64,000 nt of DNA from Hyphomicrobiales bacterium (GTDB lineage Bacteria > Pseudomonadota > Alphaproteobacteria > Rhizobiales > Rhizobiaceae), in assembly GCA_900472785.1 (NCBI GenBank), contig UCJH01000024.1, forward strand, positions 129,449 to 193,448. Reading direction: 5' to 3'. The notes under the pieces were generated by a model. It worked only from the letters and a program-made list of their open reading frames with translations, ran no database searches and had not been told where the DNA came from. Of this stretch, positions 1 to 64,000 are shown piece after piece (within the stretch, counting starts at the first letter, position 1; every line of letters starts with the position of its first letter). The translations under genes and the position numbers were made by a program.

Positions 1-838
1 CGATGGACGTATAGTCCGGCCAGAACTGTACGAGCGCGATGCCGACAGCCAGCACAAGCCCGACCATTGATCCGACATAGGGAATGAAACTGATCAGGCC
101 GCTGAACAGGCCGATCAGCAGGCCGAAATTCAGCCCCACCAGCGACAGGCCGATCCCGTAGTAGAGGCCGAGAATGATGCAGAGCGATCCCTGGCCACGG
201 ACGAAACCGGCGATCGTCGTGTTCACGTCGCGCGCGATGGCGCGGACTGTCGCGAGTTGCGGCCGGGGGACCCAGCTGTCGACCTTGGCGACCATGCGGT
301 CCCAATCGAGAAGCAGATAGAAGGCAACCACCGGCGTGACGACGAACAGCGAGATGATGTCGAGCAGCGCCATGCCGGAATTCCACAATTGCTGGAACAG
401 CGTCGCCAGGAAGCCGGCGCCCTGCTCCAGCAGTTTTGCGGAATTCTCCTTGATCTGCCCCATCTGGCTGCTGATCCAGCCCGGAATGACCGAGGATTGC
501 GTGTCGCTCAGGAGTTCCTGCAGCTTGGTCACATAGCCCGGCATCTTCTGGATGAACTCCGCCGCCTGCCCGGCGATCAGCGGAATGACGATCATCAGCG
601 ACAGGGCAAAGACGAGGATGAAACCGATCAGGATGACGATGGTCGCCCAGAGCCGGCTGAGGCCCCAGCGCTCGAGCCGGTCGGCGACGGGATCGAGGAA
701 ATAGGCGAGCGCCATTCCGGCGATGAACGGCAACAGGATCGAGCTGAAGACGAGCAGGAAGATCACGAACACCGCCAGGAACAAAAGCCAGAACATGACC
801 TGTCTCCAAAGGCTTGCCGGATTGATCTGGATTGGCAT
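1..838 (-). CDS. AI-2E family transporter (PerM/UPF0118), 3' end outside the window
   Basis: Membrane protein of the AI-2E/PerM permease family, whose members export small molecules or act in ion/proton antiport; the substrate here cannot be told. About 279 codons are visible and the frame stays open to the window edge, so the C-terminus is missing. Hydrophobic segments lie near residues 14-40, 60-85 and 155-180, with a paired block from about 215 onward, the usual spread for this family. The start is the ATG at 838; an in-frame ATG at 796, followed by FWLLFLAVF, is an alternative. It is divergent from purM, as expected for an independent transcription unit. The family call comes from the topology and motifs such as LLPFIAGMALAYFLDPV. 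Confidence 0.85.
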   Translation of the reverse strand, partial: MPIQINPASLWRQVMFWLLFLAVFVIFLLVFSSILLPFIAGMALAYFLDPVADRLERWGLSRLWATIVILIGFILVFALSLMIVIPLIAGQAAEFIQKMPGYVTKLQELLSDTQSSVIPGWISSQMGQIKENSAKLLEQGAGFLATLFQQLWNSGMALLDIISLFVVTPVVAFYLLLDWDRMVAKVDSWVPRPQLATVRAIARDVNTTIAGFVRGQGSLCIILGLYYGIGLSLVGLNFGLLIGLFSGLISFIPYVGSMVGLVLAVGIALVQFWPDYTSI

Positions 839-1112
839 CGTCTGCTCCTTGCCGTCCCGTGGCCGCCGTCCGGCCACCGCTCGAACGACCTTGCCGGATG
901 GTCTTGTCTGAACGGAGATAGGATGTGCCCGCAAGACTGGTCAAGTCCGCAGCCTGCAGATGCCGTTCAAATCGCCCTGTCCCACGCCGGTCTGGCCGAA
1001 GAACAGCAGCAAAGCGGTGAAAAAGCGGCGATCCGGCCGGCAAGATGCTTGCACTTCCCCCCTCGTCATGCCAATCGCATCCGCAACGTGACGAGCCAGC
1101 GGAGAACGTGCG

Positions 1113-2195
1113 ATGAGCCAGTCGGGAAAGAACGGTCTGACCTACAGCGATGCGGGTGTGGACATCGATGCCGGCAATCTGCTGGTCGAGAAGATCAAGC
1201 CGCATGTGCGCTCGACCCGCCGCCCCGGCGCGGACGGTGAAATCGGCGGCTTTGGCGGCCTGTTCGACCTGAAGGCGGCCGGTTTTACCGATCCGGTCCT
1301 CGTCGCTGCCAATGACGGCGTCGGCACCAAATTGAAGATCGCCATCGATGCCAACAAGCACGACACGGTCGGCATCGACCTCGTCGCCATGTGCGTCAAC
1401 GATCTCGTCGTCCAGGGCGCCGAGCCGCTGTTCTTTCTCGACTACTTCGCCACCGGCAAGCTCGACCCTGACCAGGGCGCCGCGATCGTCGGCGGCATCG
1501 CTGCCGGTTGCCGCGAGGCGGGCTGCGCGCTGATCGGCGGCGAAACCGCCGAAATGCCGGGCATGTATGCCGGCGGCAACTATGACCTTGCCGGCTTTGC
1601 CGTCGGGGCGGCCGAACGCGGGCAGCTTCTGCCGGCCGGCGACATTGCCGAAGGCGACGTCATTCTCGGGCTCGCCTCCTCCGGCGTGCATTCCAACGGC
1701 TATTCGCTGGTGCGCAAGATCGTTTCGCTCTCGGGCCTCGCCTGGGACGCAGCCGCCCCGTTCGGCGAAGGCACCGGTTCAGCGACCCTGGCCGACGTCC
1801 TGATGACCCCGACGCGCATCTATGTAAAACCACTCTTGAAGGCGATCCGCGAGACGGGTGCGATCAAGGCGCTGGCGCATATCACCGGCGGCGGCTTCCC
1901 GGAAAACATTCCGCGGGTGCTCCCAAAACATCTGGCCGCCGAAATCGATCTCGACAGCATCAAGGCGCCGGCCGTGTTCTCCTGGCTTGCCAAGACCGGC
2001 GGCGTCGCGCCCAACGAGATGCTGCGCACCTTCAATTGCGGCGTCGGCATGATCGCCGTCGTTTCGGCTGCGGATGCCGAAAAGGTCACCGCCGCGCTTG
2101 AGGCCGAAGGCGAGACGATCTTCCCGCTCGGCCGCATGGTCGCTCGCGAAGACGGTGCCGCGGGCACCATCTACAAGGGCACGCTTGCTCTATGA
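1113..2195 (+). CDS. purM: Phosphoribosylformylglycinamidine cyclo-ligase (AIR synthetase)
   Basis: Cytosolic purine-biosynthesis enzyme that closes the imidazole ring of FGAM, using ATP, to give AIR. It is 360 residues, slightly longer than E. coli PurM. The N-terminal [13 protein letters not shown]-type segment, the nucleotide-binding ANDGVGTK motif near residue 70, and the GGETAEMPG and [10 protein letters not shown] motifs near residues 145 and 250 are diagnostic of the AIRS family. A purine-rich GGAGAA lies just upstream of the ATG. Its stop overlaps the purN start by 4 bp (ATGA), so the two are translationally coupled, the usual purMN arrangement. No defect is visible. Confidence 0.97.
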
Positions 2196-2842
2196 CGGTT
2201 GCGCAGGCCAGGAAGCGCGTGGTCGCCTTCATTTCCGGCGGCGGCTCCAATATGCTGGCGCTGGCCAGAGCGACAAAGGCCGAGGAATACCCGGCCGAAA
2301 TCGTCGCTGTCATCTCGGACAAGGCAGATGCCGGCGGGCTTGCCAAGGCGCAGGCGCTGGGCATTCCGACGTTTGTCTTCCTGCGCAGGGACTATGAAAG
2401 CAAGGACGCCCATGAAACGGCCATCCTTGCCACACTCGACCAGCTTTCCCCCGACATTCTCTGCCTTGCAGGTTATATGCGCCTTTTGAGCGGCGCGTTC
2501 ATCAACCGCTACGAGGGCCGGATCCTCAACATCCACCCGTCCCTGCTGCCGCAATTTCCCGGCCTGCACACACATCAGCGGGCGATCGATGCCGGCGAGA
2601 AGACTGCCGGCTGTACCGTGCATTTCGTCACCGAGGGCATGGACGAAGGCCCGGTCGTGCTGCAGGGCACCGTGCCGGTGCTGACCGACGATACCGCCGA
2701 AACGCTCGCCGCCCGGGTGCTTCGCGTCGAGCACCTGCTCTATCCGCAGGCATTGCTGCAGGTCGCCAACGGCAACGTGCGGATGGAACACGGCAAGACG
2801 GTTCGCGTGCCGGCCGGCACTTCCAAAAACAGCACACTCTAA
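2192..2842 (+). CDS. purN: Phosphoribosylglycinamide formyltransferase
   Basis: Transfers a formyl group from 10-formyl-THF to GAR in purine synthesis. The 216-residue protein has the N-terminal [12 protein letters not shown] phosphate loop, the LAGYMRLL and [21 protein letters not shown] segments holding the catalytic Asn-His pair, and the downstream [13 protein letters not shown] block with the conserved Asp. Its length is normal for PurN. It overlaps purM by 4 bp and is the last gene of the operon; the next gene starts 117 bp later with its own weak ribosome site. Confidence 0.97.
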
Positions 2843-2959
2843 AGTGGCGAAAACATTTCGACAAACGCCGAAAATACACTGAAAATTTACCATACCCGCA
2901 GAAAATGATGAGGCATTTCATCTCCGGCACAGTTGCGTGCCCGTCTTCGGGAATTGGTC

Positions 2960-3907
2960 ATGAAGCTTCTCTCCAGCCTTGTCGCCGGCGCTGCGATCGC
3001 CTGCACCACCACGGCGCAGGCCGGTGATTTTTACAGCCCCGTGACCGAGGGGCCGGTATCGATGACCTTCGATGTCGGCCTTGCCAACATCTATGCCGAG
3101 GAAAGTGTCTTCGAAGGCAGCACCACGGTCAGCCGGCTTGATTGGGAAGCCAAGGGCGTTACTTTGTTGCGCGGCTCGCTCAGCATCGAGGTCGCCCGCG
3201 ACTGGTCGGTTCGTGCCGAAGGCAAGACCGGCATGGACGGCGATGGCCACATGACCGACCGAGACTGGCTCGCCCCCTATACCACCGCCCTGACGGATGA
3301 TGGCTGGAGCCACCGCTCCGATCACGACGACACGCACCTGGACCACTATTTCAGCGGCAGCCTGGAAGTGAACCGCACGTTGATCAACGACAACGGCCGC
3401 TTTGTCAGCGCTGGCCTTGGTGGCCGCTACAGCGACGTCCAGTGGAGTGCCTATGGCGGTTCCTACATCTATAGCGTCAACGGCGTGCGCGATACGACCG
3501 GCAACTTCGCCGATGGCCTCAAGGGGGTTACCTATCGCCAGAAGATGCCAGCCGCCTATGCCAATATCCGCGGATCCCAGACAATGGGAGACTGGACGTT
3601 GTCGGGCGGGCTGGAAGCCGGCGCCCTCATCCGCGCAGAGGCACCGGACGACCACTGGCTTCGCTCGCTGCGCTTCACCGACAGCTTCGATCTTGCCGCC
3701 GTCTACGGCGCCAATGCCGGTATCGCCTATAACCTGACGCGGAACATCTCCCTCTATGCCAACGGCGCCTTCGAAATGACGGATTTCGGCACCGGCGACA
3801 CCCATGTCCGCAGCACCACGACCGGCGCGACAGCCGTTTACGAGGACGCCGCCGGCGCAAAATTCTCGATGGCTTCCGTCAGTCTTGGCCTCAAGGGGAA
3901 ATTTTAG
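2960..3907 (+). CDS. Exported beta-barrel-like outer membrane protein of unknown function
   Basis: Predicted 315-residue secreted protein. The ATG at 2960 is preferred to the TTG at 2933 because it begins a clean signal peptide (MKLLSSLVAGAAIACTTTAQA, cleavage after AQA). The mature part alternates polar and hydrophobic residues, is rich in Gly, Tyr and Asp, and ends in SLGLKGKF; a terminal aromatic residue is typical of outer-membrane beta-barrels recognised by the BAM complex. The pattern recalls autotransporter-type barrels or YtfJ/OmpA-like porins, but I do not recognise the family. It follows purN but is separated by 117 bp and is probably transcribed independently. Confidence 0.7.
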   Translation: MKLLSSLVAGAAIACTTTAQAGDFYSPVTEGPVSMTFDVGLANIYAEESVFEGSTTVSRLDWEAKGVTLLRGSLSIEVARDWSVRAEGKTGMDGDGHMTDRDWLAPYTTALTDDGWSHRSDHDDTHLDHYFSGSLEVNRTLINDNGRFVSAGLGGRYSDVQWSAYGGSYIYSVNGVRDTTGNFADGLKGVTYRQKMPAAYANIRGSQTMGDWTLSGGLEAGALIRAEAPDDHWLRSLRFTDSFDLAAVYGANAGIAYNLTRNISLYANGAFEMTDFGTGDTHVRSTTTGATAVYEDAAGAKFSMASVSLGLKGKF

Positions 3908-4044
3908 GCAGCCAACCAATCGCTGCCCATCGACCCTTGGTCAAGGGGTCGATCAAGTCTGACCAAGTTCCTACTTTTGGGGCGCACGGTTATGACCGGA
4001 CCTGAGAGGCACAGGTGACAATCGAAGTCAAAGTCGAGGCCGGA

Positions 4045-4260
4045 TTAGACGCGACCCACCTTGCGCTTGCCCTGGTAGAGAATGCGACCCTGTTGACCTT
4101 GGAAAAAAACTTCATGCGGCTGCAGTTGCCGCTGGCTTGACGTTATTTCGCTAGGAACACCCGATTCAGCATCGCCGATTGCGGCAACATGATCGCCTGG
4201 CGTCGCAGATCGCACCGGTTCGATCATCGCCGTGGCGTCGGCGAGTAAGACCTTCAGCAC
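4045..4260 (-). pseudogene. Decayed fragment matching the 3' end of the downstream Nudix gene
   Basis: DNA at about 4160-4265 aligns, in the same orientation, with 4931-5040, the last part of the intact Nudix gene. Shared blocks include TTCAGCATCGCC, CATGATCG and CGGCGAG. Translated on the minus strand it begins MLKVLLADATAMI, matching VLEVPLAEAMAMI of NudK, then loses the frame. The remaining reading frame is 71 codons with no recognisable product. The fragment and the intact gene flank the SUKH-like gene, so the copy probably arose when that gene was inserted next to, or into, a duplicated Nudix 3' end. The rest of 3908-4380 holds no gene I can support. Confidence 0.6.
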
Positions 4261-4380
4261 ATCGTGTCCGTGTAGGCGCCGCAGCTTTCCGCTTCAGAGC
4301 AGAGATGACGGAATAGACGTTTATAATCCGATGCACGGCTGCCGAAGAATCGGCGGCCCTGAGAATAGCTGTTGTGGTCG

Positions 4381-4860
4381 TTATTCTCCGTCCTGGATCT
4401 CGACATCGTATGTCAAGCTTCTTGCGACAAAGGTGAAGAAATCCTCGGAATCAATTTCGAATGTCGGCCCAGCCATATCCAGGCAGAAAACGCTCTCGCC
4501 GAGCGAGGGGCAAAGGCAATATCGCCAAGAGGCACCGCTGTCTGCAACGATCAGGGCATCGGCAGGAATAGGACTGCGTTCGGGTTCCCTGCTCGAAAAC
4601 AGTTTGGTCAGTTGTCTGTAAGATTGTCCGTTGTACAATTGAAATGAGGGGTGCTTCTCAACCAAGGATGCAGGCTCCGGCTCATAGACATAAGGTCCAC
4701 GATTTATTTCGCCCGTACCGACCTTGCGAAGAAATTCGAGATATTGTTGAGAGATACTGGGGTAGCGACTGAAAATTGCCTCAACAACACTGTCCGATAC
4801 CGGTTTTAGCGCCGACATGTTACCTTCACGGTCGAGTTCCAACAGTTGAGCGATATTCAA
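4381..4860 (-). CDS. SMI1/KNR4 (SUKH)-like protein, possible orphan immunity protein
   Basis: A 159-residue cytosolic protein. The segment YPSISQQYLEFLRKVGTGEI and the following aromatic/acidic stretch (YVYEPEPASL) resemble the SUKH superfamily, which supplies immunity proteins against contact-dependent and polymorphic toxins; the C-terminal half (DSGASWRYCLCP...FEIDSEDFFTFVARSL) fits the same fold. It starts with TTG at 4860 behind an AGAGGGA ribosome site; an ATG at 4818 is the alternative. AT-richer than its neighbours, and flanked by the Nudix gene and a decayed copy of its 3' end, so it was probably acquired. No toxin gene is adjacent. The family call is by resemblance only. Confidence 0.6.
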   Translation of the reverse strand: MNIAQLLELDREGNMSALKPVSDSVVEAIFSRYPSISQQYLEFLRKVGTGEINRGPYVYEPEPASLVEKHPSFQLYNGQSYRQLTKLFSSREPERSPIPADALIVADSGASWRYCLCPSLGESVFCLDMAGPTFEIDSEDFFTFVARSLTYDVEIQDGE

Positions 4861-4909
4861 AAGTATAAATCCCTCTTTTCTGACGTCGGATCAAAGTCGA
4901 CGTTCCTAT

Positions 4910-5509
4910 TTATCCTGCGCAAAGCGTCTCCCGGTTCAGCATCGCCCATTGCAGCAGCATGATCGTCTTGCCGTCGCAGATTGCGCCGGTTTTGATCATG
5001 GCCATCGCCTCGGCGAGCGGAACCTCCAGCACCTCGATGTCCTCATCCTCGTGGGCCGCACCGCCGCCCTCCTCTACGCGCTGCGTCGCATCGATGACGG
5101 CGGCGAAGAAGTGGATGGTCTCGGTAACCGCGCCGGGCGACATGAAGGCCTGGAACAGCGGCTGAACCTCCGTCACCAGGTAACCCGTCTCCTCCATCAC
5201 CTCGCGGCGGATGGCTTCGGCCGGATGATCGCCGTCCAGCAGGCCGGCGGGCGTTTCCAGAAGCCAGCCGGAGTGGCCGTTCAGATGCACCGGCATGCGG
5301 AACTGGCGCACGAGAATGACGCTGTCGCGCTTCGGATCATAAAGCAGGATGGTGGCGCCATTGCCGCGGTCGTAGACCTCGCGCTTCAGCTTCTTCGTCG
5401 CCCCGTTCGAGCCGGTGTAATTGAAGGTGATATTGCGCAGGTGGTACCAGTTTTTCGAAAGGGTCTCGTCCTTGAGGATCTCGACCTTCGCATCCTTGAA
5501 TTTTGCCAT
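4910..5509 (-). CDS. Nudix hydrolase, GDP-mannose pyrophosphatase-like (NudK-type)
   Basis: A 199-residue Nudix enzyme of the ADP-ribose/GDP-mannose pyrophosphatase group. N-terminal strands KVEILKDETLSKNWYHLRNITF and the RQFRMPV motif are typical of NudK. The Nudix box runs from G110-like LLDGDH through REVMEETGYL: the REUxEExGU metal-binding core is intact, but the Glu expected at position 7 of the box is His (LLDGDHPAEA). The ATG at 5509 lies 2 bp after the stop of the oxidoreductase gene, so the two form one operon. Its 3' end was duplicated and survives as debris at about 4160-4265. Confidence 0.85.
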   Translation of the reverse strand: MAKFKDAKVEILKDETLSKNWYHLRNITFNYTGSNGATKKLKREVYDRGNGATILLYDPKRDSVILVRQFRMPVHLNGHSGWLLETPAGLLDGDHPAEAIRREVMEETGYLVTEVQPLFQAFMSPGAVTETIHFFAAVIDATQRVEEGGGAAHEDEDIEVLEVPLAEAMAMIKTGAICDGKTIMLLQWAMLNRETLCAG

Positions 5510-5511
5510 TC

Positions 5512-7626
5512 TCAATCCCTGCGCAGCCAGACGCGGTTGTCGTGAAATGCAGCCCCGCCATAGGGGGCCACGGCATCGGCGCCGGTGAGCACGTTGATGC
5601 CCTCGCCGTCGAGATGCGCATCGTTGGGCCATAGCCCTTCGGCGATGACCACGCCGCGCCGCGTGCCGCCACCGATCGTCGCGTGCAGGCGGATCGCGCC
5701 GCGTGTGTTGCCGATCCGCACGACGTCGCCTTCGGCAATCCCGAGTTCGACTGCGTCTTGCGCATGCAGCATCAGTTGCGGCCTGCCTTCCTTCGTCACC
5801 GACGAAGGCGTTTCCGCAAACGTCGAATTGAGAAACGAGCGAGCCGGCGACGTCGCCAGCCGGAAGGGGTGATCCGCGTCCGCGATCTCGATCAGATCGA
5901 CATGGTCGGGAAACTCAGGCAGATCGCCATAGGGTCCCTGTGCACCCATCGATTTCGGCGGACGGTTCGGTGCCGGCGTGCCGGTCCAGTCGGCCTTGAA
6001 GCGGAATTTACCGTCCGGATGGCCGAAGCCATGGACGAAATGCGCGGTCTCAAAGTCCGGCTGCACGTCCAGCCACTTGTCCTGTTTCAGCGCCTCGTAG
6101 CCGACGCCGTAATGGACGAGGATATGGTCGATATGCTCGCGCTCGCTGAGCCCGAAACCCGGCCGGTCGGCGACGCCGAGGCGCCTGGCCAGTTCCTCGA
6201 TGACGAAAAGATTGCTGCGCACGGTCGCTGGCGGCTCCACGACCTTGGGGCCGAGCAGGATGTGCTGGTGACCGCCGCCCCGATAGAGATCGTCATGCTC
6301 GAGGAACATGGTCGCCGGCAGCACGATGTCGGCAAGCTTGGCGGTGTCCGTCATGAAATGCTCGTGCACAGCGACAAACAGGTCGTCGCGCAGAAAACCC
6401 TGCTTCACCAGCCGTTGTTCGGGCGTGACGTTCACCGGATTGGTGTTCTGGATCAGCATTGCCGTCACCGGGCCGCGATGCCGCAAGGCCTCGGCGTCGC
6501 CGGTCAGCACCCGGCCGATCTGCGACTGGTCGAGCATGCGGATATCCGGATCGAGCATCGCCGTGCCCACCAGCTCGCGCTTGTCGAACCGGAAGATATC
6601 GTTGTTGGAATGGAAGGCGCCGCCGCCCTCGTGTTTCCAGCTGCCGAGCACGGTGGGGATCGAAGCGGCGGCGTGGATGGCAACCGCGCCGTTTCGCTGG
6701 CGGGTGAAACCGTAGCCGAGGCGAAAGTATGTCTTCGGCGTGGTGCCGACGAGCTTTGCGAAGGCTTCGATTTCCGCAACCGGCAGGCCGGTGATGGCGG
6801 AAGCCCAATCGGGCCCGCGAGTGCTCAGATGCGCTTCGAGCCCCGCTGGATCGTCGGCGTACTGTGCCATATAGGCCCGGTCGGCATAGCCGTCGCGGAA
6901 GGCGATGTGCATGACCGCGCAGGCAAGGGCCGCGTCCGTTCCGGGCTTCAGGATCAGGCCCATGTCGGCCTGCCTGATCGTCGGGTTGTCGTAGATGTCG
7001 ATAACGACAATCTTCGCCCCGCGCTCCTTGCGCGCCTTGACCGCATGGGTCATGACGTTGACTTGGGTGGAAACCGCATTGGTGCCCCAGATCACCACGC
7101 AATCCGATTTCGCCATTTCGCGCGGATCGGGACCGCGCAAGGCCCCCGTGGCCATGGTCATGCCGGTCCAGGCCATGTTGGTGCAGATCGAGCCGAAGAA
7201 ACCGGAATAGCGCTTGGCGTGCCTAAGCCGCTCGATCGAATCGCGCTGCACCTGCCCCATCGTGCCGGCATAGAAATAAGGCCAGACTGCTTCCGAGCCA
7301 TGTTGCTGCTCGGCCTTCACGAAAGCATCGGCGATCTCGTCGAGCGCCGCTTCCCAGGAAACCTCCTGAAAACCGCCCTCGCCTTTCGTACCCTTGCGCC
7401 GCTGCGGCACCATCAGCCGGGCCGGGTGATAGATCCGCTCGGAATAGCGCGCCACCTTGGCGCAGATGACGCCGGCCGTATAGGTATTCGCGCTCGCGCC
7501 GCGCACCCGGCCGATCCGCCCGTCCGGATTGACATCGACCTCCAGCGCACAGGCGGAGGGACAGTCATGCGGACAGACCGTATGACCAACGGTTTTTTCT
7601 GCTAGGATCGGGGTCGCAACATTCAT
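5512..7626 (-). CDS. Molybdopterin-dependent oxidoreductase (DMSO reductase superfamily)
   Basis: Large catalytic subunit of about 704 residues. The N-terminus carries CPHDCPSAC and a fourth Cys in GVICAKV, a [4Fe-4S] site, followed by MGD-binding domains (WGTNAVSTQ, KPGTDAALACAVMH, GYGFTRQRNG) and a C-terminal beta-barrel domain (ATSPARSFLNSTF, EGDVVRIGNTRG). No twin-arginine signal is seen, so the enzyme is probably cytoplasmic. The substrate is not evident; nearest style is the formate dehydrogenase/anaerobic dehydrogenase group. Start is ATG 7626, with an in-frame ATG at 7644 possible. Together with moaD/moaE further on, the chromosome clearly makes molybdenum cofactor. Translation runs directly into the Nudix gene. 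Confidence 0.9.
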   Translation of the reverse strand: MNVATPILAEKTVGHTVCPHDCPSACALEVDVNPDGRIGRVRGASANTYTAGVICAKVARYSERIYHPARLMVPQRRKGTKGEGGFQEVSWEAALDEIADAFVKAEQQHGSEAVWPYFYAGTMGQVQRDSIERLRHAKRYSGFFGSICTNMAWTGMTMATGALRGPDPREMAKSDCVVIWGTNAVSTQVNVMTHAVKARKERGAKIVVIDIYDNPTIRQADMGLILKPGTDAALACAVMHIAFRDGYADRAYMAQYADDPAGLEAHLSTRGPDWASAITGLPVAEIEAFAKLVGTTPKTYFRLGYGFTRQRNGAVAIHAAASIPTVLGSWKHEGGGAFHSNNDIFRFDKRELVGTAMLDPDIRMLDQSQIGRVLTGDAEALRHRGPVTAMLIQNTNPVNVTPEQRLVKQGFLRDDLFVAVHEHFMTDTAKLADIVLPATMFLEHDDLYRGGGHQHILLGPKVVEPPATVRSNLFVIEELARRLGVADRPGFGLSEREHIDHILVHYGVGYEALKQDKWLDVQPDFETAHFVHGFGHPDGKFRFKADWTGTPAPNRPPKSMGAQGPYGDLPEFPDHVDLIEIADADHPFRLATSPARSFLNSTFAETPSSVTKEGRPQLMLHAQDAVELGIAEGDVVRIGNTRGAIRLHATIGGGTRRGVVIAEGLWPNDAHLDGEGINVLTGADAVAPYGGAAFHDNRVWLRRD

Positions 7627-7764
7627 GGCTTTTCTATATTGCATCGCGAAAGCCTCTCAAAGAGCTCGACCCGCTCGGAATTGATTTTTATTGAATCAAA
7701 CTCCTTGTTTGATCGATCGGGAATGAAGCTGGATGGCTTTAGCGGAATAATATAAACTGGCGCT

Positions 7765-8061
7765 ATGAACAGAACTGATGCCCTTTTCAAACTGGAGCAT
7801 TGCGCCACTGCCGTGAAGGGCATGGGTGTGACGGCGCTTTATCTGTTTGGCTCGATGGCGCGCGACGAAGCCGGGCCATCAAGTGATCTCGACTTGTTTA
7901 TCGACTACGATCCTGCCAAACGGTTCTCACTGCTCGATTTGGTGGGAATAAAACAGTTTCTGGAAGAAGAGCTGTCCATGGAGGTGGACATTGCGACCCG
8001 CAATAGCCTCCATCCCCTGCTTCGAGCAGAAATCGAACACTCCGCCGTCCGGATTTTCTGA
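7765..8061 (+). CDS. MntA-type nucleotidyltransferase antitoxin
   Basis: A 98-residue minimal nucleotidyltransferase. The catalytic signature GSMAR followed by SSDLDLFIDYD (GSx10DxD) lies at about residues 29-50. In MNT-HEPN pairs this protein modifies (AMPylates) a Tyr of the partner toxin and neutralises it. Its TGA overlaps the ATG of the HEPN gene by one base (TGATG), which fixes the pair as one operon. GC is lower than the surrounding housekeeping genes. The third carboxylate of the family is probably the Asp in MEVDIATR. Confidence 0.9.
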   Translation: MNRTDALFKLEHCATAVKGMGVTALYLFGSMARDEAGPSSDLDLFIDYDPAKRFSLLDLVGIKQFLEEELSMEVDIATRNSLHPLLRAEIEHSAVRIF

Positions 8062-8420
8062 TGGCAGACCGTAAAGTCCGGCCGGTCCTGGCCGAAATTC
8101 TGGAAGCCATAGAGGGCATCGAAACACACACCGCCGGAAAATCGCTGGAAAATTTCGAAAGAGATTGGCTTTTGCGCCTTGGAATCCAGCGAGCATTGGA
8201 AATCGTCTCGGAAGCTTGCCGCCACATTCCGGATGAGTTGCTGAACTTAGCTCCAGAAGTTCCTTGGAAAAAAATCCGTGGCATCGGCAACATCCTTCGC
8301 CATGAGTATCATAAAATCGCGGATGACATCATTTGGGTGGTTGTCACCGAAAACATCTCCCCGCTCAAATCTGCTATCGAACGCATTCAACAACATGTAG
8401 GCGACGAAAGTCCGTCTTAA
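8061..8420 (+). CDS. HepT-type HEPN (DUF86) toxin
   Basis: A 119-residue all-helical HEPN protein of the DUF86/HepT family, an RNA-targeting toxin when not modified by MntA. The motif region reads WKKIRGIGNILRHEYHKI: RHEYH supplies the catalytic His and the Tyr that the partner modifies. The usual R-N pair before it (RNxxxH) is replaced here by GN, with Arg at two flanking positions, a variant I associate with some alphaproteobacterial DUF86 proteins. It is coupled to the nucleotidyltransferase and ends 63 bp before rlmJ. Confidence 0.88.
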   Translation: MADRKVRPVLAEILEAIEGIETHTAGKSLENFERDWLLRLGIQRALEIVSEACRHIPDELLNLAPEVPWKKIRGIGNILRHEYHKIADDIIWVVVTENISPLKSAIERIQQHVGDESPS

Positions 8421-8483
8421 ATGCGACGAGGCGGCATCTCGTCATTCTTCATCAGAAATTTAAAGACCACTTCAGGAACGCAA

Positions 8484-9365
8484 ATGAATTATCGTCACGC
8501 TTATCATGCCGGCAATTTTGCCGATGTCCTGAAACATGCGGTGCTTGCGCGGCTGGTCACCTATCTGAAGCAGAAGGACAAGGCCTTTCGCGTGCTCGAT
8601 ACCCATGCCGGCATCGGTCTTTACGATCTCTCGGGCGAAGAGGCCCAGAAGACCGGAGAATGGCGTGACGGGATCGGCAAGCTTCTGGCCGAGCCCCTGC
8701 CGGCGAAAGTCGCAACCATACTGGAGCCCTATCTGCAGGCTGTGCGCGATCTCAATCCGCAAGCCGATGGCGCCGTTACGCTCTATCCCGGCTCTCCGAA
8801 GCTGACGCGCATGCTGATGCGGCCGCAGGACCGCCTCTGGGCGATGGAGCTGCACCCGGACGACTATGAGACGCTGCATCGTCTTTTCGACGGCGATTTC
8901 CAGAGCCGCATCACGGAGCTCGATGGCTGGCTGGCGCTCGGCGCGCATTTGCCGCCCAAGGAAAAGCGCGGCCTCGTTCTCGTCGATCCGCCCTTCGAGA
9001 TCGATGGCGAGTTCGAGCGGCTGGCCGAAGGGCTGGGCAAGGCCTATCGGCGATTTTCCGGCGGCACCTTCTGCCTCTGGTATCCGCTGAAACAGGGCGC
9101 GCCGATCGCAGCCTTTCACGATGCGCTGAAAGCGCTGGAAATTCCAAAGATGCTGTGCGCCGAACTTTCGGTGCGCAGCGATCGGGACACGACAGGACTT
9201 TCCGGCTCAGGCCTCATCATCGTCAACCCGCCCTTCACCCTGAAAGGCGAACTCGATACGATCCTGCCCTTCCTCAAAGACCGGCTGAAGCTTGATCGCC
9301 ATGCCTCGTCCCGCGCCTTCTGGCTACGCGGCGAGGAAGTCATCGATCGCTCCGACTGGGAATAA
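8484..9365 (+). CDS. rlmJ: 23S rRNA (adenine(2030)-N(6))-methyltransferase
   Basis: SAM-dependent methyltransferase of 293 residues that modifies A2030 of 23S rRNA. The start MNYRHAYHAGNFADVLKH is the family hallmark and selects ATG 8484 (AGGAA 6 bp upstream) over an upstream in-frame ATG at 8421. The SAM-binding motif is VLDTHAGIGLYDL, and the catalytic motif is LVLVDPPFE near residue 165. Normal length. It is downstream of the toxin-antitoxin pair but has its own ribosome site and probably its own promoter. Confidence 0.95.
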   Translation: MNYRHAYHAGNFADVLKHAVLARLVTYLKQKDKAFRVLDTHAGIGLYDLSGEEAQKTGEWRDGIGKLLAEPLPAKVATILEPYLQAVRDLNPQADGAVTLYPGSPKLTRMLMRPQDRLWAMELHPDDYETLHRLFDGDFQSRITELDGWLALGAHLPPKEKRGLVLVDPPFEIDGEFERLAEGLGKAYRRFSGGTFCLWYPLKQGAPIAAFHDALKALEIPKMLCAELSVRSDRDTTGLSGSGLIIVNPPFTLKGELDTILPFLKDRLKLDRHASSRAFWLRGEEVIDRSDWE

Positions 9366-9452
9366 ACGGCGGGCGGGGAATGAGCATTGTGCCGGCCTCT
9401 TGACGATCGGCAGCCACCCGACGCACTGTTTGCGTCTGCTTCGGAGATGACC

Positions 9453-9866
9453 ATGCCGCGCCTGCTTGCAACCGCCCTGCTTTTGCTGACGACCCTTCTT
9501 TCGCCGCCAATCGCATCGGCCGGTGATGCTGACAAGCCGCTGGCGGCCTGCGACAGCCCGTATATCCTCGATATCATCACTGCCCGCTTCGGCGATCGGG
9601 CGCGTACCTATCTGAAGACGGATCTCGAGATCACTCAGATCGACGGGCCCAGGCAGGTGCGCCAGACTCTGCGCGACAAGACACATCGTGTGGGGCGCGA
9701 CTATTGCGCCGCAACGGCTGTCACCACGGATGGCGAGCGACGGGCGCTGTGGTATTTGATCGAGCGCGACTTCGCCTTTGCCAGCCTCGGCTCCAGCGTC
9801 GAGTTCTGCCTCAGCGATCTTGATCCCCAGCACATCTACGGCGCGCATTGCGCATCTCTGCGCTGA
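9453..9866 (+). CDS. Small exported protein of unknown function
   Basis: About 137 residues with a signal peptide (MPRLLATALLLLTTLLSPPIASAG). ATG 9453 has GGAG at a good 6-bp spacing; ATG 9447 is in frame but too close. The mature domain has four Cys (ACDSP, DYCAAT, EFCLSD, AHCASL) that may form two disulfides in the periplasm. I do not recognise the family. It ends 5 bp before the RNase T2 gene, suggesting co-transcription; a shared role in periplasmic or extracellular nucleic acid use is only a guess. Confidence 0.75.
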   Translation: MPRLLATALLLLTTLLSPPIASAGDADKPLAACDSPYILDIITARFGDRARTYLKTDLEITQIDGPRQVRQTLRDKTHRVGRDYCAATAVTTDGERRALWYLIERDFAFASLGSSVEFCLSDLDPQHIYGAHCASLR

Positions 9867-9871
9867 GCGGC

Positions 9872-10630
9872 ATGCCCCTCGTCTTTCGCGTGAAAGCCCT
9901 GAAACCGCTCGCTGCCATCGTGTTCATTGCAGCCGCAGGAACCCTCTTCGGCTGCGACAGTGGCGAGCAGGCGCAGGCGCCGGACAAAAAAGCGCAGACA
10001 CAACCGCAGAAGCATCAGGCTCAAAAGCAAAAGCCCGGCCCCGCAGCTGTGCCGATTGGAACGGGTTTCGACTATTACGTCCTGTCCCTATCCTGGTCGC
10101 CGACCTGGTGCGCAGAAAACGATGCGTCGGGGCGGACCGACCAATGTGCAGCCAAGGCCGGCCATGGCTTCATCGTGCATGGTTTGTGGCCGCAAAACGA
10201 GACTGGCTTTCCCGAATACTGTCGCACCCGCGAATCGGACCGTGTTCCGGAACGGCTTGGCCGGTCGCTTTTCGACATCATCCCGTCTATGGGGCTGATC
10301 GGTCATGAATGGCGCAAGCACGGCAGCTGCTCGGGCCTCAGCCAAACCGACTATTTTGCCGTCGTGCGCGCCGCAAGGCAGAGGCTGAACATCCCGCCGG
10401 CGCTGACATCGGTCGACGGGTCGCGGCAGGCGGCACCCGACGACATCGAGACGGCATTCATCGCCGCCAATCCCGGATTGCGAAAGAATGCCATCGCGGT
10501 GACCTGCGAGGCGCGGTTTCTCGAAGAAGTCCGCATCTGTTACAACAAGGACCTGAGCTTCCGCCCTTGTCCTGCCGTCGATGCGCGCAGCTGCCGGCAG
10601 AAGAGCGTCACGCTGCCGCCGATACCCTGA
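9872..10630 (+). CDS. Ribonuclease T2 family lipoprotein
   Basis: A secreted RNase T2 of about 252 residues. The catalytic blocks CAS I (FIVHGLWPQ) and CAS II (GHEWRKHGSC) are intact, each with its catalytic His, and the SLSWSPTWC start of the fold is present. An N-terminal hydrophobic segment ends in TLFGC, a lipobox, followed by a Gln/Lys/Ala-rich linker, so the enzyme is probably lipid-anchored facing the periplasm. ATG 9872 is chosen over a TTG at 9848. Bacterial RNase T2 proteins degrade periplasmic RNA (compare RNase I). Paired with the small exported gene upstream. Confidence 0.92.
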   Translation: MPLVFRVKALKPLAAIVFIAAAGTLFGCDSGEQAQAPDKKAQTQPQKHQAQKQKPGPAAVPIGTGFDYYVLSLSWSPTWCAENDASGRTDQCAAKAGHGFIVHGLWPQNETGFPEYCRTRESDRVPERLGRSLFDIIPSMGLIGHEWRKHGSCSGLSQTDYFAVVRAARQRLNIPPALTSVDGSRQAAPDDIETAFIAANPGLRKNAIAVTCEARFLEEVRICYNKDLSFRPCPAVDARSCRQKSVTLPPIP

Positions 10631-10664
10631 CACAGGATAATACCAAGCCCAAGAAAGCCTCGCG

Positions 10665-11255
10665 ATGAAGATTCTCTACTCCCCCGCCTCGCCCTACTCC
10701 AACAAAGTGCGCATGGCGGCGCACTATGCGGGACTATCCGCCGAAAGCGTGCTGACCGACACCAATGCCAACCCGCCATCGCTGATCGACAGCAATCCAC
10801 TCGGCAAAATCCCGACGCTGATCACCGACGAGGGCAAGTCGATCTATGACAGCCGGGCGATCCTGCATTTCGTCGATCGGGAAACCAAGGGCAAGCTCTA
10901 TCCGCGCAACCCTGCGAAACGCACCGAGGTCGAAATTCTCGAAGCGCTGTGCGATGGCATCTGCGACTGCTTGCTCGCCATCGTCTACGAAAAGCGTTTT
11001 CACCCGCCGGAAAAGATCCATCAGCCCTGGATAGACAGGCAGTGGGAAAAGGTCGTTCGCGGGCTGGATTATCTCAACGCCAATCTGCCGAAGACCGCCG
11101 CCAAGCTGCATGCCGGACATTTCGCGCTCGCCGCCATGCTGACCTATCTGGAGCTGCGGTTTACAGGCGAATGGCAGAAGGGCCGCCCGAAGCTCAGGAA
11201 CTGGCCGCAGAAATTCCAGAAGTTCTTCCCGGATCACAGCAAGTTTCGCACCTGA
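10665..11255 (+). CDS. Glutathione S-transferase family protein
   Basis: A 196-residue GST. The N-terminal thioredoxin-like half starts MKILYSPASPYSNKVRMA with the SPYSNKV active-site loop, and NPLGKIPTLITDEG plus SIYDSRAILHFVD are the glutathione-binding cis-Pro and acidic motifs. The C-terminal helical domain carries the FALAAMLTYLELRF signature. The substrate is unknown. The gene converges with the porin gene across a shared terminator. Confidence 0.92.
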   Translation: MKILYSPASPYSNKVRMAAHYAGLSAESVLTDTNANPPSLIDSNPLGKIPTLITDEGKSIYDSRAILHFVDRETKGKLYPRNPAKRTEVEILEALCDGICDCLLAIVYEKRFHPPEKIHQPWIDRQWEKVVRGLDYLNANLPKTAAKLHAGHFALAAMLTYLELRFTGEWQKGRPKLRNWPQKFQKFFPDHSKFRT

Positions 11256-11286
11256 CATTACCTGACCCAATTGTCATGTTCACAGC

Positions 11287-11313
11287 AAAAAGGCCGGATC
11301 GCTCCGGCCTTTT
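11287..11313. terminator. Bidirectional Rho-independent terminator (GST / porin)
   Basis: Perfect 10-bp stem AAAGGCCGGA / TCCGGCCTTT with a TCGC loop, with A and T tracts on either side, between two convergent genes (stops at 11255 and 11338). It can serve both strands. Confidence 0.85.
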
Positions 11314-11337
11314 CACGTTCATCGATTGTCGCGATGA

Positions 11338-11976
11338 TTAGAACTTCACGCCCATACCGACGCGAACGCTGTGTTCGTCGTAGCCCGACGATACCGTGCC
11401 GCCGCCGACGTTGAAGTCCTTCGAACCGTAATCGCTGTAGCGATACTCGACGCGCGCCGTGATGTTGTCCGTCACCAGGGCTTCCGCACCGGCACCAGCC
11501 GTCCAGCCGAGCAGCGTGTTCTTGTCGGACGAGCCGCCTTGCTGTGCCTTGACGTTGGCAGCGGCGACACCGGCCGTACCATACACAAGAACAGGGTTCA
11601 GATCATAACCGACGCGGGCGCGCAGCGAGCCGTTGACGCCCTGCTTCATGCCGATCGTGCCGTTGCTGGCATCGTTGTCGCCGTAGTTCACATCAGCTTC
11701 GGCACCGTAGACGATCTGGCCGTTCTGCATGTTGTAGCCACCATAAAGGCCGCCGCCGGCGCCGGAAGCGCTGCGGTCGCCAGTGGCGTTGAACTCGCCG
11801 CGAGCCCAGTTCGCGGTACCGCCGACATAGGCGCCGGACCAGTCCTTGGCAGCCGGCTCGCTGTATTCCGCAGCCGGAGCCGCCGGTACTTCGTCAACGG
11901 CGTCAGCAGCCTGAACGGCCGAGAATGCGATGAGCGATACGGCAGAAGCCATGAGGGTGGTGATAATGGTACGCAT
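11338..11976 (-). CDS. Omp25/Omp31-like outer membrane porin-family protein
   Basis: A 212-residue outer-membrane beta-barrel of the Brucella Omp25/31 - rhizobial RopB group. ATG 11976 is preceded by AAGGAGAA and begins a signal peptide (MRTIITTLMASAVSLIAFSAVQA). The mature N-terminus is acidic and Pro/Ala-rich (EVPAAPAAEYSEPA), then DWSGAYVGGTANW opens the barrel. The C-terminus HSVRVGMGVKF ends in Phe, as needed for BAM insertion. These proteins are abundant surface proteins that also tether the outer membrane. It probably has its own promoter in the 369-bp region upstream. Confidence 0.92.
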   Translation of the reverse strand: MRTIITTLMASAVSLIAFSAVQAADAVDEVPAAPAAEYSEPAAKDWSGAYVGGTANWARGEFNATGDRSASGAGGGLYGGYNMQNGQIVYGAEADVNYGDNDASNGTIGMKQGVNGSLRARVGYDLNPVLVYGTAGVAAANVKAQQGGSSDKNTLLGWTAGAGAEALVTDNITARVEYRYSDYGSKDFNVGGGTVSSGYDEHSVRVGMGVKF

Positions 11977-12345
11977 ACTATTCTCCTTATCAAACCGATG
12001 CCCTGTGGCCCTCGTGGCCTGAAATGGTGCATCGGACAAATTCTAGTTAACCCCGCCCGGTTGAGGTGAAATTGACCAGCAATTGAGGATTCACAAGAGC
12101 CAAATTGTGAAATTTTAGTGGCACGGGCATGGCTGAAATGGGATGTTGCTTCAGTGCCACAGGCATTTTGTTAACTACAAATCAAGATTAGTGAAAACTA
12201 TACTAATTGCAGTGGAAACAATTCAATTCCGGCACTTTCCGTTAAATTTTCCGAAAGGAATCGACCGGAGCGGTTTCGCATTGCCCATCCGGCCCTGTAT
12301 CCTTCGCGTAGAAGATCGCGACTCGAAAACACGGAAAGACATCGT
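11977..12345. other. Intergenic region between divergent porin and SDR genes
   Basis: AT-rich 369 bp with no credible reading frame. It must hold promoters for both divergent genes. An inverted repeat, AGTGGCAC at 12117-12124 and GTGCCAC at 12154-12160, could form a hairpin or bind a regulator. I could not assign -35/-10 boxes with confidence. Confidence 0.4.
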
Positions 12346-13110
12346 TTGAAGACGCAGTTGAAAACAGCGCTGGTGACCGGCGGCGCAATCCGCATCGGCC
12401 GGGCGATTGTCGAGGATCTAGCCGCGCACGGCTTTGCCGTGGCCATCCACGTTAACAGTTCCGTCGATGCGGCCGAGACGCTTGCGCGTGACATTCGCGA
12501 GCGTGGTGGCCGGGCATCGGTGGTGCGGGCCGATCTGACCGAGACAAAGGCCGTGGCCGGGCTGATGGAAGCGGTCAACACGGCCGTCGGCCCCATCGGG
12601 CTACTCGTCAACAATGCCTCATTGTTCAAGAAGGACAGCCTCGACCAGTTGGACGACGCCGTCTGGGACCGGCATTTCGCGCTGCATGTGAAGGCGCCGT
12701 CTATTCTGGCGCGCGATTTCGCAAGACAATTGCCGCCCTCGAACGCCGGCCTGATCATCAACATCATCGATCAACGGGTCTGGGCTCCAAATCCGCGATT
12801 TTATTCCTATATGCTGTCCAAGTCCGCGCTCTGGACGGCGACGCAGACGATGGCGCAGGCACTGGCGCCGGACATCCGCGTCAACGGTATCGGCCCCGGC
12901 CCCACCGTGCCGAACGAACGCCAGAACATGGACGACTTTCAAAAGCAGGTGGATGCGCTGATCCTGAAAGCCGGCCCCGAATTCGGGGAATTCGGCCGCA
13001 CCATCCGCTTTCTGTTCGACACGCCGTCGATAACCGGGCAAATGATCGCGCTCGACGGCGGCCAGCATCTGGCATGGGAGACGCCGGATATTTTGGAGAT
13101 TGTGGAATGA
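12346..13110 (+). CDS. Short-chain dehydrogenase/reductase
   Basis: Classical SDR of 254 residues. [16 protein letters not shown] is the Rossmann nucleotide loop (pteridine-reductase-like TGGAxRIG form), NNAS lies near residue 89, and the catalytic Tyr-Lys are in [20 protein letters not shown] supplies the region where the catalytic Ser is expected but is not a clear match. The start is a TTG at 12346 behind ACGGAAAG; no ATG fits. Its TGA overlaps the uvrC ATG by 4 bp, so the two are co-translated, an arrangement I recall from rhizobia. The substrate is unknown; a pterin or folate role is possible. Confidence 0.85.
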
Positions 13111-15137
13111 ACGGTCGCTTGTCGCAGGACGGCGGAATTCTCTACGAAGAGACGGATGTCGAGATCGACGAAGACGAGGATGTGTCGGCGGTTGCGGAAA
13201 CTGCAGCGCCCGGCCCCGTGCTCGACTGGGCTGAAACCAGCGCCATTCCCGACGGTCTGCGCGGCGCCGAACTGATCCAGGCCTTCGTCAAGCTCCTGCC
13301 CAACAGTCCCGGCGTCTACCGCATGTTCAACGAGGCCGGCGACGTGCTTTACGTCGGCAAGGCGCGCAGCCTGAAGAAGCGCGTCAGCAACTATGCGCAG
13401 GGCCGCGTCCATTCCAACCGGCTGACGAAGATGGTGCGGGAAACCGCCCATATGGAATTCGTAACGACCCGCACCGAGATCGAGGCGCTTCTGCTGGAAG
13501 CCAACCTCATCAAGCGATTGCGGCCGCGCTTCAACGTTCTGCTGCGCGACGACAAGTCCTTTCCCTATATCCTCGTCACCGGCGATACGCGGGCGCCGGC
13601 GCTCTACAAGCATCGCGGCGCGCGCAGCCGCAAGGGCAGCTATTTCGGGCCCTTCGCCTCTGCCGGCGCGGTGGGGCGGACGATCAACTCCCTGCAGCGC
13701 GCCTTCCTTTTGCGCACCTGTACCGACAGCGTCTTTGAAAGCCGTACCCGTCCCTGTCTGCTGCATCAGATCAAACGCTGCGCCGCCCCCTGCACACACG
13801 AGGTTAGCGACGCCGACTATGCCGAGCTGGTGACGGAAGCCAACGACTTCCTGTCGGGCAAGAGCCAGGCGGTGAAGGCGACGATCGCCTCTGCAATGAG
13901 TGAAGCCTCTGAGAATCTCGATTTCGAACGGGCGGCCCTCTACCGCGACCGGCTGGCGGCGCTGTCGCATGTGCAGAGCCATCAGGGCATCAATCCCTCG
14001 GGTGTGGACGAAGCCGATGTCTTCGCCATCCACCATGAGGGTGGCGTTTCCTGTATCCAGGTCTTCTTTTTCCGCACAGGCCAGAACTGGGGCAACCGCG
14101 CCTATTTTCCGAAAGCCGATCCGTCGCTGCCCTCCGCAGAGGTGCTTGCCGCCTTCCTGGCGCAATTCTACGACGACAAGCCCTGTCCGCGGCAAATCCT
14201 GCTCTGCGAGACGGTCGAGGAACAGGAGCTTCTCGGCGCGGCCCTGACCGAGAAATCCGGCTACAAAGTTTCCATCCTCGTGCCCCAGCGCGGCGAGAAG
14301 AAGGATCTGGTGGATCACGCGGTCGCCAATGCCCGCGAAGCACATGGCCGGAAACTGGCGGAGACCGCCTCGCAATCACGGCTGCTCGACGGCTTTGCCG
14401 AAACCTTCAAGCTGTCTTATGTACCGCGCCGCATCGAAATCTACGACAACTCTCACATCATGGGCACGAATGCCGTCGGCGGTATGGTCGTCGCCGGGCC
14501 GGAAGGCTTCGTGAAGGGCCAATACCGCAAGTTCAACATCAAATCGACCGACATCACCCCCGGCGACGACTTCGGCATGATGAAGGAAGTCATGACCCGC
14601 CGCTTCTCGCGCCTGTTGAAGGAAGAAGGCAAGCCGGACAGGACGGCGGAACCGGTCGAGGATGCTGCCTTCCCCGCCTGGCCGGATGTCATTCTGATCG
14701 ACGGCGGACAGGGACAGATGTCCGCGGTGCGCGCGATCCTCAAGGAACTCGACATCGAGGATTGCGTCACGGCGATCGGCGTCGCCAAGGGTGTCGATCG
14801 CGATGCCGGCCGCGAGCGCTTCTTTCCGCCGGGCAGCCCCGGCTTCACCCTGCCGCCGCGCGATCCGGTGCTGTATTTCATCCAGCGCCTGCGTGACGAG
14901 GCGCATCGTTTCGCGATCGGATCGCATCGCGCCCGGCGCAAGAAGGAAATGGTCAAGAACCCATTGGATGAGATCGCCGGCATCGGGCCGACGCGCAAGC
15001 GCGCGCTCCTGCATCACTTCGGAACCGCCAAAGCCGTTTCCCGCGCGGCCTTCAGCGACCTCATGGCCGTCGGCGGCATTTCCGAGGCCGTTGCACGTCT
15101 GGTGTATGACCATTTTCACGACGATGGGACAAAATGA
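13107..15137 (+). CDS. uvrC: UvrABC excinuclease subunit C
   Basis: Nucleotide excision repair nuclease, 676 residues. After an acidic alphaproteobacterial N-terminal extension, the GIY-YIG domain starts at about residue 70 ([21 protein letters not shown]). The UVR domain ([14 protein letters not shown]) that binds UvrB is near residue 275, the RNase H-like C-nuclease follows ([28 protein letters not shown]), and the helix-hairpin-helix is at the C-terminus ([17 protein letters not shown]). ATG 13107 overlaps the SDR stop. All catalytic regions look intact. Confidence 0.97.
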
Positions 15138-15142
15138 AACCG

Positions 15143-15230
15143 TTTGTGACACAGTTCACACTGGGTTCAGATGAATTCCGCCACAATTTCGGTCGATCCC
15201 TCAAAGACCGGTTGACCTGAGTGTCACAAA
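15143..15230. repeat. Inverted repeat between uvrC and pgsA
   Basis: TTTGTGACAC at 15143-15152 and its exact reverse complement GTGTCACAAA at 15221-15230 flank 68 bp in the uvrC-pgsA gap. It may be two regulator half-sites or a long-range RNA stem. The second arm overlaps a possible upstream GTG start of pgsA, so it could also bear on that start. Confidence 0.5.
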
Positions 15231-15271
15231 GTCTTTCATCTGTAGCCAAGAATAGCAGAGAACCCGAGTCC

Positions 15272-15856
15272 ATGGCCACGCCTGCCGCCTACAACATCCC
15301 GAATTTGCTGACATATGGCCGGATTCTGGCCATACCGGTGATCGTTCTGTGCTTCTTCATCGAGGGCAGGCTGCAGAGTTCCGATTTTGCCCGCTGGACC
15401 GCGCTCGGGTTGTTCGTGGTTGCGTCGATCACCGACTATCTCGACGGCTATCTCGCCCGGATCTGGAACCAGACGTCCAACATCGGCCGCATGCTCGATC
15501 CGATCGCCGACAAGCTGCTGATCGCTTCCGTGTTGCTGCTGGTTGCCGCGGACGGGACGATCGCCGGCTGGTCGATCTGGGCTGCGATCATCATCCTCTG
15601 CCGCGAAATCCTGGTTTCCGGCCTTCGGGAATATCTGGCGGCGCTGAAGGTCAGCGTGCCGGTGACGCAGATCGCCAAGTGGAAGACGGCAGCACAGATG
15701 TTCGCCATCGCCTTCCTGCTGGCAGGTCCGGCCGGTGACAAGTTCATCCCCTACACGACCGAGATGGGCATCGGCCTGCTCTGGGTTGCGGCGGTCCTCA
15801 CCATCTATACCGGCTACGACTATTTCCGCGCCGGCCTGAAGCATATGGTCGACTGA
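15272..15856 (+). CDS. pgsA: CDP-diacylglycerol-glycerol-3-phosphate 3-phosphatidyltransferase
   Basis: Inner-membrane enzyme committing CDP-DAG to phosphatidylglycerol synthesis, about 194 residues. The CDP-alcohol phosphotransferase motif is complete: DYLDGYLAR, then NIGRMLDPIADK (D-x2-DG-x2-AR-x8-G-x3-D-x3-D). Several membrane segments follow. ATG 15272 gives the usual N-terminus (MATPAAYNIPNLLTYGRIL); a GTG at 15221 is in frame. It leads a close-packed run into moaD and moaE. Confidence 0.95.
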   Translation: MATPAAYNIPNLLTYGRILAIPVIVLCFFIEGRLQSSDFARWTALGLFVVASITDYLDGYLARIWNQTSNIGRMLDPIADKLLIASVLLLVAADGTIAGWSIWAAIIILCREILVSGLREYLAALKVSVPVTQIAKWKTAAQMFAIAFLLAGPAGDKFIPYTTEMGIGLLWVAAVLTIYTGYDYFRAGLKHMVD

Positions 15857-15857
15857 A

Positions 15858-16118
15858 ATGGCCAGCGTTGATCTCGTCTATTTCGCCTGGGTGCGCGAGC
15901 GCATCGGCAAGGCCGAGGAGACGCTGGACCTGCCGGCAAGCGTCGTCACCGCGGGTGACCTGCTGAAATATCTGAAGATGCTGGGCGAGGAATACGAGAC
16001 GGCCCTGGAGCACGAAAACGTCATCCGGGTTGCGTTCAACCAGGAGCATGTCGATCATCGCGAACCGATTGCCGGCGTGCGCGAAATCGCCTTGTTTCCG
16101 CCGATGACCGGAGGCTGA
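15858..16118 (+). CDS. moaD: Molybdopterin synthase sulfur carrier subunit
   Basis: Ubiquitin-like sulfur carrier, 86 residues, ending in the obligatory Gly-Gly (FPPMTGG) that is thiocarboxylated. The N-terminal DLVYFAWVRERIGKAEE is typical of rhizobial MoaD. It starts 1 bp after pgsA and ends 5 bp before moaE. It supplies sulfur for molybdopterin, the cofactor needed by the oxidoreductase at 5512-7626. Confidence 0.96.
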   Translation: MASVDLVYFAWVRERIGKAEETLDLPASVVTAGDLLKYLKMLGEEYETALEHENVIRVAFNQEHVDHREPIAGVREIALFPPMTGG

Positions 16119-16123
16119 GCCTC

Positions 16124-16594
16124 ATGTCCGGGGCAGCTGTTCGCGTCCGCGTCCAGCGCGAGGATTTCGATCTTGCGGCCGAGATACGAACGATATCCGG
16201 GGATTGCCACGAGATCGGCGCCATTGTCACCTTCTCCGGCCTCTGCCGCGATGAGGGCGGCACCCTGGATGCTCTCGAACTCGAACACTATCCCGGCATG
16301 GCCGAAGCCGAGATCAGCCGTATCTGCAACGAGGCCGTCAAACGCTTCCAACTGCAAGCGGCAACCGCAATTCACCGCTATGGCAGGATCGCGCCGGGCG
16401 AAAACATCGTGCTGGTGGTCACCGCTTCCCCGCACCGGCAGGCAGCCTTCGACGGCGCAAATTTCATCATGGATTTCCTGAAGACCGCAGCACCGTTCTG
16501 GAAAAAGGAGCACGGCATCGATGGCAGCGCCGGTGGCTGGGTCAGCGCCAAGGATGCCGACGACAGCGCGAGGGACCGCTGGACGAAATCCTGA
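16124..16594 (+). CDS. moaE: Molybdopterin synthase catalytic subunit
   Basis: A 156-residue MoaE, partner of MoaD in converting precursor Z (cPMP) to molybdopterin. Visible motifs: IVTFSGLCRDE, LELEHYPGMAE, HRYGRIAPGE near residue 85, and APFWKKEHG holding the catalytic Lys near residue 128. Normal length. Its stop abuts the stop of the convergent LivH-like gene (16594/16595) with no space for a separate terminator. Confidence 0.96.
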   Translation: MSGAAVRVRVQREDFDLAAEIRTISGDCHEIGAIVTFSGLCRDEGGTLDALELEHYPGMAEAEISRICNEAVKRFQLQAATAIHRYGRIAPGENIVLVVTASPHRQAAFDGANFIMDFLKTAAPFWKKEHGIDGSAGGWVSAKDADDSARDRWTKS

Positions 16595-17491
16595 TCAGGG
16601 CTGGAACCGTTCCCGCCGGAAAAGCACCAGCAGCAGCACAAGCACCGAGAAGATCGCGAAATCCCGCCAGAGCATGGAGCCGTAGGCGCTCCAGAGCGTT
16701 TCGCCCAAACCCATCAACGCCGCACCGGCAGCAGCCTGCAAGGGGCTTGTCTGACCACCGATCGCGGCGATGAACAGCACTTTCACGCCAAAGACGAGAC
16801 CGGCGCCAAAATCCATGTTGCCGTAATAGGATGTCGCCAGAATACCGGCGACGGCGGCCAAAAGCGCCGAAAGCGCGTAGGCCGAGACGAACACCCGCCG
16901 GCCGTCGATACCGCAAAGCGCCGCCGCACCCGGATCGTCGGACACCGCTCGCCATGCCCTGCCCCAGGCTGAGCGGGCAAGGAACAATGCGCCGACAGCG
17001 ACCAGCCCCAGCATGATCGCCGTGTTGGCGAGCTGTATGATCGTCAGAGTCACCGGAAAGCTGGCATCGCCCCACAGCACCAGCGGCGTGTTGAAGAAAG
17101 GCGGCAGCCAGAGGCTGCGGGTATTGGCGGCGATCCGCGAGAGTTCCATCAGCACGAGTGCGACGCCGAGGGACGCGACGACCACCGTATTGGCCGATGT
17201 GTCCGCCAGCTTGCGCATCACCGAGCGACCGACCAGGAGGCCGGCGCCGGCAGTGTAGATCAACGCGAAAATCGCCGCAAAGGCGAGTGCCGCCGGCAGG
17301 ATAAGCCAGAGCCGGTTCCAGGCGAAATCGGCAAACAGCAGGAAGACCTGCCCGGCGAAGCCGAACAGTGCGCCATAGGTGAGATCGGCCCGCCGGGTGA
17401 CGGCGAAGGCGATGGCGTAACCAAAGGCGAGCAGCGCATAGAGCGCGGCCACGGGCACGGCATTGGCAAGTTGCTGGAGAAAATAGGCCAT
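16595..17491 (-). CDS. Branched-chain amino acid-type ABC transporter permease (LivH family), solitary
   Basis: Inner-membrane permease of 298 residues with about eight hydrophobic segments. The EAA-like loop region GIDGRRVFVSAYALSALLAAVAG and SYYGNMDFGAGLVFGVKVLFIAAIGG are characteristic of LivH. No LivM, LivG, LivF or binding protein lies nearby, so it must work with components encoded elsewhere or is a remnant. ATG 17491 begins MAYFLQQLANAVPVAALYAL. It is divergent from a CGNR-type regulator, and a perfect palindrome sits between the two, so its expression is probably controlled by that neighbour. Confidence 0.85.
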   Translation of the reverse strand: MAYFLQQLANAVPVAALYALLAFGYAIAFAVTRRADLTYGALFGFAGQVFLLFADFAWNRLWLILPAALAFAAIFALIYTAGAGLLVGRSVMRKLADTSANTVVVASLGVALVLMELSRIAANTRSLWLPPFFNTPLVLWGDASFPVTLTIIQLANTAIMLGLVAVGALFLARSAWGRAWRAVSDDPGAAALCGIDGRRVFVSAYALSALLAAVAGILATSYYGNMDFGAGLVFGVKVLFIAAIGGQTSPLQAAAGAALMGLGETLWSAYGSMLWRDFAIFSVLVLLLVLFRRERFQP

Positions 17492-17520
17492 GGCATTCCG
17501 GATGATGACATTTTGATTAT

Positions 17521-17546
17521 AACTGGTAAAATGCATTTTACCAGTT
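17521..17546. promoter_or_regulatory. Perfect 26-bp palindrome, probable operator
   Basis: AACTGGTAAAATG is followed directly by its exact reverse complement. The site lies 10 bp before the CGNR-regulator ATG and 29 bp before the LivH-like ATG, where a repressor would shut off both. Autoregulation by the CGNR protein is inferred from position. Confidence 0.75.
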
Positions 17547-17556
17547 AGGATTTTCC

Positions 17557-18111
17557 ATGACGTTTTCCTGGACACCCCATCGTTTTTCCGGAGGCGCGCT
17601 GGCACTGGACGTGGCCAATTCCGTCATCCTGCGGTTCGACGCGGCGCGGCGGATCGATCGTTATGCGGATGCGTCGGCCATGGATGCCTTTGCCGGTGCA
17701 GCCAACCGGCACTGCGCGGACGCCCTGTCCCACGGCGAATTGACACCGGTGATGTCGGAAAATCGCGAGCGCTTCATCGACCTGCGGGAGAAAACGGACC
17801 GGTACTTTCGCGCCGAGGTGCTCGGTCGCTCCACGCCTGCGCAATTTGCCGATCTGCTCGACGCCATATCCGTTATTCTCCGCCGGTCGACTGTCGGCGG
17901 AAAAAGCACGTCGCTCGATACCGCGACGGCACGATCCGCGCTGATGCTCGCCACGCATCCCGAGCCGCAACGGCTGAAGATCTGCGCCAATTGCGAATGG
18001 CTGTTCCTCGACCGCAGCCGTAACCGCAGCCGGATGTGGTGCGACATGGCCGTCTGCGGCAACCGCGCCAAGGCGAAACGTCATTATCACCGACGACAGG
18101 AGGAGGCTTAG
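17557..18111 (+). CDS. CGNR zinc-finger / ABATE-domain transcriptional regulator
   Basis: A 184-residue protein. The N-terminal ABATE domain begins with FSGGALALDVANSVILR. The C-terminal zinc finger has CANCEWLFLDRSRNRSRMWC followed by CGNR (Cys-x2-Cys...Cys...CGNR), the family signature, with a basic tail. Such proteins are DNA-binding regulators of stress or uptake genes. The palindrome 10 bp upstream is a natural binding site. It precedes the lipoprotein gene by 2 bp and may be co-transcribed with it. Confidence 0.9.
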   Translation: MTFSWTPHRFSGGALALDVANSVILRFDAARRIDRYADASAMDAFAGAANRHCADALSHGELTPVMSENRERFIDLREKTDRYFRAEVLGRSTPAQFADLLDAISVILRRSTVGGKSTSLDTATARSALMLATHPEPQRLKICANCEWLFLDRSRNRSRMWCDMAVCGNRAKAKRHYHRRQEEA

Positions 18112-18113
18112 CC

Positions 18114-18620
18114 ATGCGAACCCATACAGGCATCGCCATCGCAGTTCTGGCTCTTGCAGCGCTGGCCGGCTGCCAGCGCGAGACGAATTCGGAAATCCTC
18201 AAGCTGACGGGCAAGATGTTCGTCTTCAACTACCGACTGGCCTATGCGACCTATATGGTCACCCTGTCGAAAACCGAGCCGGTTCCGGAGGGTAGCACCG
18301 TCGTCGCCACCTTCGAAAACCCGGCCGGCGGCAAGCCGCTGACCATGGAGCGGAAGCTGTTCGCCAAGCTCGACAAGGTCGTGCTCGAAAGCGACGACAT
18401 CACCTGTGTGAAGAAGGAGCAGCCCTATGCGGTGACGATCGAGGTAAAGGGACCGGACGGCACGATTCTCCAGACGCTCCAAACCACGGTCACCTCCAAT
18501 CTCGACCAGAGCATCCTGCCGGCCAAGGCCCTGATGGTCGGGCCGGCCTACGACAAGAACCCGGAGGTCTTCAAGGACGGAAAGGCACCGGCGCATTTCG
18601 AAACGGCGAAGTGCGGTTGA
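18114..18620 (+). CDS. Putative lipoprotein of unknown function
   Basis: A 168-residue lipoprotein: signal segment MRTHTGIAIAVLALAALAGC with lipobox LAGC. The mature part (KMFVFNYRLAYATYMVTLSKTEPVPEGSTVVATFENPAGG) looks like a single beta-rich domain, with two Cys at the end of each half. A strong AGGAGG ribosome site fixes ATG 18114. It follows the CGNR gene by 2 bp. No family recognised. Confidence 0.75.
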   Translation: MRTHTGIAIAVLALAALAGCQRETNSEILKLTGKMFVFNYRLAYATYMVTLSKTEPVPEGSTVVATFENPAGGKPLTMERKLFAKLDKVVLESDDITCVKKEQPYAVTIEVKGPDGTILQTLQTTVTSNLDQSILPAKALMVGPAYDKNPEVFKDGKAPAHFETAKCG

Positions 18621-18714
18621 ATAAACCCCGTTGCCCGTCCGTCCCGTCGGGCATAGGATTGGCCTGCCGGGCAGGTCCGCCGGGTTCGGATGCCGGCAAA
18701 ATCGGGAGATCGCC

Positions 18715-20157
18715 ATGCCGCGCCTGTCTGTCGCCGTGCTTGCCGCCCTGATGGCCCTTGCAGTCCAGGCGCCCGTTAGTGCTGCCGATGATCCGCTCTG
18801 CTCGACCGATGCCCTGCTTTCGCTTGTCGATACGGCCTTGACCGACCAGCCGTCCGTGCCGAGGCTGGCAGCTCGCCGCTACGGCGCCCGCGCCGCCTTC
18901 CTCAAAATCCGCTACGGCCAATTGACGGAAGATGCCGCCGCAACGCTGCTGAACGGCCTGCTGGATGCCAATGTGCAAGGTGTCGAAGAGCTGGCGCTGG
19001 CATGGTCCACTCACATGATCGGCGATCACAAGGCCCTTCCCCGGCTTGCCAAGGATCGGCCCGGCACACTCAGCATCGCCTTGCCTCCCTCCGCCATCCG
19101 CGCGCTGCTTCTGACGAAGAACGGCGCCGACATTCTGATGGACCGCATCGCCGCAACGCCCAAGGATCGCCTGGGCGGAATAGCGCAGGCGATCATGACC
19201 GCCGTCATCGATCAGCCCGATGCATTGAAGGAAACCATCGCGCAGACTGTCGAAAAGCGGAATATTCCACTGATATCCGAGCTCATCGCGGCACAACTCG
19301 TCACCACGGAAAAGAATAAGGACGCCTGGAGGGACTTCATCTTGCGGCGCCCCGCGGAACAGATCAACACTGTGAGGCCTGTGGTCTACTGGCTGCCGGC
19401 CCTTGTCGGAAATCCGTCGCTGAAAAGAAACAACGACGCGCCCGAGATGGCCGAGACACGGGCCGCCATCCACGCGACCGTGCTTGCGGCGTCCCTCGAA
19501 CCCGAATTCGACTTCCTCAACACCTATCTCAACCAGACGGGCGACTTCAGATCGACGGCCGCGGCGGCTGAGGCCGTCAAGACAGCCGTCGACGCTGGAA
19601 AGGTCCGACCTGACGGCACGCTCGACGCTGCATGGCTGATCGCCTATCGCGCCCTTGTCGAAGCCACCGGAGACCGCAGCAGCGTCGATGCAACTCTGGC
19701 CTCCGTGACGATACAGACAGGACGCTACGCATCCAGCGGCCGCGTCACCGTCCGTGACGTGATCGACCATTTGCTGGTGGTCGAAGCCTTGACGCCCCAC
19801 GTTCGCGGTGAAAACCAGACGCAACCGGAGCCGCCGGCGGAACTTTCGGAAACGATGAAGAGCAAATATGCCGACTGGCTGGCGATGGCCGAGATCGTGC
19901 GCAGCGGTGCGATAGCGGCGGAGCATACCAATGATCCGATGCGTCTTGGCATGGTCTCCGAGCTCTTGTTCGCCAAGAGCGACATCAGGGGACTGGCTGC
20001 CGTGGTGGACGCGGCACCGGCCGGCGAAGCGAGCGTGTTCACCGCGACCGATTTTGCCGTGCGGATCGACAGGCACTGCGCCTCCTACCTGTCGCATCCG
20101 GCCGAGGCCGTGCTTCTGGCCGGCCAGCCGATCTTCAAGTTCGACACGAAAAACTAA
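18715..20157 (+). CDS. Exported helical protein of unknown function
   Basis: About 480 residues with an N-terminal signal peptide (MPRLSVAVLAALMALAVQAPVSAA). The mature protein is Ala/Leu-rich and helical and looks like a repeat scaffold; it has few Cys and no catalytic motif that I can see. ATG 18715 has GGGAGA upstream. The gene ends at a bidirectional terminator shared with ndk. It is read here as a periplasmic protein. Confidence 0.7.
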   Translation: MPRLSVAVLAALMALAVQAPVSAADDPLCSTDALLSLVDTALTDQPSVPRLAARRYGARAAFLKIRYGQLTEDAAATLLNGLLDANVQGVEELALAWSTHMIGDHKALPRLAKDRPGTLSIALPPSAIRALLLTKNGADILMDRIAATPKDRLGGIAQAIMTAVIDQPDALKETIAQTVEKRNIPLISELIAAQLVTTEKNKDAWRDFILRRPAEQINTVRPVVYWLPALVGNPSLKRNNDAPEMAETRAAIHATVLAASLEPEFDFLNTYLNQTGDFRSTAAAAEAVKTAVDAGKVRPDGTLDAAWLIAYRALVEATGDRSSVDATLASVTIQTGRYASSGRVTVRDVIDHLLVVEALTPHVRGENQTQPEPPAELSETMKSKYADWLAMAEIVRSGAIAAEHTNDPMRLGMVSELLFAKSDIRGLAAVVDAAPAGEASVFTATDFAVRIDRHCASYLSHPAEAVLLAGQPIFKFDTKN

Positions 20158-20190
20158 AAAGGCCGGAGTGTTGAAGCTCCGGCCCTTTCT
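20156..20190. terminator. Bidirectional Rho-independent terminator
   Basis: GGCCGGAG (20161-20168) and CTCCGGCC (20177-20184) form a stem bordered by an A tract on the left and CTTTCTT on the right. It separates the convergent exported-protein gene and ndk. Confidence 0.85.
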
Positions 20191-20234
20191 TGATTCATTT
20201 CAATGCCTTGGGAACAAAGCCCTCAAGCGTTGAT

Positions 20235-20657
20235 TCAGCCGACGATTTCGGTGCCGGAGAACCAGTAAGCGATTTCGATCGCTGCGGTTTCCGGAGCGTC
20301 TGAACCGTGAACCGAATTTTCGCCGATCGACAGGGCATGCGTCTTGCGGATCGTGCCTTCATCGGCATTGGCCGGGTTGGTCGCGCCCATGATTTCGCGG
20401 TTCTTCAGGATGGCGCCTTCGCCTTCCAGAACCTGGACGATGGTCGGGCCGGAGGTCATGGATTCAACCAGCTCGCCGAAGAAGGGGCGTTCCTTGTGAA
20501 CGGCATAGAAGCCTTCGGCTTCGCGGGTGCTCATCCATACGCGCTTCGATGCGACGACGCGCAGACCGGCATCCTCGAGCATCTTGGTGATGGCGCCCGT
20601 GAGGTTGCGCTTGGTGGCGTCCGGCTTGATCATCGAAAAGGTGCGTTCAATCGCCAT
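20235..20657 (-). CDS. ndk: Nucleoside-diphosphate kinase
   Basis: A 140-residue NDK that equilibrates NTP pools. [18 protein letters not shown] is the standard start, and the active-site His is in [12 protein letters not shown]. The conserved [15 protein letters not shown] block is present. ATG 20657 is chosen over an upstream in-frame ATG because it gives the canonical N-terminus. Single-gene unit. Confidence 0.97.
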
Positions 20658-20762
20658 TTTCTCAATTCCTTTGGTTTTTCCGTGAATTTGGCGGTTCAAT
20701 AGCCGCCAATTCCAAGCAAAACAATAGGTAGAGCAGGCTTTTCGGTCACACCGATCGAAGTT

Positions 20763-21452
20763 TCACGCCGCTGTCACGCTGCGCCCCACGCCGCCATGCA
20801 GGTTAAGGCAGCGCTCGAACCAGTCCGTTACCGGATCGCCCGCAGCCAGAATCGTCTTCGGCGAAACGATCCGCGCCCATTGCAGCGGCCCGAAGACGAT
20901 GTAGTCGGCAAAGGATGGTGTTTCGCCACCGAAATACGGTTGTTTGCCGAGCAGCACCCGCAACGGCTCCAGCTTCGCGGCGAGGGTCTCGATCTCGCCG
21001 GCACCGGCCTCGACGACAGCTTCGAGGCTCTTTCCGAACCGCACCTCGCGCGACCTGCGGAAATAGGCCTGATCCTCCGGACCGAGGCAATCATGGATAT
21101 CCAGGAGCACGAACCGCACAAGCGCCGTGTGCAGCACCGTCTGCGACCAGCTTTCGACGAAGCGGGAAAGCACCTTTCCACCTTCGCCGCCAAACAGCGA
21201 CGGCCGGTCCGGATAGGTTTCCTCGAGATGAAGCGCGATGGCAAAACTGTCGACGATCAGCCGGTCGCCGTCACGCAGGAGCGGCACGGTTTTTGTCGCC
21301 CCGCCCTCGATGGCCGGAATGTCCGTGAAACCGACCGCAGCCGTCTCGTAAGGCAGCCCCTTGTGCGCCAGCGCCAGTACGACCTTCCAGACATGCGGGC
21401 TGAATGGGCGCGAGCGATCGGCGCCGGCAAGGGCGTAGAGAATTCTGGTCAT
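20763..21452 (-). CDS. Glutathione S-transferase family protein
   Basis: About 229 residues, N-terminal thioredoxin-like GST domain (SRPFSPHVWKVVLALAHKGLPYE; KTVPLLRDGDRLIVDSFAIALHLEE) and a C-terminal helical domain with GGETPSFADYIVFGPL. The SPHVWKV active-site loop and the longer C-domain resemble LigE/LigF-type etherase-like GSTs, but the substrate is unknown. ATG 21452 is preferred to an upstream ATG at 21539. Transcribed away from the DinB gene. Confidence 0.88.
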   Translation of the reverse strand: MTRILYALAGADRSRPFSPHVWKVVLALAHKGLPYETAAVGFTDIPAIEGGATKTVPLLRDGDRLIVDSFAIALHLEETYPDRPSLFGGEGGKVLSRFVESWSQTVLHTALVRFVLLDIHDCLGPEDQAYFRRSREVRFGKSLEAVVEAGAGEIETLAAKLEPLRVLLGKQPYFGGETPSFADYIVFGPLQWARIVSPKTILAAGDPVTDWFERCLNLHGGVGRSVTAA

Positions 21453-21589
21453 GCTCTGTCTCCGGCAATGGCAAAGATCGCCCATGGGAGGACAGCCGGC
21501 GGCAAAAATCAAATCAGGAAATTTCATGGATGGCATCACGCCTTGCGATGCAATCTTAAGCTAGAATAGCGCCAGTGGAGGACAGGACG

Positions 21590-22105
21590 ATGCTCGAACA
21601 TTTCCGCATGTTTGCCGACTACAACAGCTGGGCGAACGGCCTCGTCTATGCCGCCGCGGAGCGGCTGACGGACGCAGAGTTTCGTGAAAACAAAGGCGCC
21701 TATTTCGGCTCGCTGCACGCGACGCTCAATCACGTGCTTTGCGCAGACCGCATCTGGATGAAACGCTTCACCGGCATGGGCGACGCGCCGACCACGCTCG
21801 ACGCCATCCTGTTCGACGATTTCGCAGCACTCGTCGCCGCGCGGAGGGCGGAAGACGCCCGGATCACCGCCTGGATTGCCGGCCTCTCGCAGGACACACT
21901 GTCAGGTTCTTTCACCTATACGCCGGTGACCAATCCCGTTGAAATCACCCAGAAACTCGGCCCCTACCTCTCCCACGTCTTCAACCACCAGACCCACCAT
22001 CGCGGCCAGTGCCATATGACGCTGACGGCGCTGGGGAAGAAAAGCTTAGGGCTGGACATGAGTTACTTCCTGCGTGACCCCCAATTCGCACATTATGCGA
22101 ACTGA
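21590..22105 (+). CDS. DinB family protein
   Basis: About 171 residues, four-helix-bundle DinB/YfiT fold. Three His metal ligands fit HATLNHVLCADRIW (near residue 50) and HVFNHQTHHRGQ (near residue 133). Members include thiol-dependent metalloenzymes and stress proteins. ATG 21590 follows GGAGGACAGG; a GTG at 21575 is in frame. It is the last chromosomal gene before the integrated element, whose integrase ends 29 bp past its stop, so attL probably lies at or just beyond its 3' end. Confidence 0.88.
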   Translation: MLEHFRMFADYNSWANGLVYAAAERLTDAEFRENKGAYFGSLHATLNHVLCADRIWMKRFTGMGDAPTTLDAILFDDFAALVAARRAEDARITAWIAGLSQDTLSGSFTYTPVTNPVEITQKLGPYLSHVFNHQTHHRGQCHMTLTALGKKSLGLDMSYFLRDPQFAHYAN

Positions 22106-22134
22106 GACACTGGCGCGCGATTGGCGCAGACCCG

Positions 22135-23199
22135 TCAAAAAAATGCGGCACGGCACAGTTTTTCGAGAGCCGCCGATGCTGCGGTGAGATAGGCCGGCGA
22201 GTGAGGCATATACCGCAAGGTCATATCCGCCCCAAACTTCTTGTGGCCGAGCTGGTTGGCAATCTCTGCCGTGTCCACGCCTTCCATCCGCATCCACCGT
22301 GCACATGTGTGTCGGATGCTGTAGAGCGTCACCGACTTGTCCAGTCCCGCCCTGTCACGTACCCGCCTCACGCCCCGCTCAGGCCGCTCTATGGACTTCC
22401 CGTGGAATTTAATGATGTGACCCTCGGCGTAAGCTGAAAACCGCTCCCTTGCCGCAGGCAGGAGCTTGACCGTGGGCCTGTACTTGTTGGTTTGGCTGCG
22501 ACCTTCCGGGTTCAGGTAAATCAGCCCCGCCGCAAAATCCATCTGCCCCTTCTGGAGCTGCATAATGGCCTCAGGCCGTGCCGCTGTCGCCGTCAGCAGG
22601 AACACTAAGTCCCGCCAGTGCTTTTCCTTGCTGCCAAGGTAGAACCGCCGCAGCTCTTCAACGGATAGCGCCTTACCCTTTTGCCCTTCTTCCGTGACCT
22701 TGAGCATATGGACGAATGGCGAGGAGGAAATGGCGCCGCGCTTATAAGCCCGCCGCATGGCAGCTCTTCCCGCTTCCAGCGTCCGGTTGACGCTATTCTG
22801 CTTGAAGCCCTTTGCCAGAAGCCAAGCTTGGAATTCCTCTTGCTTGCTGACCGAACGCACGTCAGCTACCGAGGCTTCGCCCCAAAAGTCATTCCAGTAC
22901 CGAAGGTGGATTTTGGCGGTCTCATGTGACCGCAGCTTGGATGCCTGATGGTTCCAGTAGTCGAGGAGGACATCGGCAAGCGGCATCTTCGCCGGATTGA
23001 CGTTGTCCTCCCCAAGTACACGGTTCTCAAAGTACCAAGTCGTCAGAGCTTCTTGTGCGACCCCAAAATCGTCTGTGCCGAGCGATGAGCGCTTGGTGCG
23101 TCCATTCTCGATCCAGCAACGATACCAAGCTGGGGAGTTGTCACGTCTCCCGAGGTAGTAGGGTCCGATTTGGAACTCTCGTTTGCTATATCTCGCCAT
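22135..23199 (-). CDS. int: Tyrosine site-specific integrase
   Basis: A 354-residue phage integrase. An N-terminal arm-binding-like segment (MARYSKREFQIGPYYLGRRDN) leads to a core-binding SAM-like domain (residues about 70-175), then the catalytic domain: Arg in LTATAARPEAIM, H-x2-R in SIRHTCARWMR, His in QLGHKKFGADMT, and the Tyr nucleophile in LRYMPHSPAY. The start lies inside the 3' end of the excisionase-like gene, which is common for coupled int/xis control. Its 3' end faces the chromosome, marking the attL side. Confidence 0.95.
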   Translation of the reverse strand: MARYSKREFQIGPYYLGRRDNSPAWYRCWIENGRTKRSSLGTDDFGVAQEALTTWYFENRVLGEDNVNPAKMPLADVLLDYWNHQASKLRSHETAKIHLRYWNDFWGEASVADVRSVSKQEEFQAWLLAKGFKQNSVNRTLEAGRAAMRRAYKRGAISSSPFVHMLKVTEEGQKGKALSVEELRRFYLGSKEKHWRDLVFLLTATAARPEAIMQLQKGQMDFAAGLIYLNPEGRSQTNKYRPTVKLLPAARERFSAYAEGHIIKFHGKSIERPERGVRRVRDRAGLDKSVTLYSIRHTCARWMRMEGVDTAEIANQLGHKKFGADMTLRYMPHSPAYLTAASAALEKLCRAAFF

Positions 23200-23402
23200 T
23201 TATCACCCCATAGGATCAGGTCTATGATGTGAATGCCGAGATATCGGATTTGCCGTTCTCCTAAGGACACATAAGGTGTCTTTCCGGCGCGTCGCATTCG
23301 TTTAAGGGTACTCACGTCCCGCTGCAAAAAATGGGCGGCTTCCGGCTCGCTATACTGCCGAAACATCGTTATCCCATGTTCTTTTGCAACGGCTTCACGC
23401 AT
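23043..23402 (-). CDS. Excisionase-like helix-turn-helix protein
   Basis: About 119 residues. The N-terminal MFRQYSEPEAAHFLQRDVSTLKRMRRAGKTPYVSLGERQIRY is a MerR/HTH_17-type winged helix used by phage excisionases to bend attachment DNA. The C-terminal 50 residues are low-complexity. ATG 23402 follows the stop of the upstream gene by 4 bp. It overlaps the integrase start by 157 bp in another frame, so the C-terminal tail may be tolerated rather than functional. Role inferred from fold and position. Confidence 0.75.
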   Translation of the reverse strand: MREAVAKEHGITMFRQYSEPEAAHFLQRDVSTLKRMRRAGKTPYVSLGERQIRYLGIHIIDLILWGDKWRDIANESSKSDPTTSGDVTTPQLGIVAGSRMDAPSAHRSAQTILGSHKKL

Positions 23403-23406
23403 CTTA

Positions 23407-23718
23407 TCAGGTTCCACAGGAGCCACCCCACCTGAAGATACTATCAAACAATCGCGGCAACTCAAAGACCGTGAACATCAATATTATTCCTCCAAGCGCC
23501 TTCATTGAGTTGCCGCGCAGGAGTTGCCAAATAACGTACACAATCAGAAAGGCTACAACGTATATGCCCATCGTCAGGTAAAGGTAGCTAAACAATGGTA
23601 TGCCCCAACAATAAAGGAATGGGGGATGCCCTGTCCACACGCTGATGTAGTTTACAAGCATGACGAATGATGCGGCACCAAGGTAGACGTATCCCGGCTT
23701 TAACGCCTCTTTTGCCAT
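23407..23718 (-). CDS. Small phage membrane protein, 3 hydrophobic segments
   Basis: A 103-residue protein. A strong GGAGGAGGGG ribosome site sits before ATG 23718. Hydrophobic stretches include VYLGAASFVMLVNYISV, SYLYLTMGIYVVAFLIVYVIW and ALGGIILMFTVFELP. It lies in the int/xis cluster and its stop is 4 bp before the xis start. The function is unknown; superinfection exclusion is only a possibility. Confidence 0.6.
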   Translation of the reverse strand: MAKEALKPGYVYLGAASFVMLVNYISVWTGHPPFLYCWGIPLFSYLYLTMGIYVVAFLIVYVIWQLLRGNSMKALGGIILMFTVFELPRLFDSIFRWGGSCGT

Positions 23719-23930
23719 TTACCCCTCCTCCGGCTTGGACGGGTGTCGTAGGAGGGCGGTGGCGCCCTCTTACGTTCATTTCTTTCGGGCCCAAAGGCTC
23801 CGATTAAGGCCTTAATCAGCAGTCCAACTAATTGCACCGCGACCTTAATCATCAGTTCAACGATGCGGAGTGCCATAGTGAGCATCGCAGAAAACACTTG
23901 AAGGGCGCCGCTCATACGTAATACAGCCAT
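23700..23930 (-). CDS. Small phage protein with one membrane helix and basic tail
   Basis: A 76-residue protein with a long hydrophobic stretch (VELMIKVAVQLVGLLIKALIGAF) followed by a Lys/Arg/Pro-rich tail. It overlaps the upstream gene by 19 bp and the downstream membrane gene by 19 bp in the same orientation, consistent with a compact operon. The ribosome site is weak. Unknown function. Confidence 0.5.
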   Translation of the reverse strand: MAVLRMSGALQVFSAMLTMALRIVELMIKVAVQLVGLLIKALIGAFGPERNERKRAPPPSYDTRPSRRRGKWQKRR

Positions 23931-24304
23931 TGCACCTGTCGGCGAGGACCATGCTGGCCATATTGCTCCAGCTCAACCATGCGGTTGTCGCGCCAGACCC
24001 ACACGAACCTCTCCGTCCAGCACTGAACAGGATTGTGTACCATGTGCACTGGCTGAGAAAGCACACACGCCCATTCGCCAGTATTGAGCTGTTTGAACCG
24101 CTCAAGGTTTGCGTGGTAGCTTGTGGGCGGGTCAAACACATAAGTTACCCTCAGGGCGCGGTACTTCGCGGCCAGCCAAGCCGGGCATTTTCTCTGCCTT
24201 TCTCGGGGCTGGCGGTGGACCGTCCCCTCAATTACGACTGGCAGCCGCTGGCCGCTGAATTCGCTGTTCCCGATCCGTAGATACTTCGGTGCCTTAAATT
24301 GCAT
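23912..24304 (-). CDS. Hypothetical phage protein
   Basis: A 130-residue soluble protein starting MQFKAPKYLRIGNSEFSGQR, with a TAGGAGAC ribosome site before ATG 24304. Tryptophan-rich near its end (WTERFVWVWRDNRMVELEQYG). First gene of the short leftward cluster leading to xis and int. I do not recognise a family. Confidence 0.6.
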   Translation of the reverse strand: MQFKAPKYLRIGNSEFSGQRLPVVIEGTVHRQPRERQRKCPAWLAAKYRALRVTYVFDPPTSYHANLERFKQLNTGEWACVLSQPVHMVHNPVQCWTERFVWVWRDNRMVELEQYGQHGPRRQVQWLYYV

Positions 24305-24380
24305 GTGCTTGTCTCCTAACTCACCAGGACCAGTCCCTTGGTGTGCTTGGAGGTTCGAACAAAAGACTTTTATTGCCCAC

Positions 24381-24419
24381 GCGCATGAAAACATATTTCT
24401 TATGCGCATGATTATGCGC
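24381..24419. promoter_or_regulatory. Repeated GCGCAT/ATGCGC half-sites upstream of the RHH-like gene
   Basis: GCGCAT (24381-24386), the palindrome ATGCGCAT (24402-24409) and ATGCGC (24414-24419) lie 12-50 bp before the next ATG. Spaced short palindromes are typical operators for ribbon-helix-helix autoregulators. Inferred. Confidence 0.5.
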
Positions 24420-24430
24420 GGGAGAATCGC

Positions 24431-25273
24431 ATGCCAAGACGCGGCTACGGGGGTGACAACAACAAGCCAGAGCGGGACACTTTCAACCTGTCACTTCCGT
24501 CCGGATACAAGGAAGGAAGGCTTGCTTTGCTAGCCGCATTTTTCAAGGAAAGTGCTACTGAGGTAATCTACCGTGCCCTCGAAAAGCTTTGGGAACGGCG
24601 GGACCAACCTGAGCTTGAAGCGTACGAAAGAATTTTCGGATATGGCGTTTTTGACGTCATTCCCGATTATGACGCTCTTTCACTTGCATCAACTCTCACG
24701 AACAGCAGTGAAATTCACATCCACGTGGACGACCTTGAACATTTTCTAAGGTTGATTGACGTTTTACCAGCGTTGATATTTCGCATCCAGAAGAAGCAAC
24801 TAACCCGAATTTTTCTACCCTATACGTTGAAGAATGACGGTATCTGGTCAATGTCTGGAGGCAATATCCGAGGCGTGCAAACACTCGCTCGCGCGATGGA
24901 TAACTTCCTTTACGACGCACTTACTGAGACCTACGTACCATCATCGGTGGACAACCCGTTCCGTATTCTGGGTACGCATGTCGCAGGGCCACGCATCATC
25001 ATTGCGGACGGCTTTGCTGCGGTATCAACCGCATTTCCCTTCTCGCCACCCTCGCCTGTTACCTTTTATCGCCCTCGCCGATTCACGCCCGGAATAGATA
25101 AGACAACATACCGCTTTGACGATGGCGAAAAGATACCCCTTAATGTCAAAACCGATCGCTCTGATGTATACACAAGGTATAAAGCCCACCTCATTATGTT
25201 GGAGCAACACGGCGATCCCATCGACCTTATTGAGTTCTTTTTCCAGAAACGGAACGCCCGAAATCTACAATAG
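24431..25273 (+). CDS. Protein with N-terminal ribbon-helix-helix-like segment
   Basis: A 280-residue protein. The N-terminal RDTFNLSLPSGYKEGRLALL plus EVIYRALEKLWERRDQ resembles an Arc/CopG-type beta strand and two helices, as in DNA-binding regulators and relaxosome accessory proteins. The C-terminal 220 residues form an unrecognised domain (HIHVDDLEHFLRLIDVLPALIF ... RPRRFTPGIDKTTYRFDDGE). GGGAGA precedes ATG 24431. It lies just before the oriT-like sequence and relaxase gene, so a relaxosome role is plausible but unproven. Low GC compared with the chromosome. Confidence 0.6.
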   Translation: MPRRGYGGDNNKPERDTFNLSLPSGYKEGRLALLAAFFKESATEVIYRALEKLWERRDQPELEAYERIFGYGVFDVIPDYDALSLASTLTNSSEIHIHVDDLEHFLRLIDVLPALIFRIQKKQLTRIFLPYTLKNDGIWSMSGGNIRGVQTLARAMDNFLYDALTETYVPSSVDNPFRILGTHVAGPRIIIADGFAAVSTAFPFSPPSPVTFYRPRRFTPGIDKTTYRFDDGEKIPLNVKTDRSDVYTRYKAHLIMLEQHGDPIDLIEFFFQKRNARNLQ

Positions 25274-25404
25274 CGAGAAATCACCTGTTGCACATTCCCA
25301 ACCACTTGCCCGTTTAGCGTGACCGTTATACCTCTTACTGCCCCGTTAGCTTGAATGCGAAAATGGCTGTTTAGCTGTAGCGTGCTTAAGAGATAGCGCA
25401 GTTA

Positions 25405-25445
25405 GACAATTTGAGAAATTGTCCCCCTGTTATTGCGCTCCTAAG
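25405..25445. other. oriT: Candidate origin of transfer (oriT)
   Basis: A perfect 8-bp inverted repeat (GACAATTT, GAG loop, AAATTGTC; 25405-25423) is followed by CCCCTG and TTATTGCGCTCCT (25430-25442). The second part closely resembles the nic core of RSF1010/Ti-type (MOB-Q) origins as I remember it, of the form TAATTGCGCCCT, with cleavage after GCG. The order inverted repeat then nic core, and position 13 bp before the relaxase start, match known mobilisation regions. The nick position is inferred. Confidence 0.6.
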
Positions 25446-25458
25446 GGTAAGCTGGCGC

Positions 25459-26850
25459 ATGGGACATTTTGGATACTTCCGACTGGAGCATTCGTCCTTT
25501 AACAAGGATGATTGGGGTTATGGCCGTGTGGCCGAGGCCGCGCATTATGGTGCCAACCAGAACAAGCGCGGCCACGTCGCGACTGTCGGCATACCCCTTT
25601 ACGGTACCTCCCATGAAACCCGCCAAGCATTCCTTGAAGTGGAGCGGCTTAACGCCCGCAAGAATGCCCGGCTCGGCGACAGCCTTATTGTCAGCTTCCC
25701 GAAAGAAGTGTCCGAACCTCACCGCCTTTTAATGATGGAGCGGTTCCTTTCAAAGGTGACCTTTGAGGGCCGGACCTATGCGCAGGCGTGGGAACATACC
25801 GACAAACCTGACAACCCCCACTTCCACGTGGTTTTGATTGACCGTGACCGGATTACCGGGAAAGCCGTGGGTAAGTTTGGGCACAGCCGATCCTACCGCA
25901 AGAAGGAAGGCCTTGAACCCAACGTCACCGAGTGGATGCGCATTCAGTGGGAAGACACGGGCAACGAGATATTCGGTGAGCATGGTTACGACCTCACCTT
26001 TGACCGCCGCAGTAACTTCGAGCGCGGCCTCGAACCTGCTGGCGAGCATCGCGGATACCAGAATGACAACCATATCGTTGAAGCCGACCAAATGGTCAGT
26101 GAACCTTTACCCGTTGAAACAGAGGACGCCCTAGAGGGTGAAGATCAGGTGACAGAAATCGCGAGCGGTCTAATCGGCGTCGATCCCGTCCAATCCGTAA
26201 AATTGCTACACACCCAAGTTGGACGCCTTGAATACCTGCACCGCAGCCAGGAGAAGATAAAGGATGCTCAGGAACGATACGAATGGCTGGTAGCCGAGCG
26301 GCTGAAGGTTACCGCCGAGGCGGGAAATTTTGAGCTTGAGCGGCTTGATATCGAGCAGGAAGAATATCGATCCATTGAGCGTTTAGCTGAATATCAGAAA
26401 CCGGACGGTAAACTGAAGGGAATCGCCATTGGCGCCTTCGGCTTTACCCTCTTCAGGTCGAAGACCCGGCAACAGGCAGAAACACTTCAGGTGAAGGCTC
26501 ACAGTGCGAAGTTGGACGCAAATGCGGCTCGCTATAAGCGGAACGCCTATGAGAGCCAGATAGGCCAGCTATCCGAGCAAGCCACACAGGAAGAACGCAA
26601 GGCCTACACGTACCGGGCCGAGCTGGAGAACCTTTATGGCAATGACGCAGAGGTGGCAGCTGCCGAAGCGGCGATCACCACGGGCATCAAAGATACGGTG
26701 GTGACCGTCACCTTGGGAGAAGCTGTAACCGCCTATGGCGAGGGGTTGATTACCGAGGACGAGTACCGGACGTTCCTAACCGAAGGTGGATATGAGGCCG
26801 AGCTTCAATTGCTTGATGAAGGCCAAGCGCACGACGGCCAGTCACTATAG
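25459..26850 (+). CDS. MobA/MobL-type HUH relaxase
   Basis: A 463-residue relaxase. The N-terminal nuclease domain contains the HUH motif in DNPHFHVVLID near residue 120 and TVGIPLYGTSHETR upstream; a Tyr in the first 30 residues (FGYFRLEHSSF or YGRVAEAAHYG) is the likely nucleophile. The C-terminal half is a coiled coil (RSQEKIKDAQERYEWLVAERL). It would nick oriT and pilot the strand through a type IV system. ATG 25459 gives the typical short N-terminus; an earlier in-frame start exists at 25411. It ends convergent with, and overlapping by 6 bp, the coupling protein gene. Confidence 0.85.
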   Translation: MGHFGYFRLEHSSFNKDDWGYGRVAEAAHYGANQNKRGHVATVGIPLYGTSHETRQAFLEVERLNARKNARLGDSLIVSFPKEVSEPHRLLMMERFLSKVTFEGRTYAQAWEHTDKPDNPHFHVVLIDRDRITGKAVGKFGHSRSYRKKEGLEPNVTEWMRIQWEDTGNEIFGEHGYDLTFDRRSNFERGLEPAGEHRGYQNDNHIVEADQMVSEPLPVETEDALEGEDQVTEIASGLIGVDPVQSVKLLHTQVGRLEYLHRSQEKIKDAQERYEWLVAERLKVTAEAGNFELERLDIEQEEYRSIERLAEYQKPDGKLKGIAIGAFGFTLFRSKTRQQAETLQVKAHSAKLDANAARYKRNAYESQIGQLSEQATQEERKAYTYRAELENLYGNDAEVAAAEAAITTGIKDTVVTVTLGEAVTAYGEGLITEDEYRTFLTEGGYEAELQLLDEGQAHDGQSL

Positions 26851-28407
26851 GTAATCAATGCCGCTCGCCGGTTTCCGCCAGACCTGCCACCAGCGTTTGC
26901 TCGCCTTTCGCCAAGGCTTTACCCCCTTGGCAACAATGTTATCCATCAACATCAGCTCCTCTTGGTAAGCGAGCCCCCGGATTTCGTCAGGTTTCACCAG
27001 CTTCCGGGCCTGTTCATTCAGGCTCTTGCTTTCGCCATGATCTCCTTGGCTGCGGCCTTTATTCTCAATGGTATATTCTCCAGCCAGCTCGCTGATTTCT
27101 TTGGCTAGCTCGGTATCTTTCCCCCCGCCGAATACCACGACATCCGACCCGTTCCACATGTCCCCGGCATTCACATAGGTCTTCTTGAATTCCTTCATGC
27201 TGAGGAAGCACATGCGAACCCGCACCCCGGCCTTGCGCTGGCGCCCGTAGGCAATCTCGATTGGCTCGCAATACCCGGTGAGACCCGCTTCATCCAAAAA
27301 CACCTCCAGCTCCCGTTTAAGGGGCTGGGCCGTTTTGTTGCGGATATGGGCGACGGTATTAATGGCATTTCCATAGATGACGCGGGACGAGTCCCCACCT
27401 GCCTTATCGATACCTGTACGGACGAACAGGACCATAGGGGTATCCTGTGTGAAGAATTTCTGGAAGTTCCAGCCACGGGTATAGGTGCCGTGCATGTCAG
27501 TTCCGTAGTTCGTCAGTTCCTTCACGGCCGCGTCGTTCCAAGCGTCCAGCTTCCGCAGCGAGGTGGAAATCATGGAGAGGCCCTCCGGCTTGTCGCCCAT
27601 CTTGCCCATGACGCCAAGTGCGGCGGTGACCACCTCATCCCCGTACTTCTTCGAGCGCTTGAACAGGTCCGCGCGTTTTTCTTCCGAGATTAGCTCGTTG
27701 ACCAGCTCGCCAATTGGCTTGTTATTCCCCTCATACCTGATGTTGACCGTGATGACGCACTTGAGTAGCAGGCGAGCGAATTCCACAAAGTGCGGCTGCT
27801 TGGAATGAGGCTCATCCGGAACGAGCAGCTTGCACAGCGCCTCAAGTGCCCGGTCATAGCGCCAACGGTTCTCGTTGTTCGGGTCCGTGACCTTTGGCGG
27901 CACGATGTCCGACAGAATATCGTACTTAGTCCACTCGTCGGGCTCGACAGCGTCAACGCGGAGGACGTTGTATCCCCTCGCCTGCATGAGCTTCGACGTG
28001 GCCCGGTAAAGTTCGCCATCCGCGTCCCCGATGATCAGGAACGGCAGTCGGTCATCAGGCCGTTCCAAAATAGCCCGGAGTGCGGCGATAAAGTGCTGGG
28101 ATTTGCCCGTACCGGGAGGCGCCATTATGATAGAGCTACGCTCGGGGTTGGTGAATACCCGCTTGCCGCTCTGCGTCACCCCCATGAGGAAGCCGCTGTT
28201 ATCGAGGTGACCTAGCTTCCGGAGGGTCTTGTCGTCGGCATACCGGGCATCCCCGTGGATCGGTTTCGGCTTATTCCGCCAACGCCGGATGGCGGAAATC
28301 ATCTTTACGGAGCCGCCAACAGTCCCGGTGAATGAATTTACGGCAAACCTTAAGCACCGATAAAGCACCTCAAACGGTCCTAAAGTAATAGCCCAAATAT
28401 ACCACAT
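26845..28407 (-). CDS. VirD4/TraG-type type IV coupling protein
   Basis: A 520-residue ATPase that docks relaxosomes to a mating channel. A short N-terminal hydrophobic segment (MWYIWAITLGPFEVLYRCL) is followed by Walker A APPGTGKSQH near residue 95 and Walker B LEVFLDEAGLTG near residue 385. The C-terminal RKLVKPDEIRGLAYQEELML is typical of TraG/VirD4. Shorter than VirD4 (about 650 residues), with a reduced membrane anchor. No other mating-pair genes are in the window, so any transfer would use a channel supplied elsewhere. Confidence 0.85.
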   Translation of the reverse strand: MWYIWAITLGPFEVLYRCLRFAVNSFTGTVGGSVKMISAIRRWRNKPKPIHGDARYADDKTLRKLGHLDNSGFLMGVTQSGKRVFTNPERSSIIMAPPGTGKSQHFIAALRAILERPDDRLPFLIIGDADGELYRATSKLMQARGYNVLRVDAVEPDEWTKYDILSDIVPPKVTDPNNENRWRYDRALEALCKLLVPDEPHSKQPHFVEFARLLLKCVITVNIRYEGNNKPIGELVNELISEEKRADLFKRSKKYGDEVVTAALGVMGKMGDKPEGLSMISTSLRKLDAWNDAAVKELTNYGTDMHGTYTRGWNFQKFFTQDTPMVLFVRTGIDKAGGDSSRVIYGNAINTVAHIRNKTAQPLKRELEVFLDEAGLTGYCEPIEIAYGRQRKAGVRVRMCFLSMKEFKKTYVNAGDMWNGSDVVVFGGGKDTELAKEISELAGEYTIENKGRSQGDHGESKSLNEQARKLVKPDEIRGLAYQEELMLMDNIVAKGVKPWRKASKRWWQVWRKPASGIDYL

Positions 28408-28508
28408 AGTTTAACCTTCTCACATCTAGCCTAAACATCTCCAACCTTTTCGCAGGCCGAAGGTATACTCCGGCTAGATAATATCTTTGCGGCCTCTTGC
28501 GAGGTAAC

Positions 28509-29393
28509 ATGAAAGCCAATGACCTTTATGCAACGATAACCACCGAAGTAATCCGGCAGATCGAGGAAGGCACTCCCCCGTGGGTGCGCCCATGGAAAGA
28601 CGACCGCAGGCGTGGCGTTGGGATGATCCCCAGCAACCTCGTTTCCGGCAGGCTTTATAGCGGCGGCAACGTCTTGCTGTTGTGGATGGCGGCGCAGGCA
28701 CGCGGGTTTCCGTCGATGCAATACTGCACCTACCATCAGGCCAACGAGATGGGCGCCCAAATCCGAAAGGGCGAAAAGGCCATCCACGTCATCTTCACCA
28801 AGCACGTCACGCGCAAGGACGAAGAGAGCGGCGACGAAAAAGGCGGGACTATCGTGAAGGCGTACCCTGTCTTCAACGTGTCCCAGCTCGACAAGGTGCC
28901 GGAGAAATATCTGGAGCCTCAGGAAGAGCCGGCCGAATTCGCCAGCCACGACCTGGCCATTTCCTTTGCCAAGGGGAGCGGCGCCAAATTCGTCCACGGT
29001 GGTAGCCGGGCCTGCTACGTCCCGACGACCGACGAAATCCACCTGCCCTCCTTCAGCGCATTTGTTGATGAGCCCGCCTATTGGGGGACGACGTGCCATG
29101 AAATGACGCATTGGACGGGCCATGAACATCGCCTTAGCCGGACCTTCGGGAAACGCTTCGGGGATGCCGCTTACAGCATGGAGGAGCTTTGCGCTGAGTT
29201 GGGATCAGCTTTCCTTTGCGCAAGGCTGGGGTTCGCTCCGTCCTTCCGATCCGCCAGCTACATCGACAGTTGGCTGAAGGTGCTGAAGGCGGACACCCGG
29301 GCGATCTTCACCGCCGCGAGTTACGCCGGACAGGCTTCTGACTATCTCTGGAACAAGGCATTTGCCGAGGAGCAGCGTCAGGCCGCCGAATAA
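28509..29393 (+). CDS. ardC: ArdC-like antirestriction protein (zincin)
   Basis: A 294-residue ArdC. The N-terminal ssDNA-binding domain starts with DLYATITTEVIRQIEEGTPPW and includes GRLYSGGNVLLLW. The C-terminal metallopeptidase domain has HEMTHWTGH followed by a distal Glu in EELCAELGSAFLC, a zincin motif. ArdC proteins protect incoming DNA from restriction during conjugation and are usual companions of relaxase genes. ATG 28509 follows GAGGTAAC. Divergent from the coupling protein gene over a 101-bp gap, and ended by a hairpin. Confidence 0.93.
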   Translation: MKANDLYATITTEVIRQIEEGTPPWVRPWKDDRRRGVGMIPSNLVSGRLYSGGNVLLLWMAAQARGFPSMQYCTYHQANEMGAQIRKGEKAIHVIFTKHVTRKDEESGDEKGGTIVKAYPVFNVSQLDKVPEKYLEPQEEPAEFASHDLAISFAKGSGAKFVHGGSRACYVPTTDEIHLPSFSAFVDEPAYWGTTCHEMTHWTGHEHRLSRTFGKRFGDAAYSMEELCAELGSAFLCARLGFAPSFRSASYIDSWLKVLKADTRAIFTAASYAGQASDYLWNKAFAEEQRQAAE

Positions 29394-29402
29394 CGAATAT
29401 TG

Positions 29403-29438
29403 CTTGGCACCCCGCTTATGGGGTGCCAAGCTGTTTTC
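29403..29438 (+). terminator. Rho-independent terminator after ardC
   Basis: CTTGGCACCCC and GGGGTGCCAAG form an 11-bp perfect stem with a 6-base loop, followed by CTGTTTTC, 10 bp after the ardC stop. Confidence 0.85.
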
Positions 29439-29671
29439 GTTCCCCTCAAGCCTTGGTTCTGGAAGGGAATAGCCCAGCGGCGAAACGGCCTTTGTCATGA
29501 AAACCTCGCCGCTGGCTTATGGACCAGCTCACCGTGTCCAATAACGGGAGATGATGGCCGTAACCGATAAAGGGCGCGACGTGCCCCTCTGGCCGTTGCT
29601 ACTCACGAGCGCTCTGCCACGGACCCGCTGAAAGGCGGGTTTTTCGATATATTTCGATGCGGTCTTGCAAT
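29439..29671. other. Gene-free stretch with terminator hairpin
   Basis: No reading frame here is convincing. The stretch ends in ACCCGC/GCGGGT with TTTT at 29623-29645, a terminator whose transcript would have to start within about 200 bp upstream, so a small RNA is possible. Confidence 0.35.
29623..29645 (+). terminator. Rho-independent terminator
   Basis: ACCCGC (29623-29628), loop TGAAAG, GCGGGT (29635-29640) and a T run. No gene on the plus strand precedes it closely apart from ardC, which already has its own terminator. Confidence 0.7.
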
Positions 29672-29705
29672 CTAGTGCACGTACATGTACTAGTGTCCAT
29701 GCACT
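29672..29705. promoter_or_regulatory. Nested inverted repeats, possible operator
   Basis: CTAGT (29672-29676) with ACTAG (29689-29693) and AGTGCA (29674-29679) with TGCACT (29700-29705) overlap around the GTACATGTAC palindrome. They lie 42-76 bp before the start at 29748, with TTGCAA at 29665-29670 as a possible -35 box. Confidence 0.45.
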
Positions 29706-29747
29706 TCGATAGATTGTCTTTCGAAGGCAGAAAAACGGAGTTTTTCA

Positions 29748-30116
29748 ATGACTGCAGAAATCACAACCGCCGTGGAAGCGGCACGCGCAACGTTGCATGC
29801 TGAAATCGACCGACAGCTGGACGTGTTGATCGCCCGATTCGACCCTGTTCGCGCTTTACCATCGGGAACACCGATTTTCAAAGACCCCAGTGACGCGGAT
29901 TGCCTCGATCCTCGCAATAAGACAGGCCTCAACCTGACCCCTGAAGGCGTGGAAATCCTATTTCGCCTTCTTGATAAGGGTGCGGGCTACAACTCTGCTG
30001 GGCGGAAAATGTCCATCACACAGACCGCAGTTCGGAACCGAAAAGGGGATTGGAATGCGGCTGGTGGCGTGAAGCGGAAGAAGCGTTTCATCCCGTACCT
30101 CGATACCACTGCCTAA
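29748..30116 (+). CDS. Small phage protein, possible DNA-binding regulator
   Basis: A 122-residue protein. The N-terminal half is an acidic helix (AARATLHAEIDRQLDVLIARFD), and LTPEGVEILFRLLDKGAGYNSAGRKMSITQTAVRNRKGDW resembles a helix-turn-helix with a basic end. The CGGAG ribosome site precedes ATG 29748. It has its own promoter-like region with palindromes and a strong terminator, so it is a single-gene unit, opposite in direction to the lysis genes. Function unknown. Confidence 0.65.
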   Translation: MTAEITTAVEAARATLHAEIDRQLDVLIARFDPVRALPSGTPIFKDPSDADCLDPRNKTGLNLTPEGVEILFRLLDKGAGYNSAGRKMSITQTAVRNRKGDWNAAGGVKRKKRFIPYLDTTA

Positions 30117-30125
30117 TCGGCAGTT

Positions 30126-30155
30126 GGCCCCGGGTTTCGCCCCGGGGCCATTTAT
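30126..30155. terminator. Strong Rho-independent terminator
   Basis: GGCCCCGGG (30126-30134) and CCCGGGGCC (30141-30149) with a 6-base loop, then ATTTATT. Between convergent genes; it may serve both. Confidence 0.85.
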
Positions 30156-30319
30156 TGTCCCAACCAAAATGCTGCTGTAGCTGCAAGCGCGACCAGAACG
30201 ACAAACAGCCCGCGCACCACACGCGGCATGGCAAAAGCTACCAGCAGGACTACGCCGATGATGCCAGCAGCGACGAGCTTGCCGCGATCCTGTTTAGGCG
30301 GGTATACCTGAATTGGCAT
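30152..30319 (-). CDS. Small phage membrane protein
   Basis: A 55-residue protein: N-terminal polar MPIQVYPPKQDRGK, then two hydrophobic segments (LVAAGIIGVVLLVAFAM and GLFVVLVALAATAAFWLG). It starts 1 bp after the holin-like gene stop (TAAATG) behind a GGATCGGGT ribosome site. As the last gene of the lysis cluster it may be a second holin or antiholin. Confidence 0.6.
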   Translation of the reverse strand: MPIQVYPPKQDRGKLVAAGIIGVVLLVAFAMPRVVRGLFVVLVALAATAAFWLGQ

Positions 30320-30607
30320 TTACCCGATCCAAGGCAATGGTTCAGCACGAGCCTTTTGGTCAGCCTTGACCTTCCGCCATCCCAAAAACGTGCGCACGGC
30401 AACAATGATGGCTGCCGCAACCGCACCCACTCCGCCCTTGAGAAAGAGCTGGCTAGTTTCGGGTGTGAAGGACTGGACAATAATGCTTGCTAGCGTCGGG
30501 TCCGTTGCAGCAACGACCTGAAGAGCGATAGGTGCCAGCGCGCTCGTGACGCTGTTGATCCCACCATTCTTGCTAAAATAGCTGGCGAGACGTTCGGTAA
30601 TTTTCAT
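30320..30607 (-). CDS. Holin-like protein
   Basis: A 95-residue protein with a hydrophobic stretch APIALQVVAA near the N-terminus and a clear membrane helix (LKGGVGAVAAAIIVAVRTFLGW), followed by a charged tail (RKVKADQKAR). This charge pattern and position after the putative lysin genes suit a holin. AT-rich spacer of 55 bp separates it from the DUF5675 gene. Confidence 0.6.
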   Translation of the reverse strand: MKITERLASYFSKNGGINSVTSALAPIALQVVAATDPTLASIIVQSFTPETSQLFLKGGVGAVAAAIIVAVRTFLGWRKVKADQKARAEPLPWIG

Positions 30608-30662
30608 GAAGAGGACTTTCCTTGTGATGGAATCGTACCACCAGCAGAATCAAGGTGTCCAA

Positions 30663-31064
30663 TCATTCGATGGTCAGGGTGAATTCGTTCTCGCCTATCT
30701 CCCGGCGCATGAGGTCGATGGCCATGCGGCTGTCACCGACGCTTGAGACAAGCTGGGTGACTAGGAGCGTCAGGCCCGCCAAGATACAGCCTTCGGTCTC
30801 CGCGTGCTTATTGCCCGCATGGAACAGGATGCCGATCCGGCTGGGCACATTTAGAACCTGCCAGACCTGCTTAAATGTGAGGGGTGTGTTCGCCGCCCAA
30901 CCGTGGGGTGTCACGCGGTAAGTACCAGCAGGGATGCAGCTCACGCCCCGCCGATTATCCCGCCATTCGTCTTCCAGCGTGTAAAGGGTCCGGCTTAGGC
31001 CGCTTAGAACACCAACGCAGGCGCCATTCGCTGTCAGTAAGCGGCGGAGCCTAAGAGCCTTCAC
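30663..31064 (-). CDS. DUF5675 family protein, candidate endolysin
   Basis: A 133-residue protein starting at GTG 31064, which overlaps the previous stop (GTGA). SRTLYTLEDEWRDN and CIPAGTYRVTPHGW, then FHAGNKHAETEGCILAG, identify the DUF5675 family. The HAGN...EGCI arrangement recalls the HxxxGCxR motif of L,D-transpeptidase folds, so a cell-wall-acting role is possible. No other lysin is visible in the lysis cluster. Function not established. Confidence 0.7.
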   Translation of the reverse strand: MKALRLRRLLTANGACVGVLSGLSRTLYTLEDEWRDNRRGVSCIPAGTYRVTPHGWAANTPLTFKQVWQVLNVPSRIGILFHAGNKHAETEGCILAGLTLLVTQLVSSVGDSRMAIDLMRREIGENEFTLTIE

Positions 31065-31378
31065 AGTGTGACGCCTTTTACCGCCGCAGCAAGATGCCCC
31101 CAAATTCCAAGCGCCCAGGATAGAAATCCGCCACCTGTCACCAAAACCCACATCGCCGCCTTCAACAGAAGCTGGACGTTGCCAATCTTGTTTTCCACGC
31201 CGATCACGCGCAATTTCACTGCGTGGATTTCGGCTTTGTTGGTGGTGTCCAACATATTCACATCGAGGTCGCGGCGGTCGCTTTTGCGCTCAATGATGTC
31301 CAGACGCTCATGCAGGCGATTGAACCGCTCATCGAGGAACTTCTCGAAATACCCTTCGTCGCGCCGTTTCTCGGTCAT
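31061..31378 (-). CDS. Coiled-coil protein with C-terminal membrane helix
   Basis: A 105-residue protein: charged coiled coil (FEKFLDERFNRLHERLDIIERKSDRRDLD), then a membrane helix (LLLKAAMWVLVTGGGFLSWALGIW). It lies between the tail spike and the candidate lysin and is coupled to both by 4-bp overlaps. This form fits a small phage lysis accessory or holin-like protein. Confidence 0.65.
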   Translation of the reverse strand: MTEKRRDEGYFEKFLDERFNRLHERLDIIERKSDRRDLDVNMLDTTNKAEIHAVKLRVIGVENKIGNVQLLLKAAMWVLVTGGGFLSWALGIWGHLAAAVKGVTL

Positions 31379-32961
31379 GACACGACAAGAAGCCCATAAG
31401 TGGAACTCATCGGTTGCGGCGCCAACGCTATCCAGTTTGCCCCCTTCCGATTCCCGAATATCCGGGCATAAGGCGGATCGAGGTGCAGGCCGTCGCTCAG
31501 TGCCGCCGCAGCTGTCATATCAGACAGGTCAGTGACGCGAATGTTGGACAAGCGCAGTGGCGTTTCATTGATCGCAGCGTTGATGATGACTTGGTTGTTA
31601 CCCGGCGCCGTGAAGAATCCGCCGAGGTTTCCGATTTCGATAGGCGTACTCGCTGTGACCCCGTTGATGACCCCGCTCCTAAAGTAGTTGAACAGGACAT
31701 CTTGGGCCGTGCTGTGTTGACTCTTCGTGAGGCCGTCAGAGGCCGAGGCATAGCCTTGGTGAAAACTGACAAGGAGCTGCTCGAAAGTGCCCAATAGCGA
31801 TTTCATGGCATTGGACCGCACGGAAAACTGGTCATAGATGGGATCGCCGCTGATCCAATAGGACCTGCTCCCGTCAACGTTCACGAGCCCCGACCCGCCT
31901 TTGGCTCCCGGCTGGATAACGATACGCACACGGTCACCGTACAGGGGGTTATCGATATAGGCGAGATAAGTTTTGGAAGCGTTCAGCAGTGGGCCTACAT
32001 CATTGTTTGCTGACATATCCCAATGGTCGAACGACTGACATCCTAGGATAATCTGGCCGTCATCAGCCCCAGCCACGCGCCCATATTGAAGAACCCTGTG
32101 GTCGTGGGCATCCGCTGCAGTATCGGTTCCGTATTCCGGCACGTTCGGCCAATCGGCAACCGTGGTGCGCCCCTGTTCTTGGGATTGTCCCGCAGAGTCG
32201 ATCACAAGGTGGATCAGCGGCTTTTTCCAGCGCCGCTCCATGTAGCGCTGCAACTGGACCCGTTCCGTGGGGCTCAGAACCTTCTCGTACCCTATGATGT
32301 CCCCTACAGGTACGTCGTTCGTGAAATCGGTGGCCGTGCCATTGTTGCTGCGGCAGAAGAAATGCAGTGGCACCGTGCAGTCAACGGTCGCTGTGTACGT
32401 CGGCGACACAAAGGTAACAGGCGTCCCATTCAAATAGGCCGTGATTGTGCCCGTGGTGTTGCTCCACGAGACGACAAGGAAATAATAGGTGTTGACGGCC
32501 AGCAGGCTTGCGACGGTTTCGGAGGCGCTACCGAAACCGAACAGAATCCCCCCAGAGCTGTTGAGGGTCACATACATCCGGCGCCCCGAAGCATCCTGCG
32601 CTCCGAAAAGGGCGTCCGTGCCCAGTGTCGCTGCTGTACGGAATGTGAAGCACCACGTGTAGTCTTTCTGGAAGCGATTGTAGACCGTGGAAACCATCGC
32701 CTTGGTGGTTTCGCTGTTGAAAAAACAGTGGCGAAAGTTATTCCACTTAGGCGCGTGGCCTACGCCATTCCCTGCAGAGATTGGTACAAGAGCATTGCCC
32801 GCGCCGGAACGGTCAGGAATTGCAGTGCAGAACCGCTTGGAGTTGGCGGCGCTCTGCGTGTAGCTGAGGGTGAATGTTTTGGTGACTGGCGATGTGGCAA
32901 GGGTTTTCGTGTGTTGCGGATCATACCAAGCCACGCAGTTGGAAATATCGGTTGGAATCAT
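31375..32961 (-). CDS. Tail-spike/fibre protein with LamG-like and SGNH esterase-like domains
   Basis: About 528 residues from ATG 32961. The N-terminal region (CVAWYDPQHTKTL ... YTWCFTFRTAATLGTDALFG) is a concanavalin/LamG-like jelly roll. The C-terminal half has VIDSAGQSQEQGR, matching the GQSN block-I Ser region of the sialate-O-acetylesterase/SGNH family, and SDGLHLDPP near the end, matching the Asp-x2-His block. It probably binds and deacetylates a surface polysaccharide during adsorption. It overlaps the upstream gene by 4 bp (ATGA). Confidence 0.7.
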   Translation of the reverse strand: MIPTDISNCVAWYDPQHTKTLATSPVTKTFTLSYTQSAANSKRFCTAIPDRSGAGNALVPISAGNGVGHAPKWNNFRHCFFNSETTKAMVSTVYNRFQKDYTWCFTFRTAATLGTDALFGAQDASGRRMYVTLNSSGGILFGFGSASETVASLLAVNTYYFLVVSWSNTTGTITAYLNGTPVTFVSPTYTATVDCTVPLHFFCRSNNGTATDFTNDVPVGDIIGYEKVLSPTERVQLQRYMERRWKKPLIHLVIDSAGQSQEQGRTTVADWPNVPEYGTDTAADAHDHRVLQYGRVAGADDGQIILGCQSFDHWDMSANNDVGPLLNASKTYLAYIDNPLYGDRVRIVIQPGAKGGSGLVNVDGSRSYWISGDPIYDQFSVRSNAMKSLLGTFEQLLVSFHQGYASASDGLTKSQHSTAQDVLFNYFRSGVINGVTASTPIEIGNLGGFFTAPGNNQVIINAAINETPLRLSNIRVTDLSDMTAAAALSDGLHLDPPYARIFGNRKGANWIALAPQPMSSTYGLLVVS

Positions 32962-33779
32962 GACCAGAACACTTCCATTGCATCTACCAAGTTTTGAAGC
33001 TGGGCGGCTGTCGGCGCGAGAGGTGCGCAAACAAAGGCGTGAACCTCAATGTTTCCATAACCGGACCCGGCCCGGCCAAGCTTGATTGTTCCGTCAGCCG
33101 CCCGCATCATTTCGCCGGCCAGCGATGCCGCAGGTCCATCAGCGACAAACGCCTCGGCTGAAACCACGTTCGAAAACGGCGTCATAAACCCGCCGGCCAG
33201 CAAGATGCCCATCTGATAGTCGATACCCGTGAGGTAGTCGGCGGCTGAATCCCTCAAACTTGTTGTGCCTGTGGTCCGGGTTACCGTGCTGCGAAACCTG
33301 TTGCCGCCGCTGGTTCTCTGGATCACCGAAATTGCCGAGGTGGTCGCGTCCAAATCCGAGAACAGGCCGTCGTTTGCTGAAAACGTGACGTGCTTGCCAA
33401 ACAGCACGCCGAAATAGCGTGCGCCTTGGACTGCCATGTATCCGCTGTTGATATACTGGTTGTTGCCGTTCAACGTGTAACCCGTTGCGGTATTGAATGG
33501 TGGGCTCGCTACGGGTGTGGCGACAGCATTCCCGGTCAAGTCGGGGATGGTGGCTCCCCCGGCATTGAGGCCCCTGTAAAACTGGATAATCCCGCCCGCC
33601 GCTTTGATGTCCGCAAAGGCATTCGACGATGTGAACCCCACAGCCTTGAGCGCCCTTACGGCATTCGTGGCTTTAACCGGATCAGCATTGGCGCCGTTGG
33701 CAATCCACGCCATAGCATCAGCATCGCCCGCCGTCGCGGCCAGCGGCAGGGGATACCGGAGGCTCAGGCCTACATCCAT
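32958..33779 (-). CDS. Phage tail protein with LamG-like domain
   Basis: A 273-residue structural protein. The first 100 residues (MDVGLSLRYPLPLAATAG) resemble an attachment segment, and the rest (TGYTLNGNNQYINSGYMAVQGARYFGVLFG ... AFVCAPLAPTAAQLQNLVDAMEVFWS) a LamG/concanavalin fold. Overlaps the esterase spike gene by 4 bp and the next gene by 1 bp, so the three are one translational unit. A probable receptor-binding or linker protein. Confidence 0.65.
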   Translation of the reverse strand: MDVGLSLRYPLPLAATAGDADAMAWIANGANADPVKATNAVRALKAVGFTSSNAFADIKAAGGIIQFYRGLNAGGATIPDLTGNAVATPVASPPFNTATGYTLNGNNQYINSGYMAVQGARYFGVLFGKHVTFSANDGLFSDLDATTSAISVIQRTSGGNRFRSTVTRTTGTTSLRDSAADYLTGIDYQMGILLAGGFMTPFSNVVSAEAFVADGPAASLAGEMMRAADGTIKLGRAGSGYGNIEVHAFVCAPLAPTAAQLQNLVDAMEVFWS

Positions 33780-34030
33780 TAAAACTCAGCAATCAGTCCT
33801 GTAGCGGTGGTCCCGGTCTTGATGACCTTGGATAAGGCGACGACGTGCCGGGAGCCTGCGCCAACCACGTAAGTAACTTGCGTTCCGGGTTTATGGGCGA
33901 ACTCCACCACCAAATTCCCGGCACCGCCGACATAAATGGCGCGGGTCGGCATGTTGGCCGGGAAGGTGTCGTCGGTGGAGGAAATATCTACGGCGCGCGC
34001 TTCAATGACAGGCTGCTGACGGTCAAACAT
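33779..34030 (-). CDS. Small phage tail-region protein
   Basis: An 83-residue beta-rich protein (ARAIYVGGAGNLVVEFAHKPG ... VIKTGTTATGLIAEF), of a kind common as small accessory proteins at phage tail tips. Its stop and the next start share one base (TAATG). Function unknown. Confidence 0.65.
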   Translation of the reverse strand: MFDRQQPVIEARAVDISSTDDTFPANMPTRAIYVGGAGNLVVEFAHKPGTQVTYVVGAGSRHVVALSKVIKTGTTATGLIAEF

Positions 34031-34088
34031 TCGCGTTTACTTTCGTTGCCATATTCTGCGCACGCAATCCGGCGCCTTGCAACAAATT

Positions 34089-34709
34089 TTAGGCCGGACG
34101 CACCCGGCGCATCGCGACGTAACCGCTGGTGATATTCCCACTGTTGAATCGGAATCGCACAGCGGTAACCTTGGCGACGTTTGCCCAATATCCCATGAAC
34201 CGGAAACGGTCCATGTTAGGAGCGCTGTTCACCCAAATGACTTCGCCCATGATGTGCTTGTAGACCGCTGACGACGAAAGATTGATGGTCTGAATCCGGC
34301 CGCTGATTGTGTGTTCAGCGAGGCTGTTAAAGGTCACGCTTCCCGTTAGCGTGAACGCGGCCGGGCTTCCGGCACCTGCGTCAGAAAGAATGCTGTACCC
34401 CGTGGTTACCCACGTGGCGCCGTTGTCGGTGGAAACCTCCATTAAGAGCTGGTTGGCTTTCGTCACCGGGACGAGGCGCACGATGTCGAACTCAAGAATG
34501 TCATAGCCATCGGGGAGATTATCAAAAACCAGCGCGGCAGAAGTCGAAGCAACTTGCACATCCAGCGGACTGACGCCAACAACCTCCGGAGCCGTAATAT
34601 CCCCTTCAGCCAAAGCTACCGGATTGTCGCGCCATGCTCGGGCAATGGATTGCGTAACTGGCTTGTCCTGAGAAAGCGAGATGTCTGAGAGGGTGGTAAA
34701 GGTGGTCAC
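34089..34709 (-). CDS. Phage tail protein (putative minor tail or tip protein)
   Basis: A 206-residue beta-rich protein from GTG 34709. LPDGYDILEFDIVRLVPVTKANQLLMEVSTDNGATW and the C-terminal FRFNSGNITSGYVAMRRVRPA look like a structural or carbohydrate-binding fold. It lies between the tail-hub-like and receptor-binding genes. I cannot name a family. Confidence 0.6.
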   Translation of the reverse strand: MTTFTTLSDISLSQDKPVTQSIARAWRDNPVALAEGDITAPEVVGVSPLDVQVASTSAALVFDNLPDGYDILEFDIVRLVPVTKANQLLMEVSTDNGATWVTTGYSILSDAGAGSPAAFTLTGSVTFNSLAEHTISGRIQTINLSSSAVYKHIMGEVIWVNSAPNMDRFRFMGYWANVAKVTAVRFRFNSGNITSGYVAMRRVRPA

Positions 34710-34746
34710 GCTGAAAAGGCTAACCCAATACTGCCACTTCTAGCAA

Positions 34747-36489
34747 TCAGGTAATGTGCGGTGCAACCGTGAAGTCACTCATGAATCCTGCGTCGTTGCT
34801 GATGAACATATAAGTGAGCCGCTGCTCGTCTGTTGCATCGAGCCAATCCGGCGTGCCATCGGGCGCTATGAGTGCCGCGCTGCCCGCTGTATTGGCCGCT
34901 TGCATGACCGTGTATTCGTATTGGCTTCCCATCTGCACCTCGCGGCTTTCGGTCACGAGGCAGCGGATCAGGCGAGGCCCTCCATCAACGCCCTGAATAA
35001 GCCGGGATGAAATGTCTACAAGATCGCCTGTCTTCAAGCTGGCATCTTTCGCGTCGAGCCGGAATGAGACTTGTCGGGGAGTTTCCTTATATCGGTTTAA
35101 CACTCGCAACCCGATTTCGTCAGCCAACGGAAGAGATGTGACCCATCGATTGAGAATGGTGCGGGCGTTCGACGTGCCATAGGCGTTTACCCCCTCGCCC
35201 GTGGCGTCCACCTGAATCGACACAGAACGGAAGTTTTCGGGTTTCAGCTCCACAACCGCGCCTGTCGGCGCAAAATACATCAGCACCTGGCTTACGCGCT
35301 CGTTTGGCAAATCCTTGACGGTGACAGACCCTGCAATGAAGTGCTCGCGTTCATTCAGCAGTGGCGGCAGATCGGAAGGCAGCGGTGGCACCAGCACCTT
35401 AAATTTTATCTCGGCATCGATGTCGTCCCACCAAAGGTACGATCCAGTGCTTTCCTGAATCTCTTTCAGAAGATCATTGACCCCTGTTGGTTCCGTGAGA
35501 AGGACCGTTGAGGTTATGCTGCCAATCCACGTGTTGCTCTCATCAATCCAGTCAGCCAGAGGAATGTACGCAGCATCTAGGTTTGCGTAATTGACCAGCA
35601 GATCATTCAGGATCGTTGGGATGGTTGCGGCGGTGTAGCGGATGCAAAGTTGGACCTTGCTGCCTGCGTCATGGGTATCGGCAGCCGTTCCATCGCTAGC
35701 GCGGGTAAGTCCGGTCAAGATGTCGGTTGATTTTCCGCTGTATTTAATAACCTCATCATCAATCCGGACAGTTCCGGAAGACGGATATTCCGCTCCAACT
35801 CCGGCTGGAACCAGAGTCAGGGACGTGGCTACAGCCGCAATATCAGCACTGAGGCTTCCCTTGCTGACCAACGGAGCCTTGGACTTGGATGAGTCCGCGA
35901 ACCGCAGGGCATCTTTGCCGATGATTCGGACCTTGCCGTTAGCATCCGGGCCTTCCATCCGGTCGATAAAATACGTGCGGGTGCGGCTATAAATGGTGCG
36001 GTCCGCGTCGATATACCCTTCCTTGACCCGCATCACCCGATTTTCAATGTACGGATTCCGGCCGCGCAGCTTTCCGAAAAAGGTTCCGCGCTGGTCGGGA
36101 ATATAAGCCCGTTCCACCGCGTAAGAATCAATTCCCCGGTCATGGTGAGGGAAATCCTGTAGTTCTACCGTTACGGAGCCTGAAACCGAAAACCCTTTCG
36201 GGTCTATTTGAACGGGAGCAAGGTCCACCGATGTAATGCACGGAAAGACCGTCTCGCCAATCGGTAGGAAGGATGATTGGGAGGTGAAGCGGTAGGTTTT
36301 GGTCGTCTTGGCGTAGTTGGCCGTATCCTGACAGGAGCTGTAGGTGTTGAAGCACTTCTGCCCGCTGGAAACGCCAACCACGGCGGTACATGGCGCCACT
36401 CCATAGATGTTGGCGCAGAAATCAAGGTCAAGTTCAACGACTGTGACCGGGCGACGGCCAACCTTTACGCGGAGGTCGTCATAACTCAC
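34747..36489 (-). CDS. Putative tail tip / baseplate hub protein
   Basis: A 580-residue protein starting at GTG 36489, coupled to the gene upstream (GTGA overlap). The Cys-rich N-terminus (FCANIYGVAPCTAVVGVSSGQKCFNTYSSC) and the phage-hub-like central part (VKEIQESTGSYLWWDDI, LLNEREHFIAGSVTVKDLPNERVSQV) fit a tail tip protein that closes the tube. The position after tape measure and distal tail genes supports this. Specific family not recognised. Confidence 0.65.
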   Translation of the reverse strand: MSYDDLRVKVGRRPVTVVELDLDFCANIYGVAPCTAVVGVSSGQKCFNTYSSCQDTANYAKTTKTYRFTSQSSFLPIGETVFPCITSVDLAPVQIDPKGFSVSGSVTVELQDFPHHDRGIDSYAVERAYIPDQRGTFFGKLRGRNPYIENRVMRVKEGYIDADRTIYSRTRTYFIDRMEGPDANGKVRIIGKDALRFADSSKSKAPLVSKGSLSADIAAVATSLTLVPAGVGAEYPSSGTVRIDDEVIKYSGKSTDILTGLTRASDGTAADTHDAGSKVQLCIRYTAATIPTILNDLLVNYANLDAAYIPLADWIDESNTWIGSITSTVLLTEPTGVNDLLKEIQESTGSYLWWDDIDAEIKFKVLVPPLPSDLPPLLNEREHFIAGSVTVKDLPNERVSQVLMYFAPTGAVVELKPENFRSVSIQVDATGEGVNAYGTSNARTILNRWVTSLPLADEIGLRVLNRYKETPRQVSFRLDAKDASLKTGDLVDISSRLIQGVDGGPRLIRCLVTESREVQMGSQYEYTVMQAANTAGSAALIAPDGTPDWLDATDEQRLTYMFISNDAGFMSDFTVAPHIT

Positions 36490-37244
36490 TCGACCATCCC
36501 CCGGATAGCGATGCTGGCGCCCATGAACCCGTAAGCACTTTGCGATGGCGCTGTAATTTCACCGTCTGTAAACGCGAAGACACTTTCCAATGGATACGTT
36601 GCAACGTCCGGAACGAAGAAGAACGGCTTCTGCTCGGCATGGCGGACGAAAGGCAGCCACGTTGACCGCATCCACGCATCAGAAGCGTGATTCAAAATGA
36701 TTGAGGTCCGGATACCTTGGGAAATTACGCTCCGGCCGAGGAATTCGCCTCCATCTGACGTGCTGTCTATCAATTGGGTTGCCCGGCCGAATTGGGGGGG
36801 AGTCCACCCGAGGTACATGCCACGCTCTAACGCTAGCTGCGCCCCGAAGCTGATAACCGCGATGCTGGGAATATCGGTACAGGTGATGACCACGCGCCAT
36901 TTGGTTGACGTGCGGGCCGTAAAACTCACGAAGCGCGGCGTGTTGTCCGTTGGGGTAACCGCCGCAAAACAGTCCACATATGCCGAACCGTTCCAGTATT
37001 GGAGCTTGATCGTACCGCCGTTGTCATAGAGGTTCTGGCCATAGAAGGCGAAGTAATCTGCGCTGTCCGTGGTTGCCAAGGTCAGGTCAATATTGATGGT
37101 GCCCGTGGCTGCTGGTTTGAAGAAATCCGATGTGCGCCAGTCAAAGATATTGGCGACCGAGAAATCAGCGTTTTCGCTGGACGCGACGACAGTACCGTTC
37201 TCCAACAGATTTTCGTAGCCGATGCGTGCGTTCGAGGTAGCCAT
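36486..37244 (-). CDS. Phage distal tail / minor tail protein
   Basis: A 252-residue protein. Residues about 20-125 look like a discoidin-type beta sandwich (DFFKPAATGTINIDLTLATTDSADYFAFYGQNLYDNGGTIKL), and the rest matches tail-tip proteins that follow the tape measure. It shares one base with the tape-measure stop and 4 bp with the hub start, so it belongs to the tail operon. Confidence 0.65.
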   Translation of the reverse strand: MATSNARIGYENLLENGTVVASSENADFSVANIFDWRTSDFFKPAATGTINIDLTLATTDSADYFAFYGQNLYDNGGTIKLQYWNGSAYVDCFAAVTPTDNTPRFVSFTARTSTKWRVVITCTDIPSIAVISFGAQLALERGMYLGWTPPQFGRATQLIDSTSDGGEFLGRSVISQGIRTSIILNHASDAWMRSTWLPFVRHAEQKPFFFVPDVATYPLESVFAFTDGEITAPSQSAYGFMGASIAIRGMVE

Positions 37245-39276
37245 CAGGACACCGCCACGCGAAGTTGGGTGCCGTCGCTGATGGCATCGTTGATCGTCTG
37301 AATCAGTTTCCGCACATTGTTTTTGGAATAGAATGCGGCATCGTCCCCGTTCAAGGTGATGTAAACGCTCTTCGAAGGTGCAGCGTCGTTGGATGCTACA
37401 CCGGACCCACCATCTGAAGATGCTGGATCGGCGCCGCCGCCACCCGAGGAAACGCTGCTTCCTCCGCCGCCAAAGGAAGTTGAGGCTATTGCACTGATGT
37501 TCACCGCCTGCGCGGCGGCCGCTACCCCGGCGAACTCCGCCCCGAGAATGGGCCCGCCGAGGCGACTACCGAAGTTATAGGCGTTTACGACGCTTTCCCG
37601 AGCTGCAATCAATGCACGGGCCATCGCTGCGGCCTTCTCAAGCATAAAGAACGCTCGGTTGTGTTTGGCGGCCTCGCTAATGGTGGAACGAAACCCTGCA
37701 GCTTGGTCTTGCAGGCTCATCTCGCGCATTTCTTGCTGCGATTTGATACGGGCGCCAAGAAACCCCTCAAGCGCGCTCAACTCTTCATCGCGGGCGTTGT
37801 CGCGGATTTCCTTGAGCTGGTCTTGATACTCCATTTCAGCTTCAAGGCTGAGGTCTCGATATTCCTGCTCTGTGATGGCTTTAACGTCCAGAGCCTCCTT
37901 CAGAAGCTTTTGCTGTTTCTCCACATCCATGGCTGCCTGCTCTTGCGGGTCCGCGAAACCGTAGCGCATGTTCTGCACTTGTCCGGCCAACTGCTCACGC
38001 ATGCGGGCCGACTCGTCCTGAGCCTTCTGCTTGGCCTTCGCTGCCTTATCCGAAACCACTGGCCCCGATGATTTTCCAAGGGTGTAAGCTGCGGAAACGG
38101 GTGATGACTTGCCACCAACGAACGCGCCCTCACTGCTCAAACCTGCAGTATCAGCATCGCCTCCACCGAATTTAAAGCCGCCTTTGGCCATGTAATCATC
38201 CACGGCCTTTTGAGAATCCATGCTCAGGCCATTCGCTTTCGCCTTCCGCGCCAGCGCGATGGATTTTGCACCCTCTTCCCCGAAGATGCCCGCGAAAGCG
38301 CTGTCCCCGGCCTTTTCGATGGCTGAGGTAGCTTTGTTATAGAAGCTGCCCAATGCCGAGGCGGCGGCAACAGCGCTTGTGGCAATGTCGGCCAATAGTC
38401 CAGCAAATCCCTTCAGCCCTTCGATTGTTGCCGGGTCATTGAGGGCGGTTGCGAGGTCTGTAACGGCCTTGGTCACCACGTCTAACAGGCCAGCGTCAGC
38501 CATCTTCGTTTGGAGGTCGAAGAACGCGTTCCCGAGCCGATTGAAAGCAGCCTGCGCACCCTTTGCCGCCTCTTCAACACTGCCGCCCAATTGCGCACGG
38601 CGGCGCCAAACTTTGGCAGGAAGTCAGAGGCCAGAACTTCGCCGTCTGCGACCATTTTGCTAAATTGGGCGGTGGTCTTACCCATCGCCTTGGCGGCAAT
38701 TTCAAATGCCCCGGGCAAGGCATCCCCAAGCTGGCCCCGCAGCTCTTCCATGCTGACAGTGCCCTTACCTGCCATTTGCTCCAGCGCCTTGAAAATCAGA
38801 GAGACCTGCTCAGCTGGCAGCCGCATTGATGTCGCAGCTTCACTGACACCTATGAAAATGTCCTTGGTTTGCTGGAGCGTAAGCCCGGCGCGGAGAGATG
38901 AGGCCGCAAATCCCGCAAAGCCATCGCTCGCACTGCGGATATCGAGCCCGAGTCGGTTGGCTTCCTCACGCACAAAGCGGAGAGCATCGGCAGCGACATT
39001 CGCGCTCCCAGTAGCGGCCTGCATCTTGTTTTGCATGGCCTGGACCTGAACCCCGGCATCAATGATGCTGCGGCCGATCCGGAAACTGGCGTAGGCAACA
39101 CCAAGGGAGAGGATTGCGGTACGCGCCCGCATAACAGCCGCTTGAAAGCCATTGACGCTGTTTTCCGCATTGGAGCTGAAGCGCTTAACGTCGCTGGCGG
39201 CGGATTGAAGGGAGGTTTGTAAGCCCTTTACGTCAGCCCGAAGCTCGACAACCAGCGCTTCTAAGGTTTGGCTCAC
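37244..39276 (-). pseudogene. Tail tape-measure gene, split by a -1-type frameshift
   Basis: About 677 codons. The 5' part (39276-38482) starts MSQTLEALVVELRADVKGLQTSLQ and contains FKALEQMAGKGTVSMEELRGQLGDALPGAF, the tape-measure domain. At FLPKFGAAVRN it leaves frame near 38590, while LGGSVEEAAKGAQAAFNRLGNAFFDL, the natural continuation, is in another frame and runs to 37244. Only one base appears to be missing at GCCGTGCGCAATTG, and no slippery heptamer is visible. So either a real disabling mutation or a base error. The second part has a central coiled coil and Gly/Ser-rich end. Confidence 0.7.
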
Positions 39277-39473
39277 GCATTGGGCTTCTCATTGGTTTTC
39301 GTTCGAGCGTCGTCTTCAGCCTTCATGGTAAGGAACTCTTCGCGGGACACACCCGGCTCTGTATTCATCCCCTGTGAAGCAAAGTGGCCCTTCATGGCTG
39401 CCGTGTACTCATAGAGGGTGGCGTTCCAGAACACGTTGGGCGGCCATTTGAGGATACCGAGAGCGGAAGACAT
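39273..39473 (-). CDS. Phage tail assembly chaperone
   Basis: A 66-residue protein. LGILKWPPNVFWNATLYEYTAAMKG matches the short tail-assembly chaperones (TAC family) found just before the tape measure in lambdoid phages and in rhodobacterial gene transfer agents. Its stop overlaps the tape-measure start by 4 bp. The charged C-terminus (KAEDDARTKTNEK) is typical. Confidence 0.7.
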   Translation of the reverse strand: MSSALGILKWPPNVFWNATLYEYTAAMKGHFASQGMNTEPGVSREEFLTMKAEDDARTKTNEKPNA

Positions 39474-39496
39474 GATGTTCTCCCAAGGCAGCTCAA

Positions 39497-39850
39497 TTAT
39501 TGAGCCGGGCTCGGCTCGCTGGGCTTTCCCACGCTGACGCCATTCAATGAGCGGCTGACGAACTCAACAACAGCCATGCTGACTTCACCGAGTCCGCGCT
39601 CCATGATGGCCTCGCCTACCTGTTCGAAGGACAGCCGCTTGTCATCATAGCCACGTAGGCCGTGATAGATAATGTGGGCAGCTTCGGTGATAGCCAAATC
39701 GCTGGCCGCAACCTTGTCGATGATGGCAGTCATACTTTTGCCCAAGACACGCTCGATCTGCACAATGGCAGAGAATGACGCGCGCATGGTGCGGGTTTGC
39801 CCAGCCAGTTCGATGGTGACTTCATTGATGAGGGGATTGTTGCTGGTCAT
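39497..39850 (-). CDS. Gene-transfer-agent-type tail protein
   Basis: A 117-residue protein (NEVTIELAGQTRTMRASFSAIVQIERVLGKS) of the family often annotated as 'gene transfer agent family protein', found between the major tail protein and the tail chaperone of alphaproteobacterial phages and GTAs; the first in a pair with the next gene, like lambda G/T. Function in tail assembly. Confidence 0.75.
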   Translation of the reverse strand: MTSNNPLINEVTIELAGQTRTMRASFSAIVQIERVLGKSMTAIIDKVAASDLAITEAAHIIYHGLRGYDDKRLSFEQVGEAIMERGLGEVSMAVVEFVSRSLNGVSVGKPSEPSPAQ

Positions 39851-39852
39851 GG

Positions 39853-40296
39853 CTACTGTGCCACGCTCACGATGGACACGCTGACGGCAACAACCGACGT
39901 AAAGGATACGATCACCGTGCCTTGCTGGGTATTCCAGCGTCCTTGCGGGAACGGCCCGACAAGCATGTAAGAGTTGGCCGGAACGAAAACCGTTTGGTTC
40001 GACAGTGTCACCAAGCCGTAGCCGGACTGGGACATCTGCGTTGCCTGCGTCACGAGTGTCGCAGAGGTGGCGGTCGCCCCGGTTTTAATGAGCAGCATGG
40101 ACTGGCCGTCATTACTAAAAGCCGTGGTAGGGCTCGCGTTCTGCGCAGTGGTAGTCACGTTTAGGCCCACGAAGGTCGAAGCGGCGGTGGTACTCACGTT
40201 TGCCACCTGAGCAAAAGCAGCGGACACTATGCCGAGGGCTGCACCGATACCTACTGCGAGCAGCAAGCGGGAGAGTGTGGGATACTGCGTTTTCAT
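39853..40296 (-). CDS. Secreted protein encoded inside the tail gene cluster
   Basis: A 147-residue protein with an N-terminal signal-like segment (SRLLLAVGIGAALGIVSAAFAQ) and a Ser/Thr/Val-rich beta mature part. It shares one base with the major tail protein stop (TAATG) and ends 3 bp before the GTA-type tail gene, so it is part of the late operon, where soluble virion proteins are expected. A periplasmic or cell-surface role during infection, or a lipid-free decoration, is possible. No family recognised. Confidence 0.6.
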   Translation of the reverse strand: MKTQYPTLSRLLLAVGIGAALGIVSAAFAQVANVSTTAASTFVGLNVTTTAQNASPTTAFSNDGQSMLLIKTGATATSATLVTQATQMSQSGYGLVTLSNQTVFVPANSYMLVGPFPQGRWNTQQGTVIVSFTSVVAVSVSIVSVAQ

Positions 40297-40703
40297 TAGC
40301 TGATGGTCACCGCGCCCGCAGATTCGAGCGTAAGATTGTAGGTGGCGGCACCGTTGTAGGAGCCAGCCTCCTCAAACGAGGAGACCATGAAGCTGCCTTG
40401 GTAAGTCTTGGATACCGTGCCCGGCATGACGAACTGGTAGTTGCGATGGGCATTCGTACTGGCGTCAACCCGGATTGCAGCGGCAGCAGCATCCTCAACA
40501 TAAACGCCCTGAAGCTTGACACTGATGGAGTTAACTCCGGCGCCTTCCAAAAGCTTGCGAACACCGGAATCGTCGGAGTTGGTGGTGTCCACTGGTTCAT
40601 TGTTGATGGTGAGTGTTGCCTCGCGAGACCCGCCGATGGCGACGTATGTTGACCCCGTGGAGTTGTACTTTACAAGTACGTTTCGCCCTTTTTGTGCAGC
40701 CAC
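40296..40703 (-). CDS. Major tail protein (TP901-1-like)
   Basis: A 135-residue tail tube subunit starting at GTG 40703 with AAGGAAAGGG upstream. MAAQKGRNVLVKYN and the middle SREATLTINNEPVDTTNSDDSGVRKLLEGAGVNSISV match TP901-1-type major tail proteins. The C-terminal SFMVSSFEEAGSYNGAATYNLTLESAG completes the beta sandwich. Confidence 0.85.
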   Translation of the reverse strand: MAAQKGRNVLVKYNSTGSTYVAIGGSREATLTINNEPVDTTNSDDSGVRKLLEGAGVNSISVKLQGVYVEDAAAAAIRVDASTNAHRNYQFVMPGTVSKTYQGSFMVSSFEEAGSYNGAATYNLTLESAGAVTIS

Positions 40704-40758
40704 ATAGTGACCCTTTCCTTATGCCTGATTAAAACGCGGAAAGGAGAAGCGTGCAAGC

Positions 40759-41163
40759 TTAAACAACCACTAATTGCAATTCGGCTACCCCCTGCCACGT
40801 GCGTCCGTCATCCTCCTTGAATGCATCGCTAAAGCCGGAGTATTCGCATTTGACCAGCGTGCCTTGGGTGAGCGTCAATGCGCTCTCGTTTCTATCGAGG
40901 TGATTGAGGGCTGCCGCCCGGACCAGAAGCGCCTCTGAAATCCCCTTGAACCTGCTGAATGTCTGGATACGCAGAGTGTGGGACTGACCGCTAAAATCGT
41001 TGGCAGCGAAAGGCTCGCTCTGGACGCTGACGACGATGTAGGGGAAATCCGTATCCTGCGGCACATCGGAATAGATGCTGGCACCGACCAGCGTGGTGAC
41101 TGGCGTAGCAGCTTTGAGCGCCGCAACAATGGACTTGATGACATAGGCAGCGGTATCAGCCAC
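40759..41163 (-). CDS. Tail terminator protein (DUF3168)
   Basis: A 134-residue DUF3168 protein (VGASIYSDVPQDTDFPYIVVSVQSEPF; SGQSHTLRIQTFSRFKG), which caps the tail tube and joins it to the head. It starts at GTG 41163, overlapping the previous gene by 8 bp, in the standard head-completion to tail order. Confidence 0.85.
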   Translation of the reverse strand: MADTAAYVIKSIVAALKAATPVTTLVGASIYSDVPQDTDFPYIVVSVQSEPFAANDFSGQSHTLRIQTFSRFKGISEALLVRAAALNHLDRNESALTLTQGTLVKCEYSGFSDAFKEDDGRTWQGVAELQLVVV

Positions 41164-41590
41164 GGGCCCTCCTTAGTGCTTCGTTGACGGCTGCGCGGAC
41201 ACGGACAGTAATCCTGTCGGCATTGGCCTTGAGTGTCGGGCGCAACCACGGACGCGCGCGCATGCGTGATGTGCCGAATTCAAGGTATCGGCCGTAGGCG
41301 AGCTTCGTGCCGAAGAACGCGCCGAGCTTGTTGGCGGCAATGCGGAAGAAAAGGGAACTGACGAGCTGCCCGGTATCGCTTTTCGGAAATTCGCCTGGAG
41401 CAGATGCTTGATGCGTGACTGTGCGACGGCGGTACGTTCGACCCGAACGCCCGCCCCCGGAAATCTTTTGCTTGGCGTAGGCATCCAGCTCAACAACCGA
41501 GATAGCAAGTGCGGTCCCAATGCCCGCGCGCATATCAAGCGGCAGCTTTTGCAGCTTCTTAATCAGTTTGTCGGCGCCGCGCACGGTCAC
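41156..41590 (-). CDS. HK97 gp10-like neck/tail completion protein
   Basis: About 144 residues. GTG 41590 overlaps the previous stop (GTGA), giving VTVRGADKLIKKLQKLP, typical of HK97 gp10. LAYGRYLEFGTSRMRARPWLRPTL is the family signature. It acts in connecting head and tail. Confidence 0.88.
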   Translation of the reverse strand: MTVRGADKLIKKLQKLPLDMRAGIGTALAISVVELDAYAKQKISGGGRSGRTYRRRTVTHQASAPGEFPKSDTGQLVSSLFFRIAANKLGAFFGTKLAYGRYLEFGTSRMRARPWLRPTLKANADRITVRVRAAVNEALRRARG

Positions 41591-41958
41591 GACGCCTGCC
41601 CTTCCATACAAAGCAGCTGCTGGAAATCGCGGCCCTCAGTCTTGAGATCGGCGGCGAGGTTGCGGACTGCGGCAATGTTGTAGGTCCGACTTCCGACGAC
41701 CACGCGGTTACGGGCGGCGGCAGTGGTGTCAGAAAGGGCAGACTGGTATCGAATTGTCATCCGCGCATCGACGCGGCTTTGCTGCTGGGCACTCACGTAG
41801 ATTTCACGCCCGGCCATGGGCTCGACTGAGGCCCAAAGCGAAAGCAGCGGATTCCAAGCGGTAGAGCGTCCACCGTATCCATCGTCAGTTTCGACGGGTG
41901 ACTGCACTTCAATGCGGGTGTTGGCCGCAGAGGAGAAATCGGCGCCACATTTGCACAT
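41587..41958 (-). CDS. Phage head closure / head-tail adaptor protein
   Basis: A 123-residue protein of the SPP1 gp16 group (IEVQSPVETDDGYGGRSTAWNPLLSLWASVEP ... TIRYQSALSDTTAAARNRVVVGSRTYNI). It plugs the portal after packaging. Shares one base with the connector gene and 4 bp with the neck gene. Confidence 0.85.
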   Translation of the reverse strand: MCKCGADFSSAANTRIEVQSPVETDDGYGGRSTAWNPLLSLWASVEPMAGREIYVSAQQQSRVDARMTIRYQSALSDTTAAARNRVVVGSRTYNIAAVRNLAADLKTEGRDFQQLLCMEGQAS

Positions 41959-42578
41959 CAGAATGCACCGAATGCCTCTGGCAGGCGGAAGGCGTCGTAA
42001 GCTGACTTGCTGCCTTCTGGAATGTCAGCGCAGACCTTGTTTGTGTAGCTCGCGGCGATGTGCTGGAGGATACCTTGGCGGATCGGCTCGGGAACGGCGC
42101 CCGCAGATGCCCAGCCCGCCACATAGACAACTTCTACGGCAGCGTGATCGCGGAGGTTGGACGGCCAGCTATAGCCCTCGTTCAACAAAATAATGCCGCC
42201 AGATGTATCGAGTGCATAAGTAGCCGCCAATACGGTGGTGGTGGCGTTCAGGCCGTCTGTTGTTTTGACACTGGTAATAGATTGAATAGGCTGGCGAGAA
42301 AGCCTGATGGACTGGTCACCTGCCGCCAAATATGGGGCGATGTTGCCCACGGGGGCGCAGGTATCGCCACCAAAGCGATCCATGACGAGCTTCCACGTCT
42401 GGGTAATGAATGCCCGCTTTGTATATTCCTCAGCCATGCGGCGGGCCGAGGCGATCAGGATGGCGAGAACAGCGTCATCGTCAGTGCCGTCAATACGCAA
42501 AAACGTTTTCACATCAGCCAACGACACCGGCTCTGAGGCCGGCGGCGTGACCAACGTGTAGGATTGGCTGTTGAACAA
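41958..42578 (-). CDS. Head-tail connector (gp6-like)
   Basis: About 206 residues starting at TTG 42578, which follows the upstream stop directly; no ATG fits and upstream codons belong to the neighbouring gene. SEPVSLADVKTFLRIDGTDDDAVLAILIASARRMAEEYTKRAF is the gp6-like connector domain, which binds under the portal. The C-terminus ends SAYDAFRLPEAFGAF. Confidence 0.8.
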   Translation of the reverse strand: MFNSQSYTLVTPPASEPVSLADVKTFLRIDGTDDDAVLAILIASARRMAEEYTKRAFITQTWKLVMDRFGGDTCAPVGNIAPYLAAGDQSIRLSRQPIQSITSVKTTDGLNATTTVLAATYALDTSGGIILLNEGYSWPSNLRDHAAVEVVYVAGWASAGAVPEPIRQGILQHIAASYTNKVCADIPEGSKSAYDAFRLPEAFGAF

Positions 42579-42579
42579 G

Positions 42580-42804
42580 CTAATGGGCCTTGTTCTTCGG
42601 CGCGGCGGCAATGGCCTTGTTCTCTGGTGCGTCAACAACCGCCTTAGCTGCCAGCTTCTCCTCAGTGGTAGGGTTCGCAACCTTCTCATCAATGAAGCAA
42701 GCGCCGAGAGCGTCGGAGACATCGTAGGTCTCGCCTTCCTCGTAGTATTTGGTCGTAACTCCATCGTTAGAGCCGAGCTTTCCCCGGATCATGGTGATTT
42801 TCAT
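42580..42804 (-). CDS. Small phage head-region protein
   Basis: A 74-residue protein (MKITMIRGKLGSNDGVTTKYYEEGETYDVSDALGACFIDEKVA), a small beta domain with an Ala/Lys-rich tail. Found between capsid accessory and connector genes in many siphophages. The alternative start at 42819 adds five residues. Unknown role. Confidence 0.65.
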   Translation of the reverse strand: MKITMIRGKLGSNDGVTTKYYEEGETYDVSDALGACFIDEKVANPTTEEKLAAKAVVDAPENKAIAAAPKNKAH

Positions 42805-42856
42805 AGTTTGGACTTCCATAGATTAAAGGCGGGGCGCCGAAACGCCCCAAACCCGC

Positions 42857-43258
42857 TTAGGCGGCCGGGCCAACGCTTGGTCGGCCCAGGATGGCGGTAG
42901 CGCCAACAGTCGCACCGGAAGTGACACTGGTGCTGACCTGTTGCAGGCGCACGTAACGCTTATTACCGACGTAGCCGATCTTCTTCACCGAATTCGCGGT
43001 GTTGAGGACTGCCAATGCTGGAGTTCCTACCAAGTCAGTAGCATCCACAGTCGCGGCATCAGCCAGCGCAGGGTCGTCACCGTGCTGGACATTAGGAGTA
43101 AATGTCCCATCGGTACGGGCGCCCATCGTCAAGATGAGCGTGAGAGCATTGTATCCTTGGGTGTCGATAATGACGCCGTTGGTCGTCGTGTTGGTCGTGA
43201 TTGCGGCCGTATTCAGGGCCACGCGGGGGGTTAGCCCGCTTGCGCTATCGAACTGCAT
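42857..43258 (-). CDS. Phage capsid-region protein, possible head decoration protein
   Basis: A 133-residue Thr/Ala-rich beta protein (TNGVIIDTQGYNALTLILTMGARTDGTFTP), next to the capsid gene, in the position where decoration or head-fibre proteins lie. No Cys. Family not recognised. Because the capsid gene is damaged, its partner may be lost. Confidence 0.6.
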   Translation of the reverse strand: MQFDSASGLTPRVALNTAAITTNTTTNGVIIDTQGYNALTLILTMGARTDGTFTPNVQHGDDPALADAATVDATDLVGTPALAVLNTANSVKKIGYVGNKRYVRLQQVSTSVTSGATVGATAILGRPSVGPAA

Positions 43259-43291
43259 GTTCTGAGCTTTCGTTGATTATTGGTTGACCGA

Positions 43292-44172
43292 TTAGGACAC
43301 AGACATCCGGAGGATTTTCATCTTGTCGAAGTTGGTGACATCACCGCCGACGCGCTTCTCGGTGTAGAACTTCACCTGACCATGGCTGGTATAGGGATCG
43401 CGCAGAACCGTGATCGCCTGACGGTCAAGCACCGTGTAAGCGCTCATGTCGCCGTAGATGACGGACAGGGCATTGGACGCTATGGCCGGCATGTCGTCAG
43501 CGAGGTACACAGGCTTTTCCAGCAACGAGAGGCTGGCGCCGAGGACGGAGCCTTGCGGGCCGGACTGTGGTTGCAGGTTGAAGAAGCGGAACACGTTGGT
43601 ACCAGAGAGCTTCAGGTACTCGATGAAGGTGGCACGTTTCATGTTGAGCGAAGCGCGGGGCTATCGTTCTCACCGGACCAGCCTGCCCCAGCCTCATCGT
43701 CATCGAGGATTATCTCGACGCTCTTGTTGCTGGTCTTGATGACGTTGGCCTGCTTACGCATGGGCGACGTTTCGAAAACGCGGCCGTTGATTATCCCGAG
43801 CATCTGTGCGTGGACGAGATAGCCGCCGTTGGCGAGGTTGTCGGTTGACAGGGCCTTGACTTGGTCAACGCTCAACTTGGTGGCATCGGCTCCAGCACGG
43901 AGGAAGCTGATGACAGCTTCGCGTTTTTCGCGAGCCTCGGCGTTGTCAGCCTTTTCGCCACCAGTGCCGACACGTTCGATGACGGCTTGCAGGGAAGCCT
44001 GCTTTTCCTGCATCTCTTGCAGCTTGGCGCCAATGTCTTCCGCAACGCGGTCAACTTGAGCCTTTACGAGGCCGTCAGTATCTTTGGCTTGTTTTTCTTG
44101 GGCCTTTTGCAGCGCAGTCAGGCCACCCTTCAGCTCATCAGCGAGCTGAGTGATCTTCTCCATTTCCGACAT
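43292..44172 (-). pseudogene. HK97-type major capsid gene with internal deletion
   Basis: The 5' part (44172-43639, 177 codons) has the delta domain coiled coil (MSEMEKITQLADELKGGL), the N-arm and E-loop (SVEIILDDDEAGAGWSGEN), ending ALRST then a stop. The 3' part (43642-43292, 116 codons) resumes at the equivalent of MKRATFIEYLKL and has LADDMPAIASNALSVIYGDMSAY and KRVGGDVTNFDKMKIL, the family C-terminus. About 110-130 residues of P-domain and A-domain are missing and the halves are in different frames. The junction happens to make an ATGA overlap, so the fragment could still be translated, but the fold cannot form. Confidence 0.85.
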
Positions 44173-44740
44173 CGGGAAGGAACTTTCGTAATTGGTCTTG
44201 GACGCCTTTCAGCGCCATCAAAGCCAATGCCGCGTCTCCACCCTCTCGGTGTGCCTGCAGTGCATTGAAGCCTTTGGAAGCGATTAATTTCGCTTCTGAC
44301 TGGCTGTATTTGCCTGCATCCCGCAGGAAATCTTCAAAAGCCCGAATGGTATCGGGGGCTGACTTAACTGCCAAAACTGTCGCCTCTTCATTGGCGGCGA
44401 AGGTCACAATGGAAACCTCGTAAAGCTTGATCTTCTTGAGCATATTGACGCCCGTTGTGCGGGCTGCCTGCACTTCAAGGTTCAGCTTGCCCTTGACATA
44501 CAGGCCGCGCTCATCTTCACGCATCTCCGTATAGATGCCAGCAGGCATTTTCGTAGAGTGATGGAGAAGGAGTTTCGGCATCTTGCGGGAGCCTAGGGAT
44601 TCCAAGAATGCGCCCTTTACAACGACATCACGGTAGCTATCCACCACACCGAAAACGGAACCGTAGCCTTCGAACTCACCGCTGTTGTCGTCACCGACCG
44701 CTTTAAATTCGGCATCAAAGGCCAGATGCTTTTTGTTCAT
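44138..44740 (-). CDS. HK97-type prohead protease
   Basis: A 200-residue serine protease (U35) that matures the capsid. GEFEGYGSVFGVVDSYRDVVVKGAF is the start of the protease domain; LLLHHSTKMPAGIYTEM holds the catalytic His, and the Ser region is YEVSIVTFAANEEATVL. Overlaps the capsid start by 35 bp. It looks intact although its substrate is damaged. Confidence 0.88.
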   Translation of the reverse strand: MNKKHLAFDAEFKAVGDDNSGEFEGYGSVFGVVDSYRDVVVKGAFLESLGSRKMPKLLLHHSTKMPAGIYTEMREDERGLYVKGKLNLEVQAARTTGVNMLKKIKLYEVSIVTFAANEEATVLAVKSAPDTIRAFEDFLRDAGKYSQSEAKLIASKGFNALQAHREGGDAALALMALKGVQDQLRKFLPDVGNGEDHSAR

Positions 44741-44800
44741 CCTCTAGAGGCTTTCTTTCATATCCACATTAAGCACACACGCTAAAGATGTGCGCAAGAA

Positions 44801-45577
44801 TTATTCTTCTACCTTATAGGTGAGCACGCATCGGCAATTGATGCAGTTGGCAGCGCCGCCGCGCGGATCGCCGGGCCGCTTCATGGGATAGCCGCCCACT
44901 GAGAAATCCGCATCCATGGGAATGGCAGGATGCGAGGACATGGCAGCGTGATTGACGCGGGTTCGCTCATCATGAACAGGCAACCACGACTTGAGCAGTG
45001 TCACGCCGTTATCACGCCCAGTCTTAGCCGCCCCCTCCTCGCTGGCATACATCATGGCGGCATGGGTTTCGGTACGAGCGACGGTCAGCGCCCGCCATGC
45101 ACTCATCCCCTGCACGCGCAGCAGCTTGGCCGCGACTTGCTGGGGATTGAATTCCTCTGTGGCGGAAACAGCCAGGTCTATTATCCGCTGCATGTCCGAG
45201 CGGGTGGTATTGGCAGTCTCGCGGGCGCGTTGGGCACCAAAGTCCTGAATCCACTTGCGGGTGAGATACAGCCAGAGGCTTTCCCATCCCTCCCGCTTTT
45301 CCAGCACATGGGCGATAGTCTTCACACCCTTGAGGGCCTCATGCAGAGCCAGTCTGATGGCAATGTTGTCGAAGCGCGCGGCAATATCCGACATGTTACC
45401 GAGATGCACATCAAAGGCAGTATCGGTAAGGCGCATATTCATCGCGAAGGATTCAGCGGCAACCGCGATATAGCGATTCTTCTCCTCCTCTACTGCGGCG
45501 GCGAAGGGGACCTCTACCGATTGCATGAGGGCTTCCCACACAGCCTGCGGGTCGGACTTGCGGCGCCAGAGCAGCAT
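44801..45577 (-). CDS. SPP1 gp7/Mu F-like minor head protein
   Basis: A 258-residue protein. The N-terminal helical part is followed by the phage Mu F domain: RALTVARTETHAAMMYASEEGAAKTG and the C-terminal Cys motif NCINCRCVLTY with HAAM and HPAIPMDADF, probably a zinc-like site. Minor head protein made just after the portal; its ATG follows the portal stop at once. Confidence 0.82.
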   Translation of the reverse strand: MLLWRRKSDPQAVWEALMQSVEVPFAAAVEEEKNRYIAVAAESFAMNMRLTDTAFDVHLGNMSDIAARFDNIAIRLALHEALKGVKTIAHVLEKREGWESLWLYLTRKWIQDFGAQRARETANTTRSDMQRIIDLAVSATEEFNPQQVAAKLLRVQGMSAWRALTVARTETHAAMMYASEEGAAKTGRDNGVTLLKSWLPVHDERTRVNHAAMSSHPAIPMDADFSVGGYPMKRPGDPRGGAANCINCRCVLTYKVEE

Positions 45578-46891
45578 CTATGCCGCTTTCTTTACACCGT
45601 AGTCATCGCCAAGGGCCTCAGCCACCTCGACCGCCGTATAGCCGCTGGCGCGCATAGCCTTGACCAGCTCTTTGGCCGGCGCGGCTTCCGCAGCATTTAG
45701 CGGCTTGAGAGTACCGGGCACCATCAGCTCATCGCCACCCTCGACTTCTGCATAGCCCATTTCGGCACGAGCCTCATTGGGGGTCAGCAGGCAACCGCCT
45801 ACCGCCTCCTTCATCCGCTTGAATAGCCGCTCGCGCTTGGGCTCCAGCGCAGGAACGCTGTCTGAGTTATAAGCAAGCTGGGCGTTCCCGTTGTTTTCGA
45901 ACAAGGGAACAAGGAACTGGCCGAGCTTCTTGATAATCTGATTCAGCAGCGGCAGCACGGTATCGGTCCAAAGGCGCTCCTGTGCGGCATCCATGTTGCT
46001 GAACGTGGAGGCTTCCATGGTGAGCAGCGGTAGCGGCACGCCGTAGACGAGGCCGATGTTTTTCGCCGCGTCGGACATGCTGTTCTGGAAATCCATGTCC
46101 TTGGGATTATGCGAGAGGGGCGTGAACTTGGTGCCACCTGTCAGAAGCGGAAGGTTCCCAGCTGCTGCAACCCCTTGCCATGCCTTTTTAAAATATTCTC
46201 GCATCTGGCTGAGAGCCGTTTCGCTAACAGTACCCGCAACCTCCAGAACGCCGGACGGTCGGGCGCTATTCAGTAAAAGGGACGAATTCCAACGGCTGCC
46301 GTTGTTGTGGATATCGACCGAACGGGCGGCGGGGCTCAGGGGCGACAGACCACGCCATTTATTATTAGGGTTGAAGGTTTTGATGTGCAGGACTTGGCTA
46401 GTGCCGTCGAATTGGTTGACCGGGTAGCGGACTTTCTCCGAGCCTGCGCTGAATTCATAGGCCTCAGGGACGGTGCCCTTACCCGGCTTCACCTCAAGAT
46501 GATCGGGATTGAGTATGTAAAGCTCTTTGGCCTTGCCCTTTTCCGGCAAGCGTAGAATGAAGCATTCTCCCGCAACACGGTGCCAAGCGAACAGCTCCGT
46601 CGCGAAATCTTCCCACGTCTGCATGGGGTTCGGCCGGGCCATCAGGTCAAGCACGGGATGCTTCACATCGACCTTCTTGTTGCCCTTGGCGTCGGTCGTA
46701 TGGACCTCAAGCTTCACACTGGCGGCGGCGTTAGCGATGATGCTGGCACAGGCGAAGACAACGGGATTTTCAGAGTATCCCTCTTTGGCGTAGGCCCGCA
46801 CGTTCTGCGGAAGCGAGGCACTGGAGCCGTCGAGGAAGATGGAGGATTGGGACGGAGCCGCCTTACGAGATAACCAGTTTCTAAGTCCCAC
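45578..46891 (-). CDS. Phage portal protein (HK97 family)
   Basis: About 437 residues starting at GTG 46891 (MGLRNWLSRKA). The portal forms the dodecamer ring through which DNA is packaged. Signatures: YSENPVVFACASIIANAAASVKLEVHTTD, HPVLDLMARPNPMQTWEDFATELFAWHRVAGECFI, LLTGGTKFTPLSHNPKDMDFQNSMSDAAKNIGLVYGVPLPLLTM. A TTG at 46903 is in frame. It begins 1 bp after the terminase stop. Confidence 0.92.
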   Translation of the reverse strand: MGLRNWLSRKAAPSQSSIFLDGSSASLPQNVRAYAKEGYSENPVVFACASIIANAAASVKLEVHTTDAKGNKKVDVKHPVLDLMARPNPMQTWEDFATELFAWHRVAGECFILRLPEKGKAKELYILNPDHLEVKPGKGTVPEAYEFSAGSEKVRYPVNQFDGTSQVLHIKTFNPNNKWRGLSPLSPAARSVDIHNNGSRWNSSLLLNSARPSGVLEVAGTVSETALSQMREYFKKAWQGVAAAGNLPLLTGGTKFTPLSHNPKDMDFQNSMSDAAKNIGLVYGVPLPLLTMEASTFSNMDAAQERLWTDTVLPLLNQIIKKLGQFLVPLFENNGNAQLAYNSDSVPALEPKRERLFKRMKEAVGGCLLTPNEARAEMGYAEVEGGDELMVPGTLKPLNAAEAAPAKELVKAMRASGYTAVEVAEALGDDYGVKKAA

Positions 46892-46892
46892 T

Positions 46893-48086
46893 CTACAATA
46901 CAATCACTGTTGCTTCCGGCGGCCGGGACTTTTTGGCATGCACCGCCAGAGCAAGAGCCATTACACAGTCATCGTGGCTACCCTCCGGCGCGGAATACTT
47001 AACTCCCGTCCGCGTGTACTCATATTCAAAGCTTTCCAGCTCGCTGACGATTACACCATCAGGATACTGCACTTCACCTTGCTGTATGGCAACTGCTAAA
47101 CCCTCCATGAGCATCTGCTTTGACTGCGCGGTAAACTTCAACCCGGTGAAATTTGAACCTACGCGTTGCAGCTCTTCCACAATCGGATCGCCCACGCCCG
47201 TACTGTCCAGCACTGCATGCGTGGCGCCGCAGATCATGCGGATACGGCCCATGGTTTCCTTCCATGGAAGCTGGAAACGGGTATGGCTTGTGGTAACGCC
47301 GTTATCGTCCAGGCCGTGCAGAACCGTCCAGTCCACCGACTTGGCCAAATCCCCGCCGTAAACGACAGGTGCCCTATTTGAAATAGGTGCAATATTCTGG
47401 CGGATGTATTTCAAGCCGAATGGGTTGCCGCCGTCGTCGGACGGCTCGCACAGGTAAAGCTCACGGAAGATGGCGTCAGGCAGCGCCCGGCGTGCGTCGT
47501 CAAGCTCCTCTTGTGGGAACACGCCAGCCGCGACGGCGTCGGTGGCGATGATCTTGTGATAGGAATGCCCCTGCTCCCCGGCCTCAGCCTTGCGGCAGCC
47601 AAGGAAGAACCAGTTTTTGCGGCCCTTGACGTTCCCGATGATGCGGATTGGCCCACGGGTGGCAGTCAGGGTGGACCGGACGGCATAGAACGCCTCGACA
47701 CGCATGCGGCTGGCTTCATCCAGCACAGCGGCCCACACGTCCTCACCATAGAGGTTGTCAGGCTTCTCCCCCGTCTTGAAGCGCATGACTGCCCCGTTCG
47801 GCAAGGTGTGCGTCAGTTCGCTATCGTTAGATTTGAGAAAGCCCTTGGGAACGCCGCGCTTGATCCGACGAAATGCAATCTTGGCAGTACCGATGGCGGG
47901 AGCAACCCACCAGAATTCCCTACCCTCCTTGCCGACAAATAGTGCCTGCTCGAACAGCCACGCCATGCAGGAGACCGTCTTGCCGCTTTTTGTGCTGCCC
48001 TCGATCCATGAGTAGCGGTCGGTATTGAAAAAGGCGTCGCTCTGCTTCTGGTAGAGCTTGGGACGCTGGTAGATGTGTGATGCCAC
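46893..48086 (-). CDS. terL: Terminase large subunit
   Basis: A 397-residue packaging motor. Walker A GSTKSGKTV near residue 31, Walker B AVLDEAS near residue 120, a coupling/C-motif region IRIIGNVKG near residue 145, and a nuclease domain with VVYGGDLAKSVDWTVLHGLD and HAVLDSTGVGDP. GTG start at 48086. Compact compared with the common 450-550 residues, but all core motifs are present. Confidence 0.92.
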   Translation of the reverse strand: MASHIYQRPKLYQKQSDAFFNTDRYSWIEGSTKSGKTVSCMAWLFEQALFVGKEGREFWWVAPAIGTAKIAFRRIKRGVPKGFLKSNDSELTHTLPNGAVMRFKTGEKPDNLYGEDVWAAVLDEASRMRVEAFYAVRSTLTATRGPIRIIGNVKGRKNWFFLGCRKAEAGEQGHSYHKIIATDAVAAGVFPQEELDDARRALPDAIFRELYLCEPSDDGGNPFGLKYIRQNIAPISNRAPVVYGGDLAKSVDWTVLHGLDDNGVTTSHTRFQLPWKETMGRIRMICGATHAVLDSTGVGDPIVEELQRVGSNFTGLKFTAQSKQMLMEGLAVAIQQGEVQYPDGVIVSELESFEYEYTRTGVKYSAPEGSHDDCVMALALAVHAKKSRPPEATVIVL

Positions 48087-48095
48087 GCAAGGCGG

Positions 48096-48497
48096 CTAGC
48101 TGTTATCAATTTTCAACGTGAACACGGGCGGCGCATTCTTGTCGGCGGAGTGCTCTACTTCCTGCTTATCGCGCCATCCGAAGCGGTTCTTCATATTGAT
48201 AAACCAGAGCGAGGCGCTGAACTTCTCGCCATCGTGCGTGAACAGGCCTTTGCGGGCCTGAACCTGCCACCAAGCCTCCGCGACTTGGCGCCCTTGCTTT
48301 ACGGCTTCCGAAAATTCCTCTTCGCGCTCTTGCAACGCATCCCACAAATCGTTGCTGAGCGCTCGCGCGGGGGAAATGGCGATGGCAACCTTCACTTCAG
48401 CGTCGCTACCGCCCAGACTGTAAATTTCGTGCATGAGGTCACGCCAGCCAGACGGCAAATCGTCTAGCGTTATCGAGGGGCGGCCAACTGTGGTCAT
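48096..48497 (-). CDS. Putative terminase small subunit
   Basis: About 133 residues (MTTVGRPSITLDDLPSGWRDLMHEIYSLGGSDAEVKV...), with an N-terminal helix-turn-helix and a C-terminal FSASLWFINMKNRFGWRDKQEVEHS, matching small terminase subunits that recognise pac or cos sites. It ends 9 bp before terL. A GTG at 48515 would add six residues. Confidence 0.75.
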   Translation of the reverse strand: MTTVGRPSITLDDLPSGWRDLMHEIYSLGGSDAEVKVAIAISPARALSNDLWDALQEREEEFSEAVKQGRQVAEAWWQVQARKGLFTHDGEKFSASLWFINMKNRFGWRDKQEVEHSADKNAPPVFTLKIDNS

Positions 48498-48543
48498 GGA
48501 AGAATCGTGCGACACATCTGGCGGTTTGGCAAGGAAACTGATG

Positions 48544-50259
48544 CTAAGCGGCGGCCGCTAGTTTCAGCTTTGCAGCAGCAAGGTCGGCAACATACCGCTT
48601 CTCATAATCTGCCATGATATCGACGAAGGCTTTCAACAGCGGCTCGAACTTCGAAAAGTCGATGGTGGCTTTCTGAGGCGCGACGATCTTGGTCGCCAAC
48701 TCGTTTTTCCCATAAAATTTCGTCTGATCAAATTTCTTGTTGCTCGGGTTGAACGTGCGCCCATCAATTGTTTGTGCCGTAACCGACGGGTCAAAGAGGT
48801 CTTCAATTGCAACGTGTGCCGTAGTCTTGGGGATCGGCGCCAGATAAAGATTTTCATACACATGATAGAACGGGTCCGTGCCACCAATAGGGGTGCCGAG
48901 GATATTGGTCAGGTGAGCAAATATCTTTGCGGACGCAGCGTCATTATCGACGACCATGATGACCGGATAACGCGCGATATGCTTGAACGCTGATGTGCGG
49001 GTTCGGTAGGAGCTGAGAAGCTTGTGCATCTCATCCGTCCCACCCGAAAGACCCTGAAAAAGTGCGCTACGGTCATTGTAGTGGAAAAAGTCAACGCCAA
49101 GGGTAACGGGGGTAGTCGGCTCGATAAGCTCAGGGAATTTCGCAGCCAAGCGTTTGATGGCGGCCCGGATATAGATGTTGTCGGTCTTTCCCTCTCCGAT
49201 GATGCGAGGGCGAAGAATGCCGTAGAACGACTGGTAATCAAGAAACTTGCCGTAAAGGTCGCTGAATCCCGGCTGATCCAACTTGAAGAAGGGCGCATTC
49301 TTGATGCTGCGGACTTGGTGGATAAATCCCAGCATTCCGTCAACAGTGGCATTTGACACGGGTACACTGCCTGCCTTTGATCCGGTGTGCGCGTATCCAT
49401 GAACGAACAAGTGGTGGCACATTGCGCGTATTTGTTTGTAATACTCGTGCCGGACGTTGAGCTTTTGATTTACAATCAGGCCAGTCGTGTCTTGCCGTGA
49501 ATCTCTCCGCTGCATGCGCGACTTGTCCGGGTTGACCTGGAAGCCAGCGCGGTAGATCAACCACGTAACCGAATCCCCGACGACCCACTTGTCGTCACTA
49601 CCCCGCACCAGACGCGCGATCTCTTGGGGAAACTCCTTCTCGTTTGTCGAGAAAGTGATGTCGTCAGCATAGCGAGTATACGTGCAGTGCAGCGCATTCG
49701 CGAGTTTGTTGAGCTTTATATCGAGAATGTGCGCGATCAGGTTCGAAATGACAGGCGAGCAAGGGCTCCCTTGCGGAAGCCTGTTTTGGTAGCACGCAAT
49801 TTGCGCAATTACGGTTGCGGTTTTCGCTGACAGCTCGAAGTTTCTGTCTTTGATGAAAAACCCGTACACTCTTCCGAAATTGATGGAGTGGAAGAAATCC
49901 TTCAAGTCGATATTGAAAACCCAGCGCTTGTTTCGATGCAACGCCGCGTTTGTCAAAATTGAGAACCCCGGCTTAAAGCCGTGCGAAAGCACCCTCGCCT
50001 TTGTGGTCCTTCTGCTTTCCATCTGCGCTTCAATGCGCATCAGCAGTTCCGCAAGCCGACGCTGGACCAACTTGAGGCGTGAATTCGGAGCCGCTATCTC
50101 CCGGACCCCACCACCTTTTTTCGAGATTGTAAAATGCTTGTAAGGCTTGTGCCGGCGGTGCCAATAAAGCGCATACGAGACATACTCACCCTTGAGGTCG
50201 AGCAGACGAGCTAATTGGGGAAGGTTCCTTGCGTCGCGAAGTGCTTTTAAATCGGACAT
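48544..50259 (-). CDS. Retron reverse transcriptase fused to a TOPRIM domain (Ec67-like)
   Basis: A 571-residue RT. Retron hallmarks: NAALH (residues 104-108, the NAxxH motif), QGSP (163-166), the catalytic YADD (197-200), and TTGLIVN (258-264, the VTG motif). From about residue 350 a TOPRIM domain follows: Glu in EGKTD (356-360) and DND (438-440). RT-TOPRIM fusions are known from the Ec67/Eco2 retron, an anti-phage system; Ec67 RT is of similar length as I recall. ATG 50259 lies 2 nt after repeat a2 of the ncRNA, which sets the start. The C-terminus ends in an Ala/Lys helix. It sits between the small-terminase gene and a divergent nuclease-like gene. Confidence 0.92.
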   Translation of the reverse strand: MSDLKALRDARNLPQLARLLDLKGEYVSYALYWHRRHKPYKHFTISKKGGGVREIAAPNSRLKLVQRRLAELLMRIEAQMESRRTTKARVLSHGFKPGFSILTNAALHRNKRWVFNIDLKDFFHSINFGRVYGFFIKDRNFELSAKTATVIAQIACYQNRLPQGSPCSPVISNLIAHILDIKLNKLANALHCTYTRYADDITFSTNEKEFPQEIARLVRGSDDKWVVGDSVTWLIYRAGFQVNPDKSRMQRRDSRQDTTGLIVNQKLNVRHEYYKQIRAMCHHLFVHGYAHTGSKAGSVPVSNATVDGMLGFIHQVRSIKNAPFFKLDQPGFSDLYGKFLDYQSFYGILRPRIIGEGKTDNIYIRAAIKRLAAKFPELIEPTTPVTLGVDFFHYNDRSALFQGLSGGTDEMHKLLSSYRTRTSAFKHIARYPVIMVVDNDAASAKIFAHLTNILGTPIGGTDPFYHVYENLYLAPIPKTTAHVAIEDLFDPSVTAQTIDGRTFNPSNKKFDQTKFYGKNELATKIVAPQKATIDFSKFEPLLKAFVDIMADYEKRYVADLAAAKLKLAAAA

Positions 50260-50261
50260 TG

Positions 50262-50390
50262 AGGCTTGCGGATACTCGTTTGCCATAAGTAGGACCATAG
50301 TGGACAGTCCGGAAGGAGTGCATAGGGCAGTGCCCGACGCATTGATATCAACTATCGCGAAACACAACAGCAGAATCTATCCGCAAGCCT
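50262..50390 (-). ncRNA. Retron ncRNA (msr-msd) with 13-bp a1/a2 repeats
   Basis: On the minus strand, AGGCTTGCGGATA (50390-50378) and TATCCGCAAGCCT (50274-50262) are exact reverse complements bounding 129 nt directly before the RT start. This is the layout of retron a1 and a2. Just inside a1 the transcript reads GATTCTGCTG, where a branching G could lie; inner short hairpins such as GGGC-ACT-GCCC are possible. The msr/msd border is not determined. No other reading frame is needed to explain the segment. Confidence 0.75.
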
Positions 50391-50421
50391 TAGTAGCAAA
50401 AGAGCCGATTCTTCGCCCTTT

Positions 50422-50427
50422 AGTCAA
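50422..50427 (-). promoter_or_regulatory. Possible -35 box for the retron transcript
   Basis: TTGACT on the minus strand lies 32 nt before repeat a1. The matching -10 is weak (CTCTTT at 17 bp spacing), so this is only a suggestion. Confidence 0.3.
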
Positions 50428-50504
50428 GCCGTCCGCCATGAGATATCTGCAACCAATGCAAGAATCCTGTTAACTTACTGCTGGGGAATCAGGGTGGGTG
50501 AAAC

Positions 50505-52064
50505 ATGACCTTATTGGAGCGCGATGACTGCCGCAGGGAGCTGCGCGATTATCTAGGCCGGGCTCACGATGCCGACTTTCTTGCTTTGATCTGGGCGGTA
50601 GATGCACTGCAATCAGACAGAGTAGCCGAAGCCAAAAAGTACATCCAATTTCCCAAAGGGGCAGATACGAAAGCCATCACCGATAAGCTCGTAATCTATA
50701 CCTGGGAGCTCGAAACTCTCGCGACCATACTCTTCCTAGGCCGGAAGTCCCCTCCAAGCAAAAAGAAGCCGCAAATCAAATGTCAGCGATTTGGTGAACT
50801 CGGGGATGCGGTCAATATGCTTCGTACCCTCGAAAACGCCGAACATGCCCTGCACCTCGACGGCAACAACATCATGTTGGAGTTGCACCGGATCGCACAA
50901 AGGCAGTTTGGGTGGCAGCGCGGCTACATCAAGCCCCAGAACATCTACCGTTTCCTCTATATTTACGGACAGGGGCGTTGTGCCGAATATTTTGAAGAGA
51001 AATACGGGTTATCGATCAACGACTTTTCCCTCTGCGCATTGCTTATCTTTCAGGTTACCTATGAAGATCGACTGATACCGAAACCTGACGCAACGGCGCT
51101 GGGAATCGCTCCAGAGACCATGGACGCAGCTCTTGCAGTGCTTTCCCTTACACTCCAAGAGACCCGGACGAGGGCGAAGGAGATGCGGGTTGCGGCAATA
51201 CAGGCGAATGGCGGCGTAGATATATCCAAGACCGCTTATCAGCCCAGTGTTCTAAGGCAGTTTCCGATCGTTAGAGTGCCTGAACTGGAGAACAGGATAA
51301 TTGCCCCGTTGCCTGAGCTAGTCCTGCACCGCGCAACGGCCGGGCTGTTCTACGACGTCGTCAAAGGTGGCCAAGCGCTTTTAACCGAGGCCAATGCGCG
51401 GTTCGAGCAGTACGGGCGGATTCTTGTTTCCAGATACCTACCTCGTTTTGAGGTTCTGGAAGCTCAAAAATACCAATTCAACAACAGCGAAGCCGAAACG
51501 CCTGACATCTTATTGAAAGATGGGGGTGAGGTTGTCGTCGCTTTTGAATGCAAAGCGACGAAACTAACCTTCGCCGCGCAATACGCCGAAGACCCAAGGG
51601 TTGCCGCCAAACAGGCCTATGATCAGATGACCAAAGGCATTTATCAACTCTGGAAATTCTTCTCGCATTCCAGACGTGGAATATTCACCGGTCATCCTGT
51701 GTCCCCATCCGCCCATGGTATTCTGTTGACGCTCGATACGTGGTTCGCTGCCGCTGAGAAAATGCAGAATGCAGCGACCGAGGAAGCGAAAATACTTGCA
51801 GCAGCTGACCCTCAGATTATAGCGGCTGACATGAGGCCCATCGTCTTTTGCGCTATGGACGAACTTGAGGACATTATTGGTTGGGCGACCGAGGACAGCT
51901 TTCTCGTGCTTCTCGGCAAGGCAGCGCAAGCCAATTACCGCGGCTGGTCTATCACCTCAGTTCAGCGCGACGAGGGTCTGAAAAACACTGAGTGGAGGGG
52001 CTTTGACTTGGACTTTACAGACGTCATGCCTTGGTGGGAGATAATCGACGAACACAAGAGCTAG
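50505..52064 (+). CDS. Nuclease-like protein of unknown function beside the retron
   Basis: A 519-residue protein. The C-terminal half has TPDILLKDGGEVVVAFECKATKL, a D-(x)n-ExK pattern of the PD-(D/E)XK nuclease superfamily, with a strand on each side. The N-terminal part is helical and rich in charged residues (RRELRDYLGRAHDADFLALIW). It is divergent from the retron and alone in plus orientation within the leftward late region, as expected of acquired cargo ('moron'). A defence role is inferred from neighbour and motif; I do not recognise the family. It overlaps the 34-residue membrane gene by 4 bp at its end. Confidence 0.7.
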   Translation: MTLLERDDCRRELRDYLGRAHDADFLALIWAVDALQSDRVAEAKKYIQFPKGADTKAITDKLVIYTWELETLATILFLGRKSPPSKKKPQIKCQRFGELGDAVNMLRTLENAEHALHLDGNNIMLELHRIAQRQFGWQRGYIKPQNIYRFLYIYGQGRCAEYFEEKYGLSINDFSLCALLIFQVTYEDRLIPKPDATALGIAPETMDAALAVLSLTLQETRTRAKEMRVAAIQANGGVDISKTAYQPSVLRQFPIVRVPELENRIIAPLPELVLHRATAGLFYDVVKGGQALLTEANARFEQYGRILVSRYLPRFEVLEAQKYQFNNSEAETPDILLKDGGEVVVAFECKATKLTFAAQYAEDPRVAAKQAYDQMTKGIYQLWKFFSHSRRGIFTGHPVSPSAHGILLTLDTWFAAAEKMQNAATEEAKILAAADPQIIAADMRPIVFCAMDELEDIIGWATEDSFLVLLGKAAQANYRGWSITSVQRDEGLKNTEWRGFDLDFTDVMPWWEIIDEHKS

Positions 52065-52165
52065 TTCTGCTTACACAATGCCATCCCGAAGGCCGCACCC
52101 GCGCAAAACACCGCCGCTATGATGAGAATGCCGCCCGGGGAGATGAAAACTTGGAGTGCCATCAT
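52061..52165 (-). CDS. Very small membrane protein
   Basis: A 34-residue protein (MMALQVFISPGGILIIAAVFC...): a single hydrophobic helix. Its ATG overlaps the preceding stop (ATGA), which supports real translation. Unknown role; small phage membrane proteins often control lysis or superinfection. Confidence 0.5.
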   Translation of the reverse strand: MMALQVFISPGGILIIAAVFCAGAAFGMALCKQN

Positions 52166-53037
52166 GACGCCACCTCATTTGAAGCCTGTGCGCTACGGGT
52201 GGTTGCGCGTTTTCGGGCTTCGACAATCAGTGCCAAGGATTTATTGAACTCGGCATTCATCCTGCCCGACAAACCAGCATTGGCGATCTCTCCGCCGAAT
52301 TTCACGTTTATTGCGTCCATCACAAGGAGTGCGTCGCCAAGCTTTTCCTCAAGCGCAGCTGTGAATTGATCGCGTTGAGTAGGTTGCGGCGCGGACTGGC
52401 GGTGACGGGCGAGGATGGCGGCAATTTTTTCTCTGCATTCATCCACAATGTGCTTGTTAAGTTCGGCAGGCAATACAGCTTCAAGTATCTCACGCGCCAC
52501 CGCCTCATCGATAGGTTGCGCTACCGGGGTGCGTGTGCAGAGGGCCGATTTGAGCTCATCACCAATTTCCGAAAGGTTGCCCATCATGAACAACCGCAAG
52601 TCGGCGATGGCATTGTTTGTAGCGCCGTCTTCCATAAAGTTTTCCGAAACGCCGTAGAACGACCACCAATGCTTTACCACAAGGGCGGAAGCCTCCCGCA
52701 ATCCGGCATCCGCTGACGGCTGCATGGCGGCGGAGAAGTATTTGGCTAATTCATCTCCCCTGCAGAAAAACTCTGCATAGCGTTCGCCGTGAACCCAAGG
52801 GCCGAACATATACCAAACTTCCTGAGTGGTATCTAAAAGCGCCTGACGCTGGATATAATACCCATTAGGGAAATCGTAACGTGTCGTCCGTTCTGGGTGT
52901 GTGCTATTGGGCATAGCCTGAACCTCCCTCGTCACCCGGCCTGATACCTCCAAATTCGGCAACCGACGCCCCTCGCACTCCACCGGGTGCGGCTCCACAA
53001 ATCCTACGGCTACGCCGCTTTCGTCCATAATGTCCAC
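52162..53037 (-). CDS. Hypothetical phage protein
   Basis: A 291-residue protein from GTG 53037 (GGGAAG ribosome site). The N-terminal half resembles a small beta domain (DIMDESGVAVGFVEPHPVEC), and the C-terminal half is helical and charged (AALEEKLGDALLVMDAINVKFG). It follows the HTH gene by 6 bp. No family recognised; the DNA-metabolism neighbourhood suggests an early-gene role. Confidence 0.6.
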   Translation of the reverse strand: MDIMDESGVAVGFVEPHPVECEGRRLPNLEVSGRVTREVQAMPNSTHPERTTRYDFPNGYYIQRQALLDTTQEVWYMFGPWVHGERYAEFFCRGDELAKYFSAAMQPSADAGLREASALVVKHWWSFYGVSENFMEDGATNNAIADLRLFMMGNLSEIGDELKSALCTRTPVAQPIDEAVAREILEAVLPAELNKHIVDECREKIAAILARHRQSAPQPTQRDQFTAALEEKLGDALLVMDAINVKFGGEIANAGLSGRMNAEFNKSLALIVEARKRATTRSAQASNEVAS

Positions 53038-53042
53038 ATTCG

Positions 53043-53291
53043 TTACTTCCCTTGGGTTTTCTTAGGCACCAGCAGGCGCTCGACACGTAGGCCGAAATAG
53101 GCAGGCACGCGCCGTCCGAAGTCGCTTCGTGAAACGGCCTGGTGCAGCTTAGTCTGCGATACCCCAATCTTTGCGGCGGCGTTTTGCTGGCTGCCACAGT
53201 CAGCAATGAACGCGGCAAGCGTGCGCCTGAATTCGGCGGCACTCACGTGCGCTATGGTCTGCATTTTCATATTGGTACTTTCAGTTTTCAT
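53043..53291 (-). CDS. Cro-like helix-turn-helix protein
   Basis: An 82-residue DNA-binding protein. FIADCGSQQNAAAKIGVSQTKLHQAV is a helix-turn-helix of the YdaS/Cro kind. The downstream basic segment (LRVERLLVPKKTQGK) completes it. It shares one base with the gene upstream (TAATG). It could be the lytic switch repressor; no CI-like repressor with a protease domain is found in the window. Confidence 0.7.
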   Translation of the reverse strand: MKTESTNMKMQTIAHVSAAEFRRTLAAFIADCGSQQNAAAKIGVSQTKLHQAVSRSDFGRRVPAYFGLRVERLLVPKKTQGK

Positions 53292-53638
53292 TATTTGCCG
53301 CCGCGTAAGCGTTTGCGGCGCTCGGAAGTTTGCCAGTTCGCAGGCACCTTCCCGGTCCAGCGGTGGCGCTTGTATTTTCCGTGACCGCTGTGGTTATCCA
53401 GCCAGACATGGCCAGCGGGGTCGGCATGGTGGAACAGCAGCCCGGCATCGCGCAGGCGGCTAAACATCTTGGTGGCGTCGTTCGTGCCCATGTTCAGCAC
53501 TGTGCGGGCGTCAATCCAGCCAGTCGCAATGAGGTGGCGGATGGCACGGGCTTGTATGCCCACCTGCGATACCGTTGGCGGCGCCGGGCGTTTGCCCTGC
53601 CAAAGGTTTTTGAGGCTCTGGAGGATGTAGGTTTTCAT
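53291..53638 (-). CDS. Winged-helix-like phage protein
   Basis: A 115-residue basic protein (QARAIRHLIATGWIDARTVLNMGTNDATKMFSRLRDAGLLFHH), whose middle looks like a winged helix for DNA binding. Overlaps the next gene by 4 bp (ATGA). Function unknown. Confidence 0.65.
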   Translation of the reverse strand: MKTYILQSLKNLWQGKRPAPPTVSQVGIQARAIRHLIATGWIDARTVLNMGTNDATKMFSRLRDAGLLFHHADPAGHVWLDNHSGHGKYKRHRWTGKVPANWQTSERRKRLRGGK

Positions 53639-53937
53639 TTACTGCCCTCCACCAATAAGCCCGCGCCCCCGCAGAACGCACACGCGCGTGACGTGACCGA
53701 CCAACCTTGGCGCCGGTACTTGACGGATTCCGCTCCGGTGAAGTCCTTGTATACCGTATGGGGGGGGCTGGCGGACTTGTCTTGGATGACCTTTGATCCC
53801 GAGCAAAGCATGCCGCTGCCAGCGCAAGGGCTGCACATCTTCAAGGGTGCGCCGTCGCCGTTGAAGACAGGCATTTCCTTGTATTTCAGCGGGAGAGGTT
53901 CGCAGCCGGGAAGCTGGGGAGTTGAGGAACGAGCCAT
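53635..53937 (-). CDS. Small phage protein with two CxxC-type motifs
   Basis: A 100-residue protein. CSPCAGSGMLC and CAFCGGAGLL form a zinc-ribbon-like pair (DnaJ-like CxxCxGxG). Overlaps genes on both sides. Possible DNA- or protein-binding accessory. Confidence 0.65.
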   Translation of the reverse strand: MARSSTPQLPGCEPLPLKYKEMPVFNGDGAPLKMCSPCAGSGMLCSGSKVIQDKSASPPHTVYKDFTGAESVKYRRQGWSVTSRACAFCGGAGLLVEGSK

Positions 53938-54317
53938 TACGCCACCTCCCCTAGACCAGCGCCTTCGAGAACGTCGATTTCGATGCAGGCGATACGCCCG
54001 TGGCCAACGCTATCAGCACTTCCACGCGCGCAATGCAGGATTCCAGAGCGTCGGTCGCCGTAAATGTTGAGCCACCCCTTGATGCGTTTCGGCTCCACCC
54101 ATTCGGCGACAAGGTCGCGGTCATCGACAACTCCTAATCCCCATGTGCCGTTTTCCATCCAATCGCACGTCTGGGTACGACCTTCGATAAAGCCAGTAGC
54201 TCGGCAATCAATATTAATGTCTGAAAACGGGCAGAGACCGGCAACAAACGCCTTCTTGCCTATCCGCGTCTTGTAAAATTTCCCCGCTTCTAATGTCAGG
54301 GCTGTCTTGTCATTCAT
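53937..54317 (-). CDS. Hypothetical phage protein
   Basis: A 126-residue protein (MNDKTALTLEAGKFYKTRIGKKAFVAGLCPFSDINID...), probably beta-rich with SH3-like pieces (GLGVVDDRDLVAEWVEPKRIKG). Shares one base with the next gene. Unknown. Confidence 0.6.
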   Translation of the reverse strand: MNDKTALTLEAGKFYKTRIGKKAFVAGLCPFSDINIDCRATGFIEGRTQTCDWMENGTWGLGVVDDRDLVAEWVEPKRIKGWLNIYGDRRSGILHCARGSADSVGHGRIACIEIDVLEGAGLGEVA

Positions 54318-54342
54318 GTCCTCGCTTTCTCTTGATTGATAA

Positions 54343-54507
54343 TTAGGCAGTAAAAGCCACAGCGGCGACGGCGATGACCGCGCATCCGGTGGCGAAGAAC
54401 GTCAGCTCGACCGCGAATTGGCCAGCGGCGCTCCCGTAATAGAAATTGGACAGCTTATCGCGCAGGCTGAGCTGGGCGGCGGGGTTATACGTAAATTCGG
54501 TGTTCAT
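54343..54507 (-). CDS. Small membrane protein
   Basis: A 54-residue protein with one membrane helix (VELTFFATGCAVIAVAAVAF) after a polar N-terminus. GGAGAAAAGC precedes ATG 54507, just left of a divergent promoter region. Confidence 0.55.
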   Translation of the reverse strand: MNTEFTYNPAAQLSLRDKLSNFYYGSAAGQFAVELTFFATGCAVIAVAAVAFTA

Positions 54508-54648
54508 TGCTTTTCTCCTTTGGTTATGGAGAGAGGCTGACACGTATATTTTAAGTTGTAAATAGTATTTTATACTTGCCTAATAAATAATATTGGCTCA
54601 GTCTTCAAATGCGGATTACGCAACACATCAATAAGAGGAGACTATACT
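54508..54648. promoter_or_regulatory. AT-rich divergent control region
   Basis: Region between the leftward HTH operon and the rightward recombination operon. ATATTTTAAGTTGTAAATAGTATTTTATACTTGCC contains several short repeats and a TATACT-like -10 before ATG 54649. A plausible early operator/promoter site; specific boxes are not assigned. Confidence 0.4.
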
Positions 54649-54750
54649 ATGAGCCGAGCAAGTGACGCCTACACTGACTTTATTAACGCCGAGCTGGACG
54701 CCGAGCAGAATCCGCGCCCTGCCCCCGTTCCACCGGCTGTCAATCAGTAG
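54649..54750 (+). CDS. Short peptide gene ahead of the recombination genes
   Basis: A 33-residue peptide (MSRASDAYTDFINAELDAEQ...), with a strong AAGAGGAG ribosome site and its stop 11 bp before the ERF start. It may be a leader that couples translation or an early phage peptide. No homology is claimed. Confidence 0.5.
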   Translation: MSRASDAYTDFINAELDAEQNPRPAPVPPAVNQ

Positions 54751-54761
54751 AAAGAGAGGAT

Positions 54762-55397
54762 GTGAAGGAAATCGCAGCCGCACTTCTCAAAGTGCAACAG
54801 GAGCTTGACCCCGTCAAAAAGGGCAAGAAAGGCCATAACAACAAATATGCCGACCTGCCCGCTGTGCTGGACGAGGCAGTGGAAACCCTCAATAAGCACG
54901 GCATCATCGTGCTCCAGCCGATCCAGCCAGCAAGTCAGCCAAACCACGCGCGCGTTGAAACGCTTCTTATTCACGCCGAGAGCGGGCAGCAAATCAACGG
55001 GTTTGCCGAGGTTCCTTGGCGGTCAGACAATAAGATGAATGACGCCCAGAGCTACGGCAGCGCTGTTACCTATGCTCGTCGCTATAGCCTTGTCAGTATG
55101 TTGGCTATCGCCACCGAAGACGACGATGGACAAAGCGCCCACAGCAAGGCCAGCAGCCAGACGTCTGCGAAAAAGGCTGCGCCGCAGGAAGATCCAAACT
55201 TCGTAAAGGCAAAAGATACCGTCGCAAAGGCTGTAACGGCCTTGGCACCGCTGGATAGCTTCCAGCAGGGGGAATGGGTGCAGCAAAATCCGCGCGCGAT
55301 GGAAATGCTCCACTGGGTCAACCGCAACTTCCCCGATCTGATGGCCGAATTGGCGGGCATAGGATTTGAAATCAATGAAAGCACGACCAATGCCTAA
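54762..55397 (+). CDS. ERF-family single-strand annealing protein
   Basis: A 211-residue recombination protein of the Erf/Redbeta superfamily. ELDPVKKGKKGHNNKYADLPAVLDEAVETLNKHGI and AQSYGSAVTYARRYSLVSML are the ERF family motifs. It anneals complementary strands for phage recombination. GTG start (AGAGGAT upstream). The C-terminal part is a flexible Ser/Ala/Lys linker plus helices. Overlaps ssb by 8 bp. Confidence 0.9.
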   Translation: MKEIAAALLKVQQELDPVKKGKKGHNNKYADLPAVLDEAVETLNKHGIIVLQPIQPASQPNHARVETLLIHAESGQQINGFAEVPWRSDNKMNDAQSYGSAVTYARRYSLVSMLAIATEDDDGQSAHSKASSQTSAKKAAPQEDPNFVKAKDTVAKAVTALAPLDSFQQGEWVQQNPRAMEMLHWVNRNFPDLMAELAGIGFEINESTTNA

Positions 55398-55794
55398 CCA
55401 CGCATCGGCAACCCTAATCGGCCACCTTGGCCGCGACCCCGAAACCCGTGCCACTCAATCCGGCACCAAAATCACCTCCACCTCGCTGGCCGTCAGTACC
55501 GGCTATGGCGACCACAAGAGGACGACATGGTGGAACCTTGTTGCCTTCGAAAAGACCGGCGAAAGCATGGAGCGCTTTCTTAGCAAAGGCGATGCCGCGA
55601 TGTTCGTCGGCGAGCCTTCATTGCGCGAATGGCAGGACAAGGACGGTGCTACCCGCCAAAGCCTTGAGTTGACGGTTCAGCGCCTCGTTCTAATGGGTGG
55701 CAAGGATGATACCCGTGCCACTCCCGAGCCTCGCAAAGCCGCTCCGAAGAAGGTGACGGAAGATGCGCCGTTCGATGATGAGATTCCTTTTTAA
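55390..55794 (+). CDS. ssb: Single-stranded DNA-binding protein
   Basis: A 134-residue SSB. The OB fold opens MPNHASATLIGHLGRDPE, with WWNLVAFEKTGE, and the C-terminal acidic tip is DAPFDDEIPF, which recruits partners. Coupled to the ERF gene, with which it functions in recombination. An internal ATG at 55366 is out of place since it lies inside the ERF coding region. Confidence 0.95.
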   Translation: MPNHASATLIGHLGRDPETRATQSGTKITSTSLAVSTGYGDHKRTTWWNLVAFEKTGESMERFLSKGDAAMFVGEPSLREWQDKDGATRQSLELTVQRLVLMGGKDDTRATPEPRKAAPKKVTEDAPFDDEIPF

Positions 55795-55807
55795 GGAACC
55801 CTGAGCG

Positions 55808-56203
55808 GTGTTTTTCATCATCAACAGCAAAGAGAAACGGCAGGAGGCGGCACTATTTGTCGCCCGCCTGCCCGGCTCTCCGCTCTATTCGGTAGAGATT
55901 AAACCCTACAAGAAAAACCGCAGCTTAGCTCAAAATCGCACGATGTGGATGTGGTACGGCGTTCTGGCCGACCATCTTGGATGTCAGCCCGAGGACGTTC
56001 ACGATCAGATGAAGGTGCGCGTGCTGGGTGTCGAACGCAAAATTGTCGCCGGACAGGCGCTCATCCTGCCCCGCAGTACTACCGATCTTGATACCGCAGG
56101 CATGGCACGCTTCATGGAAGCCATCGAAGCGCTATCGGTGGAGCTTGAGGTCAAGCTGCCCATCCCCGACGACTACCGCTACGCGATGGAGGGCGGGAGG
56201 TGA
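55808..56203 (+). CDS. NinB-like recombination protein
   Basis: A 131-residue protein of the NinB/Orf family (YKKNRSLAQNRTMWMWYGVLADHLGCQPEDVHDQMKVRVLG) that helps RecFOR-type loading in phage recombination. GTG start at 55808. Stop overlaps the next gene (GTGA). Confidence 0.85.
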   Translation: MFFIINSKEKRQEAALFVARLPGSPLYSVEIKPYKKNRSLAQNRTMWMWYGVLADHLGCQPEDVHDQMKVRVLGVERKIVAGQALILPRSTTDLDTAGMARFMEAIEALSVELEVKLPIPDDYRYAMEGGR

Positions 56204-56376
56204 CGTTGACAGAGCTACGAGACGCCTGGATTGCGGCGGAGAACCTTCGAACGGAGGCTTACCGGGCATTTATGGAAGCGAACAGGTTTGCCCCGGGTCG
56301 AAAGGAATTGGACGACGCAGAAAAAGTCGAAAAGCGAGCCAAGGATGCCTACGCAAAAGCGCTGAACCAACAATAA
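56200..56376 (+). CDS. Small phage protein
   Basis: A 58-residue helical protein (MTLTELRDAWIAAENLRTEAYRAF...KAYAKALNQQ when the GTG is read as Met). GTG 56200 overlaps the NinB-like stop by 4 bp, with GGGAGG just before. Unknown. Confidence 0.55.
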   Translation: MTLTELRDAWIAAENLRTEAYRAFMEANRFAPGRKELDDAEKVEKRAKDAYAKALNQQ

Positions 56377-56388
56377 AAATGACAGACA

Positions 56389-56649
56389 ATGCAACTCATC
56401 TATGGGCCAAAGCCTTACACAGACGCCGAGAATGCTTTTGCTGCGGCGGCATACAAGCCATTGCGGCTGGAGCTCAGACTTATCTGTCAAGCGTCTGACT
56501 CCAAACGCCGCACCAAACATCTCAAATTGCCAAGGCCTGATAAGACTGTTCCGGATATTGCGCCTGATGGGTTTGCTATCTATTCACGTGACGGGAGACG
56601 GTATTTGCGCCGAAAACAGCCATCGCGATATCGCAAAACCCGCCGCTAA
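56389..56649 (+). CDS. Hypothetical basic phage protein
   Basis: An 86-residue basic protein (MQLIYGPKPYTDAENAFAAA ... RRKQPSRYRKTRR). An alternative frame from ATG 56379 encodes 39 residues with a CxxC pair (RECFCCGG) and has equal claim to the first part. It is near-convergent with the Ref-like gene. I cannot choose firmly between the two. Confidence 0.4.
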   Translation: MQLIYGPKPYTDAENAFAAAAYKPLRLELRLICQASDSKRRTKHLKLPRPDKTVPDIAPDGFAIYSRDGRRYLRRKQPSRYRKTRR

Positions 56650-56951
56650 ACCAGAAGCTCCAGCGTCCGCGCCAGCAACTCCGCCTCCGTCCCATAGTTG
56701 GCTTCGAACGTCTTGGTTCCCTTGTGGATGGCATGGCCGTACGGGAGGGGCGATTGAGCGGAGTGGTGGTTGAAACAAAGCGGGATCGCCTGAGAGTGGT
56801 CGGCACGTTGCCCCATGCCCTGCCCGTCTCGTGGGTGATGGATTTCGGCCGGCGAACAACAGCGCTCACCAGCCATATCGCCATCGCGAAACACCACGAT
56901 GCAGCCGAGGGCGGCGACGCGGGACAGGTGGAGACGATCAGCGGAATTCAC
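56646..56951 (-). CDS. Ref/DUF968-like HNH nuclease
   Basis: A 101-residue HNH protein. The block RDGQGMGQRADHSQAIPLCFNHHSAQSP has the His-rich Ref/DUF968 HNH motif, and HKGTKTFEANYGTEAELLARTLELL its C-terminus. Ref from phage P1 is a RecA-dependent nuclease. GTG start at 56951. One Cys of the usual CxxC (GCIVV) is lost, as are perhaps zinc ligands, so activity is uncertain. Confidence 0.75.
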   Translation of the reverse strand: MNSADRLHLSRVAALGCIVVFRDGDMAGERCCSPAEIHHPRDGQGMGQRADHSQAIPLCFNHHSAQSPLPYGHAIHKGTKTFEANYGTEAELLARTLELLV

Positions 56952-56979
56952 GACGACAGCCTACCACGACAGCAAGCAG

Positions 56980-57870
56980 CTAGGCCAGCGTTTGGGCACG
57001 GCTCACAAAAGTCCGGATGAGCGAAGGCGGCTCTAGTTTACCCATACGCCGCTTCACTTCGGAACACTGGCTGTCGTCCACGGCATAGACGTATTTGCGA
57101 GCTTGGCCGATGACCGTCTCATTGACCAGCCGGACGATCCTTCCCGCTGGTACAGCGCAAAACTCATCAGCAAACCCAACCGCTGTGAAAGCGATGAATA
57201 ATTGCGTGGGGCTGAGCGGGATAGCGCAATGCCCCCGATACTGGACCATCCCCGTGGTCATCATTACGGGGCGGTCAGATGTCATCAGACGCCGTGAGAC
57301 GCTCTCTGTTGTAATGACACGCCAGTGCATAGAGCGAAGCAGATCGAGGGCCTTTACGTTCTCAACCAGCTTTGTCATCGCCAAAACCGCTGAACGCTCG
57401 GGGTACGTGGCGTCGGACAGCATAACCCATTCCTCAAACCGCTCGGGGTCGCCATCCTGCCTCGCAGCTTCGTACTTGGCCTGGATGTCCTCACTCGGGC
57501 TCAGTAGGTCGCTACTGAAACGTCCTTTGAAAGTCGCCAGCTCCTCAGGATTGCGGAACAGCAGGGAGAGCAGGAAGCGCACCCACGAATGCCGCAGTTC
57601 CGCGCCTGTCGGCATTTGTTTGTTGATGAGCATATCCCGCGCCTTCACGGCGGTATTGTCCACGAAGCCCATGAAGTATCTTTCGACGTTCTGCTTCGTT
57701 TCCTCCGTCGCGCCCGGCATTGTGTAGATGTCATCCGCGAATCCGGTCGAAAAGGTGCCGTAGCGCTTTGTTTGAATGCGTCCGCCATACCCGCGCCGAA
57801 ACTCTTGCAGCTTGTGGTCCGGACCAAGCCAAGGGCGGAGGTAGAATTGCGGGATATAGTGGTGCCTCAA
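56980..57870 (-). CDS. DUF4238 protein
   Basis: A 296-residue protein with the DUF4238 start MRHHYIPQFYLRPWL (a His-His-Tyr-Ile-Pro-Gln-Phe signature) and a middle region WRVITTESVSRRLMTSDRPVMMTTG. Its function in the family is not known to me. It starts with TTG at 57870. The location between a small gene of unknown function and the Ref gene suggests acquired cargo. Confidence 0.75.
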   Translation of the reverse strand: MRHHYIPQFYLRPWLGPDHKLQEFRRGYGGRIQTKRYGTFSTGFADDIYTMPGATEETKQNVERYFMGFVDNTAVKARDMLINKQMPTGAELRHSWVRFLLSLLFRNPEELATFKGRFSSDLLSPSEDIQAKYEAARQDGDPERFEEWVMLSDATYPERSAVLAMTKLVENVKALDLLRSMHWRVITTESVSRRLMTSDRPVMMTTGMVQYRGHCAIPLSPTQLFIAFTAVGFADEFCAVPAGRIVRLVNETVIGQARKYVYAVDDSQCSEVKRRMGKLEPPSLIRTFVSRAQTLA

Positions 57871-57879
57871 AGCGACTCG

Positions 57880-58194
57880 CTATTTGGACGCGTATTTGCC
57901 TTTGTACCATTTAAACCAGTTGGCGCCCCGCCCCCGCTCCCGAGGGTCAAACCATTCCCCACCAAACTTCGCTATGAAGGCCGCAGCGTCGTCGCGGATC
58001 GAGAAGCAGTGCACGACGAACCCGACATCTTCAAACGTGACGGAGTGACCCCTGACGCAGCGCGACAGGTCCATGCAGAATGCGTCGTGAGCCTCCCGCT
58101 GCTTGCCGGAACAGAGGGATGCAGCTAGGGCGACCTGATACGGCCAGCCCCTGTCTATTCCTGCGGATGTGAGTTCGCCCTTGCGTGTTGCCAT
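57880..58194 (-). CDS. Hypothetical phage protein
   Basis: A 104-residue soluble protein (KGELTSAGIDRGWPYQVALAASLCSGKQREAHDAFCMDLSRC), ending WFKWYKGKYASK. It is found 9 bp before the DUF4238 start. I recall similar small proteins in rhizobial genomes, but no role. Confidence 0.6.
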   Translation of the reverse strand: MATRKGELTSAGIDRGWPYQVALAASLCSGKQREAHDAFCMDLSRCVRGHSVTFEDVGFVVHCFSIRDDAAAFIAKFGGEWFDPRERGRGANWFKWYKGKYASK

Positions 58195-58250
58195 GGGCGC
58201 TAGTTCCCATTTCGTTCTACGTAAGTCAACACAGCCTCTTTCGCGAAACA

Positions 58251-58364
58251 GTTAACGCTTATTTTTCAGCAAAGAATTTTATTCCAGCGAATTTCAGGCA
58301 GTAAGTGTCAGTTTTCGTTGTTTTATTTAACGAATTTCCGCGATTTGTTAACGACCTCTTAACG
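58251..58364. promoter_or_regulatory. Repeated TTAACG heptamers, possible operator
   Basis: GTTAACG (58251-58257), TTTAACG (58326-58332), GTTAACG (58347-58353) and CTTAACG (58358-58364) lie in the 284-bp, AT-rich gap (58195-58478). Such clusters may be repressor or replication protein sites. Inferred from spacing only. Confidence 0.35.
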
Positions 58365-58478
58365 GGTTTTCTGCGATGCCAAAGGCGCATGTGCCATTCT
58401 GGTAGAGATAATATTAATAGTTAAGCCTGATCCTATGTTTGCGGACTCACTCAAGAGCCGTGAACAAGGAGAACGACG

Positions 58479-58634
58479 TTGAGGCGTTTAAGAGTCCAAA
58501 TTTTTGCAGCTGTTATTGCGGTCTTAGGATCATTTTTCCTGCCAATGGTTTCTGCGGCCGGACTTGAGGCATACGGTTCCCTCAAAAACTACCTTTGGCC
58601 ACCCCCAATCGAGAAGCCGTTGGAAATCAAGTGA
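58479..58634 (+). CDS. Short exported peptide
   Basis: A 51-residue protein from TTG 58479 (AAGGAGAA upstream): signal peptide (RVQIFAAVIAVLGSFFLPMVSAAG) followed by only about 25 residues (LEAYGSLKNYLWPPPIEKPLEIK). Alone in orientation against the neighbouring leftward genes. Could be a secreted peptide or a membrane peptide; no family is recognised. Confidence 0.45.
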   Translation: MRRLRVQIFAAVIAVLGSFFLPMVSAAGLEAYGSLKNYLWPPPIEKPLEIK

Positions 58635-58679
58635 ACCAAAAAGCAGTGGCCACTAGTCAAATGCGGCCACTGCTGGTAT

Positions 58680-59204
58680 TTACGAAATTAACGGAAGCAG
58701 AACACTCTTCCGAGCGAGTACGTTTGTGCCAGTGGCGAGACGAACATCGTTTAAAAAATATCCGAGTTCATCGCCGTCTCTCGCTCCTTTGCTCCACCAG
58801 TCGGCTGCTTTCTGTATTGCCCATAGCGGATAAGCACGGCAGACATTCATCCAGACCTTGAGATTGAGAGTGTGTTGCTCCTCACTGGCCTTGGAGCGGT
58901 AACGCAGCTCGCTCATGGCAATCTGAATTGCTTCCATCAGCGCCTCCGGCGTTTCGCTGGCTGGCTTCATCGCTTGCCCCAAAATCCACAAAGCTTGCGT
59001 CAACTGTTTCTGCTCCGCCTCCCCAAGGATCGGCGCTGGAATCTTGACCAGCAGTCTGCCCTCCAGGTCTTTCGGCGCGTTCTCCAAAGAGTTCAGCCAT
59101 TGCTCGACCTTTGGCGGCAGCCACCGGGTCGTAGCGTTTGCCGCCACCTTGTCCGGCTGCTCCGCCAGTAGGCGTCTTGCCTCCTCTTTGCCACTTGGCA
59201 GCAT
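58680..59204 (-). CDS. Hypothetical phage protein overlapping the replication gene
   Basis: A 174-residue helical protein starting MLPSGKEEARRLLAEQPDKVA. It includes LNLKVWMNVCRAYPLWAIQKAADWW. It lies in another frame of the same strand over the last 323 bp of the upstream gene. Its amino acid makeup looks genuine, while the overlapping end of the other gene is low-complexity. Probably a replication partner; unknown family. Confidence 0.65.
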   Translation of the reverse strand: MLPSGKEEARRLLAEQPDKVAANATTRWLPPKVEQWLNSLENAPKDLEGRLLVKIPAPILGEAEQKQLTQALWILGQAMKPASETPEALMEAIQIAMSELRYRSKASEEQHTLNLKVWMNVCRAYPLWAIQKAADWWSKGARDGDELGYFLNDVRLATGTNVLARKSVLLPLIS

Positions 59205-59808
59205 TACGGCACCAAGTGTCCCAGCAGAGGTCGATGCGGGTGTGCTTGGAACGAGCGCTGATGTGGTGGTTTCGGAATTTGGCCCATTCGTCGATAGTGC
59301 TGCCAATCGACATATTGAATTTGCTACAGGCTGCGTCGGCGAGTTCGGCTGGGATTTCGGCAAGGTGTTCGAGAACGATTGCAATGCTGATTGCAGGGAG
59401 GGCACGGGTGGAGGCTTTCGTTGGCTTGGGAGATACAGAGGGTATTGCTCTGTCAGTTTTGATTAGATCAGTATTATTAGTAGGCGATTGTCCGGCGACG
59501 GGTTTCCCGTCTGCGGCTAGGCCGTCGTCGGATAAACGCCAGTCAATATGGCTAAACACGCCCTTATCGTCCCGCACCTGAACCTTTGATAGCCATCCAG
59601 CCCGAACCAATTCCATGATGCCGGAGCGATAGGATTCCCGGCCATCAAGACTCTCTTTGACGAGCGCCTCCTCCATGTAAATCCAGTTGTCGGGCTTGGA
59701 GAAAAGAAGGCAATACAGGCCTTTCGCCTTGAGGCTGAGGGTATCGCTGCGGATGAGTGCGTTGGGCACCATAGTGAAGCCGCTAGCGGGCTTACGGAGT
59801 TTATTCAT
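58882..59808 (-). CDS. Winged-helix replication-type protein
   Basis: About 308 residues from ATG 59808. MNKLRKPASGFTMVPNALIRSDTLSLKAKGLYCLLFSKPDNWIYMEEALVKE is a winged helix as in phage replication/DnaD-like initiators. The middle helical domain (FNMSIGSTIDEWAKFRNHHIS ... WCRNAAKW) is the usual second domain. The C-terminal 100 residues are Gly/Ala/Asp-rich and overlap the next gene. Start overlaps the previous stop (ATGA). Confidence 0.75.
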   Translation of the reverse strand: MNKLRKPASGFTMVPNALIRSDTLSLKAKGLYCLLFSKPDNWIYMEEALVKESLDGRESYRSGIMELVRAGWLSKVQVRDDKGVFSHIDWRLSDDGLAADGKPVAGQSPTNNTDLIKTDRAIPSVSPKPTKASTRALPAISIAIVLEHLAEIPAELADAACSKFNMSIGSTIDEWAKFRNHHISARSKHTRIDLCWDTWCRNAAKWQRGGKTPTGGAAGQGGGKRYDPVAAAKGRAMAELFGERAERPGGQTAGQDSSADPWGGGAETVDASFVDFGASDEASQRNAGGADGSNSDCHERAALPLQGQ

Positions 59809-60053
59809 CGGCGAAACTCTCCCCAATCCGACTTTCGAAAGGGGCGACGGTCAATCTCTTCGAGCAACTCTTCATGAGCTTGAATGATTGGATAGGCGTG
59901 ATTGCCGTAGGGGTAGCGTTGACCTCCCCACTCTGTTTTCTCGCGACAGAGCGTGCTGATTGCCTCGAATACTGCCGTTTGCGCCATGCGGCGTGGAAGG
60001 TTATGGCACTTCATGCGGAGCGCCTTTAGCTGGCGTTGCTGGTGTTTATTCAT
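59805..60053 (-). CDS. Small phage protein
   Basis: An 82-residue basic helical protein (MNKHQQRQLKALRMKCHNLPRRMAQ). Overlaps its neighbours by 8 bp (upstream stop) and 4 bp (downstream start) in the same orientation. Unknown. Confidence 0.6.
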   Translation of the reverse strand: MNKHQQRQLKALRMKCHNLPRRMAQTAVFEAISTLCREKTEWGGQRYPYGNHAYPIIQAHEELLEEIDRRPFRKSDWGEFRR

Positions 60054-60684
60054 CGGCGGCGACTCGCATGAATTCGACCACCCATACCCATGGTGAAGCC
60101 GCTTGTGCGCCGTTTCCATACGCATCATCCCGGTGTCGCATGAAATTCAGGCGTGCTGTACAGCGGTCGCTTTCGAATGCGCCGTTCGCAATGGCGTCAT
60201 TCTCCGAAATATCCTGCACCCGCTCCACTCGCACGCTGACGATTTCCAGAAGGATGCGAGATGCCCAGCGGGCCATTTGGGTGCTGGATTTCCAAGGGAT
60301 GCGATCTGTTACACATCCGTTGTCACCTAGCCACTCATCAAGATCATCGTCAGCGCGATACCAGACTTTCTCCGGCAGTATATCGCCGTCCTTATCGCGC
60401 AAGAAGTTTTCATTCCCATCGAGTGGGCTACCGGCAACAAATGCCTCCCGGCCCCACAGGCGGCCGCCTACTTGGCCGAAGGGGCATTCGAATTGCCCGA
60501 ACGCGACACGAAGGCCTTCATTGCCATTGTAGCCACTCGTCCAGACCTTACGGCCGAGACGATTGAGACGTTGGAAGACCTCTTTGCCAGCGGGCTGAGG
60601 TTTGATGATACGGCGGAGCTGAGTTTGTCTGCCGTCGATTATGCCACGAACTTCGTGGGCTTTGAGAATAACAGGACGTTCCAC
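60046..60684 (-). CDS. ASCH-like/morphogenetic phage protein
   Basis: About 212 residues. ERPVILKAHEVRGIIDGRQTQLRRIIKPQP matches phage proteins often labelled ASCH-like or 'morphogenetic'; the ASCH fold binds RNA or modified nucleotides. GTG start at 60684 (AAAGGAAAG upstream). First gene of the leftward replication-type operon. Confidence 0.65.
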   Translation of the reverse strand: MERPVILKAHEVRGIIDGRQTQLRRIIKPQPAGKEVFQRLNRLGRKVWTSGYNGNEGLRVAFGQFECPFGQVGGRLWGREAFVAGSPLDGNENFLRDKDGDILPEKVWYRADDDLDEWLGDNGCVTDRIPWKSSTQMARWASRILLEIVSVRVERVQDISENDAIANGAFESDRCTARLNFMRHRDDAYGNGAQAASPWVWVVEFMRVAADE

Positions 60685-60880
60685 ATCCCAACACTTTCCT
60701 TTGATTTTGCCTCCCAACCAAAATCAATAGGCCAGGATGCGGGGTTGGGTCCGCACCCTGAGATAGATATGCTGATTCAAGTTGTGGATTACCGCAACTG
60801 AAAGTTATCCCCACCCCTTCCGAAGCACCTTTTGCGGAACAACATGGTATTATAATCGAGCGCAGAAAAAGGGGGCTCCG

Positions 60881-61654
60881 GTGGACTGGCAGACAATTAC
60901 TTCGGTTTGGGGGTTCAACTACGCCTTCGCGTTCAGCATGATATTCGCAGTGCTGCTTGCTTACTGGGCATACTCGCCCAAGGAGCGTTGGAAACTATCG
61001 TATAACGTGGATAGCTCGACTGTAGTCGACCATCGAGACGAATCGTTTACAGACAAAATCACAATTATGTACAACGACACGCCGATACCGAGAGCGACAC
61101 TCTCCCGCGTGTACTTTTGGAACTCCGGAAACAGAACTCTCCGTCGAACTGACATAACCCCGAAAGGTCCACTCGTTATCAGCGTCAGCGCTGGACAGCA
61201 TATGCTTCAGCGGTCCGTCGGGAGCATGGCCTTGCCTGCGATGGATGTTCAGCTATTGCCAGAAGACGAAACGGCTGCGTCAGTCACGTTCGAGTACCTT
61301 GATCCAAAGCATGGCTTTGTTTGTGAGATACTACACACCGGAAATCATCGAGACATCACGGTAGACGGCATCCTAGTTTCCGCACAAAAGCCGACCAAGG
61401 AGGAGTTGCCGTTCGCGCCAATGACTATAGGTCCATTTCTTGTCCTCGCCTTTTTTGGCCTCGGTATTCCTATGGCTGGCTTGGCTTTGGCGACAAAGTA
61501 TTTCAAACCGACTCCAGCGGACCCACTGTTTTCGGGACTTGGTGGCTTTGCCTATTTTATCGGTTCGGGCCTGTTTATGATGTTGATATTCCACATTGCG
61601 ACGACTCGGGGAGCTAAGAGATTTAACTTTGGCATTCCAAGCGCAGAACGATAA
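60881..61654 (+). CDS. Membrane protein of unknown function
   Basis: About 257 residues from GTG 60881. One N-terminal membrane helix (YAFAFSMIFAVLLAYWAY), a soluble beta-rich domain (DESFTDKITIMYNDTPIPRATLSRVYFWNSGNRTLRR) and two C-terminal helices (FLVLAFFGLGIPMAGLALA; FAYFIGSGLFMMLIFHIA). The plan (N-helix, soluble domain, C-helices) is seen in some membrane defence effectors, but no family is recognised. Alone in orientation, so probably cargo. Confidence 0.6.
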   Translation: MDWQTITSVWGFNYAFAFSMIFAVLLAYWAYSPKERWKLSYNVDSSTVVDHRDESFTDKITIMYNDTPIPRATLSRVYFWNSGNRTLRRTDITPKGPLVISVSAGQHMLQRSVGSMALPAMDVQLLPEDETAASVTFEYLDPKHGFVCEILHTGNHRDITVDGILVSAQKPTKEELPFAPMTIGPFLVLAFFGLGIPMAGLALATKYFKPTPADPLFSGLGGFAYFIGSGLFMMLIFHIATTRGAKRFNFGIPSAER

Positions 61655-61726
61655 TCCCCGTTAAATCCTTTGACGACTATCCCGCATCGGCCGCATGATT
61701 AAACCGCACCTACAAGGAGCGACATC

Positions 61727-61900
61727 ATGACCTTTAAGACCGAACACCTTCGCGAGGATATCGAAGCCCAGTTTGAACTCCCTGACTTACCGCCGCCATT
61801 GACGGCTAAACGTGCGCAGGACTTTAAGCAGCCCTGCAGCAAATGCGTAATCGAAGAATGCCGCTGCATCGGCTGGAAAGCCTTTGATGTAGTGAATTAG
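61727..61900 (+). CDS. Small protein with Cys-x2-Cys...Cys-x-Cys motif
   Basis: A 57-residue protein from ATG 61727, AAGGAG ribosome site. FKQPCSKCVIEECRCIGWK suggests a zinc-binding knuckle; the first half is acidic (EDIEAQFELPDLPPP). Unknown role. Confidence 0.55.
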   Translation: MTFKTEHLREDIEAQFELPDLPPPLTAKRAQDFKQPCSKCVIEECRCIGWKAFDVVN

Positions 61901-62042
61901 GAGGGAGGTGGTCTCTCGTCTCGTCTTACGGGGCTGACGTAAACCGCCCCGACCACATCCCGTCACGCGCACTCCCCGCCGTTGACGGCAACCTAGGCCC
62001 TGCACTCGATTGTGTGGGGCCTTTTTCCGTTTAGGAGCCCCT

Positions 62043-62267
62043 ATGAAGATAATATTTTATCTTGCGGGGGGCGTCGAACCCTCCCAGGCCGACTTCGACC
62101 TAATGCTGGACGGCAACCTGATACCGCACCACGCCAGCCAGAATACCGGGCCGGACATCATCGTTATCCTTGAAATAGATGATGTTGGACTGACGGACGA
62201 GCAGACAGTTGTCATGCGTCAGATGGCTGACATTGGCGAGATTGTCGTGCGGATAGAGGTGAGCTGA
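62043..62267 (+). CDS. Small acidic phage protein
   Basis: A 74-residue protein (MKIIFYLAGGVEPSQADFDLMLDGNLIPHH). AGGAGC precedes ATG 62043. Its stop overlaps the next start (TGATG), making a two-gene unit. Unknown. Confidence 0.6.
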   Translation: MKIIFYLAGGVEPSQADFDLMLDGNLIPHHASQNTGPDIIVILEIDDVGLTDEQTVVMRQMADIGEIVVRIEVS

Positions 62268-62506
62268 TGCACTTTCACTTCTACCTTTACGGTGAGGAAA
62301 TGCCAGAGCTGGACTACCAGATTTATATCCTGCCCAACGGTGAAAGCCTTTTTGAGCCGGAATATATGCTGCTAGATACCGTGAATGTGGTGGTTGAAGC
62401 CGGAGACTGCGCCGAGGAAGACCCGACCATGATGCAGGTCACGGCCTTTTACCTCTTCCTACTGAAGCACCCCGGCAGTCAGGTGACTTTCCACTGGCAG
62501 GAATAG
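62267..62506 (+). CDS. Small acidic phage protein
   Basis: A 79-residue protein (MHFHFYLYGEEMPELDYQIYIL). Strongly acidic with aromatic residues; perhaps a DNA-mimic or small regulator, but that is a guess. Ends at a terminator. Confidence 0.6.
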   Translation: MHFHFYLYGEEMPELDYQIYILPNGESLFEPEYMLLDTVNVVVEAGDCAEEDPTMMQVTAFYLFLLKHPGSQVTFHWQE

Positions 62507-62509
62507 ACT

Positions 62510-62535
62510 AGCCCCCTTGAATGGGGGCTTTGTCG
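62510..62535. terminator. Rho-independent terminator
   Basis: AGCCCCC (62510-62516) and GGGGGCT (62523-62529), loop TTGAAT, then TTGTCGTT; located between convergent genes (stops at 62506 and 62541). Confidence 0.8.
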
Positions 62536-62540
62536 TTAGT

Positions 62541-62855
62541 TCACTTTATCAGAAAAGCTTCCAGTGGTTCCCCGGTCTTGGACATCTCCGTCTTAAGCCA
62601 CCGGGGCGTACCACCCCGTCCGACCCATGTGCTTTCAGGATTTTCCTTGGAACGATACTTTGGTTGAGGGCTTGCCCGCTTCGATGAAGCAGTCGCTGCC
62701 TTTGACGGTTTCCCGACCGCATCCAGTTCAGCGAGTTGCCGCATTAGTTCGGAACGCTTCTCCTGAACGAGTTCTTCACGCCTATCGATTGCAGCGTTGA
62801 TTAAGGCATTGAGTTCTTCAATCGAAAGCTTTGAGAGGTCTGTTGGCGTGGCCAT
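62541..62855 (-). CDS. H-NS family nucleoid protein encoded by the element
   Basis: A 104-residue H-NS-like protein. The N-terminal half is a coiled-coil dimerisation domain (LSIEELNALINAAIDRREELVQEKRSEL); the C-terminal YRSKENPESTWVGRGGTPRWLKTEM is the H-NS DNA-binding motif. H-NS proteins silence AT-rich foreign DNA, and mobile elements use such copies to hide or to control their genes. It lies divergently from the next gene across an AT-rich control region. Confidence 0.88.
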   Translation of the reverse strand: MATPTDLSKLSIEELNALINAAIDRREELVQEKRSELMRQLAELDAVGKPSKAATASSKRASPQPKYRSKENPESTWVGRGGTPRWLKTEMSKTGEPLEAFLIK

Positions 62856-63015
62856 ATGCGGCTCCTATAGCTGTAACTGTGGCTATAGCTATACCCCTTC
62901 CCTCCACTCTTCAAGGCGAGGTATGGGGATAAGTTTATTACATTATACTAATAATTATATTGCCACTCGCTTAAATATATATTAGTATTTACTTAAACAA
63001 AGAGAAAGTGAGGAC
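62856..63015. promoter_or_regulatory. AT-rich divergent region next to the H-NS-like gene
   Basis: Contains GGCTATAGCTATACC and long runs such as TTAAATATATATTAGTATTTACTT, curved-looking AT tracts that H-NS proteins favour. Promoters for both neighbours should lie here; boxes not assigned. Confidence 0.4.
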
Positions 63016-63255
63016 ATGGACGCCGAAAGAGAATTCGACCTGAAGCTTGATGGTCGCGAGCAAACCCGCGCTCCCTATACCTATCACGTCTGGGATGAAA
63101 ACGACGACGTGGTAAACTTTGACAGCGAGGATGATGCACGTGCCGCCGCATTCAAAGCAGCGCGTGCTTTTGGCCATCCCGTCCCTATCACCGTCAAGCA
63201 GGAAGACCGCTATTGCGACACCATCGTTATCAATCCGACAGCGAAGGTGGCATAA
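63016..63255 (+). CDS. Small phage protein
   Basis: A 79-residue acidic protein (MDAEREFDLKLDGREQTRAPYTYHVWDENDDVVNF). Starts at ATG 63016 after GTGAGG. Stop 1 bp before the next start. Unknown. Confidence 0.6.
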   Translation: MDAEREFDLKLDGREQTRAPYTYHVWDENDDVVNFDSEDDARAAAFKAARAFGHPVPITVKQEDRYCDTIVINPTAKVA

Positions 63256-63256
63256 C

Positions 63257-63433
63257 ATGAACGACCATCCTGACAACCCTCAACAAACGCCCGGCGCGCG
63301 TGAGGCAGCCATTGACAGCGCAATCGAAATCATCACGGCACATCTCGTCCATGGCGAGGTGTCGGCGGACGGCTGGAAGATGGTATTGGAGGAACTCGTG
63401 GCAACTCATAGGACGCTCCACCTTCACGCATAA
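63257..63433 (+). CDS. Small phage protein
   Basis: A 58-residue helical protein (REAAIDSAIEIITAHLVHGEVSADGWKMVLEELVATHRTLHLHA), starting at ATG 63257 behind a weak ribosome site, right after the preceding gene. Unknown. Confidence 0.55.
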   Translation: MNDHPDNPQQTPGAREAAIDSAIEIITAHLVHGEVSADGWKMVLEELVATHRTLHLHA

Positions 63434-63523
63434 TTCACGGGACAACTTCCCCGAAAATCCCCGGCCCATTGTAGCGACCTATAATCCCCCTTATCTTAGG
63501 TGTTAAAGGTTTTGGGGACCAAA

Positions 63524-64000
63524 ATGGTATCAGAATTTGACAAGTATGCAGACCTCCATGACGACGATGAGCTAGCGTTTGCGCAACTCGTAGAGCAGTA
63601 CCAAATGGTCAGGGATGACAACGTAAACCAACTTGACCGCAATGAAGACGGCACTCAATACATCATGGAATACATGCGGAACGTGCTTGCTGCCGCAGAT
63701 GCCCTGAACATCGAGACCATCAAGGAATATGGCATGCCGTCGCGTGGCATTATCCATGATAACTACGATAATTTTGAATTTGAGGTGCAGCGCTTCGTCA
63801 CCAAGGTGCAAATCCGTGCGGCCCGGCGTGTGAAGGTTTACTCGGTCAGTCTGGACGATGATGCCAAGGAGCGCATCCACAACCTGCTTAATGAAATCCG
63901 GGGGATCATTCAGGGCGCGGACATCGAGGAGCGCAAGAAGAACTCCTTGCTTTCCAAGCTAGCCCTCTTCAGCGCCGACGTGGACCGGGCTCGCACCCGC
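63524..64000 (+). CDS. Hypothetical protein, 3' end outside the window
   Basis: 159 codons visible from ATG 63524 (GGGG run upstream). Starts MVSEFDKYADLHDDDELAFAQL and is charged and helical, ending in the window near LFSADVDRARTR. Resembles hypothetical proteins I associate with Rhizobiaceae genomes; nothing beyond that. No stop before the edge. Confidence 0.6.
   Translation, partial: MVSEFDKYADLHDDDELAFAQLVEQYQMVRDDNVNQLDRNEDGTQYIMEYMRNVLAAADALNIETIKEYGMPSRGIIHDNYDNFEFEVQRFVTKVQIRAARRVKVYSVSLDDDAKERIHNLLNEIRGIIQGADIEERKKNSLLSKLALFSADVDRARTR

Follow-up and report, generated by a model that had tools for sequence, protein, structure and literature searches.

An Ec67/Eco2-like retron, probably complete, carried as prophage cargo in a rhizobia-related bacterium

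One of the closest known counterparts of the locus reported here is the E. coli retron Ec67/Eco2, and the Ec67-type mechanism is already known from that species. In Eco2, the branch base is rG15, which lies directly 3′ of the a1 arm of the noncoding RNA (ncRNA), the msr forms a stem-loop from rG20 to rU42, and rG52 templates the last of the 67 DNA bases (PMC12405507). The msDNA and the RT-Toprim protein form a self-inhibited trimer; on its own, the Toprim domain is toxic and acts as an RNase (PMC12405507). Phage mutants that escape Eco2 carry mutations in denB, although the toxicity of DenB prevented a direct demonstration of its role (PMC12405507). Eco2 has also been associated with tRNA cleavage and translational shutdown (eLife, PMC12956279). 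The strain of Ec67 is described in PMC8934634; the accessible part of PMC12548924 has nothing on an RT-Toprim I-C type, and the open-access literature that we searched on retrons, Rhizobium and Alphaproteobacteria yielded no report of a rhizobial RT-Toprim retron.

We analysed a 64,000-nt stretch of DNA, referred to below as the window, in which a first-pass annotation had proposed a retron consisting of an ncRNA and one fused effector gene in a rhizobial prophage. Our analysis supports this reading strongly: the locus is very probably a type I-C (Ec67/Eco2-like) retron, complete in appearance and carried as prophage cargo. The family is already known, and what the locus adds is modest, being a matter of detail: its prophage slot, its neighbour, a model of its ncRNA, and the tight spacing between the a2 arm and the start codon.

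The RT-Toprim gene and its prophage

The features of the locus are listed in Table 1. The best start codon of the RT-Toprim gene is the ATG at 50259. A mechanically called open reading frame extends further, to a TTG at 50367 (607 aa); we rejected this TTG as the start of the RT, and favour the ATG as the likely start, because the reading frame between a2 and the ATG varies among close relatives.

Table 1. Coordinates of the retron features in the window
Feature	Position	Strand	Basis
a1, 5′ arm of ncRNA, AGGCTTGCGGATA	50378..50390	-	perfect complement of a2
Predicted branch-point (priming) guanosine G50377	50377..50377	-	directly 3′ of a1, as rG15 of Eco2
msr, one stem-loop CTGTTGTG-TTT-CGCGATAG	50341..50376	-	RNA fold; covarying stem that corresponds to the Eco2 msr stem-loop
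Predicted msd template of 65 nt, with both ends placed by homology	50276..50340	-	alignment with the 67-nt msd of Ec67 (L026)
a2, 3′ arm of ncRNA, TATCCGCAAGCCT	50262..50274	-	perfect 13-bp pair with a1
Retron RT (N-terminal) with fused Toprim RNase-like effector (C-terminal), 571 aa	48544..50259	-	PADLOC, Ec67 structure, NF038237

The RT motifs on which the retron reading had been based are all present, with NAALH at residue 104, YADD at residue 197 and TTGL at residue 258; the last occupies the VTG position, where several relatives also have TTG. In PADLOC, the top four models all belong to RT-Toprim_I-C (711, 699, 481 and 481 bits), and the protein passes the NCBIfam model NF038237 (retron_Ec67_fus) with 678.4 bits against a cut-off of 450. 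Following PADLOC, we use type I-C as the name for RT-Toprim retrons. The best match among solved structures is the Retron Ec67 protein (9lm3 chain E, 9i2f; E ~8e-111), which aligns over residues 2–553. The earlier assignment to the Ec67/Eco2 family holds.

Pfam detects only RVT_1 in the protein and gives no match to a Toprim domain; the C-terminal Toprim assignment, which was also part of the first-pass annotation, therefore rests on the near full-length alignment with Ec67 and on individual residues. In this alignment, Eco2 residues E374, D378, D460, D462 and E515 correspond to E356, D360, D438, D440 and E486 in the window, and all five acidic residues are kept in 23/23 relatives that have letters at those positions. 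The metal-B serine of Eco2, S513, is an alanine (A484) in the window and a serine in 4 of 23 relatives. K562 of Eco2, named as a catalytic lysine in PMC12405507, is a D in the aligned Ec67 protein, which leaves this lysine without a mapped counterpart in the window, and the trimer residue R332 of Eco2 falls in a gap. The protein alignment excluded L004, L022, L023, L024 and L027, which are partial or broken, and included L008, which is without the Toprim part. L008, from the same family as the host, has an intact-looking ncRNA and an RT frame of 359 aa at ~310–1523, near a contig end; its best match covers residues 1–320 only, without the Toprim part.

Genes for the small and large terminase subunits, portal, head protease and capsid begin 28 bp downstream of the RT stop codon, in agreement with the prophage setting that had been proposed. 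A tyrosine integrase domain encoded at 22207–22629 (minus strand; G000:C94:151655-152077) possibly belongs to the same prophage. A terminase search identified 23 related viral contigs; in the stretches of them that were compared, some too short to hold the slot, we found no RT or GapS1-like match at E up to 1e-4. In L033, L034, L035 and L041, a distance of ~2.8–4.6 kb with other genes separates the match to the gene at 53291–53638 from that to the terminase small subunit, the latter match being partial in L034 and L035. Related prophages thus carry other genes between 53291–53638 and 48096–48515, and the retron sits in a slot of variable content that precedes the terminase genes. The Pfam matches among slot genes were SRAP (L034), an aspartyl protease with repeats (L038), DUF4231 (L041) and one below the cut-off (L039). 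A defence island in the related prophages is unsupported: of 10 chosen slot genes, PADLOC recognised only L038, by three weak matches, and left the other 9 unmatched. Among 26 genomes of the genus, that of the window alone has the prophage terminase (E up to 1e-60).

Upstream of the retron, divergent and 114 bp from the ncRNA, lies a gene on the plus strand for a GapS1-like protein of 519 aa (50505–52064). It matches the GapS1 model NF047931 with 70 bits (E 1.8e-19), which does not pass the cut-off of 320, and it has no PADLOC or Pfam match; judged from its sequence, the protein is at most a distant GapS1 relative. It is possible that this gene is a second defence gene in the same prophage slot. 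A conserved partnership between the retron and a GapS1-like gene is unsupported in the 6-kb flanks of L002 and L003, where open reading frames of at least 100 aa match, within this part of the window, the retron only.

Compared with its relatives, the major capsid gene (43304–44172, minus strand) is missing ~108 internal residues and shifts frame at that place, so that the prophage is probably defective unless the assembly contains an error there. This damage raises the alternative that the locus, although a true type I-C retron by descent, is now inactive, the passenger of a decaying prophage. In keeping with such a loss of function, the metal-B serine is replaced, we found no sigma-70-like promoter upstream of the ncRNA, and the Shine-Dalgarno pairing before the ATG is weak (-2.5 kcal/mol); the serine, however, is missing in 19 of 23 relatives anyway, and the Shine-Dalgarno pairing is weak in many relatives also. 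Across 48480–50560 there are one promoter-like and two terminator-like sites, no more than in shuffles. We consider inactivity improbable because the RT-Toprim frame is intact, the arms are perfect, the motifs are kept, and identity with the Rhizobium rhizogenes copy is higher for the protein (82%) than for the nucleotide sequence (73%). With dS saturated, these values fit purifying selection on the gene.

The ncRNA upstream of the RT gene

The first-pass annotation had placed an ncRNA at 50262–50390, bounded by a perfect 13-bp inverted repeat ending 2 nt before the start codon. The repeat is exactly as described (50390–50378 and 50274–50262), with the two arms 103 nt apart. When the bases of the 391-nt region were shuffled 20000 times, a perfect 13-bp repeat spanning 90–200 nt arose in 6 cases, and the fold of 50255–50400 has a z of -4.6. 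A motif-blind scan for the best inverted repeat recovered the same ncRNA layout upstream of the RT in 28 of 29 non-duplicate loci, the window included, the failure being L024, a distant viral RT. These loci came from 30 non-duplicates among the window and L002–L031, of which L023, whose match begins inside the gene, was excluded before the scan; L001 (the window's own copy) and L007 (judged to be the same contig as L003, with identical upstream sequence) had been dropped as duplicates.

Base pairing is preserved by compensatory change among the 28 sequences. With arms picked as the best inverted repeat and sequences extracted by motif, both of which favour a pairing result, both partners vary in 12 of the 13 a1/a2 pairs and the remaining pair is invariant, and over the whole named structure 91.7% of 605 cells pair, with changes on both sides at 21 of 22 pairs. 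The covariation score was 0.639, compared with a shuffled mean of 0.294. Four of five measures of pairing and covariation, including cells changed on both sides, lay above all 500 shuffles; the fifth, the number of further pair types (47), was reached by 30 of the 500. When the partner was slid by 1–3 columns, pairing fell to 34–42%. Because the A-GA and GAG-T motifs served to trim the sequences in this alignment (A1), invariance of the motifs is built in; in the motif-blind search, the arms ended exactly at these motifs in 27 of 28 sequences, with L002 off by 2 through a mismatch.

The covariance-model search that had been suggested for 50262–50390 gave a single match in the window, at the ncRNA itself (model R1; 102.8 bits), and the same single site in the whole 5.38-Mb genome. 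Among 394 genomes of the family, searched with stricter filters under which weak matches are lost, the model matched eight, the same eight that hold the RT. This result means that there are no orphan ncRNAs, and does not amount to independent discovery, because each of the eight either was used to build the model or is identical to a sequence that was (G222 is L003). No Rfam retron family matched in the window at gathering score, and a search of 50200–50520 at E up to 5 returned only one non-retron match, at chance level. On the evidence of sequence, 50262–50390 is a retron ncRNA with a1/a2 arms, a predicted branch G and an msr stem-loop.

We also weighed whether the repeat-bounded segment is instead a transcription terminator or attenuator, as a strong hairpin beside a start codon might suggest. 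This is very hard to credit with arms 103 nt apart, an msr stem and flanking motifs that match the solved Eco2 RNA, and an RT in all eight genomes with a match to the ncRNA model. Equally implausible is an origin of the RT in a group II intron, DGR or DRT system, to which it has weak model matches that fall far below cut-off (group II TIGR04416, 64.8 bits against 300; Drt2, 38 against 390; Drt3a, 35 against 200), compared with 678 bits for the Ec67 fusion family; a grouping with group II introns, which would have counted against the retron, thus fails as far as tested. We rejected the group II, DRT and terminator readings on these model scores and on covariation.

Predicted msDNA, translation start and likely function

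Priming is predicted at G50377, by homology to Eco2, and would yield an msDNA of ~65 nt that begins 5′-TCGTTTGCC. In the E. coli Ec67 locus (L026), G52 lies 37 bases past the branch G and delimits an msd of 67 nt, with spacing as in Eco2. Folded as DNA, the predicted msDNA is no more stable than shuffles (z -1.0), and the same is true of the Ec67 msDNA (z 0.05).

The retron of the window likely serves in abortive phage defence, a role that we assign by homology. The a1/a2 stem would present G50377, as in Eco2, the RT would prime from the 2′-OH of this base, and the RNA would be copied from A50276 to ~G50340 into ~65 nt of msDNA that stays joined to the msr RNA. This msDNA would keep the RT-Toprim protein inactive in a complex. 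An infecting phage may then damage the msDNA, as is thought for DenB of T4-like phages and Eco2, and so free the Toprim domain, which would cut RNA, stop translation and halt the cell before phage maturation. Carried by a prophage, such a retron would shield the lysogen against rival phages.

The a2 arm ends 2, 2, 2, 4, 4 and 4 nt before the start codon in the six-member clade composed of the window, L002, L003, L005, L006 and L008. Short spacing also occurs elsewhere, in L004 and L030 (2 nt), L015 (4 nt), L009 (7 nt) and L022 (11 nt), and the other 17 members have spacings of 17–37 nt (37 in Ec67), the choice of start codon being uncertain in several members. In the six-member clade, so short a distance would place the ncRNA and the start of translation on the same RNA. 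Shine-Dalgarno pairing in the clade is weak (-2.2 to -2.5 kcal/mol); this alone is not special to the clade, because several distant members with wide spacing are equally weak or weaker. We regard it as a speculative and rather unlikely idea that the a1/a2 stem gates translation of RT-Toprim, or that a leaderless mRNA results when the ncRNA is processed at its 3′ end. If either were true, RNA and effector would be produced in a linked ratio.

Relatives and comparison with known systems

Among the genomes sampled, those with the RT number 8 of 394 in the family (E up to 1e-60), 6 of 397 in the order and 5 of 385 in the class (both E up to 1e-80), with the window's own genome included in each count. 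In a tree of 25 I-C proteins, the window groups with R. rhizogenes, Martelella and three others of the host's family (support 100/99). The tree labels Martelella as Aurantimonadaceae; GTDB places it in Rhizobiaceae. One genome of the host's family has a contig that looks identical to one of Martelella mediterranea USBA-857. The description of the setting as rhizobial is fair in that the nearest named copy is in R. rhizogenes, though it is not proven. The suggestion of a new lineage did not survive, and we rejected it, given the close copies, the position in the 25-protein tree, and the existence of PADLOC I-C models, the best of which matches with 711 bits.

The block of homology with the R. 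rhizogenes copy extends from 50391, a single base beyond a1, to 48591, which is 47 nt short of the end of the RT gene. As this block nearly coincides with the ncRNA and the RT gene, the two seem to be transferred together as one cassette.

One scan of viral contigs contained no RT relative, another only L024, which is 37% identical and without the ncRNA layout, and the exact ncRNA pattern had no match in viral contigs. Among phage records, 54 match the RT-Toprim query; in MT836041.1, an unannotated phage record from human fecal samples, positions 9119–10798 encode a protein that aligns with 96% of the query at 34.5% identity. Matches were present in 420 plasmid records, in 22 of which the match covers 80% or more of the query, in every case at <60% identity, and blastn of the ncRNA region against plasmids gave no match. 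The E. coli Ec67-family retrons L025 and L026 adjoin phage portal and terminase genes, a setting that resembles that of the window. A second E. coli RT-Toprim retron, of the L019 type, is 50% identical to Ec67 and occurs at ≥99% identity in 510 of 5426 complete genomes.

The analysis provides an exact ncRNA map of a prophage-borne Ec67-type retron from a rhizobia-related bacterium, and a 28-member ncRNA alignment and covariance model that cover an ncRNA without an Rfam match. Prophage-borne defence is relevant to rhizobial inoculants, and a compact one-gene retron might supply single-stranded DNA in rhizobia-related bacteria.

Among known systems, the PADLOC models PDLC02966 (711 bits) and PDLC02963 (699 bits) match near full-length, and we saw no difference from them. 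The nearest named copy, in R. rhizogenes NBRC 13257 (L002), has a protein 82% identical to that of the window and a closely similar ncRNA; the 6-kb flanks of L002 and L003, by contrast, have no prophage gene in common with the window. Ec67/Eco2 shares with the window a single RT-Toprim gene with msr-msd directly upstream, the RT motifs, the Toprim acidic residues, the a1/a2 arms, the branch G and the msr stem-loop, and its locus L026 likewise adjoins phage portal and terminase genes. The window differs from Ec67/Eco2 in that the proteins are 39% identical, a2 ends 2 nt rather than 37 nt before the start codon, the predicted msDNA has 65 rather than 67 nt, and S513 is replaced by A484.
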